Assembly (NCBI GenBank): GCA_013285465.1
Contig: CP053449.1
Span: forward strand, 1,760,735-1,824,734
Origin: Pseudomonadota bacterium
GTDB taxonomy: Bacteria; Pseudomonadota; Alphaproteobacteria; Micavibrionales; CSBR16-224
DNA length: 64,000 nt
Reading direction: 5' to 3'
Of the stretch, positions 1-64,000 are shown piece after piece. The notes beneath the pieces are model-generated. The model worked only from the letters and a program-made list of their open reading frames with translations. It did no database searches and was not told the origin of the DNA. The position numbers and the translations under genes are program-made. Numbering within the stretch: the first letter of the stretch is position 1; each line of letters opens with the position of its first letter.

Positions 1-320
1 ACGATCCCGCCGAAGCCTATCAGACCATTCGTACGGAGCTGGAGCTCTATGGCGGCGGGCTGGCGCAAAAACCGGAAGTCATCGCCCTGTCAAAAGCCGA
101 TGCCCTCGGCCCCGAACTGGCGGAGGAACAACGCCGCGAAACGGAAGAAAAAATCGGACAGCCCGTCATGCTGATCTCTGCCGTCAGCGGCGATGGCGTC
201 ACGGAAGTACTCCGCGCCCTGATGCGCCACATTGACGGCACGATTGCCGCCGAAGAAGCTGAAAATGCGGAATTCCCCTCTGCGGAAGAAAGTGTCCCCT
301 ACGATCCGCTAAACGGCTGA
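1..320 (+). CDS. obgE: GTPase ObgE/CgtA, C-terminal part (cut by the window edge)
   Basis: This is the last 105 residues of the Obg-family GTPase, a ribosome-associated GTP-binding protein involved in 50S assembly and stress and cell-cycle control. The reading frame is open from the left edge to a TGA at 318. Two G-domain landmarks are visible: ALSKADAL, matching the G4 base-recognition motif (SKAD in place of NKxD), and SAVSGDG, matching G5. An acidic tail rich in Glu and Ala follows, as is usual in this family. The N-terminal Obg fold and the Walker A region lie outside the window. The next gene, recQ, converges on it with only 7 bases between the stops and no visible terminator. Confidence 0.85.
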   Translation, partial: DPAEAYQTIRTELELYGGGLAQKPEVIALSKADALGPELAEEQRRETEEKIGQPVMLISAVSGDGVTEVLRALMRHIDGTIAAEEAENAEFPSAEESVPYDPLNG

Positions 321-327
321 TATTCCT

Positions 328-2166
328 TCACACCGCCTGACGGATAACGCGCAGGAAAGCCTGTCCGTATTTCTCCAGCTTGCTTGCGCCGACGCCATGA
401 ACCATCGCCATATGTTCCATTGTATCGGGTTTGAGCAGCACCATATCCTGCAATGTTTTGTCATGAAAAATCACATAAGGCGGCACACCCTGCGTGCGGG
501 CGAGCTCAGTACGCACGGCCTTCAAGGCGTTGAAAAGGACGATATCGGCCTCGTCCGTAAAGATTTGCGCCGCGGCGGTTTTGCGGAGGGCTTTGGCTTT
601 TCTGCGCTTGTCGGCTTTACGCAGGCGTAGCTCCTTTTTCTCTTTTAAAAAATCCAGCCCTGTCTGTGTCAGCTGCAACCCGCCATATTGCGCATCGACT
701 TTCAACAGGTTCAGCGCGATCAATTGGCGGAACACCGCCTGCCATTCGCTCACCGACAAATCACTGCCGATGCCATAGGTACTGATTTGATCATGGCCAA
801 AGCGCAATATGCGCTCATCCTCTTTCCCCCGCAGAACATCCGTCACATAAGCCACACCGAAACGTTGATCGGTACGATAGACGGCAGAAAGCGCCTTTTG
901 CGCAACGAGCGTTCCGTCAAACGTTTCCGGCGGATTAAGGCAGGTATCACAATTACCGCATGGGTCGCAGCTGTCCCCGAAATAATCAAGTATGACCTGA
1001 CGGCGGCAACCCGCCGCCTCGCACAGCCCCAGCAATGCATTCAGTTTTTGATGTTCGATGCGTTTTTGCGCGTCGGAAGCACCTGATGTTTCAACAAAAT
1101 TTCTCTGCATTGCGGCATCCTGCGCCCCATAGATCATCAGTGCGTTCGATGGCAACCCGTCCCGCCCGGCACGGCCTGTTTCCTGATAATAGGCCTCAAT
1201 GTTTTTGGGGATGGTCATATGCGCGACAAAGCGTACATCGGGCTTATCGATCCCCATACCAAAGGCAATGGTGGCGACCATAATGATCTGCTCTTCTTGT
1301 AAAAATCTTTCCAGATTTTTTTCGCGTTCCTCCGCCGCCATGCCCGCATGATAAGGTAGAGCGATAAATCCTTCGTCGCACAGCCATGCAGCGGTTTCTT
1401 CCGTCAGCTTGCGTGACAGGCAATAAACAATACCGCTGTCATTGCTGTGATTTTCCTTGATAAAACGCAGCATTTGCGCGCGGGCATTATTTTTCTCGAT
1501 AATGCTGTAGTGAATATTCGGCCTGTCAAAACCTGCGATAAAGCTGCGCCCCTCTTCCAGCTTCAGGCATTCAACAATGTCGCGACGGGTCGGTGCGTCA
1601 GCCGTGGCGGTCAAGGCGATCCGCGGTACTTGCGGATATTTCTCCGCCAGCACGGAGAGCTGTTTGTAATGCGGACGAAAATCATGCCCCCATTGTGACA
1701 CGCAATGCGCCTCGTCAATCGCGAAGAGGGCAATAGGAAATTCCGCCAGCAGAGCCATAAAATCATCCATCAGCAGCCGTTCGGGCGCAACATAGACCAG
1801 ATCAAGCTCCCCGCGCAAAATGGCGTTTTTGGTTTCAGAGATATTGCCCAGACTGATGGCGGAATTGATTGCCGCGGCACGAATTCCCAGTTGCTGCAAA
1901 GCATCGACCTGATTTTGCATGAGCGCGATCAATGGGGAAATAATAACCCCCACCCCCTGCCGCAGCAGAGAAGGAATTTGATAGCACAGGGACTTACCGC
2001 CGCCTGTCGGCATCAGGACAAAACCATGCCCGCCGCTTGTCACATGGTCGATCACCTCTGCCTGAGCGCCCCGAAAATGATCAAAACCGTAGGTCTTTTG
2101 CAAAATTTCCAACGCAGAATCGGAAGCAACGGTGTTATGAAGAAGTCTGTCCGGCATTTGGCTCAT
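328..2166 (-). CDS. recQ: ATP-dependent DNA helicase RecQ
   Basis: A 612-residue superfamily 2 3'-5' DNA helicase acting in recombination and replication-fork repair. The Walker A motif PTGGGKS lies near residues 53-59, the DEAH box IDEAHCVSQWGHDFRP near 150-165, and the helicase C motifs run to about residue 350. A zinc-binding cluster (CRRQ...CDPCGNCDTC) near 385-410 is followed by the winged-helix RQC region. A C-terminal HRDC domain (about 530-612) ends in a helix-hairpin-like HGVGASKLEKYG. Length and domain order are those of full bacterial RecQ. The ATG at 2166 has only a weak purine-rich leader, and a second Met at residue 4 is an alternative start. Confidence 0.96.
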   Translation of the reverse strand: MSQMPDRLLHNTVASDSALEILQKTYGFDHFRGAQAEVIDHVTSGGHGFVLMPTGGGKSLCYQIPSLLRQGVGVIISPLIALMQNQVDALQQLGIRAAAINSAISLGNISETKNAILRGELDLVYVAPERLLMDDFMALLAEFPIALFAIDEAHCVSQWGHDFRPHYKQLSVLAEKYPQVPRIALTATADAPTRRDIVECLKLEEGRSFIAGFDRPNIHYSIIEKNNARAQMLRFIKENHSNDSGIVYCLSRKLTEETAAWLCDEGFIALPYHAGMAAEEREKNLERFLQEEQIIMVATIAFGMGIDKPDVRFVAHMTIPKNIEAYYQETGRAGRDGLPSNALMIYGAQDAAMQRNFVETSGASDAQKRIEHQKLNALLGLCEAAGCRRQVILDYFGDSCDPCGNCDTCLNPPETFDGTLVAQKALSAVYRTDQRFGVAYVTDVLRGKEDERILRFGHDQISTYGIGSDLSVSEWQAVFRQLIALNLLKVDAQYGGLQLTQTGLDFLKEKKELRLRKADKRRKAKALRKTAAAQIFTDEADIVLFNALKAVRTELARTQGVPPYVIFHDKTLQDMVLLKPDTMEHMAMVHGVGASKLEKYGQAFLRVIRQAV

Positions 2167-2246
2167 TCTTTTTTATTGGTCAGTCACCTAAAGACTACAC
2201 TTTTGCACAGGAATAAAGAAACAAAAGATAAACTGTATCCTTTTCT

Positions 2247-4199
2247 TCAGCTCTGATTGCGTTTCAGCGCCCGCAATATAAAGCGCCCGGGATGGATGGC
2301 CGCAGCGACTTTCTCGGATACCGGCAGCGGATCGCCGCAGATTTGCGCGGCAATCATTTCCCCCGCCAGCGGCGCGGATGTCATACCATGTGACCCGAAC
2401 GCGCCGCATAGATACAGCCCGTCATGCACTTCAGCCTTATCAAGATCAATCTGCTTTTCCGTCAGCTGCCCATAGGACAGCCCCGCATAATCTTCCAGCC
2501 ATTGCGCCGCAACGGGGCATTTCCCGACGACCGGCAGATGGTCAGGAACGGATGTCCTTATCCCCGCACGCCCCTGTAAATCTTCCGGCGTCACCCCGTC
2601 AAAAAAAGCGGCGGGTAAAAAGCCACCCAACATCGTCAGGTTTTTCCGGTGTCCTTTTTCCGTGACGGGATGCGTTTCCGCCTTCGCCCGCAATTTTTCA
2701 AATGTCGCCCCCGTATAATGCACCCCCTCCACAGCCGGCGGGAAATAGCCATCCTGTGTGATAACGGCTTTCAATTTGCGAGAGGCCGCATTTTCCGGCA
2801 AATAGGAAATCTGTCCGCCGACATAGCGCAACGGCAGGAAATCCGTTTCGGAAAAACCTGTCAATGACGGCCCTGTTGCCAATACAAGATGTTCCGCCTC
2901 TGCCAGAATCTCACCCGCCGCATCCAGAACATGCCAAACCCCGTCCTGCCGCATAATTTTCTCCGCCGCTGCGCCGCTGCGCAATGTGACCTGCGCAGGA
3001 AAAGCCTCCAGCAATGATGTGCAGAATTCTCTTGGTGCGACCAGCCCCGCATCAGGATAGTAAAGGCCGCCGCTGGCAAGCGGAATACCGGCAATTTCGG
3101 TTGCCTGTTTGCGATCAACCGGGCGCAGCATCTCTTCCGGCAGTGCCGTGCTTTTCACCATGCCGGTATAACGTTTGGCCGCCGCCGCATCACCGCCGTC
3201 CAGCATTAGTACAGAACTGTTACGCCAAAGCTTTTCATTCTCAAGCCGCGCTAAAATCCGCGTGGTATGGCAGAAAGCATGGGTATAAAAATCTCCTGCC
3301 GCAGAGACCGCCGCCGTCAGGCGCGGATAGACAACGCCGACAGGATTGCCCGAGGCCGCATTGCCTGCCTCCCCCGCCTTTTCCAGCACTGTCACAGGCA
3401 TCCCGCGTGCGGCCAGCGCATAGGCGCAGGATGCCCCCGCAATACCTGCCCCGATGACAATGGCGCTGCCGGTTGTTTGCGTTTTGGGTATATCCCGTTG
3501 ATATGTGCCGGTCAGCATATCGCGTTTTTTGCCATAGCCGCGCGTTTTTTCCACATGGAATCCGGCCGCTTGCAGCCCGCGTTTTACCGTTCCTGCCGCC
3601 GTAAAAGTCGAAACGGTGCTGCCCTGCACCGACAGCCGCGCCATATGCCGGAATAGCTCCTCACGCCACATCGCCGGATTCTTGGCCGGCGCGAAACCGT
3701 CCAGATACCATGCATCAATCTGTGTTTTGATCTGCGGCAGCATCTCCGTAATATCCCCGAGACACAGCTGCAACTGTGCAGAACCGAAATCCAGACGATG
3801 GAAACCTTTGACCGCCGCAGGATACTGCGTCAGAAGTTCCTGTGATACTGCAGCATAATCCGGCCAGTAAGCATGTATTTCCTTCATATCCGTTTTCTGC
3901 ACCGGATGTTTTTCAAAAGAGAGATAATAAAGCCGTGCCCCTTTTGAGGCTGTACGCCGCCATAAATCAAGAGTTAATAAAAAATTCAGCCCGCTACCGA
4001 AACCGCATTCGGCAATGCGGAACACATCCCCTGCCCGTAAACCCTTAAATCTTTCTTCCAGATTATTGTGCTGCAGGAAAACATAGGATGATTCCGCCAC
4101 CCCGTCTTCGGGTTGGAAATACACATCATCAAAGGCCGGGCTGTAAAGCCGTCCGTCAGCCGCGTATGATAATATTGCAGGTTCTATTTTTACGTTCAT
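2247..4199 (-). CDS. mnmC: Bifunctional tRNA 5-methylaminomethyl-2-thiouridine biosynthesis protein MnmC
   Basis: A 650-residue two-domain enzyme completing the mnm5s2U modification at tRNA wobble position 34. The N-terminal part (about 1-235) is the SAM-dependent MnmD methyltransferase domain, with the Rossmann motif ECGFGSGLNFLL near residue 65 and DAWYLDGFAPAKNP near 165. The C-terminal part (about 245-650) is the FAD-dependent oxidoreductase that removes the carboxymethyl group; it opens with the dinucleotide-binding motif IGAGIAGASCA near 250. Both halves are fused in the enterobacterial order and look intact. It is divergent from the phosphatase at 4276, and the 76-base gap holds both promoters. 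Confidence 0.95.
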   Translation of the reverse strand: MNVKIEPAILSYAADGRLYSPAFDDVYFQPEDGVAESSYVFLQHNNLEERFKGLRAGDVFRIAECGFGSGLNFLLTLDLWRRTASKGARLYYLSFEKHPVQKTDMKEIHAYWPDYAAVSQELLTQYPAAVKGFHRLDFGSAQLQLCLGDITEMLPQIKTQIDAWYLDGFAPAKNPAMWREELFRHMARLSVQGSTVSTFTAAGTVKRGLQAAGFHVEKTRGYGKKRDMLTGTYQRDIPKTQTTGSAIVIGAGIAGASCAYALAARGMPVTVLEKAGEAGNAASGNPVGVVYPRLTAAVSAAGDFYTHAFCHTTRILARLENEKLWRNSSVLMLDGGDAAAAKRYTGMVKSTALPEEMLRPVDRKQATEIAGIPLASGGLYYPDAGLVAPREFCTSLLEAFPAQVTLRSGAAAEKIMRQDGVWHVLDAAGEILAEAEHLVLATGPSLTGFSETDFLPLRYVGGQISYLPENAASRKLKAVITQDGYFPPAVEGVHYTGATFEKLRAKAETHPVTEKGHRKNLTMLGGFLPAAFFDGVTPEDLQGRAGIRTSVPDHLPVVGKCPVAAQWLEDYAGLSYGQLTEKQIDLDKAEVHDGLYLCGAFGSHGMTSAPLAGEMIAAQICGDPLPVSEKVAAAIHPGRFILRALKRNQS

Positions 4200-4275
4200 A
4201 AATGAGATATTAATCTATAGGCATAAGAAAAACGAGACGCTATAATAACAACAACTGTAAAAAAACAGGCCATCC

Positions 4276-4761
4276 ATGTATAAAGTTCTTTTTGTTTGCA
4301 CTGGAAATATCTGCCGTTCTCCCACTGCGGAGGGCGTGTTCCGTGAGCTTGCCAGACGGGCAGGCATCACGGAAAAGCTGCAGATTGACTCCGCCGGAAC
4401 CCATGGTTACCACGAAGGGGAACCGCCTGACAGCCGCTCCATCATCACGGCCAAACAAAACGGCATTGACCTTTCCGGACAAACCGCGCGGCGTCTGCGC
4501 CTTGACGACTTCACGGAGTTTGATCTGATTTTAGCCATGTCACAAAGCCATTATGATTTTATGGACCGTATCCGCCCCGAAGGCAGCAAAGCGGAGCTGG
4601 CACTCTTTTTGAATTTCCTGCCGGGCTTCGAACATCAGGATGTGCCCGACCCGTGGTTCGGACATGAAGACGGTTTCCAGCATGTTTTTGATCTGGTGCA
4701 TAGCGGCTGCGAAGTGTTGCTGGAGCATGTCATGACTGCGCAATCCGGAAAACTGAGGTGA
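4276..4761 (+). CDS. Low molecular weight protein-tyrosine phosphatase
   Basis: A 161-residue cytosolic phosphatase of the LMW-PTP family, hydrolysing phosphotyrosine or similar phosphoesters through a cysteinyl-phosphate intermediate. The P-loop CTGNICRS (C-x5-R-S) lies at residues 8-15, directly after the first strand, and the general-acid loop DPWFG near residue 124. Length is typical. The downstream kinase-like gene starts 8 bases after its stop, so the two are probably cotranscribed. A TATAAT-like -10 element at 4241-4246 upstream has no good -35. The physiological substrate cannot be told from the sequence. Confidence 0.93.
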   Translation: MYKVLFVCTGNICRSPTAEGVFRELARRAGITEKLQIDSAGTHGYHEGEPPDSRSIITAKQNGIDLSGQTARRLRLDDFTEFDLILAMSQSHYDFMDRIRPEGSKAELALFLNFLPGFEHQDVPDPWFGHEDGFQHVFDLVHSGCEVLLEHVMTAQSGKLR

Positions 4762-4769
4762 CATCCGCC

Positions 4770-5639
4770 ATGCCCACACTGCCTGACGAGCTTTATCAGG
4801 AACTTTGTAATGCGCTTGACGGTGAAGATAAAATCGTCACCATCTCACCGCTTTCCGCCGCCCATGATGCCTTCATCTACCGTCTGGCCTTGACAGACGG
4901 CAGCCGTTGCGTTGCCAAAATGTCCCCGCAAGGCGGCGATGATCTTGAAGTCTTTATGCTGAACTATATCCATGACAAAGGCGATTTGCCGATCCCCGAT
5001 ATTATCTATGCATCCGATACTTTGATCGTTATGAGCTATATTGCCGCGGACTGGCAGCGCAGCGCCAAAGCCGATGAACATGCCGCCGATCTTCTGGCCC
5101 ATATGCATATGGTGGAGGCGGATTTCTACGGATTCGAACGTGATACGACCATCGGCTCACTCATCCAGCCGAATGACCGCTCCGATGACTGGATTAAATT
5201 TTTTATCGACCAGCGCCTGCTTTATATGGGGCGCGCTGCATTGGAAGAAGAAAAAATCAAAGCCGCCCAGATGAAAAAACTGGAGAAACTCTGCAATAAG
5301 ATACCCGAAATTTTCGGTAAAACGGACATATCTACGCCGCGCCTGATCCATGGCGATTTATGGGATGGCAACATTCTCGCTGTCGAAGATAAAATCGCGG
5401 CCTTTATTGACCCGTCGATCTATTACGCCGATCCCGAGGTTGAACTCGCCTTCACGACCTTGTTCGACACATTCGGTAAAGCCTTTTTCCGCCGCTATAA
5501 CGAGCATATTCCGATCCGTGCGGGCTTTTTTGAAGAGCGTTGCGATATCTACAACATCTATGCTCTGCTCGTACATGCACGGCTGTTCGGCATTTCCTAT
5601 GCACGCCGCGCCGAGCATATTATGGACCGTTTTCTGTAA
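4770..5639 (+). CDS. Fructosamine kinase / aminoglycoside phosphotransferase-fold protein
   Basis: A protein of about 289 residues with the fructosamine-3-kinase fold, a family that phosphorylates ketosamines on glycated proteins and small amines. The catalytic loop HGDLWDGN (near residue 200), the metal-binding DPSIYYADPEVEL segment after it, and the ATP-anchoring lysine region CVAKMSPQG near residue 50 are all present. I chose the ATG at 4770 because GAGGTG at 4755-4760 sits 9 bases upstream. A GTG at 4758 overlapping the phosphatase stop is the alternative. Pairing of this kinase with an LMW phosphatase gene is common, so a protein-repair role is plausible but inferred. Confidence 0.85.
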   Translation: MPTLPDELYQELCNALDGEDKIVTISPLSAAHDAFIYRLALTDGSRCVAKMSPQGGDDLEVFMLNYIHDKGDLPIPDIIYASDTLIVMSYIAADWQRSAKADEHAADLLAHMHMVEADFYGFERDTTIGSLIQPNDRSDDWIKFFIDQRLLYMGRAALEEEKIKAAQMKKLEKLCNKIPEIFGKTDISTPRLIHGDLWDGNILAVEDKIAAFIDPSIYYADPEVELAFTTLFDTFGKAFFRRYNEHIPIRAGFFEERCDIYNIYALLVHARLFGISYARRAEHIMDRFL

Positions 5640-5646
5640 GAAAAAA

Positions 5647-6807
5647 TCAGCGGTTTAAAAGCAGCTGTTTGGCCTTTGCCAAGGTCCGGGCAAACAGGCC
5701 GAGTTCCGCGACATCTTCGCCCGTCACCAGTTTGAACTCATGTGTTTCAAGCCCTGCAACCTCAACCTTCAGCGTTCCGACCGCAGTCCCTTTGGCAATC
5801 GGGGCCGCCAGCGGCGCCTCATAAGAAAGCGTTACATTCAGTTTGTCACGCTCGGTTTGTAAAACGGGAATAGTCACATAGACATCTTTTTCCGTCACCA
5901 GCGGCACTGTCTCTTTTGCGCCCAGCCAGACAGCGGCCTCATCCACCGTTTCCCCGGCCTTGATCAATGTCCGGTTTTCAAAACTGCGGAAGGCCCATTC
6001 CAGTAAACGCGCAGATTCATCCGCACGCTCCACTTCGCTTTTCAAGCCGTTCACAACAACAACGAGACGGCGTCCGTTGCGTACGGCCGACCCCATCAAA
6101 CCAAATCCGGCATCCTCGGTATGACCCGTTTTAATGCCGTCCGCACCGATATTGCGGAACAATAGCGGGTTCCGGTTCGGCTGTTCAATGTCATTGTATT
6201 TGAAAGATTTTTCGGAAAAGTAATGATAGTATTCGGGAAAATCCGTCAACAAATGCCGCGCCAGCACAGCCAAATCGCGCGCTGTCGAATAATGATCAGG
6301 GTCGGGCCAGCCGCTGGCATTCACGAAATGACTGTTACTCATCCCCATTGCCTGTGCCTGTTGTGTCAGACTTTCCGCGAAGACATCCTCATTACCGGAA
6401 ATACCTTCCGCCAGCACAATCGTCGCATCATTCCCTGACTGAATCACCACGCCGCGGATCAAATCTTCCACTTTGACGCGGTCGCCGACTTTGACAAACA
6501 TTTTCGAGCCGCCTTTGCGCCAAGCTTTTTCGCTGACGGCCATCTTGTCATCAAGTTTCAAACGCCCCTCTTTCAGCGCCTGAAAAACCAGATAAATTGT
6601 CATGGTTTTACTCATTGACGAGGTCGGCATCCGTTTATCCGCATTTTTCTCCAGCAAGACCGTACCGGTCTCATGGTCGATAACAATCGCTTCTTCCGCC
6701 TTCGTGCTTTGCAGCGGCTGCGCGACAGCCGCCGTCACATATAAAGTGACAATCAGACAAAAGGAGAGGAATGGCGCGAAAAAAAAGCGCATTTTTTTCA
6801 GAAACAT
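5647..6807 (-). CDS. dacA: D-alanyl-D-alanine carboxypeptidase (PBP5/6 family, DacA/DacC-like)
   Basis: A 386-residue penicillin-binding protein that trims the terminal D-Ala from peptidoglycan pentapeptides in the periplasm. A signal peptide ends at about AVAQ, residue 30. The active-site motifs are SMSK at 64-67, SGN at 124-126 and KTG at 226-228. The C-terminal PBP5-type beta domain follows, and the last residues (LAKAKQLLLNR) can form the amphipathic membrane-anchoring helix. It is last in the envelope cluster, 34 bases after rlpA, which fits a role in wall maturation with the MltB- and RlpA-type proteins upstream. Confidence 0.93.
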   Translation of the reverse strand: MFLKKMRFFFAPFLSFCLIVTLYVTAAVAQPLQSTKAEEAIVIDHETGTVLLEKNADKRMPTSSMSKTMTIYLVFQALKEGRLKLDDKMAVSEKAWRKGGSKMFVKVGDRVKVEDLIRGVVIQSGNDATIVLAEGISGNEDVFAESLTQQAQAMGMSNSHFVNASGWPDPDHYSTARDLAVLARHLLTDFPEYYHYFSEKSFKYNDIEQPNRNPLLFRNIGADGIKTGHTEDAGFGLMGSAVRNGRRLVVVVNGLKSEVERADESARLLEWAFRSFENRTLIKAGETVDEAAVWLGAKETVPLVTEKDVYVTIPVLQTERDKLNVTLSYEAPLAAPIAKGTAVGTLKVEVAGLETHEFKLVTGEDVAELGLFARTLAKAKQLLLNR

Positions 6808-6841
6808 GAAGGGCAGCCTTTCAGGTCGTCAGTTCTTATCG

Positions 6842-7999
6842 TTATTTCTCGATCACGACACGCGTGTCGGTGTTCATCGTCTGCCGGACCTTTTGCTCAA
6901 CTTGCCGTGCCGTGTCAACGCTTTGCAAAGGGCCGAGACGCACACGATAAAACCGTCTGGCGTTTACGTCAACCGTGCTGATTCTGACAGGTGCGATATG
7001 GGATAATTTTTTTCCGACATTTTCCGCTGTTGCGGCATCACCGAAAGCGCCGGCCTGCACATATATCCCCCCGACAGCCGTCGTCGTTCCAAGTGCGACA
7101 GGCGCTTGTGCCGCTGTGTTATTTTCCCATGACGGCGGCGTATTCAGATTTTGTCCGCGCGTATCATGGTGCTGTTGCGCCTCGATCTGGCGTTTGGTCA
7201 AGACGGGGCGCTGCAGGCTTTCCGGCAAATCGCCGCTATTACCGCTGCCCATCGGTTCATATTCAAGATCCATCCGCGCATCATTTACCAGTTTTGCCAC
7301 AGGCTGAGGTTTCACAACAGGGCTGTAACGCCCCATAGACGCGACCTGATACCCTTCAACCTGCGTGTTCCTGATATGCGGCTGTACTGCCGGACGGCGC
7401 GGGGCACGTTGCGGCTGTGCCGATGCATATTGTACTGTCCGGACAGACTGGCCGTTTTTCGCCGCAGCGGCGGCATGCAGACTTTCCGACTTCAAAACTT
7501 CAACGCGGACGCGTGCTGTGCCTTTATTCACAAAACCGAGTTTTTGCGCCGCCCCTTTCGATACATCCAGAATACGCCCCCGCGCAAAAGGACCGCGATC
7601 ATTGACGCGCAGAACCACTTTGCGGCCGTTTTCAAGATTGGTCACACGGATAATTGCCGGCATTTGCAGCGTCTTATGCGCGGCCGTCATCGCATATTGA
7701 TCAAAAATTTCGCCATTGGCTGTACGCTTGCCGTGAAAACCCGGGCCGTACCATGAGGCTGTTCCCGTTTGCACCAGATTATAATCTTCGCGCGGACGGT
7801 ACCATTTACCGCCGACCTTATAAGGAGAGCCGACTTTGAAATCACCCTGCGATCCTGTTCCTCCATGTCCGGCGACCAGACGTTTTGTGTAATGGCTTGC
7901 AAGCTCGATGGAAGAACATCCTGCCAATAAGGCACATACCGAAAGCACAGCGAATGTCTTGCCAAACATCTTACTCATGGTAGATAGGGTGCGGGCCAT
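6842..7999 (-). CDS. rlpA: RlpA-like septal ring lytic transglycosylase lipoprotein with SPOR domain
   Basis: A 385-residue outer-membrane lipoprotein. The lipobox LLAGC puts the lipidated Cys at residue 28. The double-psi beta-barrel is recognised by GTASWYGPGFHGKRTANGE and by RVNDRGPFARGRILDVS. A low-complexity linker rich in Gln, Pro and Ala follows, and a C-terminal SPOR domain (about 310-385, GGIYVQAGAFGDAATAE...) binds denuded septal glycan. RlpA proteins cleave or bind naked glycan strands at the division site. The start at 7999 is supported by AAGGGGGA about 7 bases upstream. Neighbours are mltB upstream and dacA downstream. Confidence 0.94.
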   Translation of the reverse strand: MARTLSTMSKMFGKTFAVLSVCALLAGCSSIELASHYTKRLVAGHGGTGSQGDFKVGSPYKVGGKWYRPREDYNLVQTGTASWYGPGFHGKRTANGEIFDQYAMTAAHKTLQMPAIIRVTNLENGRKVVLRVNDRGPFARGRILDVSKGAAQKLGFVNKGTARVRVEVLKSESLHAAAAAKNGQSVRTVQYASAQPQRAPRRPAVQPHIRNTQVEGYQVASMGRYSPVVKPQPVAKLVNDARMDLEYEPMGSGNSGDLPESLQRPVLTKRQIEAQQHHDTRGQNLNTPPSWENNTAAQAPVALGTTTAVGGIYVQAGAFGDAATAENVGKKLSHIAPVRISTVDVNARRFYRVRLGPLQSVDTARQVEQKVRQTMNTDTRVVIEK

Positions 8000-8024
8000 G
8001 GATGATCCCCCTTGATTGTGATTT

Positions 8025-8999
8025 TTAGTAGCTGAGTTTGTCAGACAAAAGACCGACGGCGGTAGCGAAATATGTGGATTTATTCCAGAGCATAATCACC
8101 TTATAATTATTATACACCAAATAGACGTCTTTGTCTGCAAGTTTAATGACGGAGCCTTTCATACCCGCGACTTGCGGCAGGTCTCGCCCGTCTTCGCGAC
8201 GTACGCCAAGCGCCTGCCATTCCGCCAGAGTCAACTCTTTATCAAGACCGATTCTCTCATCAGGAAACTGCGGCAGCAGCGTCACGCGCCGCCCCCAGCG
8301 TTCGCCCGCGCGCCAGCCATGTTGCTTCAGATAATTGGCGGCAGAGGAGAAAACATCCTGATGCGTGTTCCAGATATCACGACGTCCATCCCCGTCACCG
8401 TCCACGGCAAAGTGGTTAAAACTGGACGGCATAAACTGGCTTTGCCCCATCGCGCCGGCCCATGAGCCTTTCATTGCTTTGGGGGCAATATGTCCTTCAT
8501 CCAGAATTTTCAGCGCCTGCAGCAACTCGCCACGAAAAAACGCCCCGCGCCGTCCGTCATAGGCCAGCGTTGCCAAAGATTCCACAACATTGAAGCCGCC
8601 CGTATAATTGCCGTAGCTGGTTTCCATGCCCCAAAGCGCGGCAATGACCGCTGCAGGCACATCATAATCACGGCTGGCCTTCCCCAATGCCGCCGCATGG
8701 CGGCGCATCATCACACGCCCGGTCTGCACGCGCAGATTGGACAGCGTGTTCTTCTTATATTGGAGGAAAGTAATGGTATTTTCCGGCTGTTTTTTATCCA
8801 GTTCCAGCACACGAGGCAGCGGTTTTAGACCGTCATGCAGCGCGGCTTTTACGGTTTTTTCCGAGATGCCTTTATCAAGCGCCTCACGCCGCAATAGATT
8901 GAGCCATGTCTGGAAATCACCCCTCTGCCCCTCCGCAAAGGCGTAAGGCGCATAAAGCATCACGCTCAAAAATAGCAAGGCGGCGATACGGTAAAGCAT
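8025..8999 (-). CDS. mltB: Lytic murein transglycosylase, MltB family (SLT_2)
   Basis: A 324-residue periplasmic lytic transglycosylase that cleaves the MurNAc-GlcNAc bond to form 1,6-anhydro ends. The catalytic Glu is in LWGMETSYG, followed by GAMGQSQFMPSSF and the calcium-loop-like DGDGDGRRDIW, both hallmarks of the MltB fold. I chose the ATG at 8999 because it begins a clean signal peptide (MLYRIAALLFLSVMLYAPYAFA) and lies 10 bases after the tolB stop. A longer in-frame extension to 9062 would overlap tolB and hide the signal peptide. There is no lipobox, so this is a soluble form. Confidence 0.9.
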   Translation of the reverse strand: MLYRIAALLFLSVMLYAPYAFAEGQRGDFQTWLNLLRREALDKGISEKTVKAALHDGLKPLPRVLELDKKQPENTITFLQYKKNTLSNLRVQTGRVMMRRHAAALGKASRDYDVPAAVIAALWGMETSYGNYTGGFNVVESLATLAYDGRRGAFFRGELLQALKILDEGHIAPKAMKGSWAGAMGQSQFMPSSFNHFAVDGDGDGRRDIWNTHQDVFSSAANYLKQHGWRAGERWGRRVTLLPQFPDERIGLDKELTLAEWQALGVRREDGRDLPQVAGMKGSVIKLADKDVYLVYNNYKVIMLWNKSTYFATAVGLLSDKLSY

Positions 9000-9009
9000 G
9001 CTGTTTCCG

Positions 9010-10347
9010 TCAGGGGTTAATCGGCGACCATGCGGGGTCGGAACCGTCTTGCGGCGTTTCAAGAACGCGCTCGTTAAATCCGGTCAGATCAATCGTATAG
9101 ACTTTTGCCGAGCGCTGCTCACCGCGGCGGCCTGTCGGACGCTCCTTGAAATAAGCCAGAATGCGGCCATTCGGAGACCATGTCGGCCCCTCAACATGGT
9201 GCGCTTCGGTAATCAGGCGCTCGCCGCTGCCATCCGGCTGAATCACACCGATATAGAACCGCCCGCGATGCATTTTCGTAAAGGCGATCAAATCGCCGCG
9301 CGGCGACCAGACAGGATTGGCATAACGCCCATCACCAAAAGTAATCCGCTGCACACCCGAACCGTTGGCATTCATCACATAAAGCTGCTGACTGCCGCCG
9401 CGGTCGGATTCAAACACAATCCGTTTGCCGTCGGGGGCATAGCTGGGGCTGGTATCAATCCCCATTGTTCTGGTCAGTTGCACGGCCTTGCGTGAACGTA
9501 AATTCATCGTATAGATATTACTGGTACCGTCCTTGGCAAGGCTCATAATCACGCTGCGTCCGTCAGGAGAAAAACGCGGCGCAAAGGTCATACCCGGGAA
9601 GTTCCCCAGCATTTCCTGCTTGCCCGTATCGATGTCATAAATATAAACGCGCGGGCGGTCATTGACGTAAGCCATATAGGTGATCTGCTGCTGCGACGGC
9701 GAAAAGCGCGGTGTCAGCACCAGATAGCGGCCATCTGTCAGATATTTATGATTGGCACCGTCCTGATCCATAATCGCCAGACGTTTGACACGGCGGTTGG
9801 CAGGACCGGTTTCCGAGATATAAACGATACGGGTATCGAAATAGCCGTCCTCACCCGTCAAGCGGTTATAAATCACATCGGAAATAATATGCGCGATGCG
9901 GCGCCAGTTATCCTGCGTCGTCATATAAGCGACACCGGCGATCTGCTTTTCCGAAAACACATCCCACAGGCGGAATTCCACACGGGAGCGCCCGTCGGAT
10001 GCCTGGCTAACCATGCCTGACACCACTGCCTGTACGCGCGTCGCACGCCACCCGCCAAAATCGGGCCCCTGATTCAGCGCCGCCGAAGACTGCACTTTCA
10101 AAGCCGAAGGCGACACATCAAACAGACCTGTCCGCTCCAGATTCTGCTGGATAACACGGGCAATACCGCGTCCCATCTCCGCCTGATCCTGTTTTTCGCC
10201 ATGCATCGGCGGGATCGCGATCGGAATGGTCTTGACCGTTCCGCTTGTCACGTCAATTTTCAACTGTGCCTGTGCGGGAGAAACGAAAAGAACCAAAGCG
10301 GCAAAGGCCAGAATGGCCACGGCAAAAATACGTGTCGTTCTAAACAT
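9010..10347 (-). CDS. tolB: Tol-Pal system beta-propeller protein TolB
   Basis: A 445-residue periplasmic protein of the Tol system, which links the inner membrane, peptidoglycan and outer membrane at the constriction site. A signal peptide ends at PAQAQ near residue 28. The N-terminal TolB domain (about 29-160) is followed by a six-bladed propeller of PD40/WD40-like repeats, seen as repeated [24 protein letters not shown] and WSPNGRIL units. It lies downstream of tolR and tolA in the usual order. The expected next gene, pal, is absent and is replaced by mltB. Confidence 0.96.
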
Positions 10348-10383
10348 TGTTTTTATACGTCCTGTTCCTTGAATGGCGAGAAT

Positions 10384-11322
10384 CTAAAACATGTAGCGCG
10401 GGTCAAAGGTTACCACAATTTCTTTCCAAGTGTCATACTTTCTTTCCGGCAAATTCAGCGGCGTACAGTCCGGATGATGCACGGCACGCAAGGCGCTGTC
10501 TGCCGCCGCACGGAAGAAACCGTCACTGCGGTAACGGCGCTGGTCAACAATTTCGGCACGGCGGACACTGCGGTCGGGGTTCACCTGCAGATAGATATCA
10601 ATCACCAGATTTTGCGCATCACGCGCCCCGATCGGAATATTCCAGCAGCGTTCCAGCTGACGGCGCAGCATATCAACCTCGCTGATTGTCAGGCTGTCGC
10701 CCAGGGGCAAGTTTTGTCCATTTGCTTTTTCTTCATCCTCAAGATTAAGACGTTTCAAAAAATCCTGACGGTCTTTCGGCGCTTCCGGCGCTTTGATAAT
10801 CGGTTTTTGTTCCGTCTTCTCCTGATTTTCGGCAAGGTTTTTCAAGACCGAGCCAAAATCCTGCTCCGGTTGCGGCGTCGCTTTTTTCACCGGCTTCGGC
10901 GGTTCGGGCTTTTTCTTTGGCGGATCATCGCGCGGCTTGATCACAGGCTGTGGCGGCGGCTCGACCTCTTCCTGTTTTTTGACCGGTTTTGGATCCGGCG
11001 GCTTCGGCGGCGCGGTCAGCTCTGCGGTCTGGCGTTTGCTGGTCGCGGCTTTTGGCGGTTTTTTATCCGGTGCGGGCGGTTTGATTGCAGGTTTATGCTG
11101 ATCTTTTTTCGCCTGATTGGCGGCATCTTTCGGTTCGGGCTTTTTCTGCGCCGCACGTCTGTCAGTCTGGGTACGGTCGGAAATGGTTTTGATCTCGATA
11201 AAGACAGGCGGTGCATCCGGCTGCACATGTTTTTTTGTCCACATCAGGCTGGCGCTCAACGAAAAGACGAGCAGCACAAAAATGTGTAGCAGAACCGACA
11301 GCGATATGATGCGGAGCCGCAT
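10384..11322 (-). CDS. tolA: Tol system energy-transducing protein TolA
   Basis: A 312-residue bitopic inner-membrane protein. One N-terminal transmembrane helix (about 5-28) is followed by a long linker rich in Lys, Pro and Glu that spans the periplasm. The C-terminal globular TolA domain (about 210-312) is seen in LRRQLERCWNIP and VDIYLQVNPDRSV. TolA couples the proton-driven TolQR motor to TolB and Pal. It sits between tolR and tolB. The linker is Pro/Lys-rich rather than the Ala-rich helix of enterobacteria, which is usual in alphaproteobacteria. Confidence 0.92.
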   Translation of the reverse strand: MRLRIISLSVLLHIFVLLVFSLSASLMWTKKHVQPDAPPVFIEIKTISDRTQTDRRAAQKKPEPKDAANQAKKDQHKPAIKPPAPDKKPPKAATSKRQTAELTAPPKPPDPKPVKKQEEVEPPPQPVIKPRDDPPKKKPEPPKPVKKATPQPEQDFGSVLKNLAENQEKTEQKPIIKAPEAPKDRQDFLKRLNLEDEEKANGQNLPLGDSLTISEVDMLRRQLERCWNIPIGARDAQNLVIDIYLQVNPDRSVRRAEIVDQRRYRSDGFFRAAADSALRAVHHPDCTPLNLPERKYDTWKEIVVTFDPRYMF

Positions 11323-11337
11323 CGCCGGGCCCTCCCT

Positions 11338-11775
11338 TTACTGTTGTGATTTCGCGATCAGCGCCACAGGCAGACCCGATTGCTGGATAATCGCCATGGT
11401 TGACAGAGCATGGCCATAGCTAAGTTTCTGATCCGCCCTGAGATAGACAAGCTGTTCCGGAGATTCCTGCGCGACATGGCGCAGATTATCCATGAGTTCC
11501 TGCTCCGTGACCTTATTCTTTCCGAAATAAATGTCACCTTTGGAATCAATCGTGACCTCGACAGGTGTGGAGTCATGTTTTTGCAGGGCCTTGGCTTTCG
11601 CATCAGGTAGATCGACCTTCACCCCCGCCGTCAGCAGCGGCGCGGTAATCATAAAAACCACCAGCAGTACCAGCATGACATCGACAAGCGGCGTCACATT
11701 GATATCAGACATTGCGCGATGCGCGCGGCGACGCCCATGTGCGGTTTTTGTACGTCCCTGAAGCTGGCTTCCCAT
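11338..11775 (-). CDS. tolR: Tol system stator protein TolR (ExbD family)
   Basis: A 145-residue ExbD/TolR protein. A basic N-terminus precedes the conserved MSDINVTPLVDVMLVLL helix at about residues 22-40, whose Asp is the proton-conducting residue. A periplasmic C-terminal domain follows. It would form the stator-rotor motor with TolQ. No tolQ/exbB gene lies beside it or anywhere in the window: the gene upstream is an N-formylglutamate amidohydrolase 63 bases away. The partner must therefore be encoded elsewhere if this system works in the usual way. Confidence 0.95.
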   Translation of the reverse strand: MGSQLQGRTKTAHGRRRAHRAMSDINVTPLVDVMLVLLVVFMITAPLLTAGVKVDLPDAKAKALQKHDSTPVEVTIDSKGDIYFGKNKVTEQELMDNLRHVAQESPEQLVYLRADQKLSYGHALSTMAIIQQSGLPVALIAKSQQ

Positions 11776-11838
11776 GTTCGCTGTCTCCGTCTTGAAAGAT
11801 AAGAAATGCGCCGATTTCCGCCGCTATGATAGCAGGTA

Positions 11839-12642
11839 TTAAGCGCGCAGGCGATACAAATCCTCGTCCTGCATCACCTCCAGAAAGCTTTCCAGAAAGA
11901 TGTCCGCCATTTTTACGGCTTTTTCCGGTGTATCGACCATATCCTGACGGAACTCCACAACCAGTGACGGGATCCCCCGTGAACGTGCCTGCGATTCCAC
12001 CGTATTACTGTAATCGCGGCCGCCATGCAGCTTCAAAGAATAAGGCGCATTGTCGCCGATAGTCAGACCGGGATTGTTCTTTTGCAGCGCATGCAGCATC
12101 GGCGGTGCGGCGCGGTCTTCTTCCGTCCACAAAATGCCGATTTCCCACGGGCGTTTATGACCGTCCATTTCCGGTGTAAAACTGTGAATTGACAGCAGGA
12201 ACGGCGCATCCCCCCTGTCAAGGAAACCCTGTAGACAATCGCCCAGCGCATATTGATAGGGTTTGTAAATTTCGTTAATCCGCGCTCGCAGCTCTTTCGC
12301 CGACATATCCTTATTACCCGGCACGGGGATATTGTCGCTGACCTCCGGCACGAAATCGAAACGGAACGGATCACGGTTTACATCCGCGACCAGCCGCGAA
12401 TAATGCGCAATAAACGTCACCGCATCCAGTTTTTCACCGAGATATTGGCCGATCTCCTCGGTGCCGATATCATAAGTAATATGTTTCTGCCTGTCTTCAT
12501 CACGGATGCCAAGCTGCCCCAGCTTGGCGGGAAAGCTCTGACCTGCGTGGTCACAAATAACAACAAAACGGCTGTCCGCATCCGGATTTTCTATCCGGAA
12601 AGGTGACGGGTCACCGTCCTGCAGCAGTTTGAATTCGCTCAT
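11839..12642 (-). CDS. N-formylglutamate amidohydrolase family protein
   Basis: A 267-residue member of the FGase/HutG-like family, zinc-dependent amidohydrolases best known for releasing formate from N-formyl-L-glutamate in histidine breakdown. Visible family motifs are VICDHAGQSFP near residue 29, HYSRLVADVNRDP near 97 and SIHSFTPEMDG near 152. No hut gene is nearby. It sits between rodA and tolR in the envelope cluster, so its substrate may not be formylglutamate; that is inference from context only. Confidence 0.85.
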   Translation of the reverse strand: MSEFKLLQDGDPSPFRIENPDADSRFVVICDHAGQSFPAKLGQLGIRDEDRQKHITYDIGTEEIGQYLGEKLDAVTFIAHYSRLVADVNRDPFRFDFVPEVSDNIPVPGNKDMSAKELRARINEIYKPYQYALGDCLQGFLDRGDAPFLLSIHSFTPEMDGHKRPWEIGILWTEEDRAAPPMLHALQKNNPGLTIGDNAPYSLKLHGGRDYSNTVESQARSRGIPSLVVEFRQDMVDTPEKAVKMADIFLESFLEVMQDEDLYRLRA

Positions 12643-12713
12643 TTTTCTAAAACCTTACATCAACTGCGTCAGTACAAATCCGAACGGCGGTTTCCGGCGG
12701 AGCGGCCTCCCCC

Positions 12714-13847
12714 TTAGACTTTGCGCGCAAGCTTAACGTCGCGGTGAATACCCACAGAGAGAATTAGCCCAAATCCGAACAACACCGCCAGCATCGCCGA
12801 TCCCCCGTTCGAAATCATCGGAAGCGGCACGCCGACCACGGGAATCAAACCCGTTACCATGGCGATATTGATGAATACGTATAACGCAAAATTTACGGTA
12901 ATTCCAGAGGCAATCAGGCGCCCGTATTGATTATGACTGGCGCGGGCAATCAGAAAACCATACAGGATTGTCAGTACAAAAATCGTGAACAAAACAGCTG
13001 CCCCGATCAAACCCCATTCTTCCGCCATCAATGTGAAAATAAAATCCGTCTGTTTTTCCGGCAAAAAGTTTAAATGGCTTTGCGTGCCTTTCAAAAAACC
13101 CTTGCCGCCGATGCCGCCTGACCCCAGCGCGATTTTCGATTGCAGAATGTGATACCCTGCCCCCAGCGGGTCACGTTCAGGGTCCAGAAATACCAGAATA
13201 CGGTTTTTCTGGTAATCATGGAGGAAATGCCACATCACCGGCAAAGCCGCCAGCACGCCGGCAATCACAACACCAAACATCCAGTAACTAACCCCCGCCA
13301 GAAAAAAGATCGCCCCGGCAACCGCCGTAATCATCAACGCCGTTCCCAGATCCGGTTGCACCAGTACCAGCGCCGCAGGCAGCGCCACCAATGCCAGCGG
13401 ACGCACAAGGAACAGCGGGTGTTTCACATCCTCAAGACTGGCGCCGTGAAAAAACCGCGCCAATGCCATCACCACCCCGATTTTCATGAATTCCGACGGC
13501 TGTAATTTGATCACGCCAAGATCAATCCAGCGCTGCGCCCCCATACCGATATGCCCCTTCACCTCCACCGCAATCAGCAGCAGAATGGAGGCAATATAAA
13601 ACGGATAAGACAGACGCAGCCACCAGCGGATATCAATCAAAGCCGCAACCAGCATACCGCACAGCCCCGCCCCGAAACGAATGCCGTGCCGCATCGCCCA
13701 GGGTTCGGTATTACCGCCTGCCGCCGAATAAAGCGCCACCACACCGATCAGCCCTGTTATAATAATCAGCATAATCAGGCCAAAGCTGAAGCGCGGCAGC
13801 TTTGCCAGCAGTGTCAATTCCTCGTGTTTTTGAAATGTCGCGCTCAA
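12714..13847 (-). CDS. rodA: Peptidoglycan glycosyltransferase RodA (SEDS family)
   Basis: A 377-residue polytopic membrane protein of the SEDS family, polymerising lipid II in the elongasome together with PBP2. About ten transmembrane segments are visible, with the conserved LQPSEFMKIG loop near residue 115, VQPDLGTALM near 163 and the C-terminal ISNGGSAML motif near 344. Its ATG overlaps the mrdA stop by four bases (ATGA), so the two are translationally coupled, as expected for partners of one complex. Confidence 0.96.
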   Translation of the reverse strand: MSATFQKHEELTLLAKLPRFSFGLIMLIIITGLIGVVALYSAAGGNTEPWAMRHGIRFGAGLCGMLVAALIDIRWWLRLSYPFYIASILLLIAVEVKGHIGMGAQRWIDLGVIKLQPSEFMKIGVVMALARFFHGASLEDVKHPLFLVRPLALVALPAALVLVQPDLGTALMITAVAGAIFFLAGVSYWMFGVVIAGVLAALPVMWHFLHDYQKNRILVFLDPERDPLGAGYHILQSKIALGSGGIGGKGFLKGTQSHLNFLPEKQTDFIFTLMAEEWGLIGAAVLFTIFVLTILYGFLIARASHNQYGRLIASGITVNFALYVFINIAMVTGLIPVVGVPLPMISNGGSAMLAVLFGFGLILSVGIHRDVKLARKV

Positions 13848-15667
13848 CTTGCCGGATCCCTTTCTTTGGTCTTCAGCATCAGATCACGCGCCAAGGGCGC
13901 TGCCGTTCCTGAACCGCTGACTCCGTGTTCCACGACCACCGCACAGACATAGCGCGGTTTTTTCAACGGCGCAAATGCCGTAAACAAAGCATGGTGACGC
14001 TGTTTCCACGGCAAGTCTTCATTTTTTACACCTTCCGCGCGCTGCTTGGCGGTAATCCGCCGCACCTGTGCCGTTCCGGTCTTGCCACCCATCTGGAAAG
14101 CTTTATCCTCGATACGCGACGCATGAGCTGTGCCTTTCTGATGATTGACAACATTTGCCATCCCTTTTTTGACCAGCTCGAGATGATGCGGCGAAATACC
14201 GAGGGATTTAAATTCCGGCTGCGGCATAACCTCCGTTCCCAGCGTGTGCAGCAAAGTCGGCTTGACGGCGCGCCCGCCATTGACGATCCGCGCAAGCATC
14301 ACCGCAAGCTGCAGCGGCGTGGTCTGGATATATCCCTGCCCGATGGCGGAAACCACCGTTTCCCCCAACTGCCATTTTTTGCCGAAATGCCCCAATTTCC
14401 AGTTTTTATCGGGAACCAGCCCCGGCGTTTCCCCCGGCAATTCGATATTGTGTTTTTCTCCCAGACCGAGCCTGCGCGCCATCTCCGCGATTTTATCAAT
14501 ACCGACCTGCCGCGCAATATCGTAGAAATACACGTCACAGGACTGCGCCAGCGCCTGTATAATATCAACACTGCCGTGCCCCCCGCGGCTCCAGCAATGG
14601 AATTTATCCCGCCCGATCTCCATATATCCGGGGCAATGCACACGGTGATCCGCTTTCACAAGGCCGGATTTAAACGCCGCCAGCGCCGTCACCATTTTAA
14701 ACGTCGATCCGGGAGGATACTGGCCGGAGACCGCCTTATTCGTCAGCGGCGCGGCAGGGCTGGATAACAGCTCCTCCCACTGTTCGGCGGAAATGCCGCG
14801 TGTGAAATTATTCGGGTCAAAGGACGGGGTGGAACACATCGCATAAATCTGCCCGTTTACAGCATCCATAATCACCGCACTGGCACTTTTTTCCTGTGCC
14901 AGACGCGACTGACAGTAGATCTGCAATTCCGCATCCAGTGTCAAGCCGACACGGTCACCGTCCTTGCCGGGAATGGAGGAAATTTCACGCACTTCACGCC
15001 CGACCGCATTGATCTCGATCCGGCTGGTTCCGGCCTTGCCGCGCAGCTCCTTATCAAAGTATTTTTCAATACCCGTTTTGCCGATGCGAAAACCGGGCAG
15101 CCCCATAATCGGCTCATCCGTGAGCTCCGCCGGTGCGACAAGTCCGACATAACCGATTAGATGCGCCGTTGCCTCGGCAAGCGGATAGGCACGCATCCGC
15201 CCTTCATCAATCGACACACCCGGCAAATCGGGCAGATTGACGGAGATACGCGCAACCTGCTCCCAGTTCAGACCGTCACGCAGCATAACCGGCATAAAAG
15301 CGCGCTTGCTTTTAATGTCACGCAGCACGCGTTCCTCGTCTTTTAAAGACAGCGGAATATATTCACGTACTTTGCGGAACGTTTCTTCCAGATCAGGAGA
15401 TTGTTCGGGAATCAGAAAGGCGCGGAAATCCTGCTCATTGACGGCCAGCGGCACACCGAAACGATCCACGATCTGTCCGCGTCCGGCCTGCAGGTATTTC
15501 ATGCTGATGCGGTTTTCATCCGCCAGTGTCGCAAAGTAATCCTGCCGCGACACCTGCAAATGCAGCAGACGCCCTGTCAGTATTCCGAAACCGGCAAGAT
15601 GCAGCCCGCCTAAAATAAAGGCGCGCCGCGAAAAAGAGTTATAGCGTTCCAGATCGCCTTTGCTCAT
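13844..15667 (-). CDS. mrdA: Penicillin-binding protein 2 (elongation transpeptidase)
   Basis: A 607-residue class B penicillin-binding protein that cross-links lateral-wall peptidoglycan with RodA. It has a single N-terminal membrane anchor (about 15-37), a dimerisation/pedestal region, and a transpeptidase domain with the active-site motifs STFK at 321-324, SCD at 376-378 and KTG at 529-531. It lies between mreD and rodA, the canonical position. Confidence 0.97.
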   Translation of the reverse strand: MSKGDLERYNSFSRRAFILGGLHLAGFGILTGRLLHLQVSRQDYFATLADENRISMKYLQAGRGQIVDRFGVPLAVNEQDFRAFLIPEQSPDLEETFRKVREYIPLSLKDEERVLRDIKSKRAFMPVMLRDGLNWEQVARISVNLPDLPGVSIDEGRMRAYPLAEATAHLIGYVGLVAPAELTDEPIMGLPGFRIGKTGIEKYFDKELRGKAGTSRIEINAVGREVREISSIPGKDGDRVGLTLDAELQIYCQSRLAQEKSASAVIMDAVNGQIYAMCSTPSFDPNNFTRGISAEQWEELLSSPAAPLTNKAVSGQYPPGSTFKMVTALAAFKSGLVKADHRVHCPGYMEIGRDKFHCWSRGGHGSVDIIQALAQSCDVYFYDIARQVGIDKIAEMARRLGLGEKHNIELPGETPGLVPDKNWKLGHFGKKWQLGETVVSAIGQGYIQTTPLQLAVMLARIVNGGRAVKPTLLHTLGTEVMPQPEFKSLGISPHHLELVKKGMANVVNHQKGTAHASRIEDKAFQMGGKTGTAQVRRITAKQRAEGVKNEDLPWKQRHHALFTAFAPLKKPRYVCAVVVEHGVSGSGTAAPLARDLMLKTKERDPAS

Positions 15668-15709
15668 GGTTTTAAAAGCCCGAAATCTGTTTGATAGGCG
15701 TTATTGCCG

Positions 15710-16294
15710 TTATGCTGTTCTGGCATCCTGCTGGCGCTTTTGCAAGACAAACAGCAGATTCCTCAGTTTGTGAAACGCCACCACAATAAACGGAAACAGC
15801 AGAATGGTCAAAAGACAGTTGAGAACAACGGGCACAAGCGGAATCATATGCCATGAAAACAGGCTGAAAACCGCCCATTGCGCGAATAAGAACGCATAAC
15901 ACATCAGACCGAAAGCAAGCCAGAGCGTGAAAAATGACTGCCCCAGCAAAAAGCGTTGCTGCGTGCGCATCAGCCATTGCGCCCCCAGCAGCAGAAACGC
16001 CGTCCCCCCTGCCGGAAGGCCGACGATCAGGTCAAAACATATGCCCAGAAAAAAGACCGCCCAAAACGGTAAAATCGCAGGGTAAAAGATGCTCCAGTAA
16101 AACACCGCCGCAAACAGCAGTGCCGGCTGCATACCGGTAAAAGATGCATAGCCCGTCGGCAGCACATTCAGAAAAAACAGCACAGACATGCACAGATAAA
16201 AGATTGCGAAAGACACAAAATACGGCACCATCGGCGAGAACAGGCGTTCCGCCTCCGCATCATGCTGCTTGCGCTGTATAAAGATATTAACCAT
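15710..16294 (-). CDS. mreD: Rod shape-determining protein MreD
   Basis: A 194-residue inner-membrane protein with five or six hydrophobic segments and short loops, a size and hydropathy typical of MreD. The motif GICFDLIVGLPAGGTAFL near residue 85-102 matches the conserved family segment. MreD scaffolds MreC with PBP2-RodA. The identification rests on this motif plus its place between mreC and mrdA, since MreD sequences are poorly conserved. Confidence 0.9.
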   Translation of the reverse strand: MVNIFIQRKQHDAEAERLFSPMVPYFVSFAIFYLCMSVLFFLNVLPTGYASFTGMQPALLFAAVFYWSIFYPAILPFWAVFFLGICFDLIVGLPAGGTAFLLLGAQWLMRTQQRFLLGQSFFTLWLAFGLMCYAFLFAQWAVFSLFSWHMIPLVPVVLNCLLTILLFPFIVVAFHKLRNLLFVLQKRQQDARTA

Positions 16295-16312
16295 CTATCC
16301 GTCTTTTACTCT

Positions 16313-17194
16313 TCAGGGTTTCGTTTTCAAATGTCCGGTGGACAAAGCACTATCGGCGTTGAAATCAATCACACGGACATATTCCAGTTTATCCAGATCA
16401 TCCAGCGGGCTGACCTCGATCATGCCGCCGTTTCTGGAAACGATTGTTCCGATCGGCAAATGCGGCGGCAACACACCGCCGTCACCCGATGTTACAATAC
16501 GCGCACCTAATCCGGGGCGACTGTCCAACGGCAAATGCTGCAAGGCCATTTTATCGCCGTTGCGCCCTGTCAGAATAGCTTTATGCCGCGTGCCTTCAAT
16601 CAACACGGGGGCACGGGCGTTCAGATCCGTCACCAGCAATACACGCGACGCGTTTTTGCCTGTTTCCACGACACGCCCGATCAAGCCCTTTTCTCCCATC
16701 ACGGCCTGCCCTTCACGTACGCCGTCATTGCGTCCGACCGGTATCAATACGCTTTTGATAAAACTGCCGCCCGGATCAGCAACCACACGGGTGGTGATAA
16801 AGCTGTAATCGGGTTCAATCTTGAAATTCATCAGTGATTTCAGGCTGCGGTTTTCCGCCTCCAGACGCAGCGCCACATCATACCATTGCTGCAAGCGGCG
16901 GTTTTCTTCCGACAGGCGCATATTCTCCGCCCGCAAATCGCGGATACCCGCCACGGCATCAATACGTCCCGTGGCATTCTGGATCGGTTCGGAAATACCG
17001 GAGAAAACCGGTGCAAAAAAATCCGTCAGCGCCACACGCATTTTAACGACCGGCGCGTCATAGACGCGGTGCAGGAAGACCATGGAAACAGCCAAAAGAA
17101 TGAAAAACAGCGGCACAAGCCGCAAACGCACGACCTGCAGGGAAACCGGAAATGCGACGGAAAGACTTCTGTTCTTTTTGCTTTTTTTGACCAA
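16313..17194 (-). CDS. mreC: Rod shape-determining protein MreC
   Basis: A 293-residue bitopic periplasmic protein that organises the elongasome and activates PBP2. One N-terminal transmembrane helix (about 25-45) precedes a coiled coil (about 78-115, LRAENMRLSEENRRLQQWY) and the beta-barrel MreC domain, with VGRNDGVREGQAVMGEKGL as the conserved element. The start is a TTG at 17194, supported by GGAG 8 bases upstream. The 180-base gap to mreB contains a weak hairpin that may lower readthrough. Confidence 0.93.
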   Translation of the reverse strand: MVKKSKKNRSLSVAFPVSLQVVRLRLVPLFFILLAVSMVFLHRVYDAPVVKMRVALTDFFAPVFSGISEPIQNATGRIDAVAGIRDLRAENMRLSEENRRLQQWYDVALRLEAENRSLKSLMNFKIEPDYSFITTRVVADPGGSFIKSVLIPVGRNDGVREGQAVMGEKGLIGRVVETGKNASRVLLVTDLNARAPVLIEGTRHKAILTGRNGDKMALQHLPLDSRPGLGARIVTSGDGGVLPPHLPIGTIVSRNGGMIEVSPLDDLDKLEYVRVIDFNADSALSTGHLKTKP

Positions 17195-17275
17195 AGGATA
17201 TGCTCCGCTTTTCTGTCAATTCCCATCTTAAAACAGTCACGGACGGGAAAGCAATAACATATTGATTCAATGCAT

Positions 17276-17314
17276 AAAAAAATACGCTGCCTGTTTTCTA
17301 TTCTAACACAGGCA
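17276..17314 (-). terminator. Weak hairpin between mreB and mreC
   Basis: On the minus strand TGCCTGT and ACAGGCA form a 7-bp stem (17314-17308 with 17294-17288) around a 13-base loop. A run of T begins about six bases further on (17282-17276). The distance from stem to T-run makes this a poor intrinsic terminator. It may act as an attenuator or RNA-processing site that uncouples mreB levels from mreCD. Confidence 0.3.
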
Positions 17315-17374
17315 CCGTAAGTACCATCTTAATTTTCGCTGCAATTTTAGATATGTTGTTTGCGCTTATCGCCT

Positions 17375-18460
<1,086 letters not shown>

Positions 18461-18598
18461 TTACTGTTTGGCTTTCATGCGCGGATTTTCGGAATTGATC
18501 ACATAAAGGCGAACTTTTCCTTTTCCGTCGCGACGGCGTACAACGCGGTTTTTCTGGTCGCGTTTAGCCTGTTTGCCGATCGAGTTTGTCTTTTTCAT
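18461..18598 (-). CDS. rpmJ: Ribosomal protein bL36-like, zinc-less type
   Basis: A 45-residue, strongly basic protein. The core RVVRRR...VRLYVINSENPRMKAKQ matches bL36 of the type lacking the zinc-binding cysteines, as found in many alphaproteobacteria. It contains no Cys at all. Compared with typical 41-residue forms it carries about four extra residues (DGKG) in the loop after RRR, and its N-terminus (MKKTNSIGKQAK) is divergent. It has its own TTGACA/TAGTTT promoter and lies directly upstream of mreB, away from the ribosomal protein operons. Confidence 0.8.
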   Translation of the reverse strand: MKKTNSIGKQAKRDQKNRVVRRRDGKGKVRLYVINSENPRMKAKQ

Positions 18599-18643
18599 TG
18601 TCGTCCTCGTCATCATTAAAAATATTGGAGCATCAAGAACGGC

Positions 18644-18672
18644 AAACTAATGTGTTTTCTGCCTTCTGTCAA
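18644..18672 (-). promoter_or_regulatory. Sigma-70-type promoter for rpmJ-mreB
   Basis: On the minus strand a perfect -35 TTGACA (18672-18667) and a -10 TAGTTT (18649-18644) are separated by 17 bases. They lie about 45 bases before the bL36 start codon. The hexamers are read directly; activity is inferred. Confidence 0.6.
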
Positions 18673-18807
18673 CTGAAATTACAGTAATTTCCATGCCTTT
18701 TCTCAAGCGTGACGCAAGGCAATAATTACCCGCTATGCTATTGCTACGCCGCTTTTGTTCTGAAACAATATGAAAGACCGTTCGACATTCTTACTGTAAG
18801 GACAAAA

Positions 18808-19893
18808 ATGACGACCTCACGCGACCCGACAATGCCGCCGCCCTCACATGAGCCGCCGCCCCAGAAACCTGCTAGCCCCCGTGAGCCTTTAACGCATTCC
18901 GCAGGTCTCTGGTCAATTTTCATCATTTGTCTGCTGCTATTCCTAACATCCTTCTCCCGGGAGGGCGGAGCCAAGGATTTCATGCAAATGCAGGCGGGGC
19001 TGTTAACCCTGTTCTTCTTTCCTCCCGTACAAGAGCGGCTCTATAGAAATAAAGGCGGCCTGTTTCGCCATACGACACGTGTTCTAGTCTTTTTTCTTTC
19101 CTTCACACTCGCCGGATTTTTCCCATCTTTTCAGAAGGGTGTAAAGGAACAAGTAAAAAATACGCCGACAGCAACGACCGCCATCGCGGATAAAAAACAT
19201 CTGCCCGCACCCCGCAGAAAGCGTTTTGCCCACCTTCCCATCAATCAGACACTCACTGATATGCTGGCAGAAAAAGGTACCGCCCGAACCTTTACATTTA
19301 TGACAGACGAACTGACCCGCATAGCGCGCAGCCAGACCAATACGGAGGGCGCAGCACAAGCGCTTGCCATCGTTGAATGGGCGCGAGATTATCGCACTGA
19401 TCCGAATAAAAGCCCTGTTATTGGCATGATGGGAGCCATCACCATGGAGCGTATCCTCGCCGGAATGGGCGATAAAGACCTGCCTCCCGCCATTCACAAG
19501 GAACAGTATATTACTGCCGAAGATTACTTTCTAACGCATTTGCTACTACGCGAGAATATTACACGCTGCCAAATTCCGCCTTCAGCAACACGGGATATGT
19601 CGGCACTTGCCGGAGGACAGTTTGTCATCACCTCCGCACTACTTTACAAACGCTTCAAAACACTATTCGACAGCCTCCCTCCGGACGAGAGGACGAAGAT
19701 TATCACTAATTTACAAATAAATGCAGAACAGCGCAAAGACCGCGCCCCCGACACAGAATTCTGCCTGCATAGCCATACAGGAACAGCCGCCTTTATCCCT
19801 GATACAGACTGGCAAACTGCGCGGCAGAACATCCTGTCCGAGATCACAGAGAATTTGACAGGACAGACCGACATAGAAAAGGACAGCAAATGA
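18808..19893 (+). CDS. Unrecognised membrane-anchored protein, paralogue of the next gene
   Basis: A protein of about 361 residues that I do not recognise. The ATG at 18808 is chosen because TAAGGA lies 5 bases upstream; an earlier in-frame ATG at 18709 has no such support. A Pro-rich N-terminus is followed by three hydrophobic stretches (LWSIFIICLLLFLTSF, LLTLFFFPPV, VLVFFLSFTLAGFF) within the first 110 residues, then a soluble helical domain. That domain aligns along its length with the next protein: shared features include RENITRC, ALLYKRFKTLFDSLP and DTEFC. The two conserved Cys could form a disulfide if periplasmic. Its stop overlaps the next start (ATGA). Confidence 0.7.
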   Translation: MTTSRDPTMPPPSHEPPPQKPASPREPLTHSAGLWSIFIICLLLFLTSFSREGGAKDFMQMQAGLLTLFFFPPVQERLYRNKGGLFRHTTRVLVFFLSFTLAGFFPSFQKGVKEQVKNTPTATTAIADKKHLPAPRRKRFAHLPINQTLTDMLAEKGTARTFTFMTDELTRIARSQTNTEGAAQALAIVEWARDYRTDPNKSPVIGMMGAITMERILAGMGDKDLPPAIHKEQYITAEDYFLTHLLLRENITRCQIPPSATRDMSALAGGQFVITSALLYKRFKTLFDSLPPDERTKIITNLQINAEQRKDRAPDTEFCLHSHTGTAAFIPDTDWQTARQNILSEITENLTGQTDIEKDSK

Positions 19894-20630
19894 CCACACC
19901 TCCTTCGCACATAAAAATATACCGCCGATGCCTATTTTCTGCCCTTTGCACCGCTCTTTTGTTTTTCTGCGGCGGCACGGCTCATGCCATTGATGACAAT
20001 ATCCACCAAAAGCACCGCAAAATGGCAATATATCAGGCACTGGACAAAATGGACCGCGAGCAAGGTGCCGATGAAACGCAGATATTCGTCCTGAACAAAA
20101 TCTCCGAACTCCTGGATCCGGCGGCCAATGCCGGAAAAGGCGATGATTTGCGCGCCATTTTCACCTGGCTGCAGGATTGGCATGATATGAACAGGCATCC
20201 GCTTTACGGGCTGGTTTTGTCAGAGCATTTTCTTACCATGCTGCAAAGTGATCTGGCCATCCATGATCTGCAGCATGAAGAACTGGTCAAAAAGATGCTG
20301 CAAAATTACTTTCTGGCCTTTGTGATTATCCGCGAGGAAATGGCACGCTGCGCGCATCCCTCGCAGGAATCCGCCGCAGGCAACAGCTTTGTCGCCTTTT
20401 TGTTGCGCTACAAGCTTTACAAAACATTGTACAATACGCTGGATGACACGCAGAAAAGGCTGATCTACAAATATGTGGAAAAAAATGAGCAAAAACTGCA
20501 TAACCGTCCGCGGACCGACAAATATTGCCTTAAGCCCGGAGAAGACGCCGCAGAGTTTCTGCCGCAGGATGAGTGGGAAAAGAAACGCGCAGACCTGTTT
20601 CAGGAATTAAAGGAGGCGATGGGGCAGTAA
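19890..20630 (+). CDS. Unrecognised secreted helical protein, paralogue of the previous gene
   Basis: A 246-residue protein with a clear signal peptide (RRCLFSALCTALLFFCGGTAHA), so probably periplasmic or exported. The mature part is helical and matches the soluble domain of the preceding protein: REEMARC, FLLRYKLYKTLYNTL and TDKYC occupy the same positions, including both conserved Cys, and DEWEKKRADLF matches TDWQTARQNIL. Start and previous stop overlap as ATGA, so the pair is translationally coupled. One copy is anchored and one is free, suggesting partners made in equal amounts. No known family was recognised. Confidence 0.75.
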   Translation: MTTPPSHIKIYRRCLFSALCTALLFFCGGTAHAIDDNIHQKHRKMAIYQALDKMDREQGADETQIFVLNKISELLDPAANAGKGDDLRAIFTWLQDWHDMNRHPLYGLVLSEHFLTMLQSDLAIHDLQHEELVKKMLQNYFLAFVIIREEMARCAHPSQESAAGNSFVAFLLRYKLYKTLYNTLDDTQKRLIYKYVEKNEQKLHNRPRTDKYCLKPGEDAAEFLPQDEWEKKRADLFQELKEAMGQ

Positions 20631-20634
20631 TATA

Positions 20635-21492
20635 TCAGCTACCTTTTGCCGCAGCGGCGATACTGTCTTTCAGCGCATCCGAACAGGCCGCAAAAAACGG
20701 ATTTAAAAACTGTTCTTCCGTCTTGCCGTAACGCAGCGGCGAACCGTCCAGCGCCAGTACATGCCCGCCGGCGGCACGCAAAATCGCATCCCCTGCCGCC
20801 GTATCCCATTCACAAGTCGGGGCAAGACGCGGATAAAGATCAGCCACACCTTCGGCAATCGCACAAAATTTCAAGGAACTGCTGCGCGCCGCCAATGCCG
20901 CCACCTTATAGCCGCTGACAAAACGCTGAATTGCTGCGGGATTACCGTGCCGGCGGCTTTCAATCACCGTCAATCCCTCTTCGGGCGGTTTCCGCACAGT
21001 CAGAGGCGTTTTATCCCGCGTCCCCGTTTCCTGCATAAAGACATGGTTGCGGCCTGCCGCCGCATAAAGAACATCCTTCATCGGCAGATAGATCACGCCC
21101 AGCACAGGGATAAAATTTTCCATCAGCGCAATGTTCACGGTAAATTCGCCGCCACCGCCGACAAATTCCTTGGTACCGTCCAGCGGATCAACGCACCAGT
21201 AAGTGCCGCCGGAAATATCGGGAATCGTTCCCGCCGCAACAGATTCCTCGCCCAGAAACGGAATCTGCGGTGCCAGCTCCGCCAGTTTTTTAACGATCAT
21301 CTCTTCCGCCTTTTGATCGGCGATGGTCACGGGGCTGCCGTCCTGTTTTATTTCGGCGGTAAAATCACCTTCAAAAATCTGTTTTTCCACCGCACCCGCC
21401 GCACGCGCCAATGCACAAAGATCATCCAGAATCTCCGCCATCGGGTGAAGAGCCGTCTCCGCACCGTTATCTGTCATTTTTTTGCTTTCCAT
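20635..21492 (-). CDS. cysQ: 3'(2'),5'-bisphosphate nucleotidase CysQ
   Basis: A 285-residue inositol-monophosphatase-fold enzyme that dephosphorylates 3'-phosphoadenosine 5'-phosphate, a by-product of sulfate assimilation. The metal-binding motifs are present: FLGEES near residue 80, DPLDGTKEF near 101 and EWDTAAGDAILRAAGG near 228. The loop after DGTKEF reads VGGGGEFTVN, glycine-rich compared with the usual charged version. The start is the ATG at 21492 (ATG at residue 6 also possible). The convergent gene ends 4 bases away. Confidence 0.92.
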   Translation of the reverse strand: MESKKMTDNGAETALHPMAEILDDLCALARAAGAVEKQIFEGDFTAEIKQDGSPVTIADQKAEEMIVKKLAELAPQIPFLGEESVAAGTIPDISGGTYWCVDPLDGTKEFVGGGGEFTVNIALMENFIPVLGVIYLPMKDVLYAAAGRNHVFMQETGTRDKTPLTVRKPPEEGLTVIESRRHGNPAAIQRFVSGYKVAALAARSSSLKFCAIAEGVADLYPRLAPTCEWDTAAGDAILRAAGGHVLALDGSPLRYGKTEEQFLNPFFAACSDALKDSIAAAAKGS

Positions 21493-21510
21493 GAAATTAC
21501 CCTGCCTGCC

Positions 21511-22497
21511 TCAGGCATCCTCGCGCTTGCTTAAAGCCGCATGCAAACCGCGCAACACAATCATCTGCCCGACAGGCCCCGGCATATAGCCGCCGTCATC
21601 CGCCGTACTGGCGGCAACAAGCCGTCCGGCCGCCTTGGCCACAGCCACTGCACGCCCCATCAGATCACCGAAACCGACATGTTCGAAGAAATCTTCGATC
21701 GGCTCCCGCAGCTCTTCCAGCATTTCGTGGTAATGGCTGTTATCCTGTTCGTCATTCACCGGATTCAGCGCCGTCCATTTACTGTCTTTTCCGGTCGCAT
21801 GGCGGTTCACTTCGCCCTGCATGACTTTCACCAGATCATCATGCAGCTTTCTCTTGTCATCTTCCGTGACCGCAGCGTTTTTCTTTTGTTCCGCGATTCC
21901 CTCCAGCCCGTAAACCGCCGCCAATGCCGCCAGTGCCGCCAGTGAAATATCCACGCCCCAGCCTTCGCTGATGAAATCATCAATCAGGATGTCGCAAAAC
22001 TCGCTTGCGGCGGTTTCAAAAATCGCGCAGGTAATCACCGTTTCCATCAATACCCGCAAACAGCGCGCGACCGTCATATCAATCGCGCCATGTTCATGCC
22101 ATTCGGGGAAATCACTGATAATCAACCCGATCACAATTTCATGCACGTCATCCAGACCTTTATCCAGCTGGTTTTCCGCCTCACGCGCAATATGCCGCCC
22201 TTTTTCGGTGAAGAAATCCATTTCAACCATATCCGGCAGAAATTCGAGCAATTGCTCAATCTCGACCTGTTCCGGCTCCGTCTCCAGCAGATCGGCAATC
22301 CGGAAAAAGGTTTGCTCCATCACAATATCGGGTTCTTCATATTCAAACAGCGTTTCCGCCAGCATACCGCCATACAGCAAAATCGTATGCAGCGCTTTAT
22401 CGCGGTCAATCTTTTCCCCTACATGCAAAATCTTTGCAATATGGCTATGCAATTTTTTTGCATGTTCCGTGCGTTCGGTCATTGTGGGTGTATCCAT
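21511..22497 (-). CDS. Unrecognised acidic helical protein
   Basis: A protein of about 328 residues, acidic and predicted all-helical, without signal peptide or transmembrane segment; I do not recognise a family. The ATG at 22497 is chosen because GAAGGA lies just upstream and the preceding gene stops 8 bases earlier. Notable stretches are a Leu/Glu-rich segment (EPEQVEIEQLLEFLPDMVEM), DISLAALAALAAVYGLEGIA, and a C-terminal Gly/Ala patch (MGRAVAVAKAAGRLVAAS). It lies between the SH3 protein and cysQ on the same strand and may share their transcript. Confidence 0.65.
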   Translation of the reverse strand: MDTPTMTERTEHAKKLHSHIAKILHVGEKIDRDKALHTILLYGGMLAETLFEYEEPDIVMEQTFFRIADLLETEPEQVEIEQLLEFLPDMVEMDFFTEKGRHIAREAENQLDKGLDDVHEIVIGLIISDFPEWHEHGAIDMTVARCLRVLMETVITCAIFETAASEFCDILIDDFISEGWGVDISLAALAALAAVYGLEGIAEQKKNAAVTEDDKRKLHDDLVKVMQGEVNRHATGKDSKWTALNPVNDEQDNSHYHEMLEELREPIEDFFEHVGFGDLMGRAVAVAKAAGRLVAASTADDGGYMPGPVGQMIVLRGLHAALSKREDA

Positions 22498-22504
22498 TAT
22501 TCCT

Positions 22505-23035
22505 TCATTCTTTCGATTTTTCTTCCGCCGCCGTATCGCCCCAAAGCGCCGCGGCAGGTATCCAGCCTTCATAGCCTGAAACGCCTATACTGCACCATGC
22601 TTTCACACATTGGTCAAGCTTTACGATGACCCCCGGCTCCACCCGCAGTAGAATCCGCGCATCCTCCGCAGGTTTTGCACGCATTTCACGTGTTTTATCA
22701 CGGATGATCGCTGTTTTCCTGCCGGAGAGCAGATTCATATGCACCCAGCCGGTTTCTCCGTCAAACAGCTCGATCTGCCGCCAGACATCAAATTCACGGA
22801 TAATTTTCACCGGCATCGTCTCCCGCGTCAGAATCCACTTCACCGGATAGCGCGCACCGGGGCCGCTGCGCAGATTGGTCTTGGCATCGCGCAGACTGGC
22901 ATAATAAGCCTCTGCACCTGTTAATTTGGCCGTGCAAGGCGTCACCGCGAAACCAAGCACCAGAATACTCGCCAGCACAGCCGCTCTAAAAACGGAAAAA
23001 CGGGATTTTTTTGTCATATATATTGAATTATCCAT
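22505..23035 (-). CDS. Exported protein with bacterial SH3 domains
   Basis: A 176-residue protein with an N-terminal signal peptide (hydrophobic core VFRAAVLASILVLGFAV, cleavage probably after PCTA). The first SH3-like unit carries TNLRSGPGARYPVKWILTR, and a second degenerate unit ends in WCSIGVSGYEGWIPAAALWG. Such SH3_3/SH3_4 proteins are usually periplasmic peptidoglycan- or protein-binding modules. The ATG at 23035 is preceded by TAGGA. It is divergent from dusA, with 27 bases between the start codons. Confidence 0.85.
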   Translation of the reverse strand: MDNSIYMTKKSRFSVFRAAVLASILVLGFAVTPCTAKLTGAEAYYASLRDAKTNLRSGPGARYPVKWILTRETMPVKIIREFDVWRQIELFDGETGWVHMNLLSGRKTAIIRDKTREMRAKPAEDARILLRVEPGVIVKLDQCVKAWCSIGVSGYEGWIPAAALWGDTAAEEKSKE

Positions 23036-23062
23036 GTTTTTCCTATATTAAACAGAACCATT

Positions 23063-24112
23063 ATGGTGTTTCAACAAAAACAAATACCGCAAGGCAATCG
23101 CACGGGGGGCAAACAGCCTCTCGACCGGCGCATTGCCGTTGCCCCGATGATGGGCTGGACGGACCGGCATGACCGCTATTTCCTGCGTCTGATTTCCCCC
23201 CATGCATTATTATATACGGTGATGTTAACCTCCGGCGCTTTACTGCACGGCGATGCCGCGCGTTTTCTGCAATTTGACCCGGCGGAACATCCTGTTGCCC
23301 TGCAACTTGGCGGCAGCGACCCGCAGGAGCTGGCCAAAGCCGCAAAAATGGGCGAAGCCGCCGGTTATGACGAAATCAATCTTAATTGCGGCTGTCCCAG
23401 CGACCGTGTCCAGCGCGGTGCATTCGGCGCCTGCATGATGAAACAACCGGCTTTGGTCGCGGATTGCGTCGCCGCAATGCATGAGGCCGTTGATGTTCCC
23501 GTCACCGTCAAAACCCGTATCGGCGTCGATGAATATGACAGCTATGATTTTCTGTGTGATTTTATCGGCCAAATCTCGGAAAAAGGCGGCTGTGACGTCT
23601 TTATCATCCATGCCCGCAAAGCCTGGCTTAAAGGGCTGAACCCAAAACAAAACCGCACAGTACCGCCGCTGCGCTGGGATATCGTCCATCGTTTAAAGCA
23701 GGATTTCCCGCATCTGACAATCATTCTGAACGGCGGGATTGATAATCCGGATGATGTCCGTGAACAATTGCAACACAGTGACGGCGTGATGATCGGGCGC
23801 GAAGCCTATCAAAATCCTTATTTTCTGGCCACGCTGGAAGAAGGTGTTTTCGGCACGCCTGCCGAAACCCTGCGCAGCCGCCATGAAACCATCCGCGCCC
23901 TGCTGCCTTATATTGAAGACGAGCTGTCAAAAGGCGCGCAGCTTTATGATATAACCCGTCATATTCTCGGCCTTTTTCAAGGGCTGCCCGGCGCGAAGAA
24001 ATGGCGCCGCATCCTGTCGGAAAAGGCTTTCCTCCCTTCCGCAGGACCGGAAGTCGTCCTTGAAGCCCTGTCCCATGTCGCTGAAATCGGCGACGAAAAA
24101 AGATATGCGTAA
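23063..24112 (+). CDS. dusA: tRNA-dihydrouridine(20/20a) synthase DusA
   Basis: A 349-residue FMN-dependent enzyme reducing uridine 20/20a in the tRNA D-loop. The TIM-barrel motifs are clear: VAPMMGWTDRHDRYFLR near residue 26, INLNCGCPSDRVQRGAFGA near 110 with the catalytic Cys, VKTRIGVD near 150 and VMIGREAYQNPY near 240. The GWTDRHDRYF and QRGAFGA signatures favour DusA over DusB or DusC. The start codon is 27 bases from the divergent SH3 gene. Confidence 0.95.
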   Translation: MVFQQKQIPQGNRTGGKQPLDRRIAVAPMMGWTDRHDRYFLRLISPHALLYTVMLTSGALLHGDAARFLQFDPAEHPVALQLGGSDPQELAKAAKMGEAAGYDEINLNCGCPSDRVQRGAFGACMMKQPALVADCVAAMHEAVDVPVTVKTRIGVDEYDSYDFLCDFIGQISEKGGCDVFIIHARKAWLKGLNPKQNRTVPPLRWDIVHRLKQDFPHLTIILNGGIDNPDDVREQLQHSDGVMIGREAYQNPYFLATLEEGVFGTPAETLRSRHETIRALLPYIEDELSKGAQLYDITRHILGLFQGLPGAKKWRRILSEKAFLPSAGPEVVLEALSHVAEIGDEKRYA

Positions 24113-24205
24113 ATTCTTCGCATTTTCAGGGTTTTCCTTTTGGTTTTTTTACTGCTATACTTTTGCTTGTCAAAGACGTCTTCTTGGAATGAAACTTAAA
24201 CGATA

Positions 24206-24826
24206 ATGGTCTGGAAGCAATTAGAAAAAGAGAACGTTTCCGTGGTATTGGACAGGCTTGGTACTGATCCGAACGCGATTGTGTTCTCAAAAGAATTCAC
24301 GGAAATCGTCTGGGACGATCTTCCGTTCTATCCGCGTTTCGACCTTTACCGCCTTGTCAATTACGCGACAATGCCGTCTTTCAGCATGGAATATCTTAGT
24401 GACGGCAATGTTTTTATTCCGCTCGATGGCACAGCAAACCCGATTTATGCCATTAATGAAGAATCCCCGATTAAACTGACGGAAAAAAACGTCGTTGATT
24501 ATCTGGAGTTTTTCTTTTCCCATGTGCGCGGCAGCGATGGCGATATCTATCTGATCAAAGACCCGGAAAAAATGCCGGGCATTGAGTCACTTGACCCCGC
24601 ACAGCAAAAAAATGTTAAAAACAGCCATAAACCGCTGACAATCGAGGCCGGATCATTCCCCGGCCAATTCATTATACGCGGCACGCTGTTCTATAGCGGC
24701 TGCCTGATTTCGGCGACCGTTCGGGTTTCATCGGAAGGCAGACTGTCTTTCATTGAACGGGACCTTCTGCTCCGCGACATTGCATTCCCGCACAATGCCG
24801 TAAATTACTACTGGATGGGAGAATAA
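24206..24826 (+). CDS. Unrecognised cytoplasmic protein
   Basis: A 206-residue soluble protein without signal peptide, family not recognised. The N-terminal part is rich in aromatics (DDLPFYPRFDLYRLVNYATMP), with alternating strand-like segments after it and a C-terminal YSGCLISATVRVSSEGRL beta stretch. It is separated by 4 bases from the next gene on the same strand, so the two form a likely operon. A TATACT-like -10 lies about 50 bases upstream in a T-rich region without a good -35. Confidence 0.6.
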   Translation: MVWKQLEKENVSVVLDRLGTDPNAIVFSKEFTEIVWDDLPFYPRFDLYRLVNYATMPSFSMEYLSDGNVFIPLDGTANPIYAINEESPIKLTEKNVVDYLEFFFSHVRGSDGDIYLIKDPEKMPGIESLDPAQQKNVKNSHKPLTIEAGSFPGQFIIRGTLFYSGCLISATVRVSSEGRLSFIERDLLLRDIAFPHNAVNYYWMGE

Positions 24827-24830
24827 GAAT

Positions 24831-25358
24831 ATGTCGGCAAGCGACAACGATCCTTTCAAAAACCTTGATGAGATTCTTGCGCCGGACAGCACCCGCAGCT
24901 CCACGCCCGATCCGCAGATCATGATTGAGAAATCTCTGGAAGTTTTAAGCCAAAGCAGTATGTCTTTCCCGCTGGTCGAAATGATTACGGAACACAGCTT
25001 GAAAATACGCGTTATCACAACACCGCGTGAATTCAGCTATGTGCCCGAAACAAAAGATGTTTATGTCGGGATTACCGCCGTAAACCCCGCACAGCCCGCA
25101 AAGTTTATCCTGCTTCTGGCCGACGCGCTGCTGGAGGCAAAACTTGATATGGAAGGCTATTCACAGCCTGCCATTACCGAAACGCGCGAAAAATATGTGA
25201 CTGAAACGGCAGAAAGAAAAGCCCGGAAAGTCGGGCATTTATGTGCCATCGCCTTTGATCTTGACCAAAAAGAGCAGTTTGCAGGTTACCGGTTTATTGA
25301 CGAAATGCATAAACTGGGACATGATAAAGCTATGGATGTTTTCGTTTCGAGTCTTTAA
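24831..25358 (+). CDS. Unrecognised protein, possibly a degenerate relative of the HExxH pair at 54-56 kb
   Basis: A 175-residue soluble acidic protein. Residues about 50-105 resemble, in order and spacing, the region around the zinc motif of the two metallopeptidase-like proteins at 53966-55949: a helix ending in LKIRVI, then YVPETKDVYVG, then LLADALLEAK where those proteins have LAHELRHAW. The His ligands and the catalytic Glu are missing. If the relationship is real, this is a non-catalytic homologue; the similarity was judged by eye and is weak. Its stop codon lies inside the CtrA-type box of the next gene. Confidence 0.6.
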   Translation: MSASDNDPFKNLDEILAPDSTRSSTPDPQIMIEKSLEVLSQSSMSFPLVEMITEHSLKIRVITTPREFSYVPETKDVYVGITAVNPAQPAKFILLLADALLEAKLDMEGYSQPAITETREKYVTETAERKARKVGHLCAIAFDLDQKEQFAGYRFIDEMHKLGHDKAMDVFVSSL

Positions 25359-25387
25359 CGACTTGTTAACCGAATCAATCCTATAAT
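25355..25387 (+). promoter_or_regulatory. CtrA-type promoter of the first 50-residue protein gene
   Basis: TTAA-CGACTTG-TTAACC at 25355-25371 is an exact CtrA full site (TTAA-N7-TTAAC). It is followed after 10 bases by a perfect -10 TATAAT (25382-25387). There is no TTGACA-like -35; the CtrA box occupies that position, as in CtrA-activated Caulobacter promoters. The match is read directly; regulation by CtrA is inferred. Confidence 0.6.
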
Positions 25388-25409
25388 GTGCTTACATAAT
25401 CACATTATA
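25382..25409. repeat. Perfect 9-bp inverted repeat overlapping the -10
   Basis: TATAATGTG (25382-25390) and CACATTATA (25401-25409) are exact inverted copies separated by 10 bases. The left arm includes the -10 hexamer, so a protein bound here would compete with RNA polymerase. Alternatively the arms form a hairpin at the start of the transcript. Confidence 0.5.
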
Positions 25410-25447
25410 ATAAAAAGCCAACTGCCAAAGAGCAAAGGAGACGTACC

Positions 25448-25600
25448 ATGAAATACTCACAATCGATCAAAGCGGTCGAAGACGTCATAAAACCTGCGAT
25501 CATGCAAATTGCTGCAGATTACCACAGTGATGTGCGCAAAGCTCTTGGTGTGGCCCCGTCCCTCTCGGGACCGAGAACCGTTCACGGACTGACGCGTTAA
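25448..25600 (+). CDS. 50-residue protein, first of a paralogous pair
   Basis: A 50-residue protein beginning MKYSQSIKAVEDVIKPAI. It is basic overall, with no signal peptide or membrane segment, and is not a family I know. It has a strong ribosome-binding site (AAAGGAGA, 7 bases before ATG), a CtrA-type promoter and a clear intrinsic terminator, so it is a complete single-gene unit. The next small gene encodes a protein of exactly the same length with the shared pattern MxYxxxxxxVExxxxPxIxxxAxxxHxxxRxxLG[VI]A. That conservation supports translation. Confidence 0.7.
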   Translation: MKYSQSIKAVEDVIKPAIMQIAADYHSDVRKALGVAPSLSGPRTVHGLTR

Positions 25601-25635
25601 CAGGTTTTTAAGCACAGAGATAACAGATTTTTTGG

Positions 25636-25663
25636 AAGCCCGGTCATTTGACCGGGCTTTTCC
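25636..25663 (+). terminator. Intrinsic terminator after the first 50-residue gene
   Basis: An 8-bp perfect stem GCCCGGTC/GACCGGGC (25638-25645 with 25650-25657), extended by two A-T pairs, has a 4-base loop ATTT and is followed by TTTTCC. This is a classic rho-independent terminator. Confidence 0.85.
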
Positions 25664-25741
25664 TATAAAGACGCCTAATTATTTTCTTTAAAATCAACAT
25701 TTTGAAGAAGAAAGAAAAATCTTAATCAATTTTCTTCGTAT

Positions 25742-25774
25742 TTAACCGTTCTTTAACCATATTATTCATATAAT
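25742..25774 (+). promoter_or_regulatory. CtrA-type promoter of the second 50-residue protein gene
   Basis: TTAA-CCGTTCT-TTAACC at 25742-25758 is a second exact CtrA full site. Again 10 bases separate it from a perfect TATAAT -10 (25769-25774). Box geometry is identical to the promoter at 25355, while the surrounding bases differ, which argues for selection on the boxes. Confidence 0.6.
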
Positions 25775-25848
25775 AGTAAACATAAAATATAGCGATTAAG
25801 ATTGAGCGCAACGATATTCAGAGTTTAAGGTGTGAAGGAGTAAGTCAA

Positions 25849-26001
25849 ATGGGATATAAAGATCAACGCACGCAGGTTGAAAATGCCGTAAGACCGGGAA
25901 TTGAAAAAAAGGCCGGTGCACATCACGATAATGCGCGCACAATTCTGGGCATCGCCAATCAGCGTTTCGAACGCCGCCCCGGTCAGCAACTGAAAAACTG
26001 A
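25849..26001 (+). CDS. 50-residue protein, second of a paralogous pair
   Basis: A 50-residue basic protein beginning MGYKDQRTQVENAVRPGI. It shares length and spaced residues with the preceding small protein (Tyr3, Val9-Glu10, Pro15, Ile17, His26, Arg30, LGIA at 33-36). The ribosome-binding site GAAGGAG lies about 8 bases before ATG. Own CtrA-type promoter and own terminator. The function is unknown; co-regulation by the cell-cycle regulator CtrA would suggest a swarmer-stage or division-linked role. Confidence 0.7.
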   Translation: MGYKDQRTQVENAVRPGIEKKAGAHHDNARTILGIANQRFERRPGQQLKN

Positions 26002-26026
26002 CTTATCGCTTTTATCAAAGAATTCG

Positions 26027-26062
26027 CGGGCTGCGCATTTCATAATGCGCGCCCGTTTGTTT
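26027..26062. terminator. Intrinsic terminator shared by convergent genes
   Basis: The stem CGGGC-T-GCGCATT / AATGCGCGCCCG (26027-26039 with 26044-26055) has one bulged T and a TCAT loop. It is followed by TTTGTTTTA on the plus strand. It lies between the second 50-residue gene and the convergent DUF1192 gene and could serve both. Confidence 0.7.
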
Positions 26063-26064
26063 TA

Positions 26065-26265
26065 TCAATCTCCCTTACCGCCAAAAACGGAATCCGCAAG
26101 CGCTTTTGAGGATTCCTTTTTCTTCATATCCGCTTCGGCGCGATTAATCTCAGCCTTGAGTTCCTCAATATATTCTTTCAACTCCCCCACCGACATTTTT
26201 TCCAGATTGCGCGGGAATTCGCTGCCCTCTTTCTTGCGTGGTGCCTCTTCCAGATCAAAAACCAT
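26065..26265 (-). CDS. DUF1192 family protein
   Basis: A 66-residue protein matching the small alphaproteobacterial DUF1192 family: the core MSVGELKEYIEELKAEINRA is a short coiled coil, followed by a KKKESSKALADSVFGG tail. Function in the family is unknown. The ATG at 26265 is chosen because GGAGA lies about 8 bases upstream; the longer upstream reading frame is composition-poor and unsupported. It is divergent from the quinone oxidoreductase, a neighbourhood seen with DUF1192 in other alphaproteobacteria as far as I recall. Confidence 0.8.
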   Translation of the reverse strand: MVFDLEEAPRKKEGSEFPRNLEKMSVGELKEYIEELKAEINRAEADMKKKESSKALADSVFGGKGD

Positions 26266-26332
26266 GTTTCTTTCTCCGCATGTGTCATGTAGATTTGAGA
26301 CAATCGTAAAACAACAGTGACGGGATTGCAAA

Positions 26333-27328
26333 ATGGTTTCTGAGAACGGACAAAAAATGCAGGCAGTGGAATTCCTGAACCCGGGAGAAAACGCGGAAGC
26401 GCGCGTCACGCCGCAACCGGTTCCCGTACCGCAAACAGGCGAAGTTTTGATACGCGTGCATGCCGCCGGCATCAACCGTCCCGATCTCGCCCAGATGGCC
26501 GGACGCTATCCGCCGCCGCCGGGCGCGAGCACCATTCCCGGACTGGAAGTCGCAGGCGAGGTTGTCGCCGTCAACGGAGAGACGGCTGGCCTGTCTGAAG
26601 GCGATAAAGTCTGCGCCCTCGTCTCGGGCGGCGGCTATGCGGAATATTGTACGGCCCCTGCCCTGCAATGCCTGCCGCTGCCGGACGGTTATGACTTCAT
26701 CCGTGCTGCAGCATTGCCGGAAAATTTCTTCACCGTCTGGGTTAATCTGTTTGAACACGGACGACTGCAAAAAGGCGAAAAACTGCTGGTACATGGCGGT
26801 TCTTCCGGCATCGGTACCGCTGCGGTGCAAATCGCCTCTGCCCTTGGTATCGACGTTGCCGTCACAGCAGGCAGCGACGAAAAATGCGCTGCCTGTCTGG
26901 AGCTGGGCGCAACAACCGCCATCAATTACAAAACAGATGATTTCGTTGAGGTACTCGGCGAAAACAGCATTGATGTCGTGCTGGATATGGTCGGCGGCGA
27001 TTACGTGCCGCGGAATATAAAAATCCTGCGTGACCGCGGACGCCATGTCAGTATTGCCGGGCTACGCGGCTGGACAACGGAAATTTCCATTTTTGACATC
27101 ATGCGCAAACGCCTTGTGCTGACAGGTTCAACCCTGCGCCCACGCAGCATTGCCGAGAAAAGTATTATTGCCAAAGCCTTACAGGAAAACGTCTGGCCGC
27201 TGCTTTCTACTGAAAAAATCGCGCCTGTTATTCACGCTGTTTACCCGCTGGACGATGTCAGCACCGCACTTTCCTTGCTGGAAAGCAGTGCGCATATCGG
27301 GAAAATCATTTTAAAAATAGATGCTTAG
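26333..27328 (+). CDS. NAD(P)H quinone oxidoreductase, PIG3 family
   Basis: A 331-residue zinc-free medium-chain dehydrogenase/reductase that reduces quinones with NADPH. The N-terminal GroES-like domain contains AAGINRPDLAQMAGRYPPPPG (near 44-64) and GLEVAGEV. The Rossmann domain has HGGSSGIGTAAVQIA near 150 and LDMVGGDYVPRNI near 215. The structural and catalytic zinc ligands of alcohol dehydrogenases are absent, as expected for PIG3. The start at 26333 is kept; Met at residue 9 (26357) is possible. Confidence 0.92.
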   Translation: MVSENGQKMQAVEFLNPGENAEARVTPQPVPVPQTGEVLIRVHAAGINRPDLAQMAGRYPPPPGASTIPGLEVAGEVVAVNGETAGLSEGDKVCALVSGGGYAEYCTAPALQCLPLPDGYDFIRAAALPENFFTVWVNLFEHGRLQKGEKLLVHGGSSGIGTAAVQIASALGIDVAVTAGSDEKCAACLELGATTAINYKTDDFVEVLGENSIDVVLDMVGGDYVPRNIKILRDRGRHVSIAGLRGWTTEISIFDIMRKRLVLTGSTLRPRSIAEKSIIAKALQENVWPLLSTEKIAPVIHAVYPLDDVSTALSLLESSAHIGKIILKIDA

Positions 27329-27459
27329 CTATAATTTATTGCCGCGCAGCATAAAATTGTGCTAGACTGTCCTTTAAGGCCCGAGGGGAAATGACGGCCT
27401 GACAATAGAACGGTCGGTATGTTTTAGTCATTTTGTTAAACGGCTTGAGGGATAAGGCC

Positions 27460-28104
27460 ATGACGGATATGCTTGCACAGGATAACACCCAGCAACCTCC
27501 CAACCCACAGACAGCGGAAGCATGGTGGCGCACACAAAGCGCGACAATGTCGCTGTTAAAACACGCCTATAAGAAAATCGGCGATGCCGAGGCCGAGCTG
27601 GCACGCCGTGAAGAGCGTATCCAGACGCTGGAAAAAATGGCGCTGACCGATGAAATGACAGGGCTTTATAACCGCCGCGGCTTTATGGCCGAGTTTGAAC
27701 GTGACATGAACCGTATGAAACGTCAGAACGAACAGGGCGGCTTGTTTGTTCTTTTCGATCTCAACAAATTCAAGGACATTAATGATACGCATGGCCATAT
27801 CGCCGGCGATAAATGTCTGCAACTGGTTGGACGGACATTACTGAAGCTGATCAGAAACACTGATATGGCGGCCCGTTTCGGCGGCGATGAATTCGCCCTG
27901 TTTCTATCCAGCACCACGCCGGAACACGGCGCAGATAAGGCTGTTTTTGTCCGCGAAACACTCTGTTCCCTTGTGCAGCCGTGGAAAAATACGGATATTG
28001 CCGTTAAAACCGGTATGGGCACAGCCTATTGCCCTGTCGGCACGCCTTTTGAACAGGTTTATGAAGCCGCAGATAAAGCTTTATACGCCGATAAAGGCTG
28101 CTAA
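27460..28104 (+). CDS. Stand-alone GGDEF diguanylate cyclase
   Basis: A 214-residue soluble protein making cyclic di-GMP from GTP. A short N-terminal helix likely to dimerise (ARREERIQTLEKMALTDEM, about 48-66) leads into the GGDEF domain. The A-site GGDEF is intact at 141-145 and the inhibitory I-site RNTD at 132-135 has the usual 5-residue spacing, so feedback inhibition is likely. No sensory or membrane domain is attached. The start ATG at 27460 is preceded by GAGGGATAAGG. It is closed by the terminator at 28166. Confidence 0.93.
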   Translation: MTDMLAQDNTQQPPNPQTAEAWWRTQSATMSLLKHAYKKIGDAEAELARREERIQTLEKMALTDEMTGLYNRRGFMAEFERDMNRMKRQNEQGGLFVLFDLNKFKDINDTHGHIAGDKCLQLVGRTLLKLIRNTDMAARFGGDEFALFLSSTTPEHGADKAVFVRETLCSLVQPWKNTDIAVKTGMGTAYCPVGTPFEQVYEAADKALYADKGC

Positions 28105-28165
28105 AAGCGACCCATCCCCTCTCTCTTCCTTGAAAAAATTTTCACCGGTCATGCAAAACGGTCAT

Positions 28166-28194
28166 ATGCCCTCTTCCTGCGGGCATTTATTTTG
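28166..28194 (+). terminator. Intrinsic terminator after the GGDEF gene
   Basis: The stem ATGCCC/GGGCAT (28166-28171 with 28181-28186) with a 9-base loop is followed by TTATTTT. It separates the GGDEF gene from the promoter of the membrane protein array. Confidence 0.65.
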
Positions 28195-28203
28195 TATATC
28201 GAA

Positions 28204-28232
28204 TTGACATATCACATAATATATTGTAATAT
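28204..28232 (+). promoter_or_regulatory. Near-consensus sigma-70 promoter of the six-gene array
   Basis: TTGACA (28204-28209), 17 bases, TAATAT (28227-28232). It sits about 85 bases before the first start codon and just after a terminator, and it is the only promoter-like element seen for the whole array. The promoter at 57613 has the same -35 plus TAT extension. Confidence 0.75.
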
Positions 28233-28316
28233 CTCCCGATTGAAAAATACATATTTACGGCGAGTCTTGCGGCGTTTCTTCTTCGCAGACATCCGCGGTT
28301 TTTAAAGGGTGGTGAT

Positions 28317-29057
28317 ATGGGTATCAAAAAAATTATTACAAAACCTGCGCTTGGTTTTCACAAATTCTGGGATGAAGGCGTCCGCGTAACCGACGGAGTC
28401 GGCCCTTTCGTACTATCCGCCATCTTTGGCGTTGTTGCAGGATTTTCTTCCGGGCCGCTGCAGGATACGCTCCGTCCCATTGAAGACGTCCCTCTCGCCG
28501 GACAAGAACAGGCGTTGCAGCAATATGATGCCGTTCTCACAACGCTGGCAGAACAACATAATATGCTGACAGGACGCACACACAGCACACAGCCGGGCGC
28601 TTTATCCGAATTGCTGGGTGAAGCAACCGCCCCTTCCGAACAAACAGCCGATATAGATAATTTGCGCACGAGCTATAACAACCAGCTGGAAAAATTCATC
28701 ACAGCCGTCGCGGTTGATGAACGTCTGAACGAAGCCGATATTCAAAATTTACTGACCCGTTTTGAAAGCGAGCACGGACAGATTAACGACGTCACAGAAT
28801 TTGCAGCGCCGGATTATGATGATATCAGCGAATCCCGCGCCCTCACCGTCAGTATTCAGGATGAAAAAGAACGCGCCACGGCGGTCTTCAATAAAAGTAA
28901 CGAGACCAATAGCAGCCTCGCGGGTGATCTCGGCAGCGGCGTCGGCGTTTTCCTCCTCCCCTGGCTTTTATATCTGGGCATCGGCGCAGGTCGCCGCCGT
29001 CTGGAAGACTGGGAAGCAGGTAAAAAAGCACCGCGAAAAAGCGGTTTTAACCATTAA
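28317..29057 (+). CDS. Two-helix membrane protein, array member 1
   Basis: A 246-residue protein of an undescribed paralogous family. Order of elements: a short basic N-terminus (MGIKKIITKP), transmembrane helix 1 (about 29-47), a helical domain of about 160 residues with AGQEQALQQYD just after the membrane and the family motif DERLNEAD at 134-141, a Tyr/Asp motif DYDDISESRA, transmembrane helix 2 (about 207-224), and a basic tail ending GFNH. By the positive-inside rule both ends are cytoplasmic and the helical domain periplasmic. First gene behind the promoter; 33 bases precede the next gene. Confidence 0.85.
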   Translation: MGIKKIITKPALGFHKFWDEGVRVTDGVGPFVLSAIFGVVAGFSSGPLQDTLRPIEDVPLAGQEQALQQYDAVLTTLAEQHNMLTGRTHSTQPGALSELLGEATAPSEQTADIDNLRTSYNNQLEKFITAVAVDERLNEADIQNLLTRFESEHGQINDVTEFAAPDYDDISESRALTVSIQDEKERATAVFNKSNETNSSLAGDLGSGVGVFLLPWLLYLGIGAGRRRLEDWEAGKKAPRKSGFNH

Positions 29058-29090
29058 TCCGGCAAGACATGCGACAAGGACTTTAAAACG

Positions 29091-29846
29091 ATGAGCATAA
29101 AACAAAAATTTGCAAAAACCCTCAAAGGCTATTCCTCAGGTTTTGGAGAGGTGGTTGGTGAAGGTCCTGAATTATTGCTGACCATGGGTATTCTCACCGG
29201 TATCCTCGGCGTCGGTATCGGTGGCTTTGGTGTCGGCGGCGTCATGGATGCCATGGACGATATTGATAATCGCCCGCAGATTGGTCAGGAAATCTCGATC
29301 CAGCAGCATCAGGCGGCACTGGCCAATCTGGCCGAACAGCGCAACGCACTCAATGAAATGGGCGGCTATACCCCCGCCGGTGTCAGCGCTTTGCAAAATC
29401 TCATCGACATTCCCGAAGATGCGCAGCAAAACCGCGCGACAATGGAACAGCAAAATCAAACATACCGTTCCCTGTTGAATGACTTTGTGACCTCCGTCCA
29501 TCTCGATACGCGCCTGAATGAAGCCGATGTCAAAAGCCTTGCCGAACAGTTTGAAGCCACACATGGGCAGATTGAAGATGTCACCTCATTTGAACATGGC
29601 ATTGATTACGCGGATATCATGGAATCACGCGCACGCACCGATGGCAGCACATACGGAACGGAGCTGAAAAAAGCACAAGCCGTCAATGATATGGCGGACG
29701 GTTTCAGCGCAAATAACTTCAGCACAGGCGGCGCATTGGGACTTTTCCTGTTTCCGTGGTTGCTTGCCATTGCGGGCGGGCTTGCCCATAAACCGCTTGA
29801 CCGCTGGTCGAAAGAACAGCCGGTAAAAAAGGGATTTAATCACTAA
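29091..29846 (+). CDS. Two-helix membrane protein, array member 2
   Basis: A 251-residue paralogue. The N-terminus MSIKQKFAKT matches members 3 and 4. Transmembrane helix 1 (about 28-51) is very glycine-rich (ILGVGIGGFGVGG). GQEISIQQHQAAL follows the membrane, DTRLNEAD is at 139-146, YADIMESRA after it, helix 2 at about 213-231 and the C-terminus KKGFNH. It is closest to member 3 in the middle domain (TSVHLDTRLNEADVKSL against TSVHVDKRLNEADAKSL). AAGGA lies about 10 bases before the ATG. Confidence 0.85.
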   Translation: MSIKQKFAKTLKGYSSGFGEVVGEGPELLLTMGILTGILGVGIGGFGVGGVMDAMDDIDNRPQIGQEISIQQHQAALANLAEQRNALNEMGGYTPAGVSALQNLIDIPEDAQQNRATMEQQNQTYRSLLNDFVTSVHLDTRLNEADVKSLAEQFEATHGQIEDVTSFEHGIDYADIMESRARTDGSTYGTELKKAQAVNDMADGFSANNFSTGGALGLFLFPWLLAIAGGLAHKPLDRWSKEQPVKKGFNH

Positions 29847-29873
29847 TATTGTATCAATTCGGGAGCCGCCCTC

Positions 29874-30629
29874 ATGGGTCTTAAAAAATCATTCGCCAAA
29901 AAAGCCAACAGCTATCAGCGCAGCATGAAAAATTACCTGAGCGAAGCAGATATTCTCTTCGTGATCCCTCCCGCCATTCTCGGCGCGGCGCTCGGTTTTG
30001 GCAGCTCCTTCGCAATTGATACCCTAAAGCCTCTTGATAACCAGCCGCATATGGGGCAGGAAATCGCCGTACAGCAACATCAGGCCGCCTTGACGCAGCT
30101 TGAGCAGCAACATAAAGCCTTGCAGGATGCACAAAGCGCCGCCCATTTTACGCCACAGTCGCTGGGAGAAATCATCCCGCTCACGGAAGAAGATCAAAGC
30201 AATAAAGGCAGTGCGATTGAAATACAAAAACAATATGAAAGCATGCTGGATGCCTTCGTCACATCGGTACATGTGGATAAACGCCTGAATGAAGCCGATG
30301 CCAAAAGCCTGATGGAAGCTTTTGAAACCACGCATGGTGACATTGAAGAAGTGACCTCTTTCAAAGCCGGACTGGATTACAACGATCTGGACGAAGCACG
30401 CGCATGGGCGGGGGAGCCTTCTGAAGGTGTCAGCGAAAAAGAACTGGCGCAAAGCATCAATAAATATGCAGACCAGACTCATGAGCAGGGCACGTCTCTG
30501 ATGATCGGCGGCGGCGCAGCGGTACTGCCGTTTCTGATCTCCATCCTGTTTGCCATGATGGGCGGCCCTTTGCGCCGCTGGGAAACGGAAACGCCAAAAC
30601 CGACAAAGCCGGGTAAATACACGCATTAA
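29874..30629 (+). CDS. Two-helix membrane protein, array member 3
   Basis: A 251-residue paralogue: N-terminus MGLKKSFAKK, helix 1 about 26-48, GQEIAVQQHQAAL, DKRLNEAD at 135-142, YNDLDEARA, helix 2 about 209-226, and a tail ending KYTH. A GGGAG ribosome-binding site lies 8 bases upstream. The post-membrane segment is nearly identical in pattern to member 2, indicating a recent duplication relative to the others. Confidence 0.85.
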   Translation: MGLKKSFAKKANSYQRSMKNYLSEADILFVIPPAILGAALGFGSSFAIDTLKPLDNQPHMGQEIAVQQHQAALTQLEQQHKALQDAQSAAHFTPQSLGEIIPLTEEDQSNKGSAIEIQKQYESMLDAFVTSVHVDKRLNEADAKSLMEAFETTHGDIEEVTSFKAGLDYNDLDEARAWAGEPSEGVSEKELAQSINKYADQTHEQGTSLMIGGGAAVLPFLISILFAMMGGPLRRWETETPKPTKPGKYTH

Positions 30630-30647
30630 CCGAAAGATTTTGAAGAG

Positions 30648-31358
30648 ATGACTATCAAACAAAATTTTGCAAAAAAAGCGCTCCGTTATGATGACGCACT
30701 GCATAACCCTTATAATGGCAAGACAGACAGGATGATCTCGCTCTTGATTGCAGGTGCATTCGGCTTGATAGGCGGCACCATTGCGACAGAAATGCAAAGC
30801 ATGGATGACAGCATCAAACCCCATGCCGAAATTGCCATGACGGAATATACGGCGGCACTTGATGCACTCTCCGCCGCAAAAGGCGACTACAAGCCCGGTA
30901 CACCGTCCCCTTTACAGGATTTGATCGGTAACAGTGAAGACGCCAACCGTCACCTACAAAACATCTCCGGTCAAAATCTGGAAACGCTTAGTAAAAAATT
31001 CGGCACCGCTTTGATCATCGATGAACGTCTGAATGAGCAGCAGGCACATGAACTTGCAGCAGCCTTCGAAAACCGCATTGGTGATTTTGAACGCTTCACA
31101 GGCTATGACCCCGATTTTTCCGATCTGGATGAGGCACGCAAGGTTGTAAAACAACACGCGACAATAGAAGCAACCGCGCTTGCGATTGATGAAAGCAGTC
31201 GCAAAGATTTACTGCGGAAAGATGTATTTTTTGGCGGCGGTGCCATCGGCATTCTGCTGGGCGCTTTTATGATGGCAGGCATTGCCACAAACCGCCGCCG
31301 GCTGGAAAGCTGGGCATCGGAAAAACCCTATAAAAAACAACCGCAATTCAAACATTAA
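30648..31358 (+). CDS. Two-helix membrane protein, array member 4
   Basis: A 236-residue paralogue, the shortest: N-terminus MTIKQNFAKK, helix 1 about 29-46 (with an Ala/Gly core), a post-membrane segment lacking the GQE motif (HAEIAMTEYTAAL), DERLNEQQ at 125-132, FSDLDEARK, helix 2 about 192-212 and a C-terminus ending QFKH. The shorter linker between the post-membrane helix and the DERLNE motif accounts for the length difference. It starts 18 bases after member 3. Confidence 0.83.
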   Translation: MTIKQNFAKKALRYDDALHNPYNGKTDRMISLLIAGAFGLIGGTIATEMQSMDDSIKPHAEIAMTEYTAALDALSAAKGDYKPGTPSPLQDLIGNSEDANRHLQNISGQNLETLSKKFGTALIIDERLNEQQAHELAAAFENRIGDFERFTGYDPDFSDLDEARKVVKQHATIEATALAIDESSRKDLLRKDVFFGGGAIGILLGAFMMAGIATNRRRLESWASEKPYKKQPQFKH

Positions 31359-31369
31359 GGTTTAAGAAT

Positions 31370-32107
31370 ATGAGTACGGAAAACAAACAGAAAAAACCGA
31401 ATATCTTCGATGACCGCACTGTCGGCGAATACTTCACTGGAGAGAATCTGTTCTTTGGTGCTTTGTTCAGCGGTGTGATCGGTGTGTTTGGCGCGCTGGG
31501 CGGTATGGCTATCGATGAAAACCTCCCCCTCAGCGATGATGAACGACCCGGACAAATGCAGGCATTGGAACAATATAATGTCATGCTGACCGATCTGACA
31601 GCACAATATAACACGCTGCGGGAATTGCAGAATGACGGCTCAGGCATGCCCGCCACACTGAAAAACTATCAGGCCGCCAATACAGACAACCCGCTCAGTG
31701 AGCAGGAAATATCGACAAAACGTGACGCTTTTAACGCACTGGCACAATCTTTTGCGGTATCCACAACTATTGATGCACGCCTCAGCGAAGATGACACCCG
31801 CGATCTGGCCGAAGCTTTCGAAAAACGCGTTGGCAACTACAAAAGCCTGACAGGCCTTGCGAAACCTGACTTCGGTGATTTAGATCATTACCGCCCCGCA
31901 TCATTAGCCGGTGTCAGTGACGAAACAAGACTGGCACAAGCAGTTGTCACAAACACGCGCAAAAACGTCGGATCTGTGACGATGGGCTATACCGGATTAG
32001 GCGGTCTTATGCTGTGGCCGCTGCTGCTGCTCGGCTTTATCGGCAAGGAATTTGTCACGGCCGAAAAAGGTCTCAATCTGCGCCGTCACTCAAAACTGCG
32101 GCACTAA
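31370..32107 (+). CDS. Two-helix membrane protein, array member 5
   Basis: A 245-residue paralogue and the most divergent in the array: a longer polar N-terminus (MSTENKQKKPNIFDD), helix 1 about 27-48, PGQMQALEQYN after it, DARLSEDD at 135-142 in place of DERLNEAD, FGDLDHYRP, helix 2 near 205-223 (LMLWPLLLLGFIG), and a basic tail ending KLRH. The spacing to member 4 is 11 bases. Despite divergence the final His is kept. Confidence 0.83.
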   Translation: MSTENKQKKPNIFDDRTVGEYFTGENLFFGALFSGVIGVFGALGGMAIDENLPLSDDERPGQMQALEQYNVMLTDLTAQYNTLRELQNDGSGMPATLKNYQAANTDNPLSEQEISTKRDAFNALAQSFAVSTTIDARLSEDDTRDLAEAFEKRVGNYKSLTGLAKPDFGDLDHYRPASLAGVSDETRLAQAVVTNTRKNVGSVTMGYTGLGGLMLWPLLLLGFIGKEFVTAEKGLNLRRHSKLRH

Positions 32108-32128
32108 TTATTAATCAAGGTGAAAAAG

Positions 32129-32923
32129 ATGGATCACGACACAGAGAGCAACGGCAAAAACCTTTTTGATAACAGGAAAATGAGTACCGGCGACAAAGTC
32201 GGTGCCTTAACTCTGATGACCGGCATTCTCAGCGGCGGGCTGTTCCTGATCGGTAGCGGCGCGGGGCTGATGATTGACGAGCTCGCCGTCCCGCCGAGCA
32301 ATGACAACCGCGCAGGGCAGGAAATCGCCTTGCAGCAATATGACCGTATGTTCAATGTTCTGGCCGAACAGCGTCAAATCCTTGACCAGAAGAATATGGA
32401 GTTCGCCTCCCTCGCCGCCATCGATCAAACGCCGGATATGTTGCAGGATGTTGTCGGATTGAGTGATGAAGAAAAAGAACTCTACGGCGATGTCACACTC
32501 GCCAAACAGGAAATCGGGCAGGCCGAAGACCAGCTGCACAATCTGGCGGAAAAATTTGCCTATAGTGCGGTTGTTGATGAACGCCTGAATGAAAGCAATG
32601 TCCGCGACTTGTTCAACCGTTTTGAAAAAGATATCGGCACAATGGAAAGCGTTGCAGGGATTGAAGCGCCCGATTACGCCGATCTGGATCAAAGCCGCGC
32701 ACGGATCGGGGCAAACGCCGATGACTATAAGGGCAACACCGCCGGCAAAGCACGCGCCATCAGCGATGACAGCAATACCATTAATGGCGATATTGCAACC
32801 GACATCGCCGGCCCACTGGGCGGCCTGCTGGGGATTGCCTTTATACTGTGGTTGGTCGGCGGGGAATATGCGGGGTCAAATTACCGCAAACGCGGGCGTA
32901 AACCGCAAAAATTCAATCACTGA
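32129..32923 (+). CDS. Two-helix membrane protein, array member 6
   Basis: A 264-residue paralogue, the longest. ATG at 32129 is chosen because AAGGTG lies 6 bases upstream; a GTG at 32120 is the alternative. N-terminus acidic/polar, helix 1 about 26-48, AGQEIALQQYD after the membrane as in member 1, an inserted acidic segment (SDEEKELYGD), DERLNESN at 150-157, YADLDQSRA, helix 2 near 225-245 and the C-terminus QKFNH. It is last in the array; no terminator is visible before the convergent small gene. Confidence 0.83.
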   Translation: MDHDTESNGKNLFDNRKMSTGDKVGALTLMTGILSGGLFLIGSGAGLMIDELAVPPSNDNRAGQEIALQQYDRMFNVLAEQRQILDQKNMEFASLAAIDQTPDMLQDVVGLSDEEKELYGDVTLAKQEIGQAEDQLHNLAEKFAYSAVVDERLNESNVRDLFNRFEKDIGTMESVAGIEAPDYADLDQSRARIGANADDYKGNTAGKARAISDDSNTINGDIATDIAGPLGGLLGIAFILWLVGGEYAGSNYRKRGRKPQKFNH

Positions 32924-32929
32924 TAAAAA

Positions 32930-33139
32930 TTAAAGCTCATTCATCGGCTTGCGCAGCACACTGCCGGCTGTCATGCCGAATCTTTGCTGAACGCCCTCAA
33001 TCCACAATCCGGTAAACACGCCTTTTGGCGCGGCATAGCGCCATTTACAGCGAAAAGCCAGTAAAACGGCAGGTGTCACCGCAATCTGCGGTGACTGTTT
33101 ACGCCTCGTTCGGCGCATTTTCGTCTTTCTGTTCGCCAT
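32930..33139 (-). CDS. Possible small basic protein coupled to aspS
   Basis: A 69-residue reading frame, very basic at its N-terminus ([15 protein letters not shown]), without recognised family. Its ATG overlaps the aspS stop by one base (TGATG), which favours translational coupling. It ends 6 bases from the convergent array. Against it: a perfect 8-bp hairpin (33075-33095) lies inside, and there is no other support. It may be real or chance. Confidence 0.4.
   Translation of the reverse strand: MANRKTKMRRTRRKQSPQIAVTPAVLLAFRCKWRYAAPKGVFTGLWIEGVQQRFGMTAGSVLRKPMNEL
33075..33095. repeat. Perfect hairpin downstream of the membrane-protein array
   Basis: GTCACCGC and GCGGTGAC form an exact 8-bp stem with a 5-base loop (AATCT). 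On the plus strand it is followed by TGTTTACG, a poor T-tract. It could be the end point of array transcripts reading past 32923, or simply coding sequence of the small reading frame on the minus strand. Confidence 0.35.
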
Positions 33140-34950
33140 CAGGCGGTCGCCTTCACTTTCGGTTTGGGCAGATCAAGCTTGATATGAATTTCTTTCAGCT
33201 GCGGCTCCGTTGCGGTCGCAGGAGCGCCCATCAACAGATCTTCCGCCTGCTGGTTCATCGGGAAGGCGATAACCTCGCGGATATTCGGCTCATCCGCCAG
33301 CAGCATCACAATACGGTCTACACCCGGGGCAAGGCCACCATGCGGCGGTGCGCCGAATTTCAAAGCAGACAGCATCCCGCCAAAGCGTTCTTCCAGCGCG
33401 GCCTTGTCGTATCCGGCAATCGCAAAAGCTTTTTCCATGATATCGGGGCGGTGGTTCCGGATGGCACCGGATGACAATTCAATGCCGTTACAGACGATGT
33501 CATACTGATAAGCTTTGACCTGTAACGGATCCCCGCCTTCCAACGCATCCAGCCCACCCTGCGGCATCGAGAACGGGTTATGGCTGAATTCGATTTTGTT
33601 GGTTTTATCGTCAAATTCAAACATCGGGTAATCGACAATCCAGCAGAATTTGAAGCAGTTTTCTTCAATAATCTCCATATCCTGCCCGATCTTCGTACGT
33701 GCCAGACCGGCCATATGTGCGGCTTTTGCTTCCTTGTCACAGACAAAGAAAATCGCATCACCGTCTTCCATACCGGCCAATTCGCGCAGAGCGGTCTGTG
33801 CGGCTTCGGGAACGAATTTTGCAATCGGCCCTTTTCCTTCATTGCCGTCAAACAGAATATAGCCAAGGCCGACTGCACCTTCGCCGCGCGCCCAGTCATT
33901 CAGCTTGTCAAAAAAGCTACGCGGACGATCGGAGACTTTCGGCGCACGAATGGCGCGGACAACCCCGCCCTTTTCAATCACGCCTTTAAAGGCACGGAAT
34001 TCGACATCATCACGGGCAAAAATTTCCGTGACATCAATAATCACCAACGGGTTGCGCAAATCAGGTTTGTCATTGCCGTATTTCAGCATCGACTCGTCAT
34101 AAGGAATGCGCGGGAACGGGTAAGGCGTCACGCTGCGCTTCGTACCTGTGAAATCGGCAAAGTCTTCAAACACGCCGTGCAGGACGGGTTCAATCGCGTT
34201 GAACACATCTTCCTGCGTCACGTAAGACATCTCCATATCCAGCTGATAAAATTCGCCGGGGCTACGGTCAGCACGGCTGTCTTCATCACGGAAACAAGGC
34301 GCAATCTGGAAGTAACGGTCAAAACCGGAGACCATCAACATCTGTTTGAATTGCTGCGGTGCCTGTGGCAAGGCATAGAATTTTCCCGGATGCAGACGGG
34401 ACGGCACCAGAAAGTCGCGGGCACCCTCGGGCGAGCTTGCCGTCAGAATCGGGGTTTGAAATTCTTTAAAACCTTGCGCCCACATGCGCTCGCGCAGGGA
34501 ACGGATCACCTCACAACGCAGCGCGATATTGCGCTGCATCGGCTCGCGGCGCAGATCCAGAAAACGGTAACGCAGGCGTACTTCCTCGCCATAGGGCTCA
34601 TCGCTGTTGACCTGCAACGGCAGCTGCTCGGGCTCGGATTGTACGGTCGTTTCCTCGATCTTGACTTCGATTTTACCTGTCGGCAACCGGTCATTCACCG
34701 TTTCAGCCGTCCGCGCAACAACCGTACCCGTAATCGTCAAGACGGTTTCAAGGCGCAGATGCTCCACCGATTTGAAAACATCATTGTCCATATTGACAAC
34801 ACATTGCGTAATACCGTAATGGTCGCGCAGATCAATAAACAGCAAACCGCCGTGATCGCGTTTTCTGTGAATCCAGCCTGACAGCCTGACTTTTTCGCCC
34901 TGATGGCTGTCGCGGAGCTCACCGCAATGATGTGTCCGGAATTCGTGCAT
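33139..34950 (-). CDS. aspS: Aspartyl-tRNA synthetase
   Basis: A protein of about 603 residues, class II synthetase of the long bacterial type. The N-terminal OB-fold anticodon-binding domain contains [24 protein letters not shown]. The catalytic domain has motif 2 region [19 protein letters not shown] and motif 3 [13 protein letters not shown], with the bacterial GAD insertion between. I chose the ATG at 34950 ([12 protein letters not shown], the usual family N-terminus); the GTG at 34959 is an alternative. AAGG lies 9 bases before the ATG. Confidence 0.97.
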
Positions 34951-35011
34951 GTCATCCACCCTTAATTTTTATTAAACCGAATTTGATTTATGGCATAAGA
35001 ACCGCCAGAAT

Positions 35012-35683
35012 TCAAAGCTTTTCTGCACTCAGCAGCTCTTTTACCTTGCGGAAAATATCGTCAAACATCTCTTCCGTCAGCCGCCCCGTATTCACGTTGT
35101 AGCGGGAGCAGTGATAACTGTCGAGCAAGAGCGGTCCGCCCGGCAATTCATGCAAAGCGCCATGTCCGAATTTATATGCGCTCTGTTTCAGTCCGAGAAT
35201 GCGCAAAAAGCTGTTATGGGCAATACCGCCCAGCGCCACCACCAGCTTCAAACGCGGCATGTCGGCGATTTCCTGCTGCAAAAAACTGCCGCAGGTTTTA
35301 ATCTCCTCCCCTTCGGGCTTGTTCTGCGGCGGCACGCAGCGTACGGCATTGGTAATGCGGCAATCTTTCAGCACAATACCATCGTCTTTTTCCCGCTTAT
35401 ACACACCTGCGGCGAAGCCGAATTTTAATAAAGCGGCGTAAAGCGTATCGCCGGCATAATCGCCGGTAAAAGGACGTCCGGAAAAATTCGCACCTTTCAA
35501 CCCCGGTGCCAGACCGACAATCAGCAAGGATGGATTATCCGCGCCAAAGGACGGCACAGGGGCATTGAATTTATCGGGAAACTGGCGCAGATTATCGGCG
35601 CGGAATGCGGCAAGCCGCGGACATAATCCGCAATCTTGTGCGACATAGTGGTGGAATTGTTGCTGTGCTGCGGCTGCGGACAC
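35012..35683 (-). CDS. Family 5 uracil-DNA glycosylase (UDGb), iron-sulfur type
   Basis: A 223-residue base-excision enzyme. Motif 1 GLAPGLKGANFSGRPFTGDYAG and motif 2 SYHCSRYNVNTGRLT are characteristic of family 5, which removes uracil, hypoxanthine and related bases without the polar catalytic residue of family 1. Cysteines at 18 and 21 (CGLC), plus those in RCVPP and KTCGSF, are placed to hold a 4Fe-4S cluster. It lies between aspS and the NYN gene on the same strand. Confidence 0.92.
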   Translation of the reverse strand: MSAAAAQQQFHHYVAQDCGLCPRLAAFRADNLRQFPDKFNAPVPSFGADNPSLLIVGLAPGLKGANFSGRPFTGDYAGDTLYAALLKFGFAAGVYKREKDDGIVLKDCRITNAVRCVPPQNKPEGEEIKTCGSFLQQEIADMPRLKLVVALGGIAHNSFLRILGLKQSAYKFGHGALHELPGGPLLLDSYHCSRYNVNTGRLTEEMFDDIFRKVKELLSAEKL

Positions 35684-35739
35684 GATTCTCTCCTGTTTTT
35701 ACGGCTTTCGCAAACAGGATGCTGCCGCTCCTGAAATCG

Positions 35740-36339
35740 TCAGGCGGGAAGCGGCTGTGTATCCTGTGCGTCTTCAGAATAGAGAATTTTATCTTCCGCA
35801 TCAATATAGTCACCGATCAAAGCCGGGATATCGGCAAGATCAATAAACTGGTCAGCCTGACGGCGCAATTCATCCGATGCCATGGACGGCGATGTCTGGA
35901 TGGTACTGACCACCGTTACCCGTACGCCCTTGCGCTGAACAAATTTTACCAAACGGCGGAAGTCGCCGTCACCGGAGAACAGCACGACATGGTCAACATT
36001 CTCGGCCAGCTCGATCATATCCAGTGCCAGCTCAATATCGATATTGGTTTTGACTTTACGGCGGCCGTTCTGGTCAACAAATTCCTTCACGGGCTTTGTG
36101 ACCATCGTATAACCGTTGTAATCCAGCCAATCGACCAGCGGACGGATCGGTGAATATTCCTGATCATCAAACATCGCCGTGTAATAAAAGGCGCGCACCA
36201 GACGCGATTCTTCTTTAAACCAGGACAGCAAAAGTTTGTAATCAATGTCAAATCCGAGCGCGCGCGTTGCGGCATAAAGATTCGCACCATCAATAAAAAC
36301 CGCCACTTTCTCTTCGATATAAAAGGGATTTTTTGTCAA
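35740..36339 (-). CDS. NYN domain (LabA/DUF88-type) PIN-fold protein
   Basis: A 199-residue predicted PIN-like ribonuclease. The acidic metal-binding residues are visible in FIDGANLYAATR (near 15), NIDIELALDMIEL (near 104) and LFSGDGDFRRLV (near 125). Family members of the LabA-type act on RNA, but substrates are mostly unknown. The start is TTG at 36339, supported by GGAG 7 bases upstream. Transcription probably begins at the promoter at 36590-36618, giving a leader of about 240 bases. Confidence 0.9.
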   Translation of the reverse strand: MTKNPFYIEEKVAVFIDGANLYAATRALGFDIDYKLLLSWFKEESRLVRAFYYTAMFDDQEYSPIRPLVDWLDYNGYTMVTKPVKEFVDQNGRRKVKTNIDIELALDMIELAENVDHVVLFSGDGDFRRLVKFVQRKGVRVTVVSTIQTSPSMASDELRRQADQFIDLADIPALIGDYIDAEDKILYSEDAQDTQPLPA

Positions 36340-36375
36340 TCTTCTTCTCCAGTTTTCTTATTTTTCTTGTTGTTC

Positions 36376-36585
36376 TTATTTCTTTTTTTTGCGTACAGAG
36401 ATACTTTCCGGCAACGTCGAGCCGTAGATTTCACCTTTTCTCGTCAAGTTGTTAATCCCTCCCCAGGGCGGCAGTAATACCGGGGTGTTCGTCCATTAAA
36501 ACAACCGGGCATTACTACGCGTATTTTGTGGAATTTCCGTGCCGTCTCCGACAATCACAGCCACTCTACAACTTTTACAACGCAT
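36376..36585 (-). other. Tiny or interrupted reading frame in the NYN leader
   Basis: One frame runs from ATG at 36585 through MRCKSCRVAVIVGDG to a TAA at 36498-36496, then stays open in the same frame for 39 more codons to a TAA at 36378-36376. The second part reads protein-like (LPPWGGINNLTRKGEIYGS...). Within it a TTG at 36447 has a strong GGGGAGGG ribosome-binding site 9 bases upstream and would give a 23-residue basic peptide. Options are two tiny genes, a gene broken by one in-frame stop, or chance. Confidence 0.3.
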
Positions 36586-36589
36586 CCGA

Positions 36590-36618
36590 TTTGTATGCAT
36601 TTCATTGACATTTGTCAA
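36590..36618 (-). promoter_or_regulatory. Promoter of the NYN gene leader
   Basis: On the minus strand a perfect -35 TTGACA (36618-36613), 17-base spacer and -10 TACAAA (36595-36590). The -35 lies in the palindrome TTGACATTTGTCAA, whose other half gives a TTGACA facing rpoZ. Confidence 0.55.
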
Positions 36619-36807
36619 GATTATTTATGCTTATATTTTATCACATGAAATGCAAATAAAACCTTCGGCGGATGACTGAGAGAAAAAGCTGCGAATAAAC
36701 ACTTGCATCGGCACGGAAAATCGTATAGTTTCTGCACGCGAGAGGCTTTCCGCAAGGCCAGCCGCCGCAAGGATTTTAAAGACGACATTTAACAGAGGTT
36801 ATGAAGA

Positions 36808-37221
36808 ATGGCACGCGTTACCGTAGAAGACTGCATTTTAAAAGTTCCGAACCGTTTTGAGCTGGTTCTGCTCTCTTCGCAGCGCGCCCGCGAAATCGGC
36901 TCCGGCGCTGCACTGACAATCGATCGCGACAATGATAAAAACCCGGTCGTCGCATTGCGCGAGATTGCCGACGAAACTGTCGAGCTGCCCGAGCTGAAAG
37001 AAAGCATGATCAAAGGCCACCAGAAAGTCATCGAAGTCGAAGAAGACGAAGAAGATGTGATCGACCTGATGGAAGGCGAAATGAACGATATGGAGATGAT
37101 CGCCGATGAAGAGGCGCTGGAAACAAGCGGCATGCACGAAGATACAGGCGAAGCCGTTGAAGATCTTGACGCCGAAACGGCAGATGCCGATACAGAGGCC
37201 GGCACGGATGAAGAAGAATAA
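36808..37221 (+). CDS. rpoZ: RNA polymerase omega subunit
   Basis: A 137-residue protein; the first 60 residues ([30 protein letters not shown]...[13 protein letters not shown]) are the conserved omega fold that chaperones the beta-prime subunit. The remainder is a long, strongly acidic tail of Glu and Asp ([19 protein letters not shown]...), longer than in most proteobacteria. GAGG lies 9 bases before the ATG. It is followed by a terminator and then rsh, the usual order, linking transcription and the stringent response. Confidence 0.95.
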
Positions 37222-37250
37222 AATCTTTTAAAATCCGATTTTCTTTTCAA

Positions 37251-37290
37251 AAAGCACCCGCCTAAGGCTATAATGTCCGGCGGGTGTTTT
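37251..37290 (+). terminator. Terminator after rpoZ, with a rsh promoter element in its loop
   Basis: CACCCGCC (37255-37262) and GGCGGGTG (37279-37286) form an 8-bp stem followed by TTTT. The 16-base loop contains TATAAT (37269-37274). A TTCAAA hexamer 17 bases upstream (37246-37251) makes a plausible -35. The same bases may therefore end rpoZ transcripts and start rsh transcripts. Confidence 0.7.
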
Positions 37291-37333
37291 GCATTCCGGA
37301 AAAACAAAAAACTGAAAGAGACCGAGCGGCGGC

Positions 37334-39505
37334 ATGATTCGTCAATACGAGCTTATCAATCGCGTAAAAGCCTATGATCCGGATATGGATGAAAATGCGC
37401 TGAACCGCGCTTATGTCTATGCAATGAAAATGCATGGCACGCAGACCCGCGCCTCCGGTGATCCTTATTTCTCGCACCCGCTGGAAGTTGCCGCCATTCT
37501 GACCGAACTCAAAATGGATACCGCCTCCGTCATCACGGCGCTGTTGCATGACACAGTCGAAGATACCGATGCCACAATCGAAGAAATCAGCAGCCTGTTC
37601 GGCGATGAAATCGGCAAGCTTGTCGATGGCGTCACAAAACTGAGCCAGATCGAGCTGCAGCGCCCTGAAGAAAAACAGGCCGAAAATTTCCGCAAACTGA
37701 TCCTCGCGATGTCGGAGGATATTCGCGTCTTGCTGGTCAAGCTGGCCGACCGACTGCACAATATGCGCACTTTGCACCATATTTCCAAACCGGATAAACA
37801 GAAACGCATCGCACGCGAGACGCTGGAGATTTACGTGCCGCTGGCCGAGCGCATCGGTATCCATACATGGAAGGAAGAACTGGAAGATCTCGCCTTTACC
37901 TATCTGAATCCCGAAGCGCGCGAAAGTATCGCCAAACGCCTCGAGTTTCTGCGTTCAGAGGGGGAACAGGTCGTCGTCAAAATCATCGCAGAGCTGACAA
38001 AACAGTTGAAGGCCGCCAATATCGACGCCAAAATCACAGGGCGCGAAAAAACACCGCATTCCATCTGGCTGAAAATGCAGCGCAAGAATGTCTCCTTTGA
38101 GCAGCTCTCCGATATTATGGCCTTCCGCGTAATCGTGGATGATGTCTCCGCCTGTTATCATGTGCTGGGAATTATTCACGGGCTTTATCCCAGCGTACCG
38201 GGACGCTTTAAAGACTATATCTCCATTCCGAAAGCCAACGGCTATCACAGTCTGCACACCACCGTGATCGGGCCGGAAAACCAGCGTATTGAAATGCAGA
38301 TCCGTACAGCGCAAATGCATGAAGAGGCCGAATTCGGCGTTGCCGCACACTGGGCTTATAAAAATACGGAAGGCAATGCCAAAAAAGGCGGCAAGCAATA
38401 CCGCTGGCTGCGCGAATTGATGGATATTGTCGAACAGGCCGCGCGCCCCGAAGAATTTTTGCAACACACAAAACTGGAACTGTTTCAGGAGCAGGTCTAT
38501 TGCTTTACCCCGCAAGGCGACCTGATTGAACTGCCCAAGGGCGCAACACCGGTTGACTTTGCCTATGCCGTTCACTCGCAAGTCGGCGATACCTGTGTCG
38601 GCGCAAAGGTCAACGGACGGATCGTGCCGCTGAACACGCAACTCCAAAACGGTGACCAGGTTGAAATCCGCACATCGGACAAACAGACCCCTTCCCCGAA
38701 CTGGGAGCGCTTTGTCGTCACCGGAAAGGCGCATGCGCGCATCCGCCGCTTTGTCCGCATGCAGCAGGTCGAACAATATTCCAATCTCGGCAAAGCCATG
38801 CTGCAAAAAATCTGCCGGCAGGAAAACGTCGATTTTCAGGAGAAACCGTTCTCCTCCGTCGTGAAACAATTCAAGGCCGACTCAGTCGAGATGCTGTACA
38901 CAGGTGTCGGCTCCGGCCATATCAACGGACGGGAGGTTTTCAAAGCCGCCTTCCCCGAACAGGCTGCCGCCAATTTAAAAAAGCTGAAACAGCCCAAGCT
39001 GGAAACATCAACAAAACCGAAAGCACAGAAAAAGCGTAAAGGCAAAGCCTCGCCGATGCCGATCAAGGGATTGATCCCCGGTATGGCACTGCATTTCGCA
39101 CGCTGCTGTCACCCGCTGCCGGGCGATAAAATCGTCGGTATTGTTACCACAGGTAAAGGGGTGACCATCCACACTGTTGACTGCGAAAGTCTGGAATCCT
39201 TTGCCGACACACCGGAACGCTGGCTGGATGTTTCATGGGATGACGGCGAAGACACACCTGAAACCCATATCGGCCGCCTGTCGATTGTACTGGCCAATGA
39301 ACCCGGAAGCCTCGGCACTCTCTCCACCGTGATCGGTCAAAAAAGCGCCAATATCACCAATTTAAAAATTATTAACCGGCAAACGGACTTCTGGGATATA
39401 CTCGTCGACGTATTTGTCCATGATGCCGCACATCTGGAAGAAATTATCAAAGCGCTGCGGGCAACGCCCGAGATCGCCTCCGTCAAACGTACAAAAGGAC
39501 GATAA
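37334..39505 (+). CDS. rsh: Bifunctional (p)ppGpp synthetase/hydrolase Rsh
   Basis: A 723-residue Rel/SpoT homologue. The hydrolase HD domain is intact (FSHPLEVAAIL near 48, LLHDTVEDTDA near 74 with the HDxxED pair). The synthetase domain has RFKDYISIPKANGYHSLHT near 293, with the RxKD form typical of bifunctional enzymes. A TGS domain (VYCFTPQGDLIELPKGATPVDFAY, near 393) precedes a conserved His/Cys region (ARCCHPLPGD) and the C-terminal ACT domain (about 650-723). It would set (p)ppGpp levels during starvation. Confidence 0.96.
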   Translation: MIRQYELINRVKAYDPDMDENALNRAYVYAMKMHGTQTRASGDPYFSHPLEVAAILTELKMDTASVITALLHDTVEDTDATIEEISSLFGDEIGKLVDGVTKLSQIELQRPEEKQAENFRKLILAMSEDIRVLLVKLADRLHNMRTLHHISKPDKQKRIARETLEIYVPLAERIGIHTWKEELEDLAFTYLNPEARESIAKRLEFLRSEGEQVVVKIIAELTKQLKAANIDAKITGREKTPHSIWLKMQRKNVSFEQLSDIMAFRVIVDDVSACYHVLGIIHGLYPSVPGRFKDYISIPKANGYHSLHTTVIGPENQRIEMQIRTAQMHEEAEFGVAAHWAYKNTEGNAKKGGKQYRWLRELMDIVEQAARPEEFLQHTKLELFQEQVYCFTPQGDLIELPKGATPVDFAYAVHSQVGDTCVGAKVNGRIVPLNTQLQNGDQVEIRTSDKQTPSPNWERFVVTGKAHARIRRFVRMQQVEQYSNLGKAMLQKICRQENVDFQEKPFSSVVKQFKADSVEMLYTGVGSGHINGREVFKAAFPEQAAANLKKLKQPKLETSTKPKAQKKRKGKASPMPIKGLIPGMALHFARCCHPLPGDKIVGIVTTGKGVTIHTVDCESLESFADTPERWLDVSWDDGEDTPETHIGRLSIVLANEPGSLGTLSTVIGQKSANITNLKIINRQTDFWDILVDVFVHDAAHLEEIIKALRATPEIASVKRTKGR

Positions 39506-39540
39506 ATAGCGCCCGACAGACTTTAAGAAGATAAACCCGC

Positions 39541-40176
39541 ATGTTTCAACGACGCAAAAAGAAATCATGGCTGTCAAAGTCCAGAGATGTTCTCTGGCCT
39601 AAAATGGGATGGGAACGTCTTGCCTCCTATTATCAACACCGTGTCGGACGGCTGCAGGGCACACCCTATATGATTGCTGCAGGCTTCGCCTCGGGTGCCG
39701 CCGTCTCTTTTACGCCGCTGATGGGCTTTCATTTCATCATTGCCATTGTGCTGGCCTTTGCCATCCGCGGCTCGCTGCTGGCGGCAATGTTCGGCACGGC
39801 TGTCGGCAATCCCTGGACATTTCCGCTGATCTGGTGGCTGATTTACAAGCTCGGCCATTTCATCATAGGAGAGAATCCCGCCCTGACCGGCAGCGGCGCC
39901 GGTCTTCCCCTGCATCAGATCCGCGATGCGCCCGCCGAATTTTTCTGGCCGGCTCTGGTCGGCTCCATCCCTTGCGCGATTATCGTCTGGTTTGTTGTCT
40001 TTTTTCCGTTGCGCCGTCTGGTAAAGGAATATCAGGCACGACGACGACGACGCCTTGCACGCCGTGCTGAAAAACGCGCCGCCAAAGCCGAAAAAGAAGC
40101 AGGGAAACTGGTTGCGGAAATCACACAGCATAAAAAAAACCGTCCCTCCGGAAGCAATAAAGGCGGCTCCGCATGA
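39541..40176 (+). CDS. DUF2062 membrane protein
   Basis: A 211-residue inner-membrane protein with three or four hydrophobic segments. The DUF2062 signature is visible in GFASGAAVSFTPLMGFHFIIA (from about residue 48) and VGNPWTFPLIWWL (near 87). A basic C-terminal tail (RRRRRLARRAEKRAAKAEKEAGK) is probably cytoplasmic. The biochemical function of the family is unknown. It lies between rsh and acpS, and its stop overlaps the acpS start (ATGA). Confidence 0.9.
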   Translation: MFQRRKKKSWLSKSRDVLWPKMGWERLASYYQHRVGRLQGTPYMIAAGFASGAAVSFTPLMGFHFIIAIVLAFAIRGSLLAAMFGTAVGNPWTFPLIWWLIYKLGHFIIGENPALTGSGAGLPLHQIRDAPAEFFWPALVGSIPCAIIVWFVVFFPLRRLVKEYQARRRRRLARRAEKRAAKAEKEAGKLVAEITQHKKNRPSGSNKGGSA

Positions 40177-40586
40177 TTATCGGCATCGGCACAGATATCA
40201 TCCGCCTGTCCCGCATTGCGGAGGTCCATGACAAACAAGGACAGCGTTTTCTGGACCGCTGTTTTACCGCAGAAGAACAGGCACTGGCACAAAAGCGTCA
40301 CGGCAAAGACGCACAAACCGCCTATTACGCAAAACGCTGGGCGGCCAAAGAAGCCTTGGCCAAGGCCTGCGGTACAGGGATCGGAGAAAGAGTCCGGTTT
40401 CAGGACATCAATATCAGTAATGACGCGGCAGGACGCCCGCATATCAGTGTCAGCGGCAGCACGGCGGATTACATCAAAACACTTTGTGAAGGCTGCCCGG
40501 CTGTGCTACATCTAAGTCTCAGCGACGAAAAAGATCTGGCGACTGCATTTGTCATCATTTCCGCCGGTCCGCCGCAAAATGGATGA
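40173..40586 (+). CDS. acpS: Holo-[acyl-carrier-protein] synthase
   Basis: A 137-residue phosphopantetheinyl transferase that activates acyl carrier protein for fatty-acid synthesis. MIIGIGTDIIRLSRIAEV carries the metal-binding Asp, and YYAKRWAAKEALAKACGTG the conserved Lys-Glu region. Length is typical. It overlaps the DUF2062 gene by four bases and is followed by lepB, the conserved order. Confidence 0.95.
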   Translation: MIIGIGTDIIRLSRIAEVHDKQGQRFLDRCFTAEEQALAQKRHGKDAQTAYYAKRWAAKEALAKACGTGIGERVRFQDINISNDAAGRPHISVSGSTADYIKTLCEGCPAVLHLSLSDEKDLATAFVIISAGPPQNG

Positions 40587-40620
40587 TGATTATGACGACA
40601 AGAAAGAACGGATAAGCACA

Positions 40621-41661
40621 ATGCCGGAAACGAAAAAGAAACAAAAGACTGCCGCAGCCGCAAAAAAAACAACTGCGGCGAAAAAGAAAACCGCCCCGAA
40701 AAAGAAACCGGCAAAAGCAGCTAAAAAAACCGCCGCCAAAACGACGAAAAAGATTTTGCCGCCGCCGGTGACGGAGCAGGAATTGCGGGAGCGTGAAAAA
40801 GAAGCGCGCGCGGCAGAACTCGCCGCAGCCATTGAGGCGGATCAAGCCGTTCCGGAAGATGACGATACCGACGAGAAAGACGAACAGGAGATTAAAGAGG
40901 ATTACGGCCTGCTTCCCGTTCTGGTCTTCGCCGCACTCATCGCCTTATGTTTCCGGATTTTTATTTTCCAGCCTTTCAATATTCCGTCGGGATCAATGTA
41001 TCCGAACCTGCTGGTCGGTGACTATCTGTTTGTTTCCAAATATTCCTACGGTTACAGCCGCTATTCTTTCCCTGACTGGCTGTTTGTGGCCTTCAAAGGG
41101 CGCATTCTGGAGAAAGAACCGCAACGCGGCGATATTGTTGTTTTCCGCCAGCCTCACCAACTGAATGTCGATTATATCAAGCGTGTCATCGGTCTGCCCG
41201 GTGATAAAGTCCAGATGCGCGAAGGCCTGCTGTATATTAATGATGAAATCGTCCCGCGCGAATTCGTGGCCACCGAGGAACGCGGCGAAAACGGCTTGAT
41301 CGATGTCTATTCCAAATATGAAGAAACGCTGCCGAACGGCGTCAAACATTACATCTACGAAAAGTCGGACTGGGAATTCTATGACGATACCAGAGAATAT
41401 GAAGTCTCTGACGGTCACTATTTCGTCATGGGGGACAACCGTGACGGATCACTCGACAGCCGTGCAACCAACAAAGTCGGCCTCGTTCCCAAGGAAAACC
41501 TGATCGGTCAGGCGAAACTCCTCTTCTTCTCTACCGAGGGTGTCGGCAATGCCTGCCCGCTGGGCGACGGATTTTTCCGCTATCCCCGGAATTTGGGATG
41601 CCTGATATGGCACGGGCTGAAAAATATCCGTTACAGCCGGTTATTCCAGCGTCTCCATTAA
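40621..41661 (+). CDS. lepB: Signal peptidase I with a lysine/alanine-rich N-terminal extension
   Basis: A 346-residue type I signal peptidase. The transmembrane anchor is at about 96-115, the catalytic Ser is 125 in PSGSMYP, the general-base Lys 187 in DYIKRVIGLPGD, and MGDNRDGSLDSR is box E. Before the anchor lie about 95 extra residues: 1-45 is a histone-H1-like run of Lys, Ala, Thr and Pro (18 Lys in the first 44), then an acidic stretch. With one anchor the extension would be cytoplasmic. ATG at 40621 is preceded by GGA about 10 bases upstream; an earlier ATG at 40579 is possible and would lengthen it. Confidence 0.93.
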   Translation: MPETKKKQKTAAAAKKTTAAKKKTAPKKKPAKAAKKTAAKTTKKILPPPVTEQELREREKEARAAELAAAIEADQAVPEDDDTDEKDEQEIKEDYGLLPVLVFAALIALCFRIFIFQPFNIPSGSMYPNLLVGDYLFVSKYSYGYSRYSFPDWLFVAFKGRILEKEPQRGDIVVFRQPHQLNVDYIKRVIGLPGDKVQMREGLLYINDEIVPREFVATEERGENGLIDVYSKYEETLPNGVKHYIYEKSDWEFYDDTREYEVSDGHYFVMGDNRDGSLDSRATNKVGLVPKENLIGQAKLLFFSTEGVGNACPLGDGFFRYPRNLGCLIWHGLKNIRYSRLFQRLH

Positions 41662-41672
41662 CGGCGATACAG

Positions 41673-42272
41673 CTAACGGATAAGATCGGCAATCTCTTCC
41701 GGCACATCATCCTGATCGAGAATGCTGCGCGCCGTGCCGTAGGAAAATCCGGCGCGCGCCAGACGCCCCAGATCTTTTTCACGGTAATCGGAACGGTCTG
41801 CCGCAGCGCGAAACGGGCCCAGCTTGCGCCGCCGCGCAAAACGCCATGCGGCAACATCTTCCGCATCTTCAACCGTCTCCGCATTCTCCAGAAGATTGCT
41901 ATCCGTGGCCTTTAATGACTGCTGTGCCAATTCCGGATCGATGCCTTTTTCGTACATTTTCTGCAGAATCATCCGGGCCGATTTTCCTTTTGCGCGCAAC
42001 GTGCGGGCAAGATTCAGCGCATAGCTTTCATCATTCAGAAATCCCGCCTGACAATATCTTTCGACCAGCGCATCAATCATTTCCTCCGCTTCTTCCAGCG
42101 GAGACTCGTGATATGCGCAGGAACGCTGTGCCCGCCGCATCAGCACCCGTTTCAAATTCACGGATGAGCTGGCATAACGGGCAAGGTAATAAGCCGCCAC
42201 ATTATCCAGATAACGCGGTGTGATTTTTTTCGGTTTTTTCTGTACCCTGCGGGGCTTTTTGTCTTCTTCCAA
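41673..42272 (-). CDS. recX: Regulatory protein RecX
   Basis: A protein of about 199 residues with the three-helix repeat architecture of RecX, an inhibitor or modulator of RecA filaments. Visible family elements: AAYYLARYASSSVNLKRVL near the start, VERYCQAGFLNDESYALNLARTLRAKGKS in the middle, and ARAGFSYGTARSIL at the end. There is no in-frame ATG near the N-terminus; I chose the TTG at 42272, with AAGGAA upstream, over a TTG at 42344. recA is not in the window. Confidence 0.85.
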   Translation of the reverse strand: MEEDKKPRRVQKKPKKITPRYLDNVAAYYLARYASSSVNLKRVLMRRAQRSCAYHESPLEEAEEMIDALVERYCQAGFLNDESYALNLARTLRAKGKSARMILQKMYEKGIDPELAQQSLKATDSNLLENAETVEDAEDVAAWRFARRRKLGPFRAAADRSDYREKDLGRLARAGFSYGTARSILDQDDVPEEIADLIR

Positions 42273-42377
42273 GTTCTTAAAATTCCTTGATTCTAGACCC
42301 GTTCCTTCATATAGTTCTTCATTCAGTAGAAATTTGCAAGGCAATGCAAAAACATAAAAAAATACGTAAGGCGGGCA

Positions 42378-43352
42378 ATGGCCATCACGATCGGAAAAGG
42401 CGGAAAAGAGACCAGCGGCATCATTGATGATGACGTTGTCCAGCCTTTCAGTCTTGAATCAACCGGTTTGCGCGGACGTATGGTACGGCTGGGGCCATCC
42501 CTCAAGCAGATTATCGAGCTGCATGATTATCCCCTGCCCGTCTCCTATCTTCTCAGCGAAGCGGTCACGCTCAGCCTGCTGCTTGCCGCCATGCTGAAAT
42601 ATGACGGCATTTTTACACTGCAAATTCAGGCCGAGGGACCGATCCGCGCCATCATCACCGATGTGAACGCCAAAGGCCACATCCGCGCCTATGCCGCCTT
42701 TGACCCTGATGAAATTGCACAAATGGATCACACCAATCATCAGCAGGATCATAATTATTATCACTTGCTGGAAAGCGGCTACATGTCTTTCACCGTCGAT
42801 CAGGGCGAAAATACCGAGCGTTATCAAGGAATTGTTAACCTGACAGGCAATAGCCTGATGGATGCGGTGCAGCATTATTTCGAGCAATCCGAGCAAATCA
42901 GAACCGCCATCCGCATGTCCATCCACCCGCAGGACGACCAGTGGCGTTCCGGTGCGGTCATGGTGCAGTACATCCCGGAAACACCGGAGCAAGAGGCGGA
43001 TATTGACCGTCAAAGTGAGCGGCAGGAAGACTGGCAGCGTACGACAATCCTGATGCAGACCTGCCGTGACGAGGAATTGCTGGCACCCAATCTGCATTCA
43101 GCCGATGTTCTTTACCGCCTGTTCCATGAGGAAGGCGTACGCATCTATCCCCCCACCCCTATCAAACATGTCTGCCGCTGTTCACGCGAACGCGTCTCCA
43201 ATGTTCTGCAAACCCTGTCCGCGGAAGAGCGGAAAGACGCACAGGATGAAAAAGGGGAAATCGATATTACCTGTGAATTCTGCGGGCGGCAGTATTTTTT
43301 CACCCGCAAGGATGTCGAAGCGCTGAATGAAGAAGCTGATCTGAAAAACTGA
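42378..43352 (+). CDS. hslO: Redox-regulated chaperone Hsp33
   Basis: A 324-residue cytosolic holdase activated by oxidative unfolding. The C-terminal zinc centre is intact: CRC in HVCRCSRERV and CEFC in ITCEFCGRQYFF, the four Cys that release zinc and form disulfides on oxidation. The N-terminal part has EAVTLSLLLAAMLKYDGIFTLQ as in the family. AAGG lies 6 bases before the ATG. Length is slightly above the enterobacterial form. Confidence 0.95.
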   Translation: MAITIGKGGKETSGIIDDDVVQPFSLESTGLRGRMVRLGPSLKQIIELHDYPLPVSYLLSEAVTLSLLLAAMLKYDGIFTLQIQAEGPIRAIITDVNAKGHIRAYAAFDPDEIAQMDHTNHQQDHNYYHLLESGYMSFTVDQGENTERYQGIVNLTGNSLMDAVQHYFEQSEQIRTAIRMSIHPQDDQWRSGAVMVQYIPETPEQEADIDRQSERQEDWQRTTILMQTCRDEELLAPNLHSADVLYRLFHEEGVRIYPPTPIKHVCRCSRERVSNVLQTLSAEERKDAQDEKGEIDITCEFCGRQYFFTRKDVEALNEEADLKN

Positions 43353-43355
43353 TTA

Positions 43356-43862
43356 TTACTTGTCGCTCTTGCGCGGGCGTCCGCGGCGTTCGACATAGCC
43401 GGTTTTATCACCGCCTGATTTCGCCATCGTCCGGATCATCTGCAAAAGCTGCTTACGCACATTTTCATCTTCAATGCTGTAATAAGCACGCACCAGCGTC
43501 ATCGTCTCGCGCTTGACCATGATATTGTCTTCCGGCTCGAAAGCGGCCTGACCGTCAGAATCGGCCATCCCCTGCCGTGCAATTTCAGGGCGCGCACGAC
43601 CGCGGCCTGTAAAACCGTCGATAAAATAATCAAAATCGACGTCCAGCACTTTGCAGAAATCAAATAACCGGCTAACGCTAATACGATTCGAGGCACGTTC
43701 ATATTTCTGTACCTGCTGAAATGTCAGCCCAACGGCATCCGCCAGAGATTTTTGGCTCATACCCAGCAATAATCTGCGTGAACGAAGCTGCTGTCCAACA
43801 TGTACGTCAACAGGATGTACGGGTTCACCTGCGGGTCGTCCTCTTGTTTTCCTTTTTGGCAT
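43356..43862 (-). CDS. XRE-family transcriptional regulator with AT-hook-like ends
   Basis: A 168-residue regulator. The helix-turn-helix (about 22-75) reads VGQQLRSRRLLLGMSQKSLA...LTFQQVQKYERASNRIS, a pattern common to small alphaproteobacterial XRE regulators. At the N-terminus TRGRPAG and at the C-terminus RRGRPRK are AT-hook-like minor-groove motifs, an unusual arrangement. A middle acidic linker contains EPEDN. It has its own near-consensus promoter at 43921-43949 and no obvious operator copies. Confidence 0.9.
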   Translation of the reverse strand: MPKRKTRGRPAGEPVHPVDVHVGQQLRSRRLLLGMSQKSLADAVGLTFQQVQKYERASNRISVSRLFDFCKVLDVDFDYFIDGFTGRGRARPEIARQGMADSDGQAAFEPEDNIMVKRETMTLVRAYYSIEDENVRKQLLQMIRTMAKSGGDKTGYVERRGRPRKSDK

Positions 43863-43920
43863 GATCTTTATCTTTTTTAAATATTATCCAGAAAAATTAT
43901 CTTAAATCTTCAGAGCTATT

Positions 43921-43949
43921 TTTATAGCATTGTTAATAAAGTAATGCAA
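43921..43949 (-). promoter_or_regulatory. Promoter of the XRE regulator
   Basis: On the minus strand TTGCAT (43949-43944), 17-base spacer, TATAAA (43926-43921). The start codon lies about 58 bases downstream in AT-rich sequence. Confidence 0.65.
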
Positions 43950-43976
43950 TCGTATTCACAGCGCCATTTCATGATG

Positions 43977-45560
43977 TTATATCCTCTTGCGTGATAGAAA
44001 TGCCGCCAATATCAGAAAAAAAACAACAAAAACAAAAACCGTTTCGTGATGCCGCGCATAAAAACCGGGTGAAACAGCACGGGGCAAGGCAAGGTCAATC
44101 ACCCCCGTCTCTCCAAGCGGCACGGCTTTCAAAACATGCCCGTAAGAGTCGATAACTGCGGAAATACCGGTATTGGCGGCACGTATAAGTGGCAACCCTT
44201 CCTCAATCGCCCGGGCACGTGAAAAGGCAAAATGCTGATACGGCCCGGGGGTATCCCCGTACCAGCCGTCATTGGTCACATTCAACAGCCATGCAGGCCG
44301 TTCTTGACCTGCCGCGGTCACACGACCCGGGAAAATGACCTCATAACAAATCAGCGGACTGAATGACGGAAGACCGAAATCAGACGCCATGTAAGGGCCG
44401 TCACCGGCTTGAAAATCCTCAAACCCCGACAATAAAGCCCCTAATGCCGCAACGGAAACAAATCTGCGAAACGGCACATATTCCCCGAACGGTACCAGAT
44501 GTGATTTCGGATACTGGGCCTTCTCGCCCGTGCGGATATTCAACGCCATCAGACTATTGTAATAATGCTCCCTGCCCTGTTCATCCGGACGGCTGAAAAT
44601 ATTCCCTGTCAGCAGCACCGCATCGGCAGGCAACCCGTTCCGCAATGCCGTACCGACCGCGGGGAAGGCATCAATATCAGCCGTCAAGGCCGTTTCCGGC
44701 CAGATGATAATATCCGCAGGATTCTTTGCATTAGAGAGCGTCAAAAGCTTTTGAAAATTCTCCGCCTGTTTCTCCGCCATCCATTTTTCATGCTGCGGAA
44801 TATTCGGTTGCACCACCCGCAGCATAACCTTGTCATGGAAGACGGTTTCACCCGCCTGCGCAAGACGCCACGCCCCCCACACCCACATCAGCAGCGGCAG
44901 CGCAACCGACACCGCCAATGCGGCACGGGCACGGCGCTTGCCGATTTTCAAAAATACAAAAACCGTCATCATGGCACTTGTCACCGTTAATGCGCCCAGA
45001 CCGTAAACACCCGCCCATGACAAATTCTGCAGCACCGCCAAAGAATGCATCCATGCATATCCGGACAGATTCCACGGAAACCCCGTAAACAAAACCCCGC
45101 GCAGATATTCCGTGATGCACCACAGCGCCGCAAAGGCAAACACACCGCCAATGCGGCTGCTATATTTCAAGACCTGAAAAACGGCAAACCCCAAAAACCC
45201 CGTATAAACAGCTAAAACGGCAGGGATGCCAAACAGCGCCAAGGGAATAATCCACCACCATGCCGCCAGATCGACAAACAGCGCATGCGTCACCCAGAAC
45301 AGCCCGCCCAGAAAGAATCCTGCCCCGAACAGCCAGCCGCGCAGGAAAGCCTGTTTGCGGCTAGCAGCATCTGTCAGTGTCAGATAAAAAAACGGCAATG
45401 TCCCCCATAACACGAAAAACAGACCCGCAGGCGGCATCGCCAAAGCTGTCACCAGCCCTACAGCAAAAATCAGCAGACAGCGCCGCAAAGGGGACATCTC
45501 CGCAATCACATCCGCCATATCAGCGAATTTTTGCTGTGCTGCTTTTTCTGTTTTTGTCAT
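43977..45560 (-). CDS. lnt: Apolipoprotein N-acyltransferase
   Basis: A 527-residue inner-membrane enzyme adding the third acyl chain to lipoproteins. Six or so transmembrane segments fill residues 25-225, then a nitrilase-like periplasmic domain carries the catalytic triad: Glu289 in IIWPETAL, Lys352 in YPKSHLVPFGEY and Cys405 in LICYEVIFPG. A last hydrophobic helix ends the protein. Its ATG lies 41 bases inside the comEC reading frame; an internal Met at residue 15 would avoid the overlap. It would process RlpA and other lipoproteins. Confidence 0.96.
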   Translation of the reverse strand: MTKTEKAAQQKFADMADVIAEMSPLRRCLLIFAVGLVTALAMPPAGLFFVLWGTLPFFYLTLTDAASRKQAFLRGWLFGAGFFLGGLFWVTHALFVDLAAWWWIIPLALFGIPAVLAVYTGFLGFAVFQVLKYSSRIGGVFAFAALWCITEYLRGVLFTGFPWNLSGYAWMHSLAVLQNLSWAGVYGLGALTVTSAMMTVFVFLKIGKRRARAALAVSVALPLLMWVWGAWRLAQAGETVFHDKVMLRVVQPNIPQHEKWMAEKQAENFQKLLTLSNAKNPADIIIWPETALTADIDAFPAVGTALRNGLPADAVLLTGNIFSRPDEQGREHYYNSLMALNIRTGEKAQYPKSHLVPFGEYVPFRRFVSVAALGALLSGFEDFQAGDGPYMASDFGLPSFSPLICYEVIFPGRVTAAGQERPAWLLNVTNDGWYGDTPGPYQHFAFSRARAIEEGLPLIRAANTGISAVIDSYGHVLKAVPLGETGVIDLALPRAVSPGFYARHHETVFVFVVFFLILAAFLSRKRI

Positions 45561-47706
45561 TTTCTCTCACAAAATGTTCCGGCGACCATAAACGTATTCC
45601 ACCCTGCTGCGCAACGGTTTTTACACGCACATCCCCGTCTTTTACAAAGACCGTATGACTGCCGCTGCGCCATAAATCAAAACGGTCAATCACCGTCTCC
45701 GCACGGCATACATGCGGCACGGCATCCTGCGGCGCAATCAGAATATCCGGCGGCGCGGATTCCGCATCACAAAGCATCAAAAACGCCAGCGGGTTACGCA
45801 CAATAATAATGAGCTTTCCATGCTTTTGCCAGCGGCAGCGCAGCCAGTCACATTGCAGATCCTCTCCCGCCTCCCCCTCTTCCGGCCAGACCGGCTGCGG
45901 CTGCCGCAAACCGGCATGACGCTGCCATTGTCCGGCTGTGAATTTTTCACGGCGCAGCGATGATAAGGCCAGTCTTCCGTCTTCAAGACGCAATCCCGCC
46001 AAATCGCCGCGGCCCGAAATATAAATATCGGGTTGCAGGCGCGGCGCAGTATAAACGGCCAGAAAAATACCTGCGGCAATCAGTGCAAATCCGCACAGCC
46101 GGAGTCTTGATTGCCAAAGACACAGCCATAAACCGCCCGCCACGATCAACAGCAAGGCAGAAAGAGACCATGACGGTGCGTAAATCAGCGCATTTCCGCC
46201 TTCCCCGATATCACGTGAAATCTCGTAAATCATATCAACGCCGATGCCCGTCAATTGCAGCGGCCAGTAATGCAGCCCCAGCGGCATCAAAATCAATGCC
46301 GCAATCCCTGCAGGCATAACCAGAAAAGCCGTCAAGGGCACAGCCAGCAAATTGGCAAACAGACTGACCAAACCTGCAACGCGGTGAAAATGAAAAAGGG
46401 AAAACGGCGCCGTCGCCAGCGAGGCAATCACTGTTGTCAAAATCGTACCGAAAAAATACAGCGCTGAACGATGCATGACGCTGGCCTGCCGGTACCAGCT
46501 TTTCCATTTTTCAGACAGTGCTTCATAGAAGGCGATCAAACAAACCACGGCGGCAAAAGACATCTGGAATCCCGCATTCAGAAGCGCATGCGGCGTCAGC
46601 AGCAAAATACCCGCCGCCGCCAAAGCCGCAAGCCGCATTGTCAGCCCCGTGCGGTCCAACATCACCGCCAGTAGCACAACCCCTGTCATCATCACCGCCC
46701 GCTGTGCCGAGACAGGCGCACCGACCAGACACAAATAAACGATGCTGCCGCACAGCGCAAAAGCCGCACTTATTTTCTTGATCGGCCAGTAAAGCGTCAA
46801 CCGTTCCGACAAAGCCAGAACCGCACGCAAAGCAAAGAAAAGCAATCCGGCCACCAGACCGATATGCAAGCCGGAGATTGCCAGCAAATGCGACAGCCCT
46901 GCCGCGCGGATATTCTCCCATGTCTCTTTTGAAATGCCGTCACGCTCCCCTGCCAACAGCGCAGAGACCAGAGAGGCCGTCACCGTGTTTTCAGGAAAAG
47001 CCGCCGCAATGTCACGGCGCACGCTGCTGCGCAATTTTTCCCAAAACAGCGACCAGCCGTTTTTTCCGGCGGCCTGTTCCAGAGTCACAGGGCCCAACGC
47101 ATAGCCCGTCCCGCCCAGCCCGTCAAAATACATCTGGCGACGGAAATTAAAGGCCCCCGGCATAACCGGCAACGGCGGCGGATTGACAATGGCAAGGACG
47201 GAAATACGCATCCCCGGCAGAATGTCACCGTCAAAGGCTTTTTTATAGATTTGCAGCCGCACCTTCTCCGGCGTTTTTTCCGGCGGGCGTTTTTCCAGCG
47301 CCACATCCGACAAAATAATCCGCCAGCCTTTATTCTCCGGCAGCGTATCCGCCTCCGCGACCGTGCCGCTGACCATCGCAGGACCGACACGTTTTTCCAG
47401 CATCGGCGTTTTCCGGTTTTGCGCCTGAAGTGCCGCAGCGGAAAATCCCAGCAATGTCACAAACAGGCACAGCACAACCGCCCGCAAAACGGGCTTTCCT
47501 GCCAGCAATAACAGCAACACCGCCAATATGGCGAGCGACAAAACAGACGCCCACAGCAGCGGCTCCTGCGGCAAGGCATAATAAACGCCCGCGCCGATTC
47601 CAATAAAAACCGGCAGCCACAGCGGCAGTCTTTCGCGCTCGGCGTTCAGAATTTCCGCCGCCTGCACAGAGGCATTCCGTAAAAAACGCTTTAATTGTTC
47701 CATCAT
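45520..47706 (-). CDS. comEC: ComEC/Rec2-family DNA uptake membrane protein
   Basis: A polytopic protein of about 728 residues that in competent bacteria forms the inner-membrane channel for single-stranded DNA. The N-terminal OB-like DUF4131 region is followed by the Competence domain, recognised by HLLAISGLHIGLVAGLL and by PVSAQRAVMMTGVVLL. The C-terminal segment of about 170 residues lacks the HxHxDH motif of the metallo-beta-lactamase domain found in Gram-positive ComEC. ATG 47706 is preferred over a TTG at 47733. No other competence genes are in the window. Confidence 0.9.
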   Translation of the reverse strand: MMEQLKRFLRNASVQAAEILNAERERLPLWLPVFIGIGAGVYYALPQEPLLWASVLSLAILAVLLLLLAGKPVLRAVVLCLFVTLLGFSAAALQAQNRKTPMLEKRVGPAMVSGTVAEADTLPENKGWRIILSDVALEKRPPEKTPEKVRLQIYKKAFDGDILPGMRISVLAIVNPPPLPVMPGAFNFRRQMYFDGLGGTGYALGPVTLEQAAGKNGWSLFWEKLRSSVRRDIAAAFPENTVTASLVSALLAGERDGISKETWENIRAAGLSHLLAISGLHIGLVAGLLFFALRAVLALSERLTLYWPIKKISAAFALCGSIVYLCLVGAPVSAQRAVMMTGVVLLAVMLDRTGLTMRLAALAAAGILLLTPHALLNAGFQMSFAAVVCLIAFYEALSEKWKSWYRQASVMHRSALYFFGTILTTVIASLATAPFSLFHFHRVAGLVSLFANLLAVPLTAFLVMPAGIAALILMPLGLHYWPLQLTGIGVDMIYEISRDIGEGGNALIYAPSWSLSALLLIVAGGLWLCLWQSRLRLCGFALIAAGIFLAVYTAPRLQPDIYISGRGDLAGLRLEDGRLALSSLRREKFTAGQWQRHAGLRQPQPVWPEEGEAGEDLQCDWLRCRWQKHGKLIIIVRNPLAFLMLCDAESAPPDILIAPQDAVPHVCRAETVIDRFDLWRSGSHTVFVKDGDVRVKTVAQQGGIRLWSPEHFVRENDKNRKSSTAKIR

Positions 47707-47759
47707 CCATTTTATAAAGGAAAACAACGGCAAAGAACATAAGGAAAGAAATAGAAGCT

Positions 47760-49184
47760 ATGAGTGTCATCACACGTTTTGCACCTTCCCCCACGGGCTA
47801 TCTTCATATCGGCGGCGCACGCACCGCTTTATTCAACTGGCTCTACGCCCGCCGCCACGGCGGCACATTCCTGTTGCGTATTGAAGACACGGATCGCGAG
47901 CGTTCCACCGATGATGCCATTGAAAAAATCTATGAAGGCATGAAATGGCTGGGACTGGACTGGGATGGCGATGCGGTCTCGCAATTTGAACGCCGCGACC
48001 GTCATGTCGAAATCGCCGAACAGCTGATTGCCGAAGGAAAAGCCTATTACTGCTATTGCTCACCGGAAGAGCTGGACGAGATGCGCGAAAAAGCGCGCGC
48101 CGAAGGCCGCAGCACCGGCTATGACGGGCGCTGGCGCGACCGCGACCCGTCCGAAGCGCCGGAAGGCGTTGCTCCGGTTGTACGGATCAAAGCCCCGCAA
48201 ACAGGCGAAACCGTTATTCAGGATGCCGTACAGGGCGAAGTACGCGTTGAAAACACACAGCTGGATGATATGGTGCTGCTGCGCAGCGACAAAACGCCGA
48301 CCTATATGCTGTCCGTCGTTGTTGATGACCATGACATGAATATCACCCATATCATCCGCGGCAATGACCACCTGACCAACACCTTCCGCCAGATCATGAT
48401 CTATGATGCGATGGGTTGGGAAAAGCCTGTTTTTGCGCATTTGCCGCTCATTCACGGCGCGGATGGTAAAAAACTGTCCAAGCGTCACGGCGCAACAGGC
48501 GTGGAATCATACCGCGATATGGGCTATCTGCCCGAAGCGGTGCGCAACTATCTTCTGCGCCTTGGCTGGAGCCACGGCGATGATGAAATCATCCCCACCG
48601 ACAAAGCGATTGAATGGTTTGATCTGGAACATATCGGCCAATCCGCCGCGCGCTTTGATTTCGACAAGCTCGACAGCATCAACGCCCATTATATGGCGGA
48701 AAAACCTGCGGCAGAGCTTGCCGCATTACTGATACCGTTCCTGTCGGAAAAACTCGGACATGCCCCGACGGAACAGGCTGTGGCATGGATGACGGCAGGT
48801 ATGGCTGATCTGGTAGAACGTGCGAAACGTCTGACCGATCTTGCCGATGAGGCACTGTTCTACGTGCAAAGCCGTCCGCTGCCGCTCAACGACAAGGCAA
48901 AAGACATTCTCGGCGATGCCGCCCGCGACCGCCTTGCCGGATTGAAGCAGAAACTCGCCGTACTGAATGAGGCGGAGTTCACCGCAGAGGAAGTCGAGGC
49001 CACAGTCAAAAACTTTGTCAAAGATAACGGATTGAAATTTCCTGAAATCGGTATGCCGCTGCGCGCAGCTTTGACAGGCACGGGAAGTTCACCTTCCATT
49101 ACCCATGTCGCAGCCATTCTTGGAAAAGAAGAAACACTGGCGCGCCTTGATGATGCTGTCGAGCAGCGTCAGGCTGCCGCCTGA
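47760..49184 (+). CDS. gltX: Glutamyl-tRNA synthetase
   Basis: A 474-residue class I synthetase. The HIGH-type motif is [21 protein letters not shown] at the N-terminus, the KMSKS-type motif is KKLSKRHG near residue 238, and the helical anticodon-binding domain fills the C-terminus. The start lies 54 bases from the divergent comEC start. Whether it is discriminating for tRNA-Glu cannot be told; gatCAB is not in the window. Confidence 0.97.
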
Positions 49185-49199
49185 CGCCGGACAGAGACT

Positions 49200-50897
49200 C
49201 TAAAACTGTGCGTGAAAACCGATCGGACGCTTCACTTCTTTCTGCTCGGTCGTCGCATGCATACGGCTGATATAGGCCTTGGCATCCGCTTTTGTCACGG
49301 TATTGCGCTCCTCATAGCTCATTGCCTCAACCGCCGCGATTGCATCATCATCGGCATCCGGCATCATGCGCAGCGCCATTTCCGTCGGCATTTTTTCAAC
49401 GAAGTTGCGGACCACGCGAGCATTGGCAAATTGATCACCGACCGCCTCTTTATATTTCATGATCTCTTCAACCGCATAATCGCGCACATCTTCCGGGATA
49501 ATCACATGATTGATCTTTGCAAAATGATCCATGATTTTTGACAGATCTTCCGCGCCATAAGGTTCCAGCACCAGCGCATTGTCAAAACGTCCGCGCAACC
49601 CTTTGTCCGAGCTCAGGAAACGTTCGATATCCTCGTCATAGCCCGCGACAACAATGGTAATATTTTCGCGCTGTTCCTCCATCACGGCAACCAATGCCTC
49701 GACGACACGGAAACCGAAATCGCGTTTTTCACCGTCACCCATTTCCGGCGTCAAATTATGCACCTCGTCGATAAAGAGCACGCCCCCCATCGCATCCGCC
49801 AAGAATTCTTTCATCGCATTTTCGGTCTGACCGATATGGGTCGCGACGACTTTTTCACGCGTCAAATGAACAAATTTACCGTTACTGCGTCCGATGGATG
49901 TCAGCATACGATTGTAATATTGCGCAAAGGTGGTCTTCCCGACCCCTGTCGGGCCGGAAATCCGCGTATGCAATGCCTCTTTCGGTGCATCTTCCGCACC
50001 ATCCTTATGGCGGATACTGTCAAAGACAGCGCGCGCCGATATTGCCCGCATCATGTCCTTGGCCTGTTGCTGCCCGACAAAATTCTCGTTCAGATCCGCA
50101 CGCACCGCTTTTGCGGTTTCTTTTTCTGTTTCCTGTACCATGGGCTTTCCATCATATCCTGTTTTGCCATTGCCTTTTTCTTTGGCATCCGATTTTTCGC
50201 CATTGAAAACGACAGGCAAATTTGACGTGCCGTTATTCTTTTTGGCTTCATTTTTGGTGCGACTGATTTCCAGTGCCCGGTCTTCAAAATCGGTATGTTT
50301 GTTTTCCACAAAGCTGATCAGCGGCTCAAGCGTATCTTTGCGGTGCCGTGCCAAAAACTTCAAATCCGGATCCGTGGCGGATTTTTCCGCATGGGAAATC
50401 ACACTGATCAGCATGTTCAGTATGCTGCCGGTATCCGTGCCAAACGGCACCAACGGGCCGTCTTTCTGATACTCCATAAAGTCGGCATCTTTATAAAGCT
50501 CCCCCACTTCCGTCACAATCTCGCGCATAAAGTTTTTGACGTCACCGCCTTCTTCCAGAATGTCGCGGAAGGATTTTTTCATCAGCATATATGTCGTATC
50601 ATAGGGCAGAACACGTTCGGCAATCACACCAGCCGCTGGGCTTGGCTGCCCGCGCATCGGTTTTTCACGGCCTTGCATACCGCGGTCCAGCAATTCGGAG
50701 ACTGCCAGATTGACGAATTCCTCGTCCAGATCATCCATTTCATACAGGCGTTGCAGGAAATAAAGCGGATGCTCGTAATCTTCCCCCAGCTTCAATTCAT
50801 CAATATCAACACCTTGCGGAATACTGTGGAGTTTCTCCAGATTTTGTTCACGAATAGCATCTTCCAGAATTTGTTCGGCAGGGTAAGTTGTCGTCAT
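49200..50897 (-). CDS. CbbX/SpoVK-like AAA+ ATPase with a long N-terminal region
   Basis: A 565-residue protein. The C-terminal half (about 270-520) is a AAA+ module of the CbbX/SpoVK type: NFVGQQQAKDMM, Walker A GPTGVGKTTF, Walker B GGVLFIDEVHNL, VVAGYDEDIERFL, arginine finger region GLRGRFDN and sensor-2 NARVVRNFVEK. The first 270 residues are acidic and helical with repeat-like elements (HPLYFLQRLYEMDDLDEEFVNLAVSELLDRG) resembling degenerate ankyrin units, then a low-complexity linker. Such ATPases remodel partner proteins. The ankyrin-type gene upstream is a candidate partner. A TATAAT lies about 50 bases before the start. Confidence 0.85.
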   Translation of the reverse strand: MTTTYPAEQILEDAIREQNLEKLHSIPQGVDIDELKLGEDYEHPLYFLQRLYEMDDLDEEFVNLAVSELLDRGMQGREKPMRGQPSPAAGVIAERVLPYDTTYMLMKKSFRDILEEGGDVKNFMREIVTEVGELYKDADFMEYQKDGPLVPFGTDTGSILNMLISVISHAEKSATDPDLKFLARHRKDTLEPLISFVENKHTDFEDRALEISRTKNEAKKNNGTSNLPVVFNGEKSDAKEKGNGKTGYDGKPMVQETEKETAKAVRADLNENFVGQQQAKDMMRAISARAVFDSIRHKDGAEDAPKEALHTRISGPTGVGKTTFAQYYNRMLTSIGRSNGKFVHLTREKVVATHIGQTENAMKEFLADAMGGVLFIDEVHNLTPEMGDGEKRDFGFRVVEALVAVMEEQRENITIVVAGYDEDIERFLSSDKGLRGRFDNALVLEPYGAEDLSKIMDHFAKINHVIIPEDVRDYAVEEIMKYKEAVGDQFANARVVRNFVEKMPTEMALRMMPDADDDAIAAVEAMSYEERNTVTKADAKAYISRMHATTEQKEVKRPIGFHAQF

Positions 50898-50946
50898 AGG
50901 GCCTTCCTCTTCTTTTATATTCTATCAACCCGTTTGCTACGGTTTC

Positions 50947-50978
50947 ATTATAGAAAATAAAAGTTAAGAGATTATTAC
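50947..50978 (-). promoter_or_regulatory. TATAAT promoter with a near-CtrA box before the AAA+ gene
   Basis: On the minus strand GTAA-N7-TTAAC (50978-50963) is one base from a CtrA full site, and 10 bases on comes a perfect TATAAT (50952-50947). Compared with the two exact sites at 25.4-25.8 kb the distance to the -10 is one base shorter. This is suggestive only. Confidence 0.35.
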
Positions 50979-51003
50979 GACAAATAAGAAAGACGTTGAA
51001 AAA

Positions 51004-52566
51004 TTAGAATCGCGGATAGGATCCGCCCTTGTTATTGCGGCGTTTAATGACGCGCAACGGGCGTTTACGCGTATTCATATGTGCGCCGTCAAATTGCGGC
51101 GGATTGGCGGTAAATTTAGCCAGTTTCTCATAGGCCGTGCGGATATGAGAATCATTTTGATGGTCCTTGAAATCCTTAAAAGACACATATTCCTTATCCT
51201 TGCCGTTGACAGTTGTCACACGCGTGACCTCGGCGGAGCGGAAATTGAAAATATGCGAAATCGTAAAGCTGTTCTGGCGGCTGCCCGGCAGACTTTCAAA
51301 ATTCTGGACACGGCGGACGGTATCATCCCCTTCAATCTGCCAGCCATCACCCAGCACTTCCTGTTTGATCTTATCAAGGTGACGCCGCGTGGTGGAGTTG
51401 CGGGCGTATTTCATTGCCTTTTCATAGGTTCCGGCATCCCATTTATCACTTTTGGTAAACAGGGCGTGCAGCATTTCATGTGCACCGTCACCGGCAGCCT
51501 TAAGAATACCGCTTTCGACAATATCCTGCGGCCAGTCCTGACTTTTGTCCAAAAGTTCTTCCACCGTACGCCATTTATTGTGACGTATCATAAAGGAAAG
51601 CAAATAACCGTGCTGTCCCGTCACATCATCAATGCGGTCAATCAAGGCTTTGCGACGTTCAAATTCGCGTTCGCCTTCGCCGGAGCTGCGGTAATGTCCG
51701 GTCGTAATCATATCCGAATGAATATGCAGCGGTGTCACGACAGCACCGCGGCGGCGCAGCAGATCAAGCGCATAATCATTATTCTGGTCAATTGATGCCT
51801 GTACCAGATCGGGGTGGTCCAGCTTGTGATCCATTGCATCCAGCAAATAAAGCAGCTTTTTCGGCTGATCACGCAAGATCGCCTGCCGCGCCAGTTCCTG
51901 CGCATCCATTTTTTCCAGCCAGTCCGGTCCCAGCACTTTCAAGCCGTCAACATCGCTTTGCAGGGCGGCGGCAAAAATATCTGCCGTCTCGGCACCGTCC
52001 AGAATAGACGGAAATTTCTCTTTGACCCAGGCAACAGCCAAGGGCTTATCATAACGCAAACCGTCCATCATCATCTCGGCCACGGCGGCTTCGCGCTTAT
52101 CGGTGTCAATCATCTCCAGAAGATGTTCCGCCATATCCGGACGCCCCTGCTGCAATGCTTCCATCAGACAGTTACCATCCACACGCGCACCGAATGTATA
52201 GAGCAGGTCAACCGCCGCGTCATTCTCGTAACGCACGGCATCACGCATAAAATAGCTGCTTTCTTTCTGGCGGGTCGCCCCCGCCTGCAAAAGCAGTTTC
52301 ACCATATCGGGATTATTTTTATCCAACAGCGCGGCTTGCAGCGGGCCTGCATGCGCATTCACATCTTCACCGTCACATAGTAATTCCCAGACAGCCCAAA
52401 GACTTTTTTCCCGCACAGCCATTTCAAGCCGGAACGAGGTGTTGTGACCTTTCGCATTGCTCAATGCGTCCTTATCCGTTTCCGTCGGACGCGGAATTTC
52501 GACCGTCACCCGCTTACGGAGTTCGGTTTCGCGCTCACGTTTTTTGCTGTTACCAAACAGTCCCAT
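51004..52566 (-). CDS. Ankyrin-repeat-type protein
   Basis: A 520-residue soluble protein. Several degenerate ankyrin units can be read in the first 300 residues (GPLQAALLDKNNPDMVKLLLQAGA, VRYENDAAVDLLYTFGARVD, ALQQGRPDMAEHLLEMID, QASIDQNNDYALDLLRRRGA). The C-terminal 150 residues are different, with a strongly basic end (NTRKRPLRVIKRRNNKGG). The N-terminus is charged, with no signal peptide, so it is cytoplasmic. Ankyrin repeats mediate protein contacts; the AAA+ ATPase 107 bases downstream on the same strand is a plausible partner. Confidence 0.75.
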   Translation of the reverse strand: MGLFGNSKKRERETELRKRVTVEIPRPTETDKDALSNAKGHNTSFRLEMAVREKSLWAVWELLCDGEDVNAHAGPLQAALLDKNNPDMVKLLLQAGATRQKESSYFMRDAVRYENDAAVDLLYTFGARVDGNCLMEALQQGRPDMAEHLLEMIDTDKREAAVAEMMMDGLRYDKPLAVAWVKEKFPSILDGAETADIFAAALQSDVDGLKVLGPDWLEKMDAQELARQAILRDQPKKLLYLLDAMDHKLDHPDLVQASIDQNNDYALDLLRRRGAVVTPLHIHSDMITTGHYRSSGEGEREFERRKALIDRIDDVTGQHGYLLSFMIRHNKWRTVEELLDKSQDWPQDIVESGILKAAGDGAHEMLHALFTKSDKWDAGTYEKAMKYARNSTTRRHLDKIKQEVLGDGWQIEGDDTVRRVQNFESLPGSRQNSFTISHIFNFRSAEVTRVTTVNGKDKEYVSFKDFKDHQNDSHIRTAYEKLAKFTANPPQFDGAHMNTRKRPLRVIKRRNNKGGSYPRF

Positions 52567-52640
52567 TCTGTCTTTCGTTTATGTCATAAAGTTCCAAGAT
52601 TGTTCACTTTACACGATGGTAAGGGGCTGAATCAAGGACA

Positions 52641-52676
52641 AAACAAAAACCGCCGTCCAGACCGGAGGCGGTTTTC
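52641..52676 (-). terminator. Intrinsic terminator after rpsO
   Basis: On the minus strand AAACCGCC and GGCGGTTT form an 8-bp stem (52674-52667 with 52654-52647) with a 12-base loop, followed by TTTTTGTTTT. It ends the rbfA-truB-rpsO transcript. Confidence 0.8.
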
Positions 52677-52700
52677 ATTTTTTCTATACAGAAGAAAAAC

Positions 52701-52970
52701 TTAGCGACGCAGGCCAAGCTTTTTGATGATCTCCTGATAACGCGGCTCGTCTTTGCGCTTCAGGTAATCCAGCAGGCGGCGACGCTTGCTGACCATTCCC
52801 AGAAGACCGCGACGGCTATGCACGTCTTTTTTGTGTTCTTTCATATGTTCCGTCAGATTCGCAATGCGTTCGGACAAAATAGCGATTTGAACTTCGGGTG
52901 ACCCCGTGTCATCTTTCGCGGTTGCATGAGTTTTAATCAACTCCTGCTTTTTTTCTGCTGTAATCGACAT
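52701..52970 (-). CDS. rpsO: Ribosomal protein uS15
   Basis: An 89-residue primary 16S rRNA-binding protein, full family length. Landmarks are [16 protein letters not shown] and [25 protein letters not shown]. The ATG at 52970 is chosen because AAGGAG lies 8 bases upstream; an ATG two codons earlier would be only 2 bases from it. It is last in the truB-rpsO unit and is followed by a clear terminator. Confidence 0.98.
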
Positions 52971-53015
52971 CTTCATTTCTCCTTATCAGGTTTATTTCGG
53001 TTTTTACAAAATGCC

Positions 53016-53954
53016 TTACAGGTTCAAGACCCGTACAGGCTTTAATTCGGCCCCTTCAAGCGATGCGAGTGCCAGCGGATTTCCGCCTGCCATCGCCAGG
53101 ATAGGCCCCGCATATTGTCCGATCTCCACACCTATGGCTTTCAGACGTTCGCGGTCCTGAACCGTCAAAAGGCGCACCGTCTGTCCATGGGACATGCGTG
53201 ACGCCTCGTCTTGTGTCAATGGCAGGGCCGGGATGTCGTCCAGCGCCGCTGCCACAGGCAAAAGCACCTGTTCAGGCGGTTTGTTATGCAATATTTCCTC
53301 GAGCTTTGCAAGCGAAATCGCGCTTTCTTCTGAAAAATTTCCAACACGCATCCGGCGCAGAACCGTCACATGACCGCAGGTTCCAAGGCGTTTTGCCATG
53401 TCGCGGGCAACGGCGCGTACATAGGTCCCTTTGCCGCAGCGCATCAAAAATTCCGCATGGTCTTTTTCCACCGCCAGACATTGCAAATCATAAACCGTGA
53501 CCTCGCGCGGCTGAATCGCGGCGACATCACCGCGCCGCGCAATATCATAAGCGCGCTGTCCCTGAATTTTGATGGCGGAAAATTGCGGCGGCACTTGTGT
53601 GATGACACCGGTAAACTCCGGCAAAACGGCCTTAATCTCGGCTTCTGACGGGCGGTTATCGCTTTTTTCGATGACCTCGCCTGCGGCATCATCGGTATTG
53701 GTGGCCACGCCCCAGCGCACGGTAAAGCCGTAATCCTTATCCGCATCCTGCATATAAGGTACGGTTTTGGTCGCTTCCCCCAAGGCCACAGGCAAAACAC
53801 CCGTTGCCATCGGATCCAGCGTTCCGGCATGACCGGCCTTGGCCGCTCCCGTTAAACGGCGCACCGCCGCGACAACTTTCGTCGCGCCCATATCCATGTC
53901 TTTGTCGATATTCAGCCAGCCATTCAGCGGCAGACCTTTGCGTTTTCGTCCCAT
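53016..53954 (-). CDS. truB: tRNA pseudouridine(55) synthase TruB
   Basis: A 312-residue enzyme making the universal pseudouridine in the T-loop of tRNAs. The catalytic Asp is in GHAGTLDPMATGVLPVALGEATK near residue 47. GWLNIDKDMDMGATKVV is near the N-terminus and CGKGTYVRAVARDMAKRLG near 176. The gene lies between the second metallopeptidase-like gene (11 bases) and rpsO. Confidence 0.97.
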   Translation of the reverse strand: MGRKRKGLPLNGWLNIDKDMDMGATKVVAAVRRLTGAAKAGHAGTLDPMATGVLPVALGEATKTVPYMQDADKDYGFTVRWGVATNTDDAAGEVIEKSDNRPSEAEIKAVLPEFTGVITQVPPQFSAIKIQGQRAYDIARRGDVAAIQPREVTVYDLQCLAVEKDHAEFLMRCGKGTYVRAVARDMAKRLGTCGHVTVLRRMRVGNFSEESAISLAKLEEILHNKPPEQVLLPVAAALDDIPALPLTQDEASRMSHGQTVRLLTVQDRERLKAIGVEIGQYAGPILAMAGGNPLALASLEGAELKPVRVLNL

Positions 53955-53965
53955 GGGATGAAGCT

Positions 53966-55003
53966 TTACCCCATCCGGCGCTGTTTGTGCAAGTGTTTCA
54001 CGTAGGAATAGAGAAGATTATTATCCGTGCGTATTGTCGGTTTCCGGCGCGGCAGTCTTTTCACCGCAGGCGATACCGCCTTAAAATCCTTATGCGGATG
54101 ATTTTGCTGTTTCTGTCCGGATTTCCTGATTTTCTGAATGGCCTGCAAACTGCGGTAAAGCGGAATCGTGGCCATTCCTTCCGGCAAGTGCTCCATATAA
54201 TTCCCTTTACCAAGCAGATCGCCAAGCAGGTAAATTTTTTGCGGGTTATTCAAATCCAGCCCGTCCTGATGAGTAGCTGTTCTCGTCTTTTCATCAAAAT
54301 ATTCCCCGGAACCGCAGGGAATTTTAATATCAGCCACACCGATATTTTTTGCATAGGTTTTCAGGCAACGGTCTTCATAGAAATTTCTGCGCCACGCATC
54401 ATTGAAGAATTGCGTAAATCTCTGTGCCAGCAGTTCCGGCGTCTCCTCATTTACGCGCGGCGGATCAAACATATGTTCCAAAGCCGACAAATCAAGGTCT
54501 TGCGTAGCCGATTGCAATAGCCAATCCTCTTTCATCTCCTGTCGGCGCTTGGCGGAAACAGTTCGGCGTACGCTTTCTCCGACAGCAAAGGCATCCGCCT
54601 CGATAAATTTAATTTGCGTAATGTAATCTTCCGGTGCCTGCAACTGCGCCAAATTATCCGACAAGCTGGGGATCATACCATGAGAATCCTGCCAGGCATG
54701 GCGAATTTCATGCGCCAATGTTCCCACCAGCGTCAGATTATCCGAGGCTGCGTTCAAGGCGACGATCTTGTATCCCTGATAGTAATAACCGCCCGCCTTG
54801 GTCTGATGATCCATTTCGATGCGGATATTATTTTCATCCGCCCAGTTCAACAGCTCTTTTCCCAGCGGGCTTTTTGCCATTAAGCGGCGGATATCACGGA
54901 TACGCGCCTTGTCTTTTTTACGGCGCGCCGGATCCTGCCCCGCCAGCACATCATCCACATTCTCGTGAAAGGCTTTGATCATGTCCGCTGCATTTTTTGT
55001 CAT
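53966..55003 (-). CDS. HExxH metallopeptidase-like protein, copy 2
   Basis: A 345-residue protein without signal peptide. A gluzincin-like zinc motif HEIRH is at residues 98-102 (LAHEIRHAWQD), with FIEADAFA near 134-141 offering a third ligand. This pattern resembles the DUF6782-type putative metallopeptidases, from memory. The segment before it, ENNIRIEMD...GGYYYQGYKIVALN, is shared with the next protein at the same positions. The C-terminus is very basic (RRKPTIRTDNN...KHLHKQRR). It lies inside the rbfA-truB unit. Proteolytic activity is inferred from the motif only. Confidence 0.75.
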   Translation of the reverse strand: MTKNAADMIKAFHENVDDVLAGQDPARRKKDKARIRDIRRLMAKSPLGKELLNWADENNIRIEMDHQTKAGGYYYQGYKIVALNAASDNLTLVGTLAHEIRHAWQDSHGMIPSLSDNLAQLQAPEDYITQIKFIEADAFAVGESVRRTVSAKRRQEMKEDWLLQSATQDLDLSALEHMFDPPRVNEETPELLAQRFTQFFNDAWRRNFYEDRCLKTYAKNIGVADIKIPCGSGEYFDEKTRTATHQDGLDLNNPQKIYLLGDLLGKGNYMEHLPEGMATIPLYRSLQAIQKIRKSGQKQQNHPHKDFKAVSPAVKRLPRRKPTIRTDNNLLYSYVKHLHKQRRMG

Positions 55004-55016
55004 GTTCTTGTCTTTC

Positions 55017-55949
55017 TTACATTAGCCGCGGAATGGGTTTCAGTCCGGCATTCCCCTTGGCACGTGCCTTTTCCTCTGCCGCGTGAAGGGTCATAAAACG
55101 GTCAAGATTACGCTGCGACAAACCGCCGATAAACTGCTCATGCGTCAAAAGATCCAGCGGAATGTCCTTCAGATAATTATCCGTGCCGTCAAAATTACTG
55201 CCCAGTTTCAGGAACTTTTCCTTATCTTCAACATTCAACCCTTCATAAGGCGGCAATTGATGATCCTTGCTCGCACCATATTCCGTTTTTACTTTTGGAA
55301 TACCGTCCCAGCTTTCCAGTCCGGCCAGTATCTCTCCGGCATAGATGCTGCCATCGTCATAAAGATTCTTACGTTCTCCCGTTGCGAAGAAACCGCAGAA
55401 TCCGGCCCATAGTACTTCCTTGCCTTTCAGGTAATCCGGTGCAGATGCTTTTTGTTTCTCGGCAAGATCCATGCACATCTGACGGAAATGGCTCAGTTCG
55501 AATTCCGGATGCAATGCCTTCCACTCCGCACAGACCTGCATTTCATAGGCGGCGGCATCCGCTTCGATAAAGCGGAACTGTTTCAGATAAGTCCCCGCAT
55601 CTTTATATAATGTGGCGCAGAAACCGTTTTCGCCCTGCCAGGCATGGCGCAGCTCATGCGCCAGCGCAATCATCATGCGGTCATCCGGCAGATGGGCATT
55701 CAGACAAACCGTTTTAGAGCCGGGCACGTAATAACCGCCCGCCCCTGCTTCTTCGCATTGGTAATCCAGCTTAATCTCAATGCCGTTTTTATCGGCCCAT
55801 TCTATGATTTTTTGACCGGTCGCGGTTTCGGCCAGCATGTATTTGACTTTTTCAACCCGTGCAGCATCATAAACGCGGCGGTCTTCGGGTTGTGCCGCGA
55901 AGATGTCATCCGCATTTTCTTTCCATGATTTCAAAATTTCAGACGCCAT
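55017..55949 (-). CDS. HExxH metallopeptidase-like protein, copy 1
   Basis: A 310-residue paralogue of the following gene. HELRH lies at the identical position 98-102 (LAHELRHAWQG), with RFIEADAAAYE near 126-136. Shared segments are KNGIEIKLDYQ...GGYYVPGSKTVCLN before the motif, and DNYLKDIPLDLLT against GNYMEHLPEGMAT near the C-terminus. No signal peptide or membrane helix. It follows rbfA by 82 bases and precedes copy 2 by 13 bases. Function unknown; a cytoplasmic zinc peptidase is the likeliest reading. Confidence 0.75.
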   Translation of the reverse strand: MASEILKSWKENADDIFAAQPEDRRVYDAARVEKVKYMLAETATGQKIIEWADKNGIEIKLDYQCEEAGAGGYYVPGSKTVCLNAHLPDDRMMIALAHELRHAWQGENGFCATLYKDAGTYLKQFRFIEADAAAYEMQVCAEWKALHPEFELSHFRQMCMDLAEKQKASAPDYLKGKEVLWAGFCGFFATGERKNLYDDGSIYAGEILAGLESWDGIPKVKTEYGASKDHQLPPYEGLNVEDKEKFLKLGSNFDGTDNYLKDIPLDLLTHEQFIGGLSQRNLDRFMTLHAAEEKARAKGNAGLKPIPRLM

Positions 55950-56031
55950 AACCCTGCCTGCCGCATATATAAAACAATGCGATTATATTAACATAATACT
56001 GCGGCGAGGTCAATCCGTGATGACACGAAGA

Positions 56032-56454
56032 TCAGGTACCCGTGCGGGTTTCATCTTCGTCATGTTTGGCAACATCATGGCGGACTTTCTCATCAGCCAG
56101 CAATTCATAAACATGTGCGGCTTTGAAAAAGCTTGTATCAGCAACAAAATTCAGGCGCGGCGTATAGCGCAATGTAATCTCGCGGCTAAGGTGTTTGCGA
56201 AAGTAAGAGGAAGCGCGGTTCAATGCTTTCATAAAGGCATCCATATCCACCACCTGTTCTCCCGGCGGTGGAACGATGTAAACCGATGCATTTTTGAGAT
56301 CAGGACTAATCCGTACTTCCGAAATCGTCACGGCGTTCAGCCCTACCAAAGCCGGATCTGACATAAAGCAATCACGCAGTTCTGCCGACAGAATGTGGCG
56401 GATCTGTTCCCCCACGCGTAATTGTCTTTGATTTTGTGTCGAATAACCTGACAT
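56032..56454 (-). CDS. rbfA: Ribosome-binding factor A
   Basis: A 140-residue KH-like protein needed for 16S rRNA 5'-end maturation in the 30S subunit. The signature RVGEQIRHILSAELRD is near the start, ITISEVRISPDLKNASVYI in the middle and LRYTPRLNFVADTSF near the C-terminus. The ATG at 56454 is fixed by GGAGG 6 bases upstream; the longer reading frame upstream has no support. It heads the rbfA-(two HExxH genes)-truB-rpsO unit; nusA and infB are not beside it. Confidence 0.95.
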   Translation of the reverse strand: MSGYSTQNQRQLRVGEQIRHILSAELRDCFMSDPALVGLNAVTISEVRISPDLKNASVYIVPPPGEQVVDMDAFMKALNRASSYFRKHLSREITLRYTPRLNFVADTSFFKAAHVYELLADEKVRHDVAKHDEDETRTGT

Positions 56455-56552
56455 GAAAGCCTCCGCTTTATCATTCTTTTTTCCAATCATTGTCATAGCA
56501 TTATATGAAAATAAGTCAAGCAAAAACCGCCGTTTCAACCTGACATAATCTA

Positions 56553-56581
56553 TTGACAATGTTTTTGGGCGGGCGTATAAG
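56553..56581 (+). promoter_or_regulatory. Strong sigma-70 promoter for the Gly/Ala-rich membrane protein
   Basis: TTGACA (56553-56558), 17 bases, TATAAG (56576-56581). The leader of about 108 bases contains a perfect palindrome CAGCAATATTGCTG (56622-56635). Confidence 0.7.
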
Positions 56582-56695
56582 GACAGCCTGCATGACGGCG
56601 AAACAGAATAAAAGCAACAATCAGCAATATTGCTGAACATGCAAAAAAGCATTGTTTATCAACACATTCATTTAAAACCCAATGGAGAATTCACC

Positions 56696-57532
56696 ATGGC
56701 GAAAGCTAAAAAAGAACTGACAGCCGCTGAGCTTGAGAACCTGAAAGAAGTTCCTCTGGCCCTGACCCTGAAAGGGATTGCGGAAGGCTATACGAATATT
56801 TTCTACGATGCACCCGTGAATTTCGCAGCAAAAGTCGCACGTAAAACGGAAAATCTGACCAAACACATGATGACCGGCTTTGCCGCTGTCGTCACACTGC
56901 CGCTTGGAATCGTTGCCCGTAACGGATTGCGCAGCTTCCACGAGTCTCTGCCCGAAACGAAGAAGAAAAAAAGCGGTAAATACAGCGGATGGGGTAAATT
57001 CGGCGGCATCGTCGGTGCCGGCGTATCCTGGTATCTGGCAGGTACGGCGCTTTACGGACAGGGTCTGGCCATGGCAGGTGCCGCTGCCGTTGCAGGTAAA
57101 ATCGGTATCGGCGTTGGTGCTGCGGTTGTATCCGGCCTGTTTGTTCCGGTTCTCGGCTTTACCGCCGGTGTTCTGGCAGCCGGTGCTGTTGCCGCCGTTG
57201 CAACAAAAGCTGTCTCGCTGGCACTTGCCGCGCCGCAAAATGTCGGCACGGGCTGGCGCCGTACGAAAAGCCGTTTCCAAGGCATCAAGCTGGATATTGA
57301 CCAGCTGCAGCCTGAACTGACACGCGACTCTCTGCAGTCCCGCTACGAAAACCAGCGTTTTCAACGCGCGAGCTACGAAGTCGAGTATCTGCCGGAAGCC
57401 GGCCAGCGCAAAATCTACGAATCGCTGAAAGCAAAATTCGATGCTGCGAAAGCAGAAAAAACAGCAGATGCCACCGCTCCCGAGCAAACGGCAACAGCTG
57501 CTGCGAAAAAAGGACAAAAACATGGCCGTTAA
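56696..57532 (+). CDS. Unrecognised Gly/Ala-rich membrane protein
   Basis: A 278-residue protein I do not recognise. The charged N-terminus (MAKAKKELTAAELENLKE) precedes one hydrophobic segment (GFAAVVTLPLGIVARNG) and, from about residue 100 to 180, a long Gly/Ala/Val-rich region with three or four likely transmembrane helices (GIGVGAAVVSGLFVPVLGF, GVLAAGAVAAVATKAVSLALA). A polar C-terminal part ends in a Lys/Ala-rich tail. GGAG lies 8 bases before the ATG at 56696. It has its own strong promoter and a strong terminator. Confidence 0.75.
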   Translation: MAKAKKELTAAELENLKEVPLALTLKGIAEGYTNIFYDAPVNFAAKVARKTENLTKHMMTGFAAVVTLPLGIVARNGLRSFHESLPETKKKKSGKYSGWGKFGGIVGAGVSWYLAGTALYGQGLAMAGAAAVAGKIGIGVGAAVVSGLFVPVLGFTAGVLAAGAVAAVATKAVSLALAAPQNVGTGWRRTKSRFQGIKLDIDQLQPELTRDSLQSRYENQRFQRASYEVEYLPEAGQRKIYESLKAKFDAAKAEKTADATAPEQTATAAAKKGQKHGR

Positions 57533-57560
57533 TATCTAACGCCTGTTTTTAAAAGACAAG

Positions 57561-57592
57561 AAAGCCCCGCCCGAAAAGCGGGGCTTTTTTAT
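57561..57592 (+). terminator. Intrinsic terminator after the Gly/Ala-rich protein gene
   Basis: AAAGCCCCGC and GCGGGGCTTT form a 10-bp perfect stem (57561-57570 with 57578-57587) with a 7-base loop, followed by a further T-run. Confidence 0.9.
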
Positions 57593-57612
57593 TATAACAC
57601 CACATCCATATA

Positions 57613-57641
57613 TTGACATATGTTAAATATTTCCGTATATT
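57613..57641 (+). promoter_or_regulatory. Near-consensus promoter of the seventh family member
   Basis: TTGACA (57613-57618), 17 bases, TATATT (57636-57641). The -35 continues as TTGACATAT, the same as at 28204. It sits directly after a strong terminator, as in the array. Confidence 0.7.
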
Positions 57642-57671
57642 AATACCTCGACACAACCATAGGATAAAATA

Positions 57672-58424
57672 ATGGCTGATCTCAGTTACCCTTTTCGTAA
57701 AGCCGCATGGTCTGCAGGGCGTGTTATCGTTCCGCACAGCCAAACAGGGGCTGTCCTGCGCCTTGGCACAATCGGCACCATCGTTGCCGCCGGTGTAATC
57801 GGCATAACGAATGTCGCACCTGACACAACACCCGTTGACGGACAGGATGCACGTATTACATCCTATGAACAACAAATTGACCAGCTTTCCGGTTTTTACG
57901 CCAATACCGTTGAAAAAACACGCGAAGCATGGCGCAGCAGCAGCATTGAGGGCAAAGAAGCAGCCCAGGTAGAGATGGATGCCGCACATGCAGAGTTCCA
58001 GAACACAGCCACGCAGGTTCTGGCGGGTATTTATACGGAAACGGGTATGTCAGAAGATGCCGCTGCCGATCTTTTGGATAAATTTGAAAACAGCATCGGC
58101 GATGTTTCCACCATTGAATTTAACGGGCAGAAATTTGCCGATATCGGTGATGCTGCTTTCCTGCGTGAAGCGCAGGCTGATTACACCTATCAGGGGGATG
58201 AGATGGATCGCGCGATGAAAATCTCGCAAAGCGCCGCAGCACAAAATGAAGGAGAGGCAAGCTTCAAATTCATGTCGCCGCTGTTCGGCCTTATGGGCGG
58301 CATGGTTTCCGTCCTGCTTATTTTGCTGGGCGAAATCACAACAAATGGCGGCATGTCGCGTCTAAGCAAACGTTTGAGCGGTCCACCGCCAAAGCCAAAA
58401 AAATCCAGCGGTTTTAATCACTAA
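57672..58424 (+). CDS. Two-helix membrane protein, distant seventh member of the 28-33 kb family
   Basis: A 250-residue protein with the array architecture: a short N-terminus, helix 1 (about 26-47), a post-membrane acidic segment with VDGQDARITSYEQQIDQL, a helical domain with MSEDAAADLLDKFENSIGD in the place of the DERLNEAD...FE...G motif, KFADIGDAAFLREAQ, helix 2 (about 203-222) and a basic tail ending SGFNH. The C-terminal KSSGFNH closely matches member 1 (RKSGFNH). AGGA lies 8 bases before the ATG. It stands alone, 25 kb from the array. Confidence 0.82.
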   Translation: MADLSYPFRKAAWSAGRVIVPHSQTGAVLRLGTIGTIVAAGVIGITNVAPDTTPVDGQDARITSYEQQIDQLSGFYANTVEKTREAWRSSSIEGKEAAQVEMDAAHAEFQNTATQVLAGIYTETGMSEDAAADLLDKFENSIGDVSTIEFNGQKFADIGDAAFLREAQADYTYQGDEMDRAMKISQSAAAQNEGEASFKFMSPLFGLMGGMVSVLLILLGEITTNGGMSRLSKRLSGPPPKPKKSSGFNH

Positions 58425-58441
58425 ACGGTTTTAAAAAAAGC

Positions 58442-59647
58442 TTACAGGTCAAGCAGCAAACGCTGCGGATCCTCGACGGCGTCCTTAACGCGGACAAGGA
58501 AGGACACCGCCTCGCGCCCGTCGATAATGCGGTGATCGTAAGACAGCGCAATATACATCATCGGGCGGATTTTTACCTCGCCCTTCACAGCCACCGGACG
58601 TTCCTGAATTGAATGCATCCCCAGAATACCCGATTGCGGCACGTTCAAAATCGGTGTGGACATCAGCGATCCGAAGACGCCGCCATTGGTAATGGTAAAG
58701 GTACCGCCTGTCAGGTCGCTCATCTCCAGCTTACCGTCACGGGCACGCGTTCCGAGATCCACAATTCCCGCCTCAACATCGGCAAAGGATTTTTTATCCG
58801 CATCACGCAGAACCGGAACCACAAGCCCCGTCGGCGTACTGACGGCAACCCCGATATCGTAATAGTTTTTATAGACAAGTTCATCACCGTCAATCGAGGC
58901 ATTCACCGCCGGAAAATCTTTCAGCGCCTGAATACAGGCCTTGATGAAAAAGGACATAAAGCCCAGCTTGATGCCGTGGCGTTTTTCAAAACTGTCTTTA
59001 TATTGCGCACGCAAGGCCATGCAATTCGTCATATCGATTTCGTTGAATGTCGTCAGCATTGCCGCCGTATTTTGCGCTTCTTTCAAACGCTCGGCGATAC
59101 GCTGGCGCAGGCGCGTCATACGCACGCGCTCTTCGCGCGGGCCTTGATCGGCAACAACCGGAGCAGCAGCTTGCGGCGCGGCTTGCGGCGCAGCCTCCGC
59201 ACCGCCTTCCATATAGGCCAGCACATCGCCCTTGGTCAGGCGACCGTCTTTACCCGTACCGGTAATTTTCGACGGATCAAGATTATTATCATCAACGATT
59301 TTACGTACCGCGGGGGACAGCGTTGCCGCAGCATCGTCATTGGCTGTCGGTTCTGCCGCGACTTTCTCCGCTTTCGGTGCGGCGGCTTTTTTCTCTGCCG
59401 GAGCAGCAGCGCCTGCGCCGATTTCACCCAAGACTGTGCCGACAGCGACATTTTCGCCTTCCTTGACCTTGATCTCCTTGATTACACCGGCGGCGGATGC
59501 ATTCACTTCCAGCGTCACCTTGTCGGTTTCCAGCTCTACCAGCGGATCATCCACCTCGACATGATCGCCGACCTGTTTCAGCCATTGTGCGACGGTTGCC
59601 TCTGTCACAGATTCACCCAGCGTCGGAACAATAATCTCTGTCGCCAT
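58442..59647 (-). CDS. sucB: 2-oxoglutarate dehydrogenase E2 (dihydrolipoyl succinyltransferase)
   Basis: A 401-residue E2 subunit of the citric-acid-cycle complex. The N-terminal lipoyl domain carries the attachment Lys in [14 protein letters not shown], then an Ala/Pro linker, the E3/E1-binding domain ([22 protein letters not shown]), a second linker, and the catalytic domain ending with the active-site [14 protein letters not shown] single lipoyl domain is normal for this E2. It starts 32 bases after sucA. The lpd gene is not visible downstream. Confidence 0.96.
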
Positions 59648-59679
59648 TTTCCTTACGTCCTTTTCTCTTCTTTCAAATC

Positions 59680-62610
59680 TTATTTCTTTTTCTTTAATGT
59701 CAGCGCTTCGTCAACAATCGCCGCCTGCTGTTCCAAATGATCTTTCAGCAATCCGGTCGCCGGAGAGGCCGCTTCTTTTCGTCCGACATATTGCGGGCGT
59801 TGCGCTTTATGTTTCAGTTTTGTCAGCACGCCTTCAATCCGGCGGTCGACAAATGTCCAGCCCCCCATATTCTGCGGTTCTTCCTGACACCACACAATAT
59901 CGGCATTGGGATATTTTGCAAACTCTTCCGCCAGCGCATCATCCGGGAAGGGATAAAGCTGTTCCAGACGCAGGATGGTAATATCCTTGATCTTGCGTTT
60001 ATCACGTTCTTCCGCCAAATCATAATAAATCTTACCCGAACAGATCACAACGCGGCGGATATCTTTATTCGCCGCCAGTTTTACATCCTCAAACAAGACG
60101 CGATGGAAAGTCTGGCCGTTCATCATCATATCAAGGGAAGAGATACATTCCTTTTTCCTGAGCAGCGATTTCGGCGTAAACACCACCAGCGGCTTGCGGA
60201 AATCCCGCTTCATCTGACGGCGCAGCACATGGAAGAAATTGGCGGGTGTCGTGCAATTGACAATTTGCCAGTTATCATCACCGCAAAGCTGCAGGAAACG
60301 CTCCATCCGTCCGGAAGAATGCTCCGGTCCCTGCCCTTCATAACCATGCGGTAGCAGCATGACCAGACCGGACATGCGCAGCCATTTTTCTTCGGCAGAG
60401 CAAATAAACTGGTCGATCATAATTTGTGCGCCGTTCACGAAATCTCCGAACTGCGCCTCCCACAAGACCAGCGCATTCGGCTCAGCCAGCGAATAGCCGT
60501 AATCGAAACCGAGGACCCCCGCTTCGGAAAGCGGACTGTTCCATGCCTTAAACGAGGCTTTCTGTCCTTCGATATTATTCAGCGGGATATAGCGGTCTTC
60601 CGTCTTCTGATCAATCAACACGGCATGGCGGTGCGAAAAGGTACCGCGTTCGCAATCCTGACCGGACAGGCGCACCGGGAAACCCTCCATACATAGCGCA
60701 CCATAGGCCATTGCCTCCGCCGTTGCCCAGTCAAAACCCTCGCCGCTTTCGAACATCGCTTTTTTATCTTCCAGCTGGCGGGCGATTTTCTTATTCAGAT
60801 TGAAATCATCCGGCACGGTTGTCAGCGCCTTCTTCAAAGGCTCCAGCATGGTTTCGGACAGAGAGGTCTTGCCACGGCGCGCGCCGTGTTCGGCACGTTT
60901 TAAGCCGCTCCAATGGCCTTCCAGCATATCCAGCGACGGTTTGTAATTCACCGCCTGCTGAAAATCGGTTTCAAGCTTGCGGTTAAAATCATCGTAAATC
61001 TCTTGCCCTTCGCCATCAGCCAAGACACCTTCCCGCTCCAACTGCGTCACATATTGTTCCCGCACTGTCGGCTGTTTTTTGATGCGCTCATACATCAGCG
61101 GCTGTGTGAATGCCGGCTCATCGCCTTCATTATGGCCGTAGCGGCGGTAGCAGATCAGATCAATAAACACATCACGTTTGAATTCCTGACGGTATTCAAT
61201 CGCAATCCGCGCAACATGCACGACCGCTTCGGGGTCATCGCCATTGACATGGAAAACCGGTGCCTGAATCATCCCCGCCACATCCGTACAGTAAACGCCG
61301 GAGCGCGAGTCGGATGGCGAGGTTGTAAAACCGATCTGGTTATTAATGACAATATGCACCGTCCCGCCGATACCATAGCCGTTCAGCCCGGACATCATCA
61401 GCGTTTCCATGATAATCCCCTGCCCCGCGACGGCGGCATCACCATGCAGCAGCAGACCGATCACCTGCTCTTTCTCTTTGTCACGGCGTTGATCCTGCTT
61501 TGCCCGTACTTTACCGGCCACCAGCGGATTGACCGCCTCCAGATGCGACGGGTTCGCCGTCAGCGACAAATGCACGACATTACCGTCAAAATCGCGGTTG
61601 CTGGATGTGCCAAGATGGTATTTCACATCCCCCGACCCTTGCACCTCATGCGGCTTGGCGGAATGGCCCTGAAACTCGGAGAACACAGCCGTATAGGGCT
61701 TGCCCATAACATTGGCCAGCACGTTCAAACGGCCGCGATGCGCCATGCCCAGAACGATTTCTTTCACGCCCAGCTGCCCGCCGCGTTTCATAATCTGTTC
61801 AATCGCCGGAACCAGAGCCTCACCGCCATCAAGACCGAAACGCTTCGTGCCGGTATGTTTCACATGCAGAAACTTCTCGAAGCCTTCGGCGGCAGTCAGA
61901 CGTTGCAAAATAGCCTTCTTACCCTTGACCGTAAAATCGGTCTGGTTGCGCTCGCCTTCAATACGTTCCTGAATCCATGACTTTTGTGCAGGATCCTGAA
62001 TATGCATGAATTCGACACCGATACGGCCGCAATAAGTGCCTTTCAGCGTCGCGAGGATTTCCCGCAATGTTGCGGTTTCAAAACCCAGCACATTATTAAT
62101 AAAAATCGGGCGGTCATAATCATCCTCGGTAAAACCGTAATTTTTCGGGTCCAGCTCCGGATGATATTTGGTTTCCTGCAAGCCCAGCGGATCCAGATCA
62201 GCCAGCAGATGACCGCGAATGCGGTAGGCGCGGATCAGTAACAGCGCATTCACGGAATCCAGTGTTGCACGACGCAGCTCATCGGTTGAAACCGGTGCAG
62301 CCGCCGTTTTCTGCGGCGCCGCTTTTGCCGCTTTCGCACCGCCCTTTGCTCCTGCTTCCGGCATACCGTCATCACCGTTTGCAGGCAGGACAACCGCCAG
62401 TTTCTCACTAGAGGGTGCCCAGCTCGCCCCGGTGATTTCCGCCAGAACATCGCGTTCGCTGTCACCGATATTTTTGAAAAAATCCGACCAGTCGGCACTA
62501 ACCGAAGACGGATCGCGCAAAAAACGGGCATACAGCCCGGCAACATATTCGGCGTCCATGGAAGATAAAACGTGAAGAGGCGAAACGGCGGCGGAAGGGG
62601 ATGCGGACAT
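59680..62610 (-). CDS. sucA: 2-oxoglutarate dehydrogenase E1
   Basis: A 976-residue thiamine-diphosphate enzyme decarboxylating 2-oxoglutarate. The N-terminal segment [20 protein letters not shown] is the E2-binding element. [11 protein letters not shown] near 300 and the [10 protein letters not shown]...NNQIGFTT stretch bind thiamine diphosphate and metal, and [19 protein letters not shown] is near 780. The ATG at 62610 is chosen because AAGGA lies about 10 bases upstream and the sequence then matches the family; the 40-residue longer frame has no support. Confidence 0.96.
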
Positions 62611-62741
62611 TGTTCTTTTTTCCTTGGTTTTCATCAATGCATATCCGTTTTCCATGATATGCGGAACGGAAGCAGATTCATAGAGCAAATCGGAATTTTT
62701 TGAAAGGGTTTTTTCAGCGGAAAACAGCAAAAAAACAGCGG

Positions 62742-63479
62742 TTATTCCGCATCCGCGTCAGGCCGCAGCACATAGCCCTGGCCGCGGATGGTGTGGAGGT
62801 AGCGGGGATTTTTTGAATCTTTTTCAAATTTGCGGCGCAGGCGCGTGACTTGCACGTCGATACTGCGGTCGGAGGCCGCCATCTCGCCCTTTGCGGCCAG
62901 TTCTTCGCGTGAGACGACCTGCCCGGGAACGCGTGCGAGGCAGAGCAAAAGACGGCGCTCGGTCTCCGTGAGCGGTATTATAATACCTTGGCCGGTATCG
63001 CGCAGCTCCTCCCGCGCGGTGTCAAATTCATATGCCCCCAGCTTGACGGGGCGGGTCTGTTCCGCTGCCATAGAAAAAGCCATCGTCCGGCGCAGAATTG
63101 CCTGAATACGCAGGATCAGTTCTTTCGGCTCGAAGGGTTTGGAGAGGTAATCATCGGCGCCCGCCTCCAGCCCTTTGATACGGGTTTCGGTTTCGCCCAG
63201 CGCCGTCAGCATAATCAGCGGCAGATCGCGGTGGGTTTTGCGGATTTTTTTGGCAAGGCTGATGCCGTCCTCGCCGGGCATCATAATATCGAGGATGGCG
63301 ATATCGAAGAGGAAATATTTCAGTTTTTCCTGCGCATCCACGGCATCTTCCGCCGTGATAACGATGCAGTCCTGCTGCGTCAGATAGCGGTCGAGCAGTT
63401 TGCGCAGCCGCGCATCATCATCCACCACCAGAATATGCGGTTTTTCCGCTTCGGATTTTATAGGTTTTTGCTGTGCCAC
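62742..63479 (-). CDS. OmpR-family two-component response regulator
   Basis: A 245-residue regulator with a receiver domain (phospho-acceptor Asp64 in ILDIMMPGEDG, Lys114 in SKPFEPKEL) and a C-terminal winged helix (RSIDVQVTRLRRKFE...TIRGQGYVLRP). The start is GTG at 63479 with AAAGGAA upstream. A TATAAT lies on the minus strand at 63540-63535. The partner histidine kinase is not in the window. The signal is unknown; OmpR/PetR-type regulators of this form are common in alphaproteobacteria. Confidence 0.94.
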   Translation of the reverse strand: MAQQKPIKSEAEKPHILVVDDDARLRKLLDRYLTQQDCIVITAEDAVDAQEKLKYFLFDIAILDIMMPGEDGISLAKKIRKTHRDLPLIMLTALGETETRIKGLEAGADDYLSKPFEPKELILRIQAILRRTMAFSMAAEQTRPVKLGAYEFDTAREELRDTGQGIIIPLTETERRLLLCLARVPGQVVSREELAAKGEMAASDRSIDVQVTRLRRKFEKDSKNPRYLHTIRGQGYVLRPDADAE

Positions 63480-63573
63480 GACATTCCTTTCCGGCTTCCT
63501 TTCCGATAGGGCATGCGCCCGCTGTCATAGGAGTATTATAGACAAGACGCGGTATAAATCACCTGAAAGATTT

Positions 63574-64000
63574 TCATGTTCCGGTAATGTATTTGCGGCG
63601 CTGCGCATAGAGGACAAGGTAATAGGTGCCGAAGGCCGAGGACAGATGTTTCAATGTATGGCCGCTGACCGCATGGCCGAGCGCCGTGAAGATAGCCTGA
63701 TCAAAATGTTCGAAAAATTTCGCCAGCGCATAGAACAGCATCAGCCACCACAGATATTTTGTGCCGCTGTATTTCGGCGGGAACAGCAGTAAAATCAGCG
63801 GTGCGGTTATCAGCGGGAAGAATTGCACCACGGCGTAGAAACGCAGATCCCCCCTGCCCGCCTGTTCGGTGATATGCCAGTACAGCGCCGCCGCCGCGCC
63901 CAGAACCAGCAGGAGAGGGAACAGGATTTTTCCCGCTTTTTTATGCACCCTTTCTCCGATCAGCATGGCGTAAATCGCCATAAAGCCGATGGTCATCGGC
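63574..64000 (-). CDS. Ceramidase-like membrane protein, C-terminal part (cut by the window edge)
   Basis: At least 142 residues of a polytopic membrane protein; the frame stays open to the right edge (a Pro codon precedes the first visible Met). Four hydrophobic segments are seen. GDLRFYAVVQFFPLITAPLIL, ALAKFFEHFDQAIF and SGHTLKHLSSAFGTYYL contain the conserved His residues of the alkaline ceramidase (CREST-type) fold, zinc-dependent membrane hydrolases. Substrate unknown. Confidence 0.75.
   Translation of the reverse strand, partial: PMTIGFMAIYAMLIGERVHKKAGKILFPLLLVLGAAAALYWHITEQAGRGDLRFYAVVQFFPLITAPLILLLFPPKYSGTKYLWWLMLFYALAKFFEHFDQAIFTALGHAVSGHTLKHLSSAFGTYYLVLYAQRRKYITGT

Follow-up and report, generated by a model that had tools for sequence, protein, structure and literature searches.

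A tandem array of six related genes

The plus strand of the window (the whole stretch of 64 000 nucleotides that was analysed) carries six adjacent open reading frames at 28317–32923, each coding for 236–267 amino acids. The genes are m1 (28317–29057, 246 aa, C-terminus ...KSGFNH), m2 (29091–29846, 251 aa, ...KKGFNH), m3 (29874–30629, 251 aa, ...PGKYTH), m4 (30648–31358, 236 aa, ...QPQFKH), m5 (31370–32107, 245 aa, ...HSKLRH) and m6 (32120–32923, 267 aa when read from a GTG, ...PQKFNH). The likely start of m6 is an ATG at 32129, giving 264 aa, which has a better ribosome site than the GTG. The first gene is preceded by a near-consensus promoter, TTGACA-17-TAATAT (10/12), at 28204–28232 on the plus strand, and the one strong promoter attributed to the unit in a preliminary description of this DNA is therefore present. 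A single-domain GGDEF (diguanylate cyclase) gene, 27433–28104, lies on the same strand immediately 5′ of the unit.

Every pair among the six proteins was homologous by BLASTP (E from 1e-11 to 1e-53, 27–39% identity), thus the resemblance is not a matter of chance and the six are true paralogues, as had been described. The residues invariant in m1–m6 are D134, R136, L137, E139, L145, F149, E150, G154 and, at the C-terminus, H246. These positions bear out the motif D[EAKT]RL[NS]E....L...FE...G in all six; the LNE/LSE element (with N/S variable), the FE...G turn and the terminal His are common to all. The GQE..LQQ element reported in several members is found in m1, m2, m3 and m6 and is degenerate in m4 and m5, whilst the M.IK..FAK N-terminus assigned to members 1–4 holds for m2–m4 and is only partial in m1.

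Comparison of m1–m6 with their orthologues in a congener gave dN of 0.07–0.24 and dS of 0.63–1.17, a dN/dS of ∼0.08–0.20, showing that the six genes are under purifying selection. In the sister species G003, the m1 orthologue is 81.6% identical (dN/dS ∼0.13) and the m2 orthologue 86.9% identical. A contig search with one of the proteins had as its sole match the congener MAG M3014.

Predicted topology and structure

The plan proposed in the preliminary description, a first transmembrane helix (TM1), about 150 periplasmic residues, a second helix (TM2) and a basic tail, is supported by hydropathy in all six proteins, with TM1 near residues 22–47, TM2 near 194–247, an acidic middle and a basic tail. 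Most family members have a short basic N-terminus and an N-terminal TM, and lack a signal peptide. Where both TMs were called, the net charge is +2 to +10 for the tail and −10 to −29 for the middle, which by the positive-inside rule places the tail in the cytoplasm. The members are thus predicted to be inner-membrane proteins with both ends cytoplasmic, a variable acidic helical periplasmic domain and a flexible basic tail.

An AlphaFold2 model of m3 (136 sequences) was all helical, with a mean pLDDT of 83. Confidence exceeded 90 over most of residues 51–200, corresponding to the periplasmic domain, and the TM helices were less certain. The possibility that these are outer-membrane beta-barrels was rejected on this all-helical model (pLDDT 83).

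Searches for known relatives

Searches of m1–m6 against Pfam, NCBIfam and PHROGs gave no shared family, and when 136 members were compared with Pfam and NCBIfam each weak match was limited to a single member. The chemoreceptor ligand domain TarH (PF02203) reached at best 18.6 bits (E 0.0018), against a gathering cut-off of 25.2, and was matched at E<0.01 by 1 of the 136 members; membership of this Pfam family was rejected because the best score fell under the cut-off. A sequence search of the PDB returned no relative. Fold searches against the PDB and viral models gave generic helical-bundle similarity only (STAT coiled-coil, syntaxin); the best PDB match was the STAT2 coiled-coil domain at Z 8.1, in a range that is uninformative for helical models, and no four-helix-bundle chemoreceptor ligand domain stood out. 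Such resemblance of a predicted model to STAT or syntaxin is no evidence of kinship. No description of this family was found in the literature. As far as these searches reach, the predicted two-helix membrane family is undescribed, which agrees with the earlier assessment: there is no shared Pfam or NCBIfam match, no PDB sequence relative and no confident fold match.

Family size, genomic setting and distribution

Seven genomes of one bacterial family were compared: that of the window (G000; 2.67 Mb, one contig) and G001–G006. G000 forms the genus g1 with the sister species G003 and G004, G005 and G006 belong to another genus, and G002 to a third. In G000, a profile of the six members gave 22 matches and one of 29 members gave 36, one of which was weak (E 0.07) and was the C-terminal end of an unrelated 610-aa protein in the locus L094. 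The genome has 35 complete family ORFs, arranged as 21 mono-family units with 1, 2, 3, 4 or 6 genes each. A seventh member in the window, at 57672–58424 on the plus strand, stands alone; it codes for 250 aa with the C-terminus ...SSGFNH and has its own promoter, TTGACA-17-TATATT. This gene, ∼28 further members in the genome and the invariance of the terminal His go beyond what the preliminary description had observed.

Since the six-gene unit is one of 21 units of various sizes, nothing sets the number six apart, and the earlier suggestion of a hetero-oligomer of the six finds no support in its stated form, the family having ∼35 members; a common complex of members is possible. Around the units lie genes that we take, by eye from their translations, to be polA, sucC, tyrS, lon, sucA/B and rplQ. 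A common neighbour gene was sought around the G000 units and none was found.

The promoter element TTGACATA lies upstream of 12/21 family units, compared with 27/740 other lead genes (Fisher p ∼1e-11), and this sharing hints at possible co-regulation. The element is also present at a soluble protein family (described below) and at some lineage-specific genes with basic C-termini. One minus-strand gene with a TTGACATA promoter, L170 4629–5144 (G000:C1:90629–91144), codes for a 171-aa two-TM protein with a basic tail ending RRRKPQKPVRGL. Its match to the family is marginal (E 0.014) and is gone with a tail-less profile; the protein may be a decayed relative without the His.

Among the relatives, in which fragmented MAGs make the membership counts lower bounds, matches numbered at least 19 in each of G003, G004 and G005, the search having scored no more than 19 candidates in any one genome, and 13 in G006. 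G002 gave 5 search matches and 7 in fetched loci, and G001 gave 1 and 5, respectively. Another family of the same order has single, distant copies. In the remainder of the alphaproteobacterial sample (384 genomes besides G000) no members were found, and weak matches across the phylum covered mainly TM1 and the first helix and looked generic. Judged by these searches, the proteins have undergone an expansion in the bacterial family of the window's genome.

The last residue is fixed within genomes and differs between them

All 35 of the G000 members end in His, compared with 34/1605 (2.1%) of the remaining ORFs (100 aa or longer) in 1.83 Mb of this genome (Fisher p ∼3e-53). Entropy in the G000 members is zero at position −1 and 2.6–3.0 bits at positions −2 to −8. 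In the same 1.83 Mb, no multi-copy protein cluster fixed for His was found beyond the membrane family and the soluble family. Only 1/18 unrelated G000 proteins with a TM and a basic tail (1.03 Mb sample) ends in His, thus a basic tail alone does not dictate this residue. The terminal His is likewise fixed in the sister species (22/22 in G003, 19/19 in G004). The G005 members are instead all aromatic-ending (29/29; 15 Tyr, 11 Trp and 3 Phe), compared with 12/98 other ORFs of that genome, and in G002 the last residue is Asn in 7/7. The G006 members (n = 12) comprise 9 ending in His with 2 Cys and 1 Asn as exceptions, and the G001 ends are mixed (3 Leu, 1 Asn and 1 Val).

When the final 12 residues were left out of the profile, it recovered the same members with the same last residues, which excludes a profile artefact as the cause of the fixed end. 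The G000 terminal His is encoded by CAT in 21 members and CAC in 14, the stops include both TAA and TGA, and no DNA motif was found 3′ of the stop. With both codons, varied stops and nothing conserved after them, the constraint is on the protein and not on the DNA, and an attC-like site or a terminator was rejected as the explanation.

Two further observations concern chain ends. In the G005 family genes (L129–L143, L164–L168), the stop can be foretold from the final codon: TGG is followed by TAG in 10/11 cases and TAT by TAA in 13/13. Elsewhere in G000, three tandem paralogues of ∼580 aa on the plus strand (L207 1241–7137; G000:C1:2511241–2517137) all end in W, the first with the glycine-rich tail GGGGGGGW.

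A maximum-likelihood tree of the family was built without the tails. The G000 members fall in 33 separate places on it, and the aromatic-ending G005 members in 13 separate places among His-ending ones, at least 9 of which are imposed by branches with strong support. The tree requires 13 changes between His and aromatic ends. By this reconstruction, the paralogues are older than the species splits. The end residue, fixed within a genome across ancient paralogues but different between species, therefore switched jointly in lineages that were by then distinct. Within G005, W, Y and F swap between close relatives. The seven G002 members lie in a few clusters, so their Asn may be partly inherited.

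The last residue might instead have no role, having been inherited through recent duplication or homogenized by gene conversion. The tandem arrays of six, four and three genes would suit this, as would neighbours that share tails (KIIKW/KIIKW in G005). It is nonetheless very unlikely, because the paralogues predate the species splits (33 places for G000, 13 for G005), their identity is only ∼15–39% and their tails vary in the residues before the last one. The use of different codons and stops without common 3′ DNA also argues against it, as does the occurrence of the same code in an unrelated family.

A soluble family with the same terminal residue

That family is represented in G000 by five tandem genes on the minus strand at G000:C1:1285859–1288073 (L189 15859–18073), coding for undescribed proteins of 133–152 aa. 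Their neighbours are presumably flagellar, flgD and fliK, as judged by eye. The proteins have no TM or signal peptide and share a conserved tail, NNVRRVQ.RL...NP..H. An AlphaFold2 model (pLDDT 88) has a mixed alpha/beta fold whose last segment is floppy, and a fold search gave no confident match. The soluble family, with its different predicted fold, is unrelated to the membrane family. The tail is at low confidence in the AlphaFold2 models of both families, as expected of a flexible docking peptide.

The soluble proteins end in His in G000 (5/5), in G003 (3/3 complete) and in G004 (5/5); in the other genus they end GIIKH in G006 (2/2) and GIIKY in G005 (1/1). The code thus extends beyond the membrane family, although this agreement rests on few independent events, with one aromatic-ending sequence (G005). 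Because these proteins are soluble, the tagged end is very probably cytosolic.

L094 was considered as a third tagged family. Its protein (L094 3084–4916, G000:C1:423083–424915, minus strand) is a secreted-looking chain of 610 aa with a C-terminal TM and the tail RYRRKNPKPKPH. It is His-ending (PKPKPH) in all three g1 species; the G002 relative ends ...KKLDW, and the candidate was dropped as its G002 and G005 relatives break the code.

Two explanations that treat the tail as an export or processing signal can be weighed against these data. In the first, the tail would be a CTERM-type signal (motif, TM and basic cluster) cut by a dedicated sortase. A TM followed by a C-terminal basic cluster in many proteins per genome fits such a signal, and the relation of many substrates to one enzyme would be that of GlyGly-CTERM and rhombosortase (PMC3237569). 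However, exosortase (PF09721) was found in 0/7 genomes, no motif is conserved before TM2, the N-terminus of the proteins bears a TM but no signal peptide, and a soluble family without a TM has the same last residue, so that CTERM-type processing is highly improbable. In the second, the basic tail and its fixed end would form a secretion signal, and the proteins a dispersed repertoire of type IV-like effectors. Many diverged paralogues lying singly among housekeeping genes, their basic C-terminal tails and the same tag on a soluble family could all be taken in this sense. We give the secretion explanation equally little credence, since no VirB4 over the TIGR00929 cut-off was found in the seven genomes and they therefore have no canonical type IV system.

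A proposed docking tag for a common partner

A partner shared by all members is supported by these observations, and the invariant C-terminal residue is the strongest clue to it. A side chain that is fixed over dozens of proteins, changes jointly and sits on a flexible tail is what would be expected were one protein to bind the free C-terminus in a pocket, and the ease with which Trp, Tyr and Phe replace one another in G005 is consistent with a pocket for the side chain. We therefore lean, with some reserve, towards the explanation that the C-terminus, cytoplasmic and flexible, serves as a docking tag and that one partner, common to the paralogues and co-evolving with them, reads it. The free C-terminal residue would dock in the pocket of one trans-acting reader, which we infer, and a shift in the specificity of that pocket would have required every tagged protein to follow. 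More tentatively, the tag may be a one-residue C-terminal address, with a single receptor whose clients are dozens of membrane proteins together with at least one soluble family. Its specificity would have been switched between related species, with the clients following. The absence of any partner gene consistently adjoining the members, the exceptions in G006, the mixed ends in G001, the small and clustered set of G002 members, the lone aromatic-ending soluble sequence and the L094 relatives that break the code count against a docking tag.

Most likely, the reader would bring the tagged proteins together at one site or in one complex, by sorting, anchoring or assembly, and their diverged periplasmic domains may serve varied sensing or binding functions. 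Our best guess is sorting or anchoring, given that the clients are proteins of the membrane whose periplasmic domains have diverged and that most units have their own strong promoter.

The main alternative, which outranks the others, is that the last residue sets turnover, acting as a degron or anti-degron towards a protease of the cytosol or the membrane (ClpXP- or FtsH-like). Protease tags are often C-terminal and may consist of basic residues and one end residue, as in the ClpX C-motifs. A degron would suit both families. His and Asn are, however, unusual degron ends, and if a universal protease had changed its specificity from one genus to a related one, many other proteins would be affected, which makes a role in turnover unlikely.

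If a docking tag is the correct explanation, it would be a new bacterial protein-addressing code together with an example of such a code being rewritten. Around 35 genes of a 2.67 Mb genome are given to one undescribed family, and the swap of tag specificity in many paralogues at once is a natural experiment. Because concerted change points to a single recognizing partner, the receptor could be hunted by pull-down or by cross-genome correlation, and the sufficiency of the single terminal residue is directly testable.

Comparison with known systems

The layout of a TM, periplasmic helices and a second TM resembles that of chemoreceptors with TarH (PF02203) ligand domains, but the present family has no HAMP or signalling domain.

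In the GlyGly-CTERM/rhombosortase and PEP-CTERM/exosortase systems, many proteins carry a short C-terminal signal, a TM and a basic cluster, that is handled by one partner (PMC3237569). The present family likewise has many proteins per genome with a TM and a basic C-terminal cluster. CTERM proteins, however, have a signal peptide, no other TM and a motif before the TM, whereas these proteins have two TMs and no such motif; their conserved feature is the very last residue, which depends on the species, and exosortase is absent.

The C-terminal insertion signal of outer-membrane beta-barrels is read by BAM; the motifs of Neisseriales and Helicobacter are shifted, and differences between most organisms are reported to be diffuse (PMC3582582). 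The likeness lies in the use of extreme C-terminal residues and of a common machine, the reader here being inferred. In contrast to barrels read by BAM, the present proteins are all-helical with two TMs and predicted cytoplasmic tails, and their code extends to a soluble protein and fixes one residue per species.
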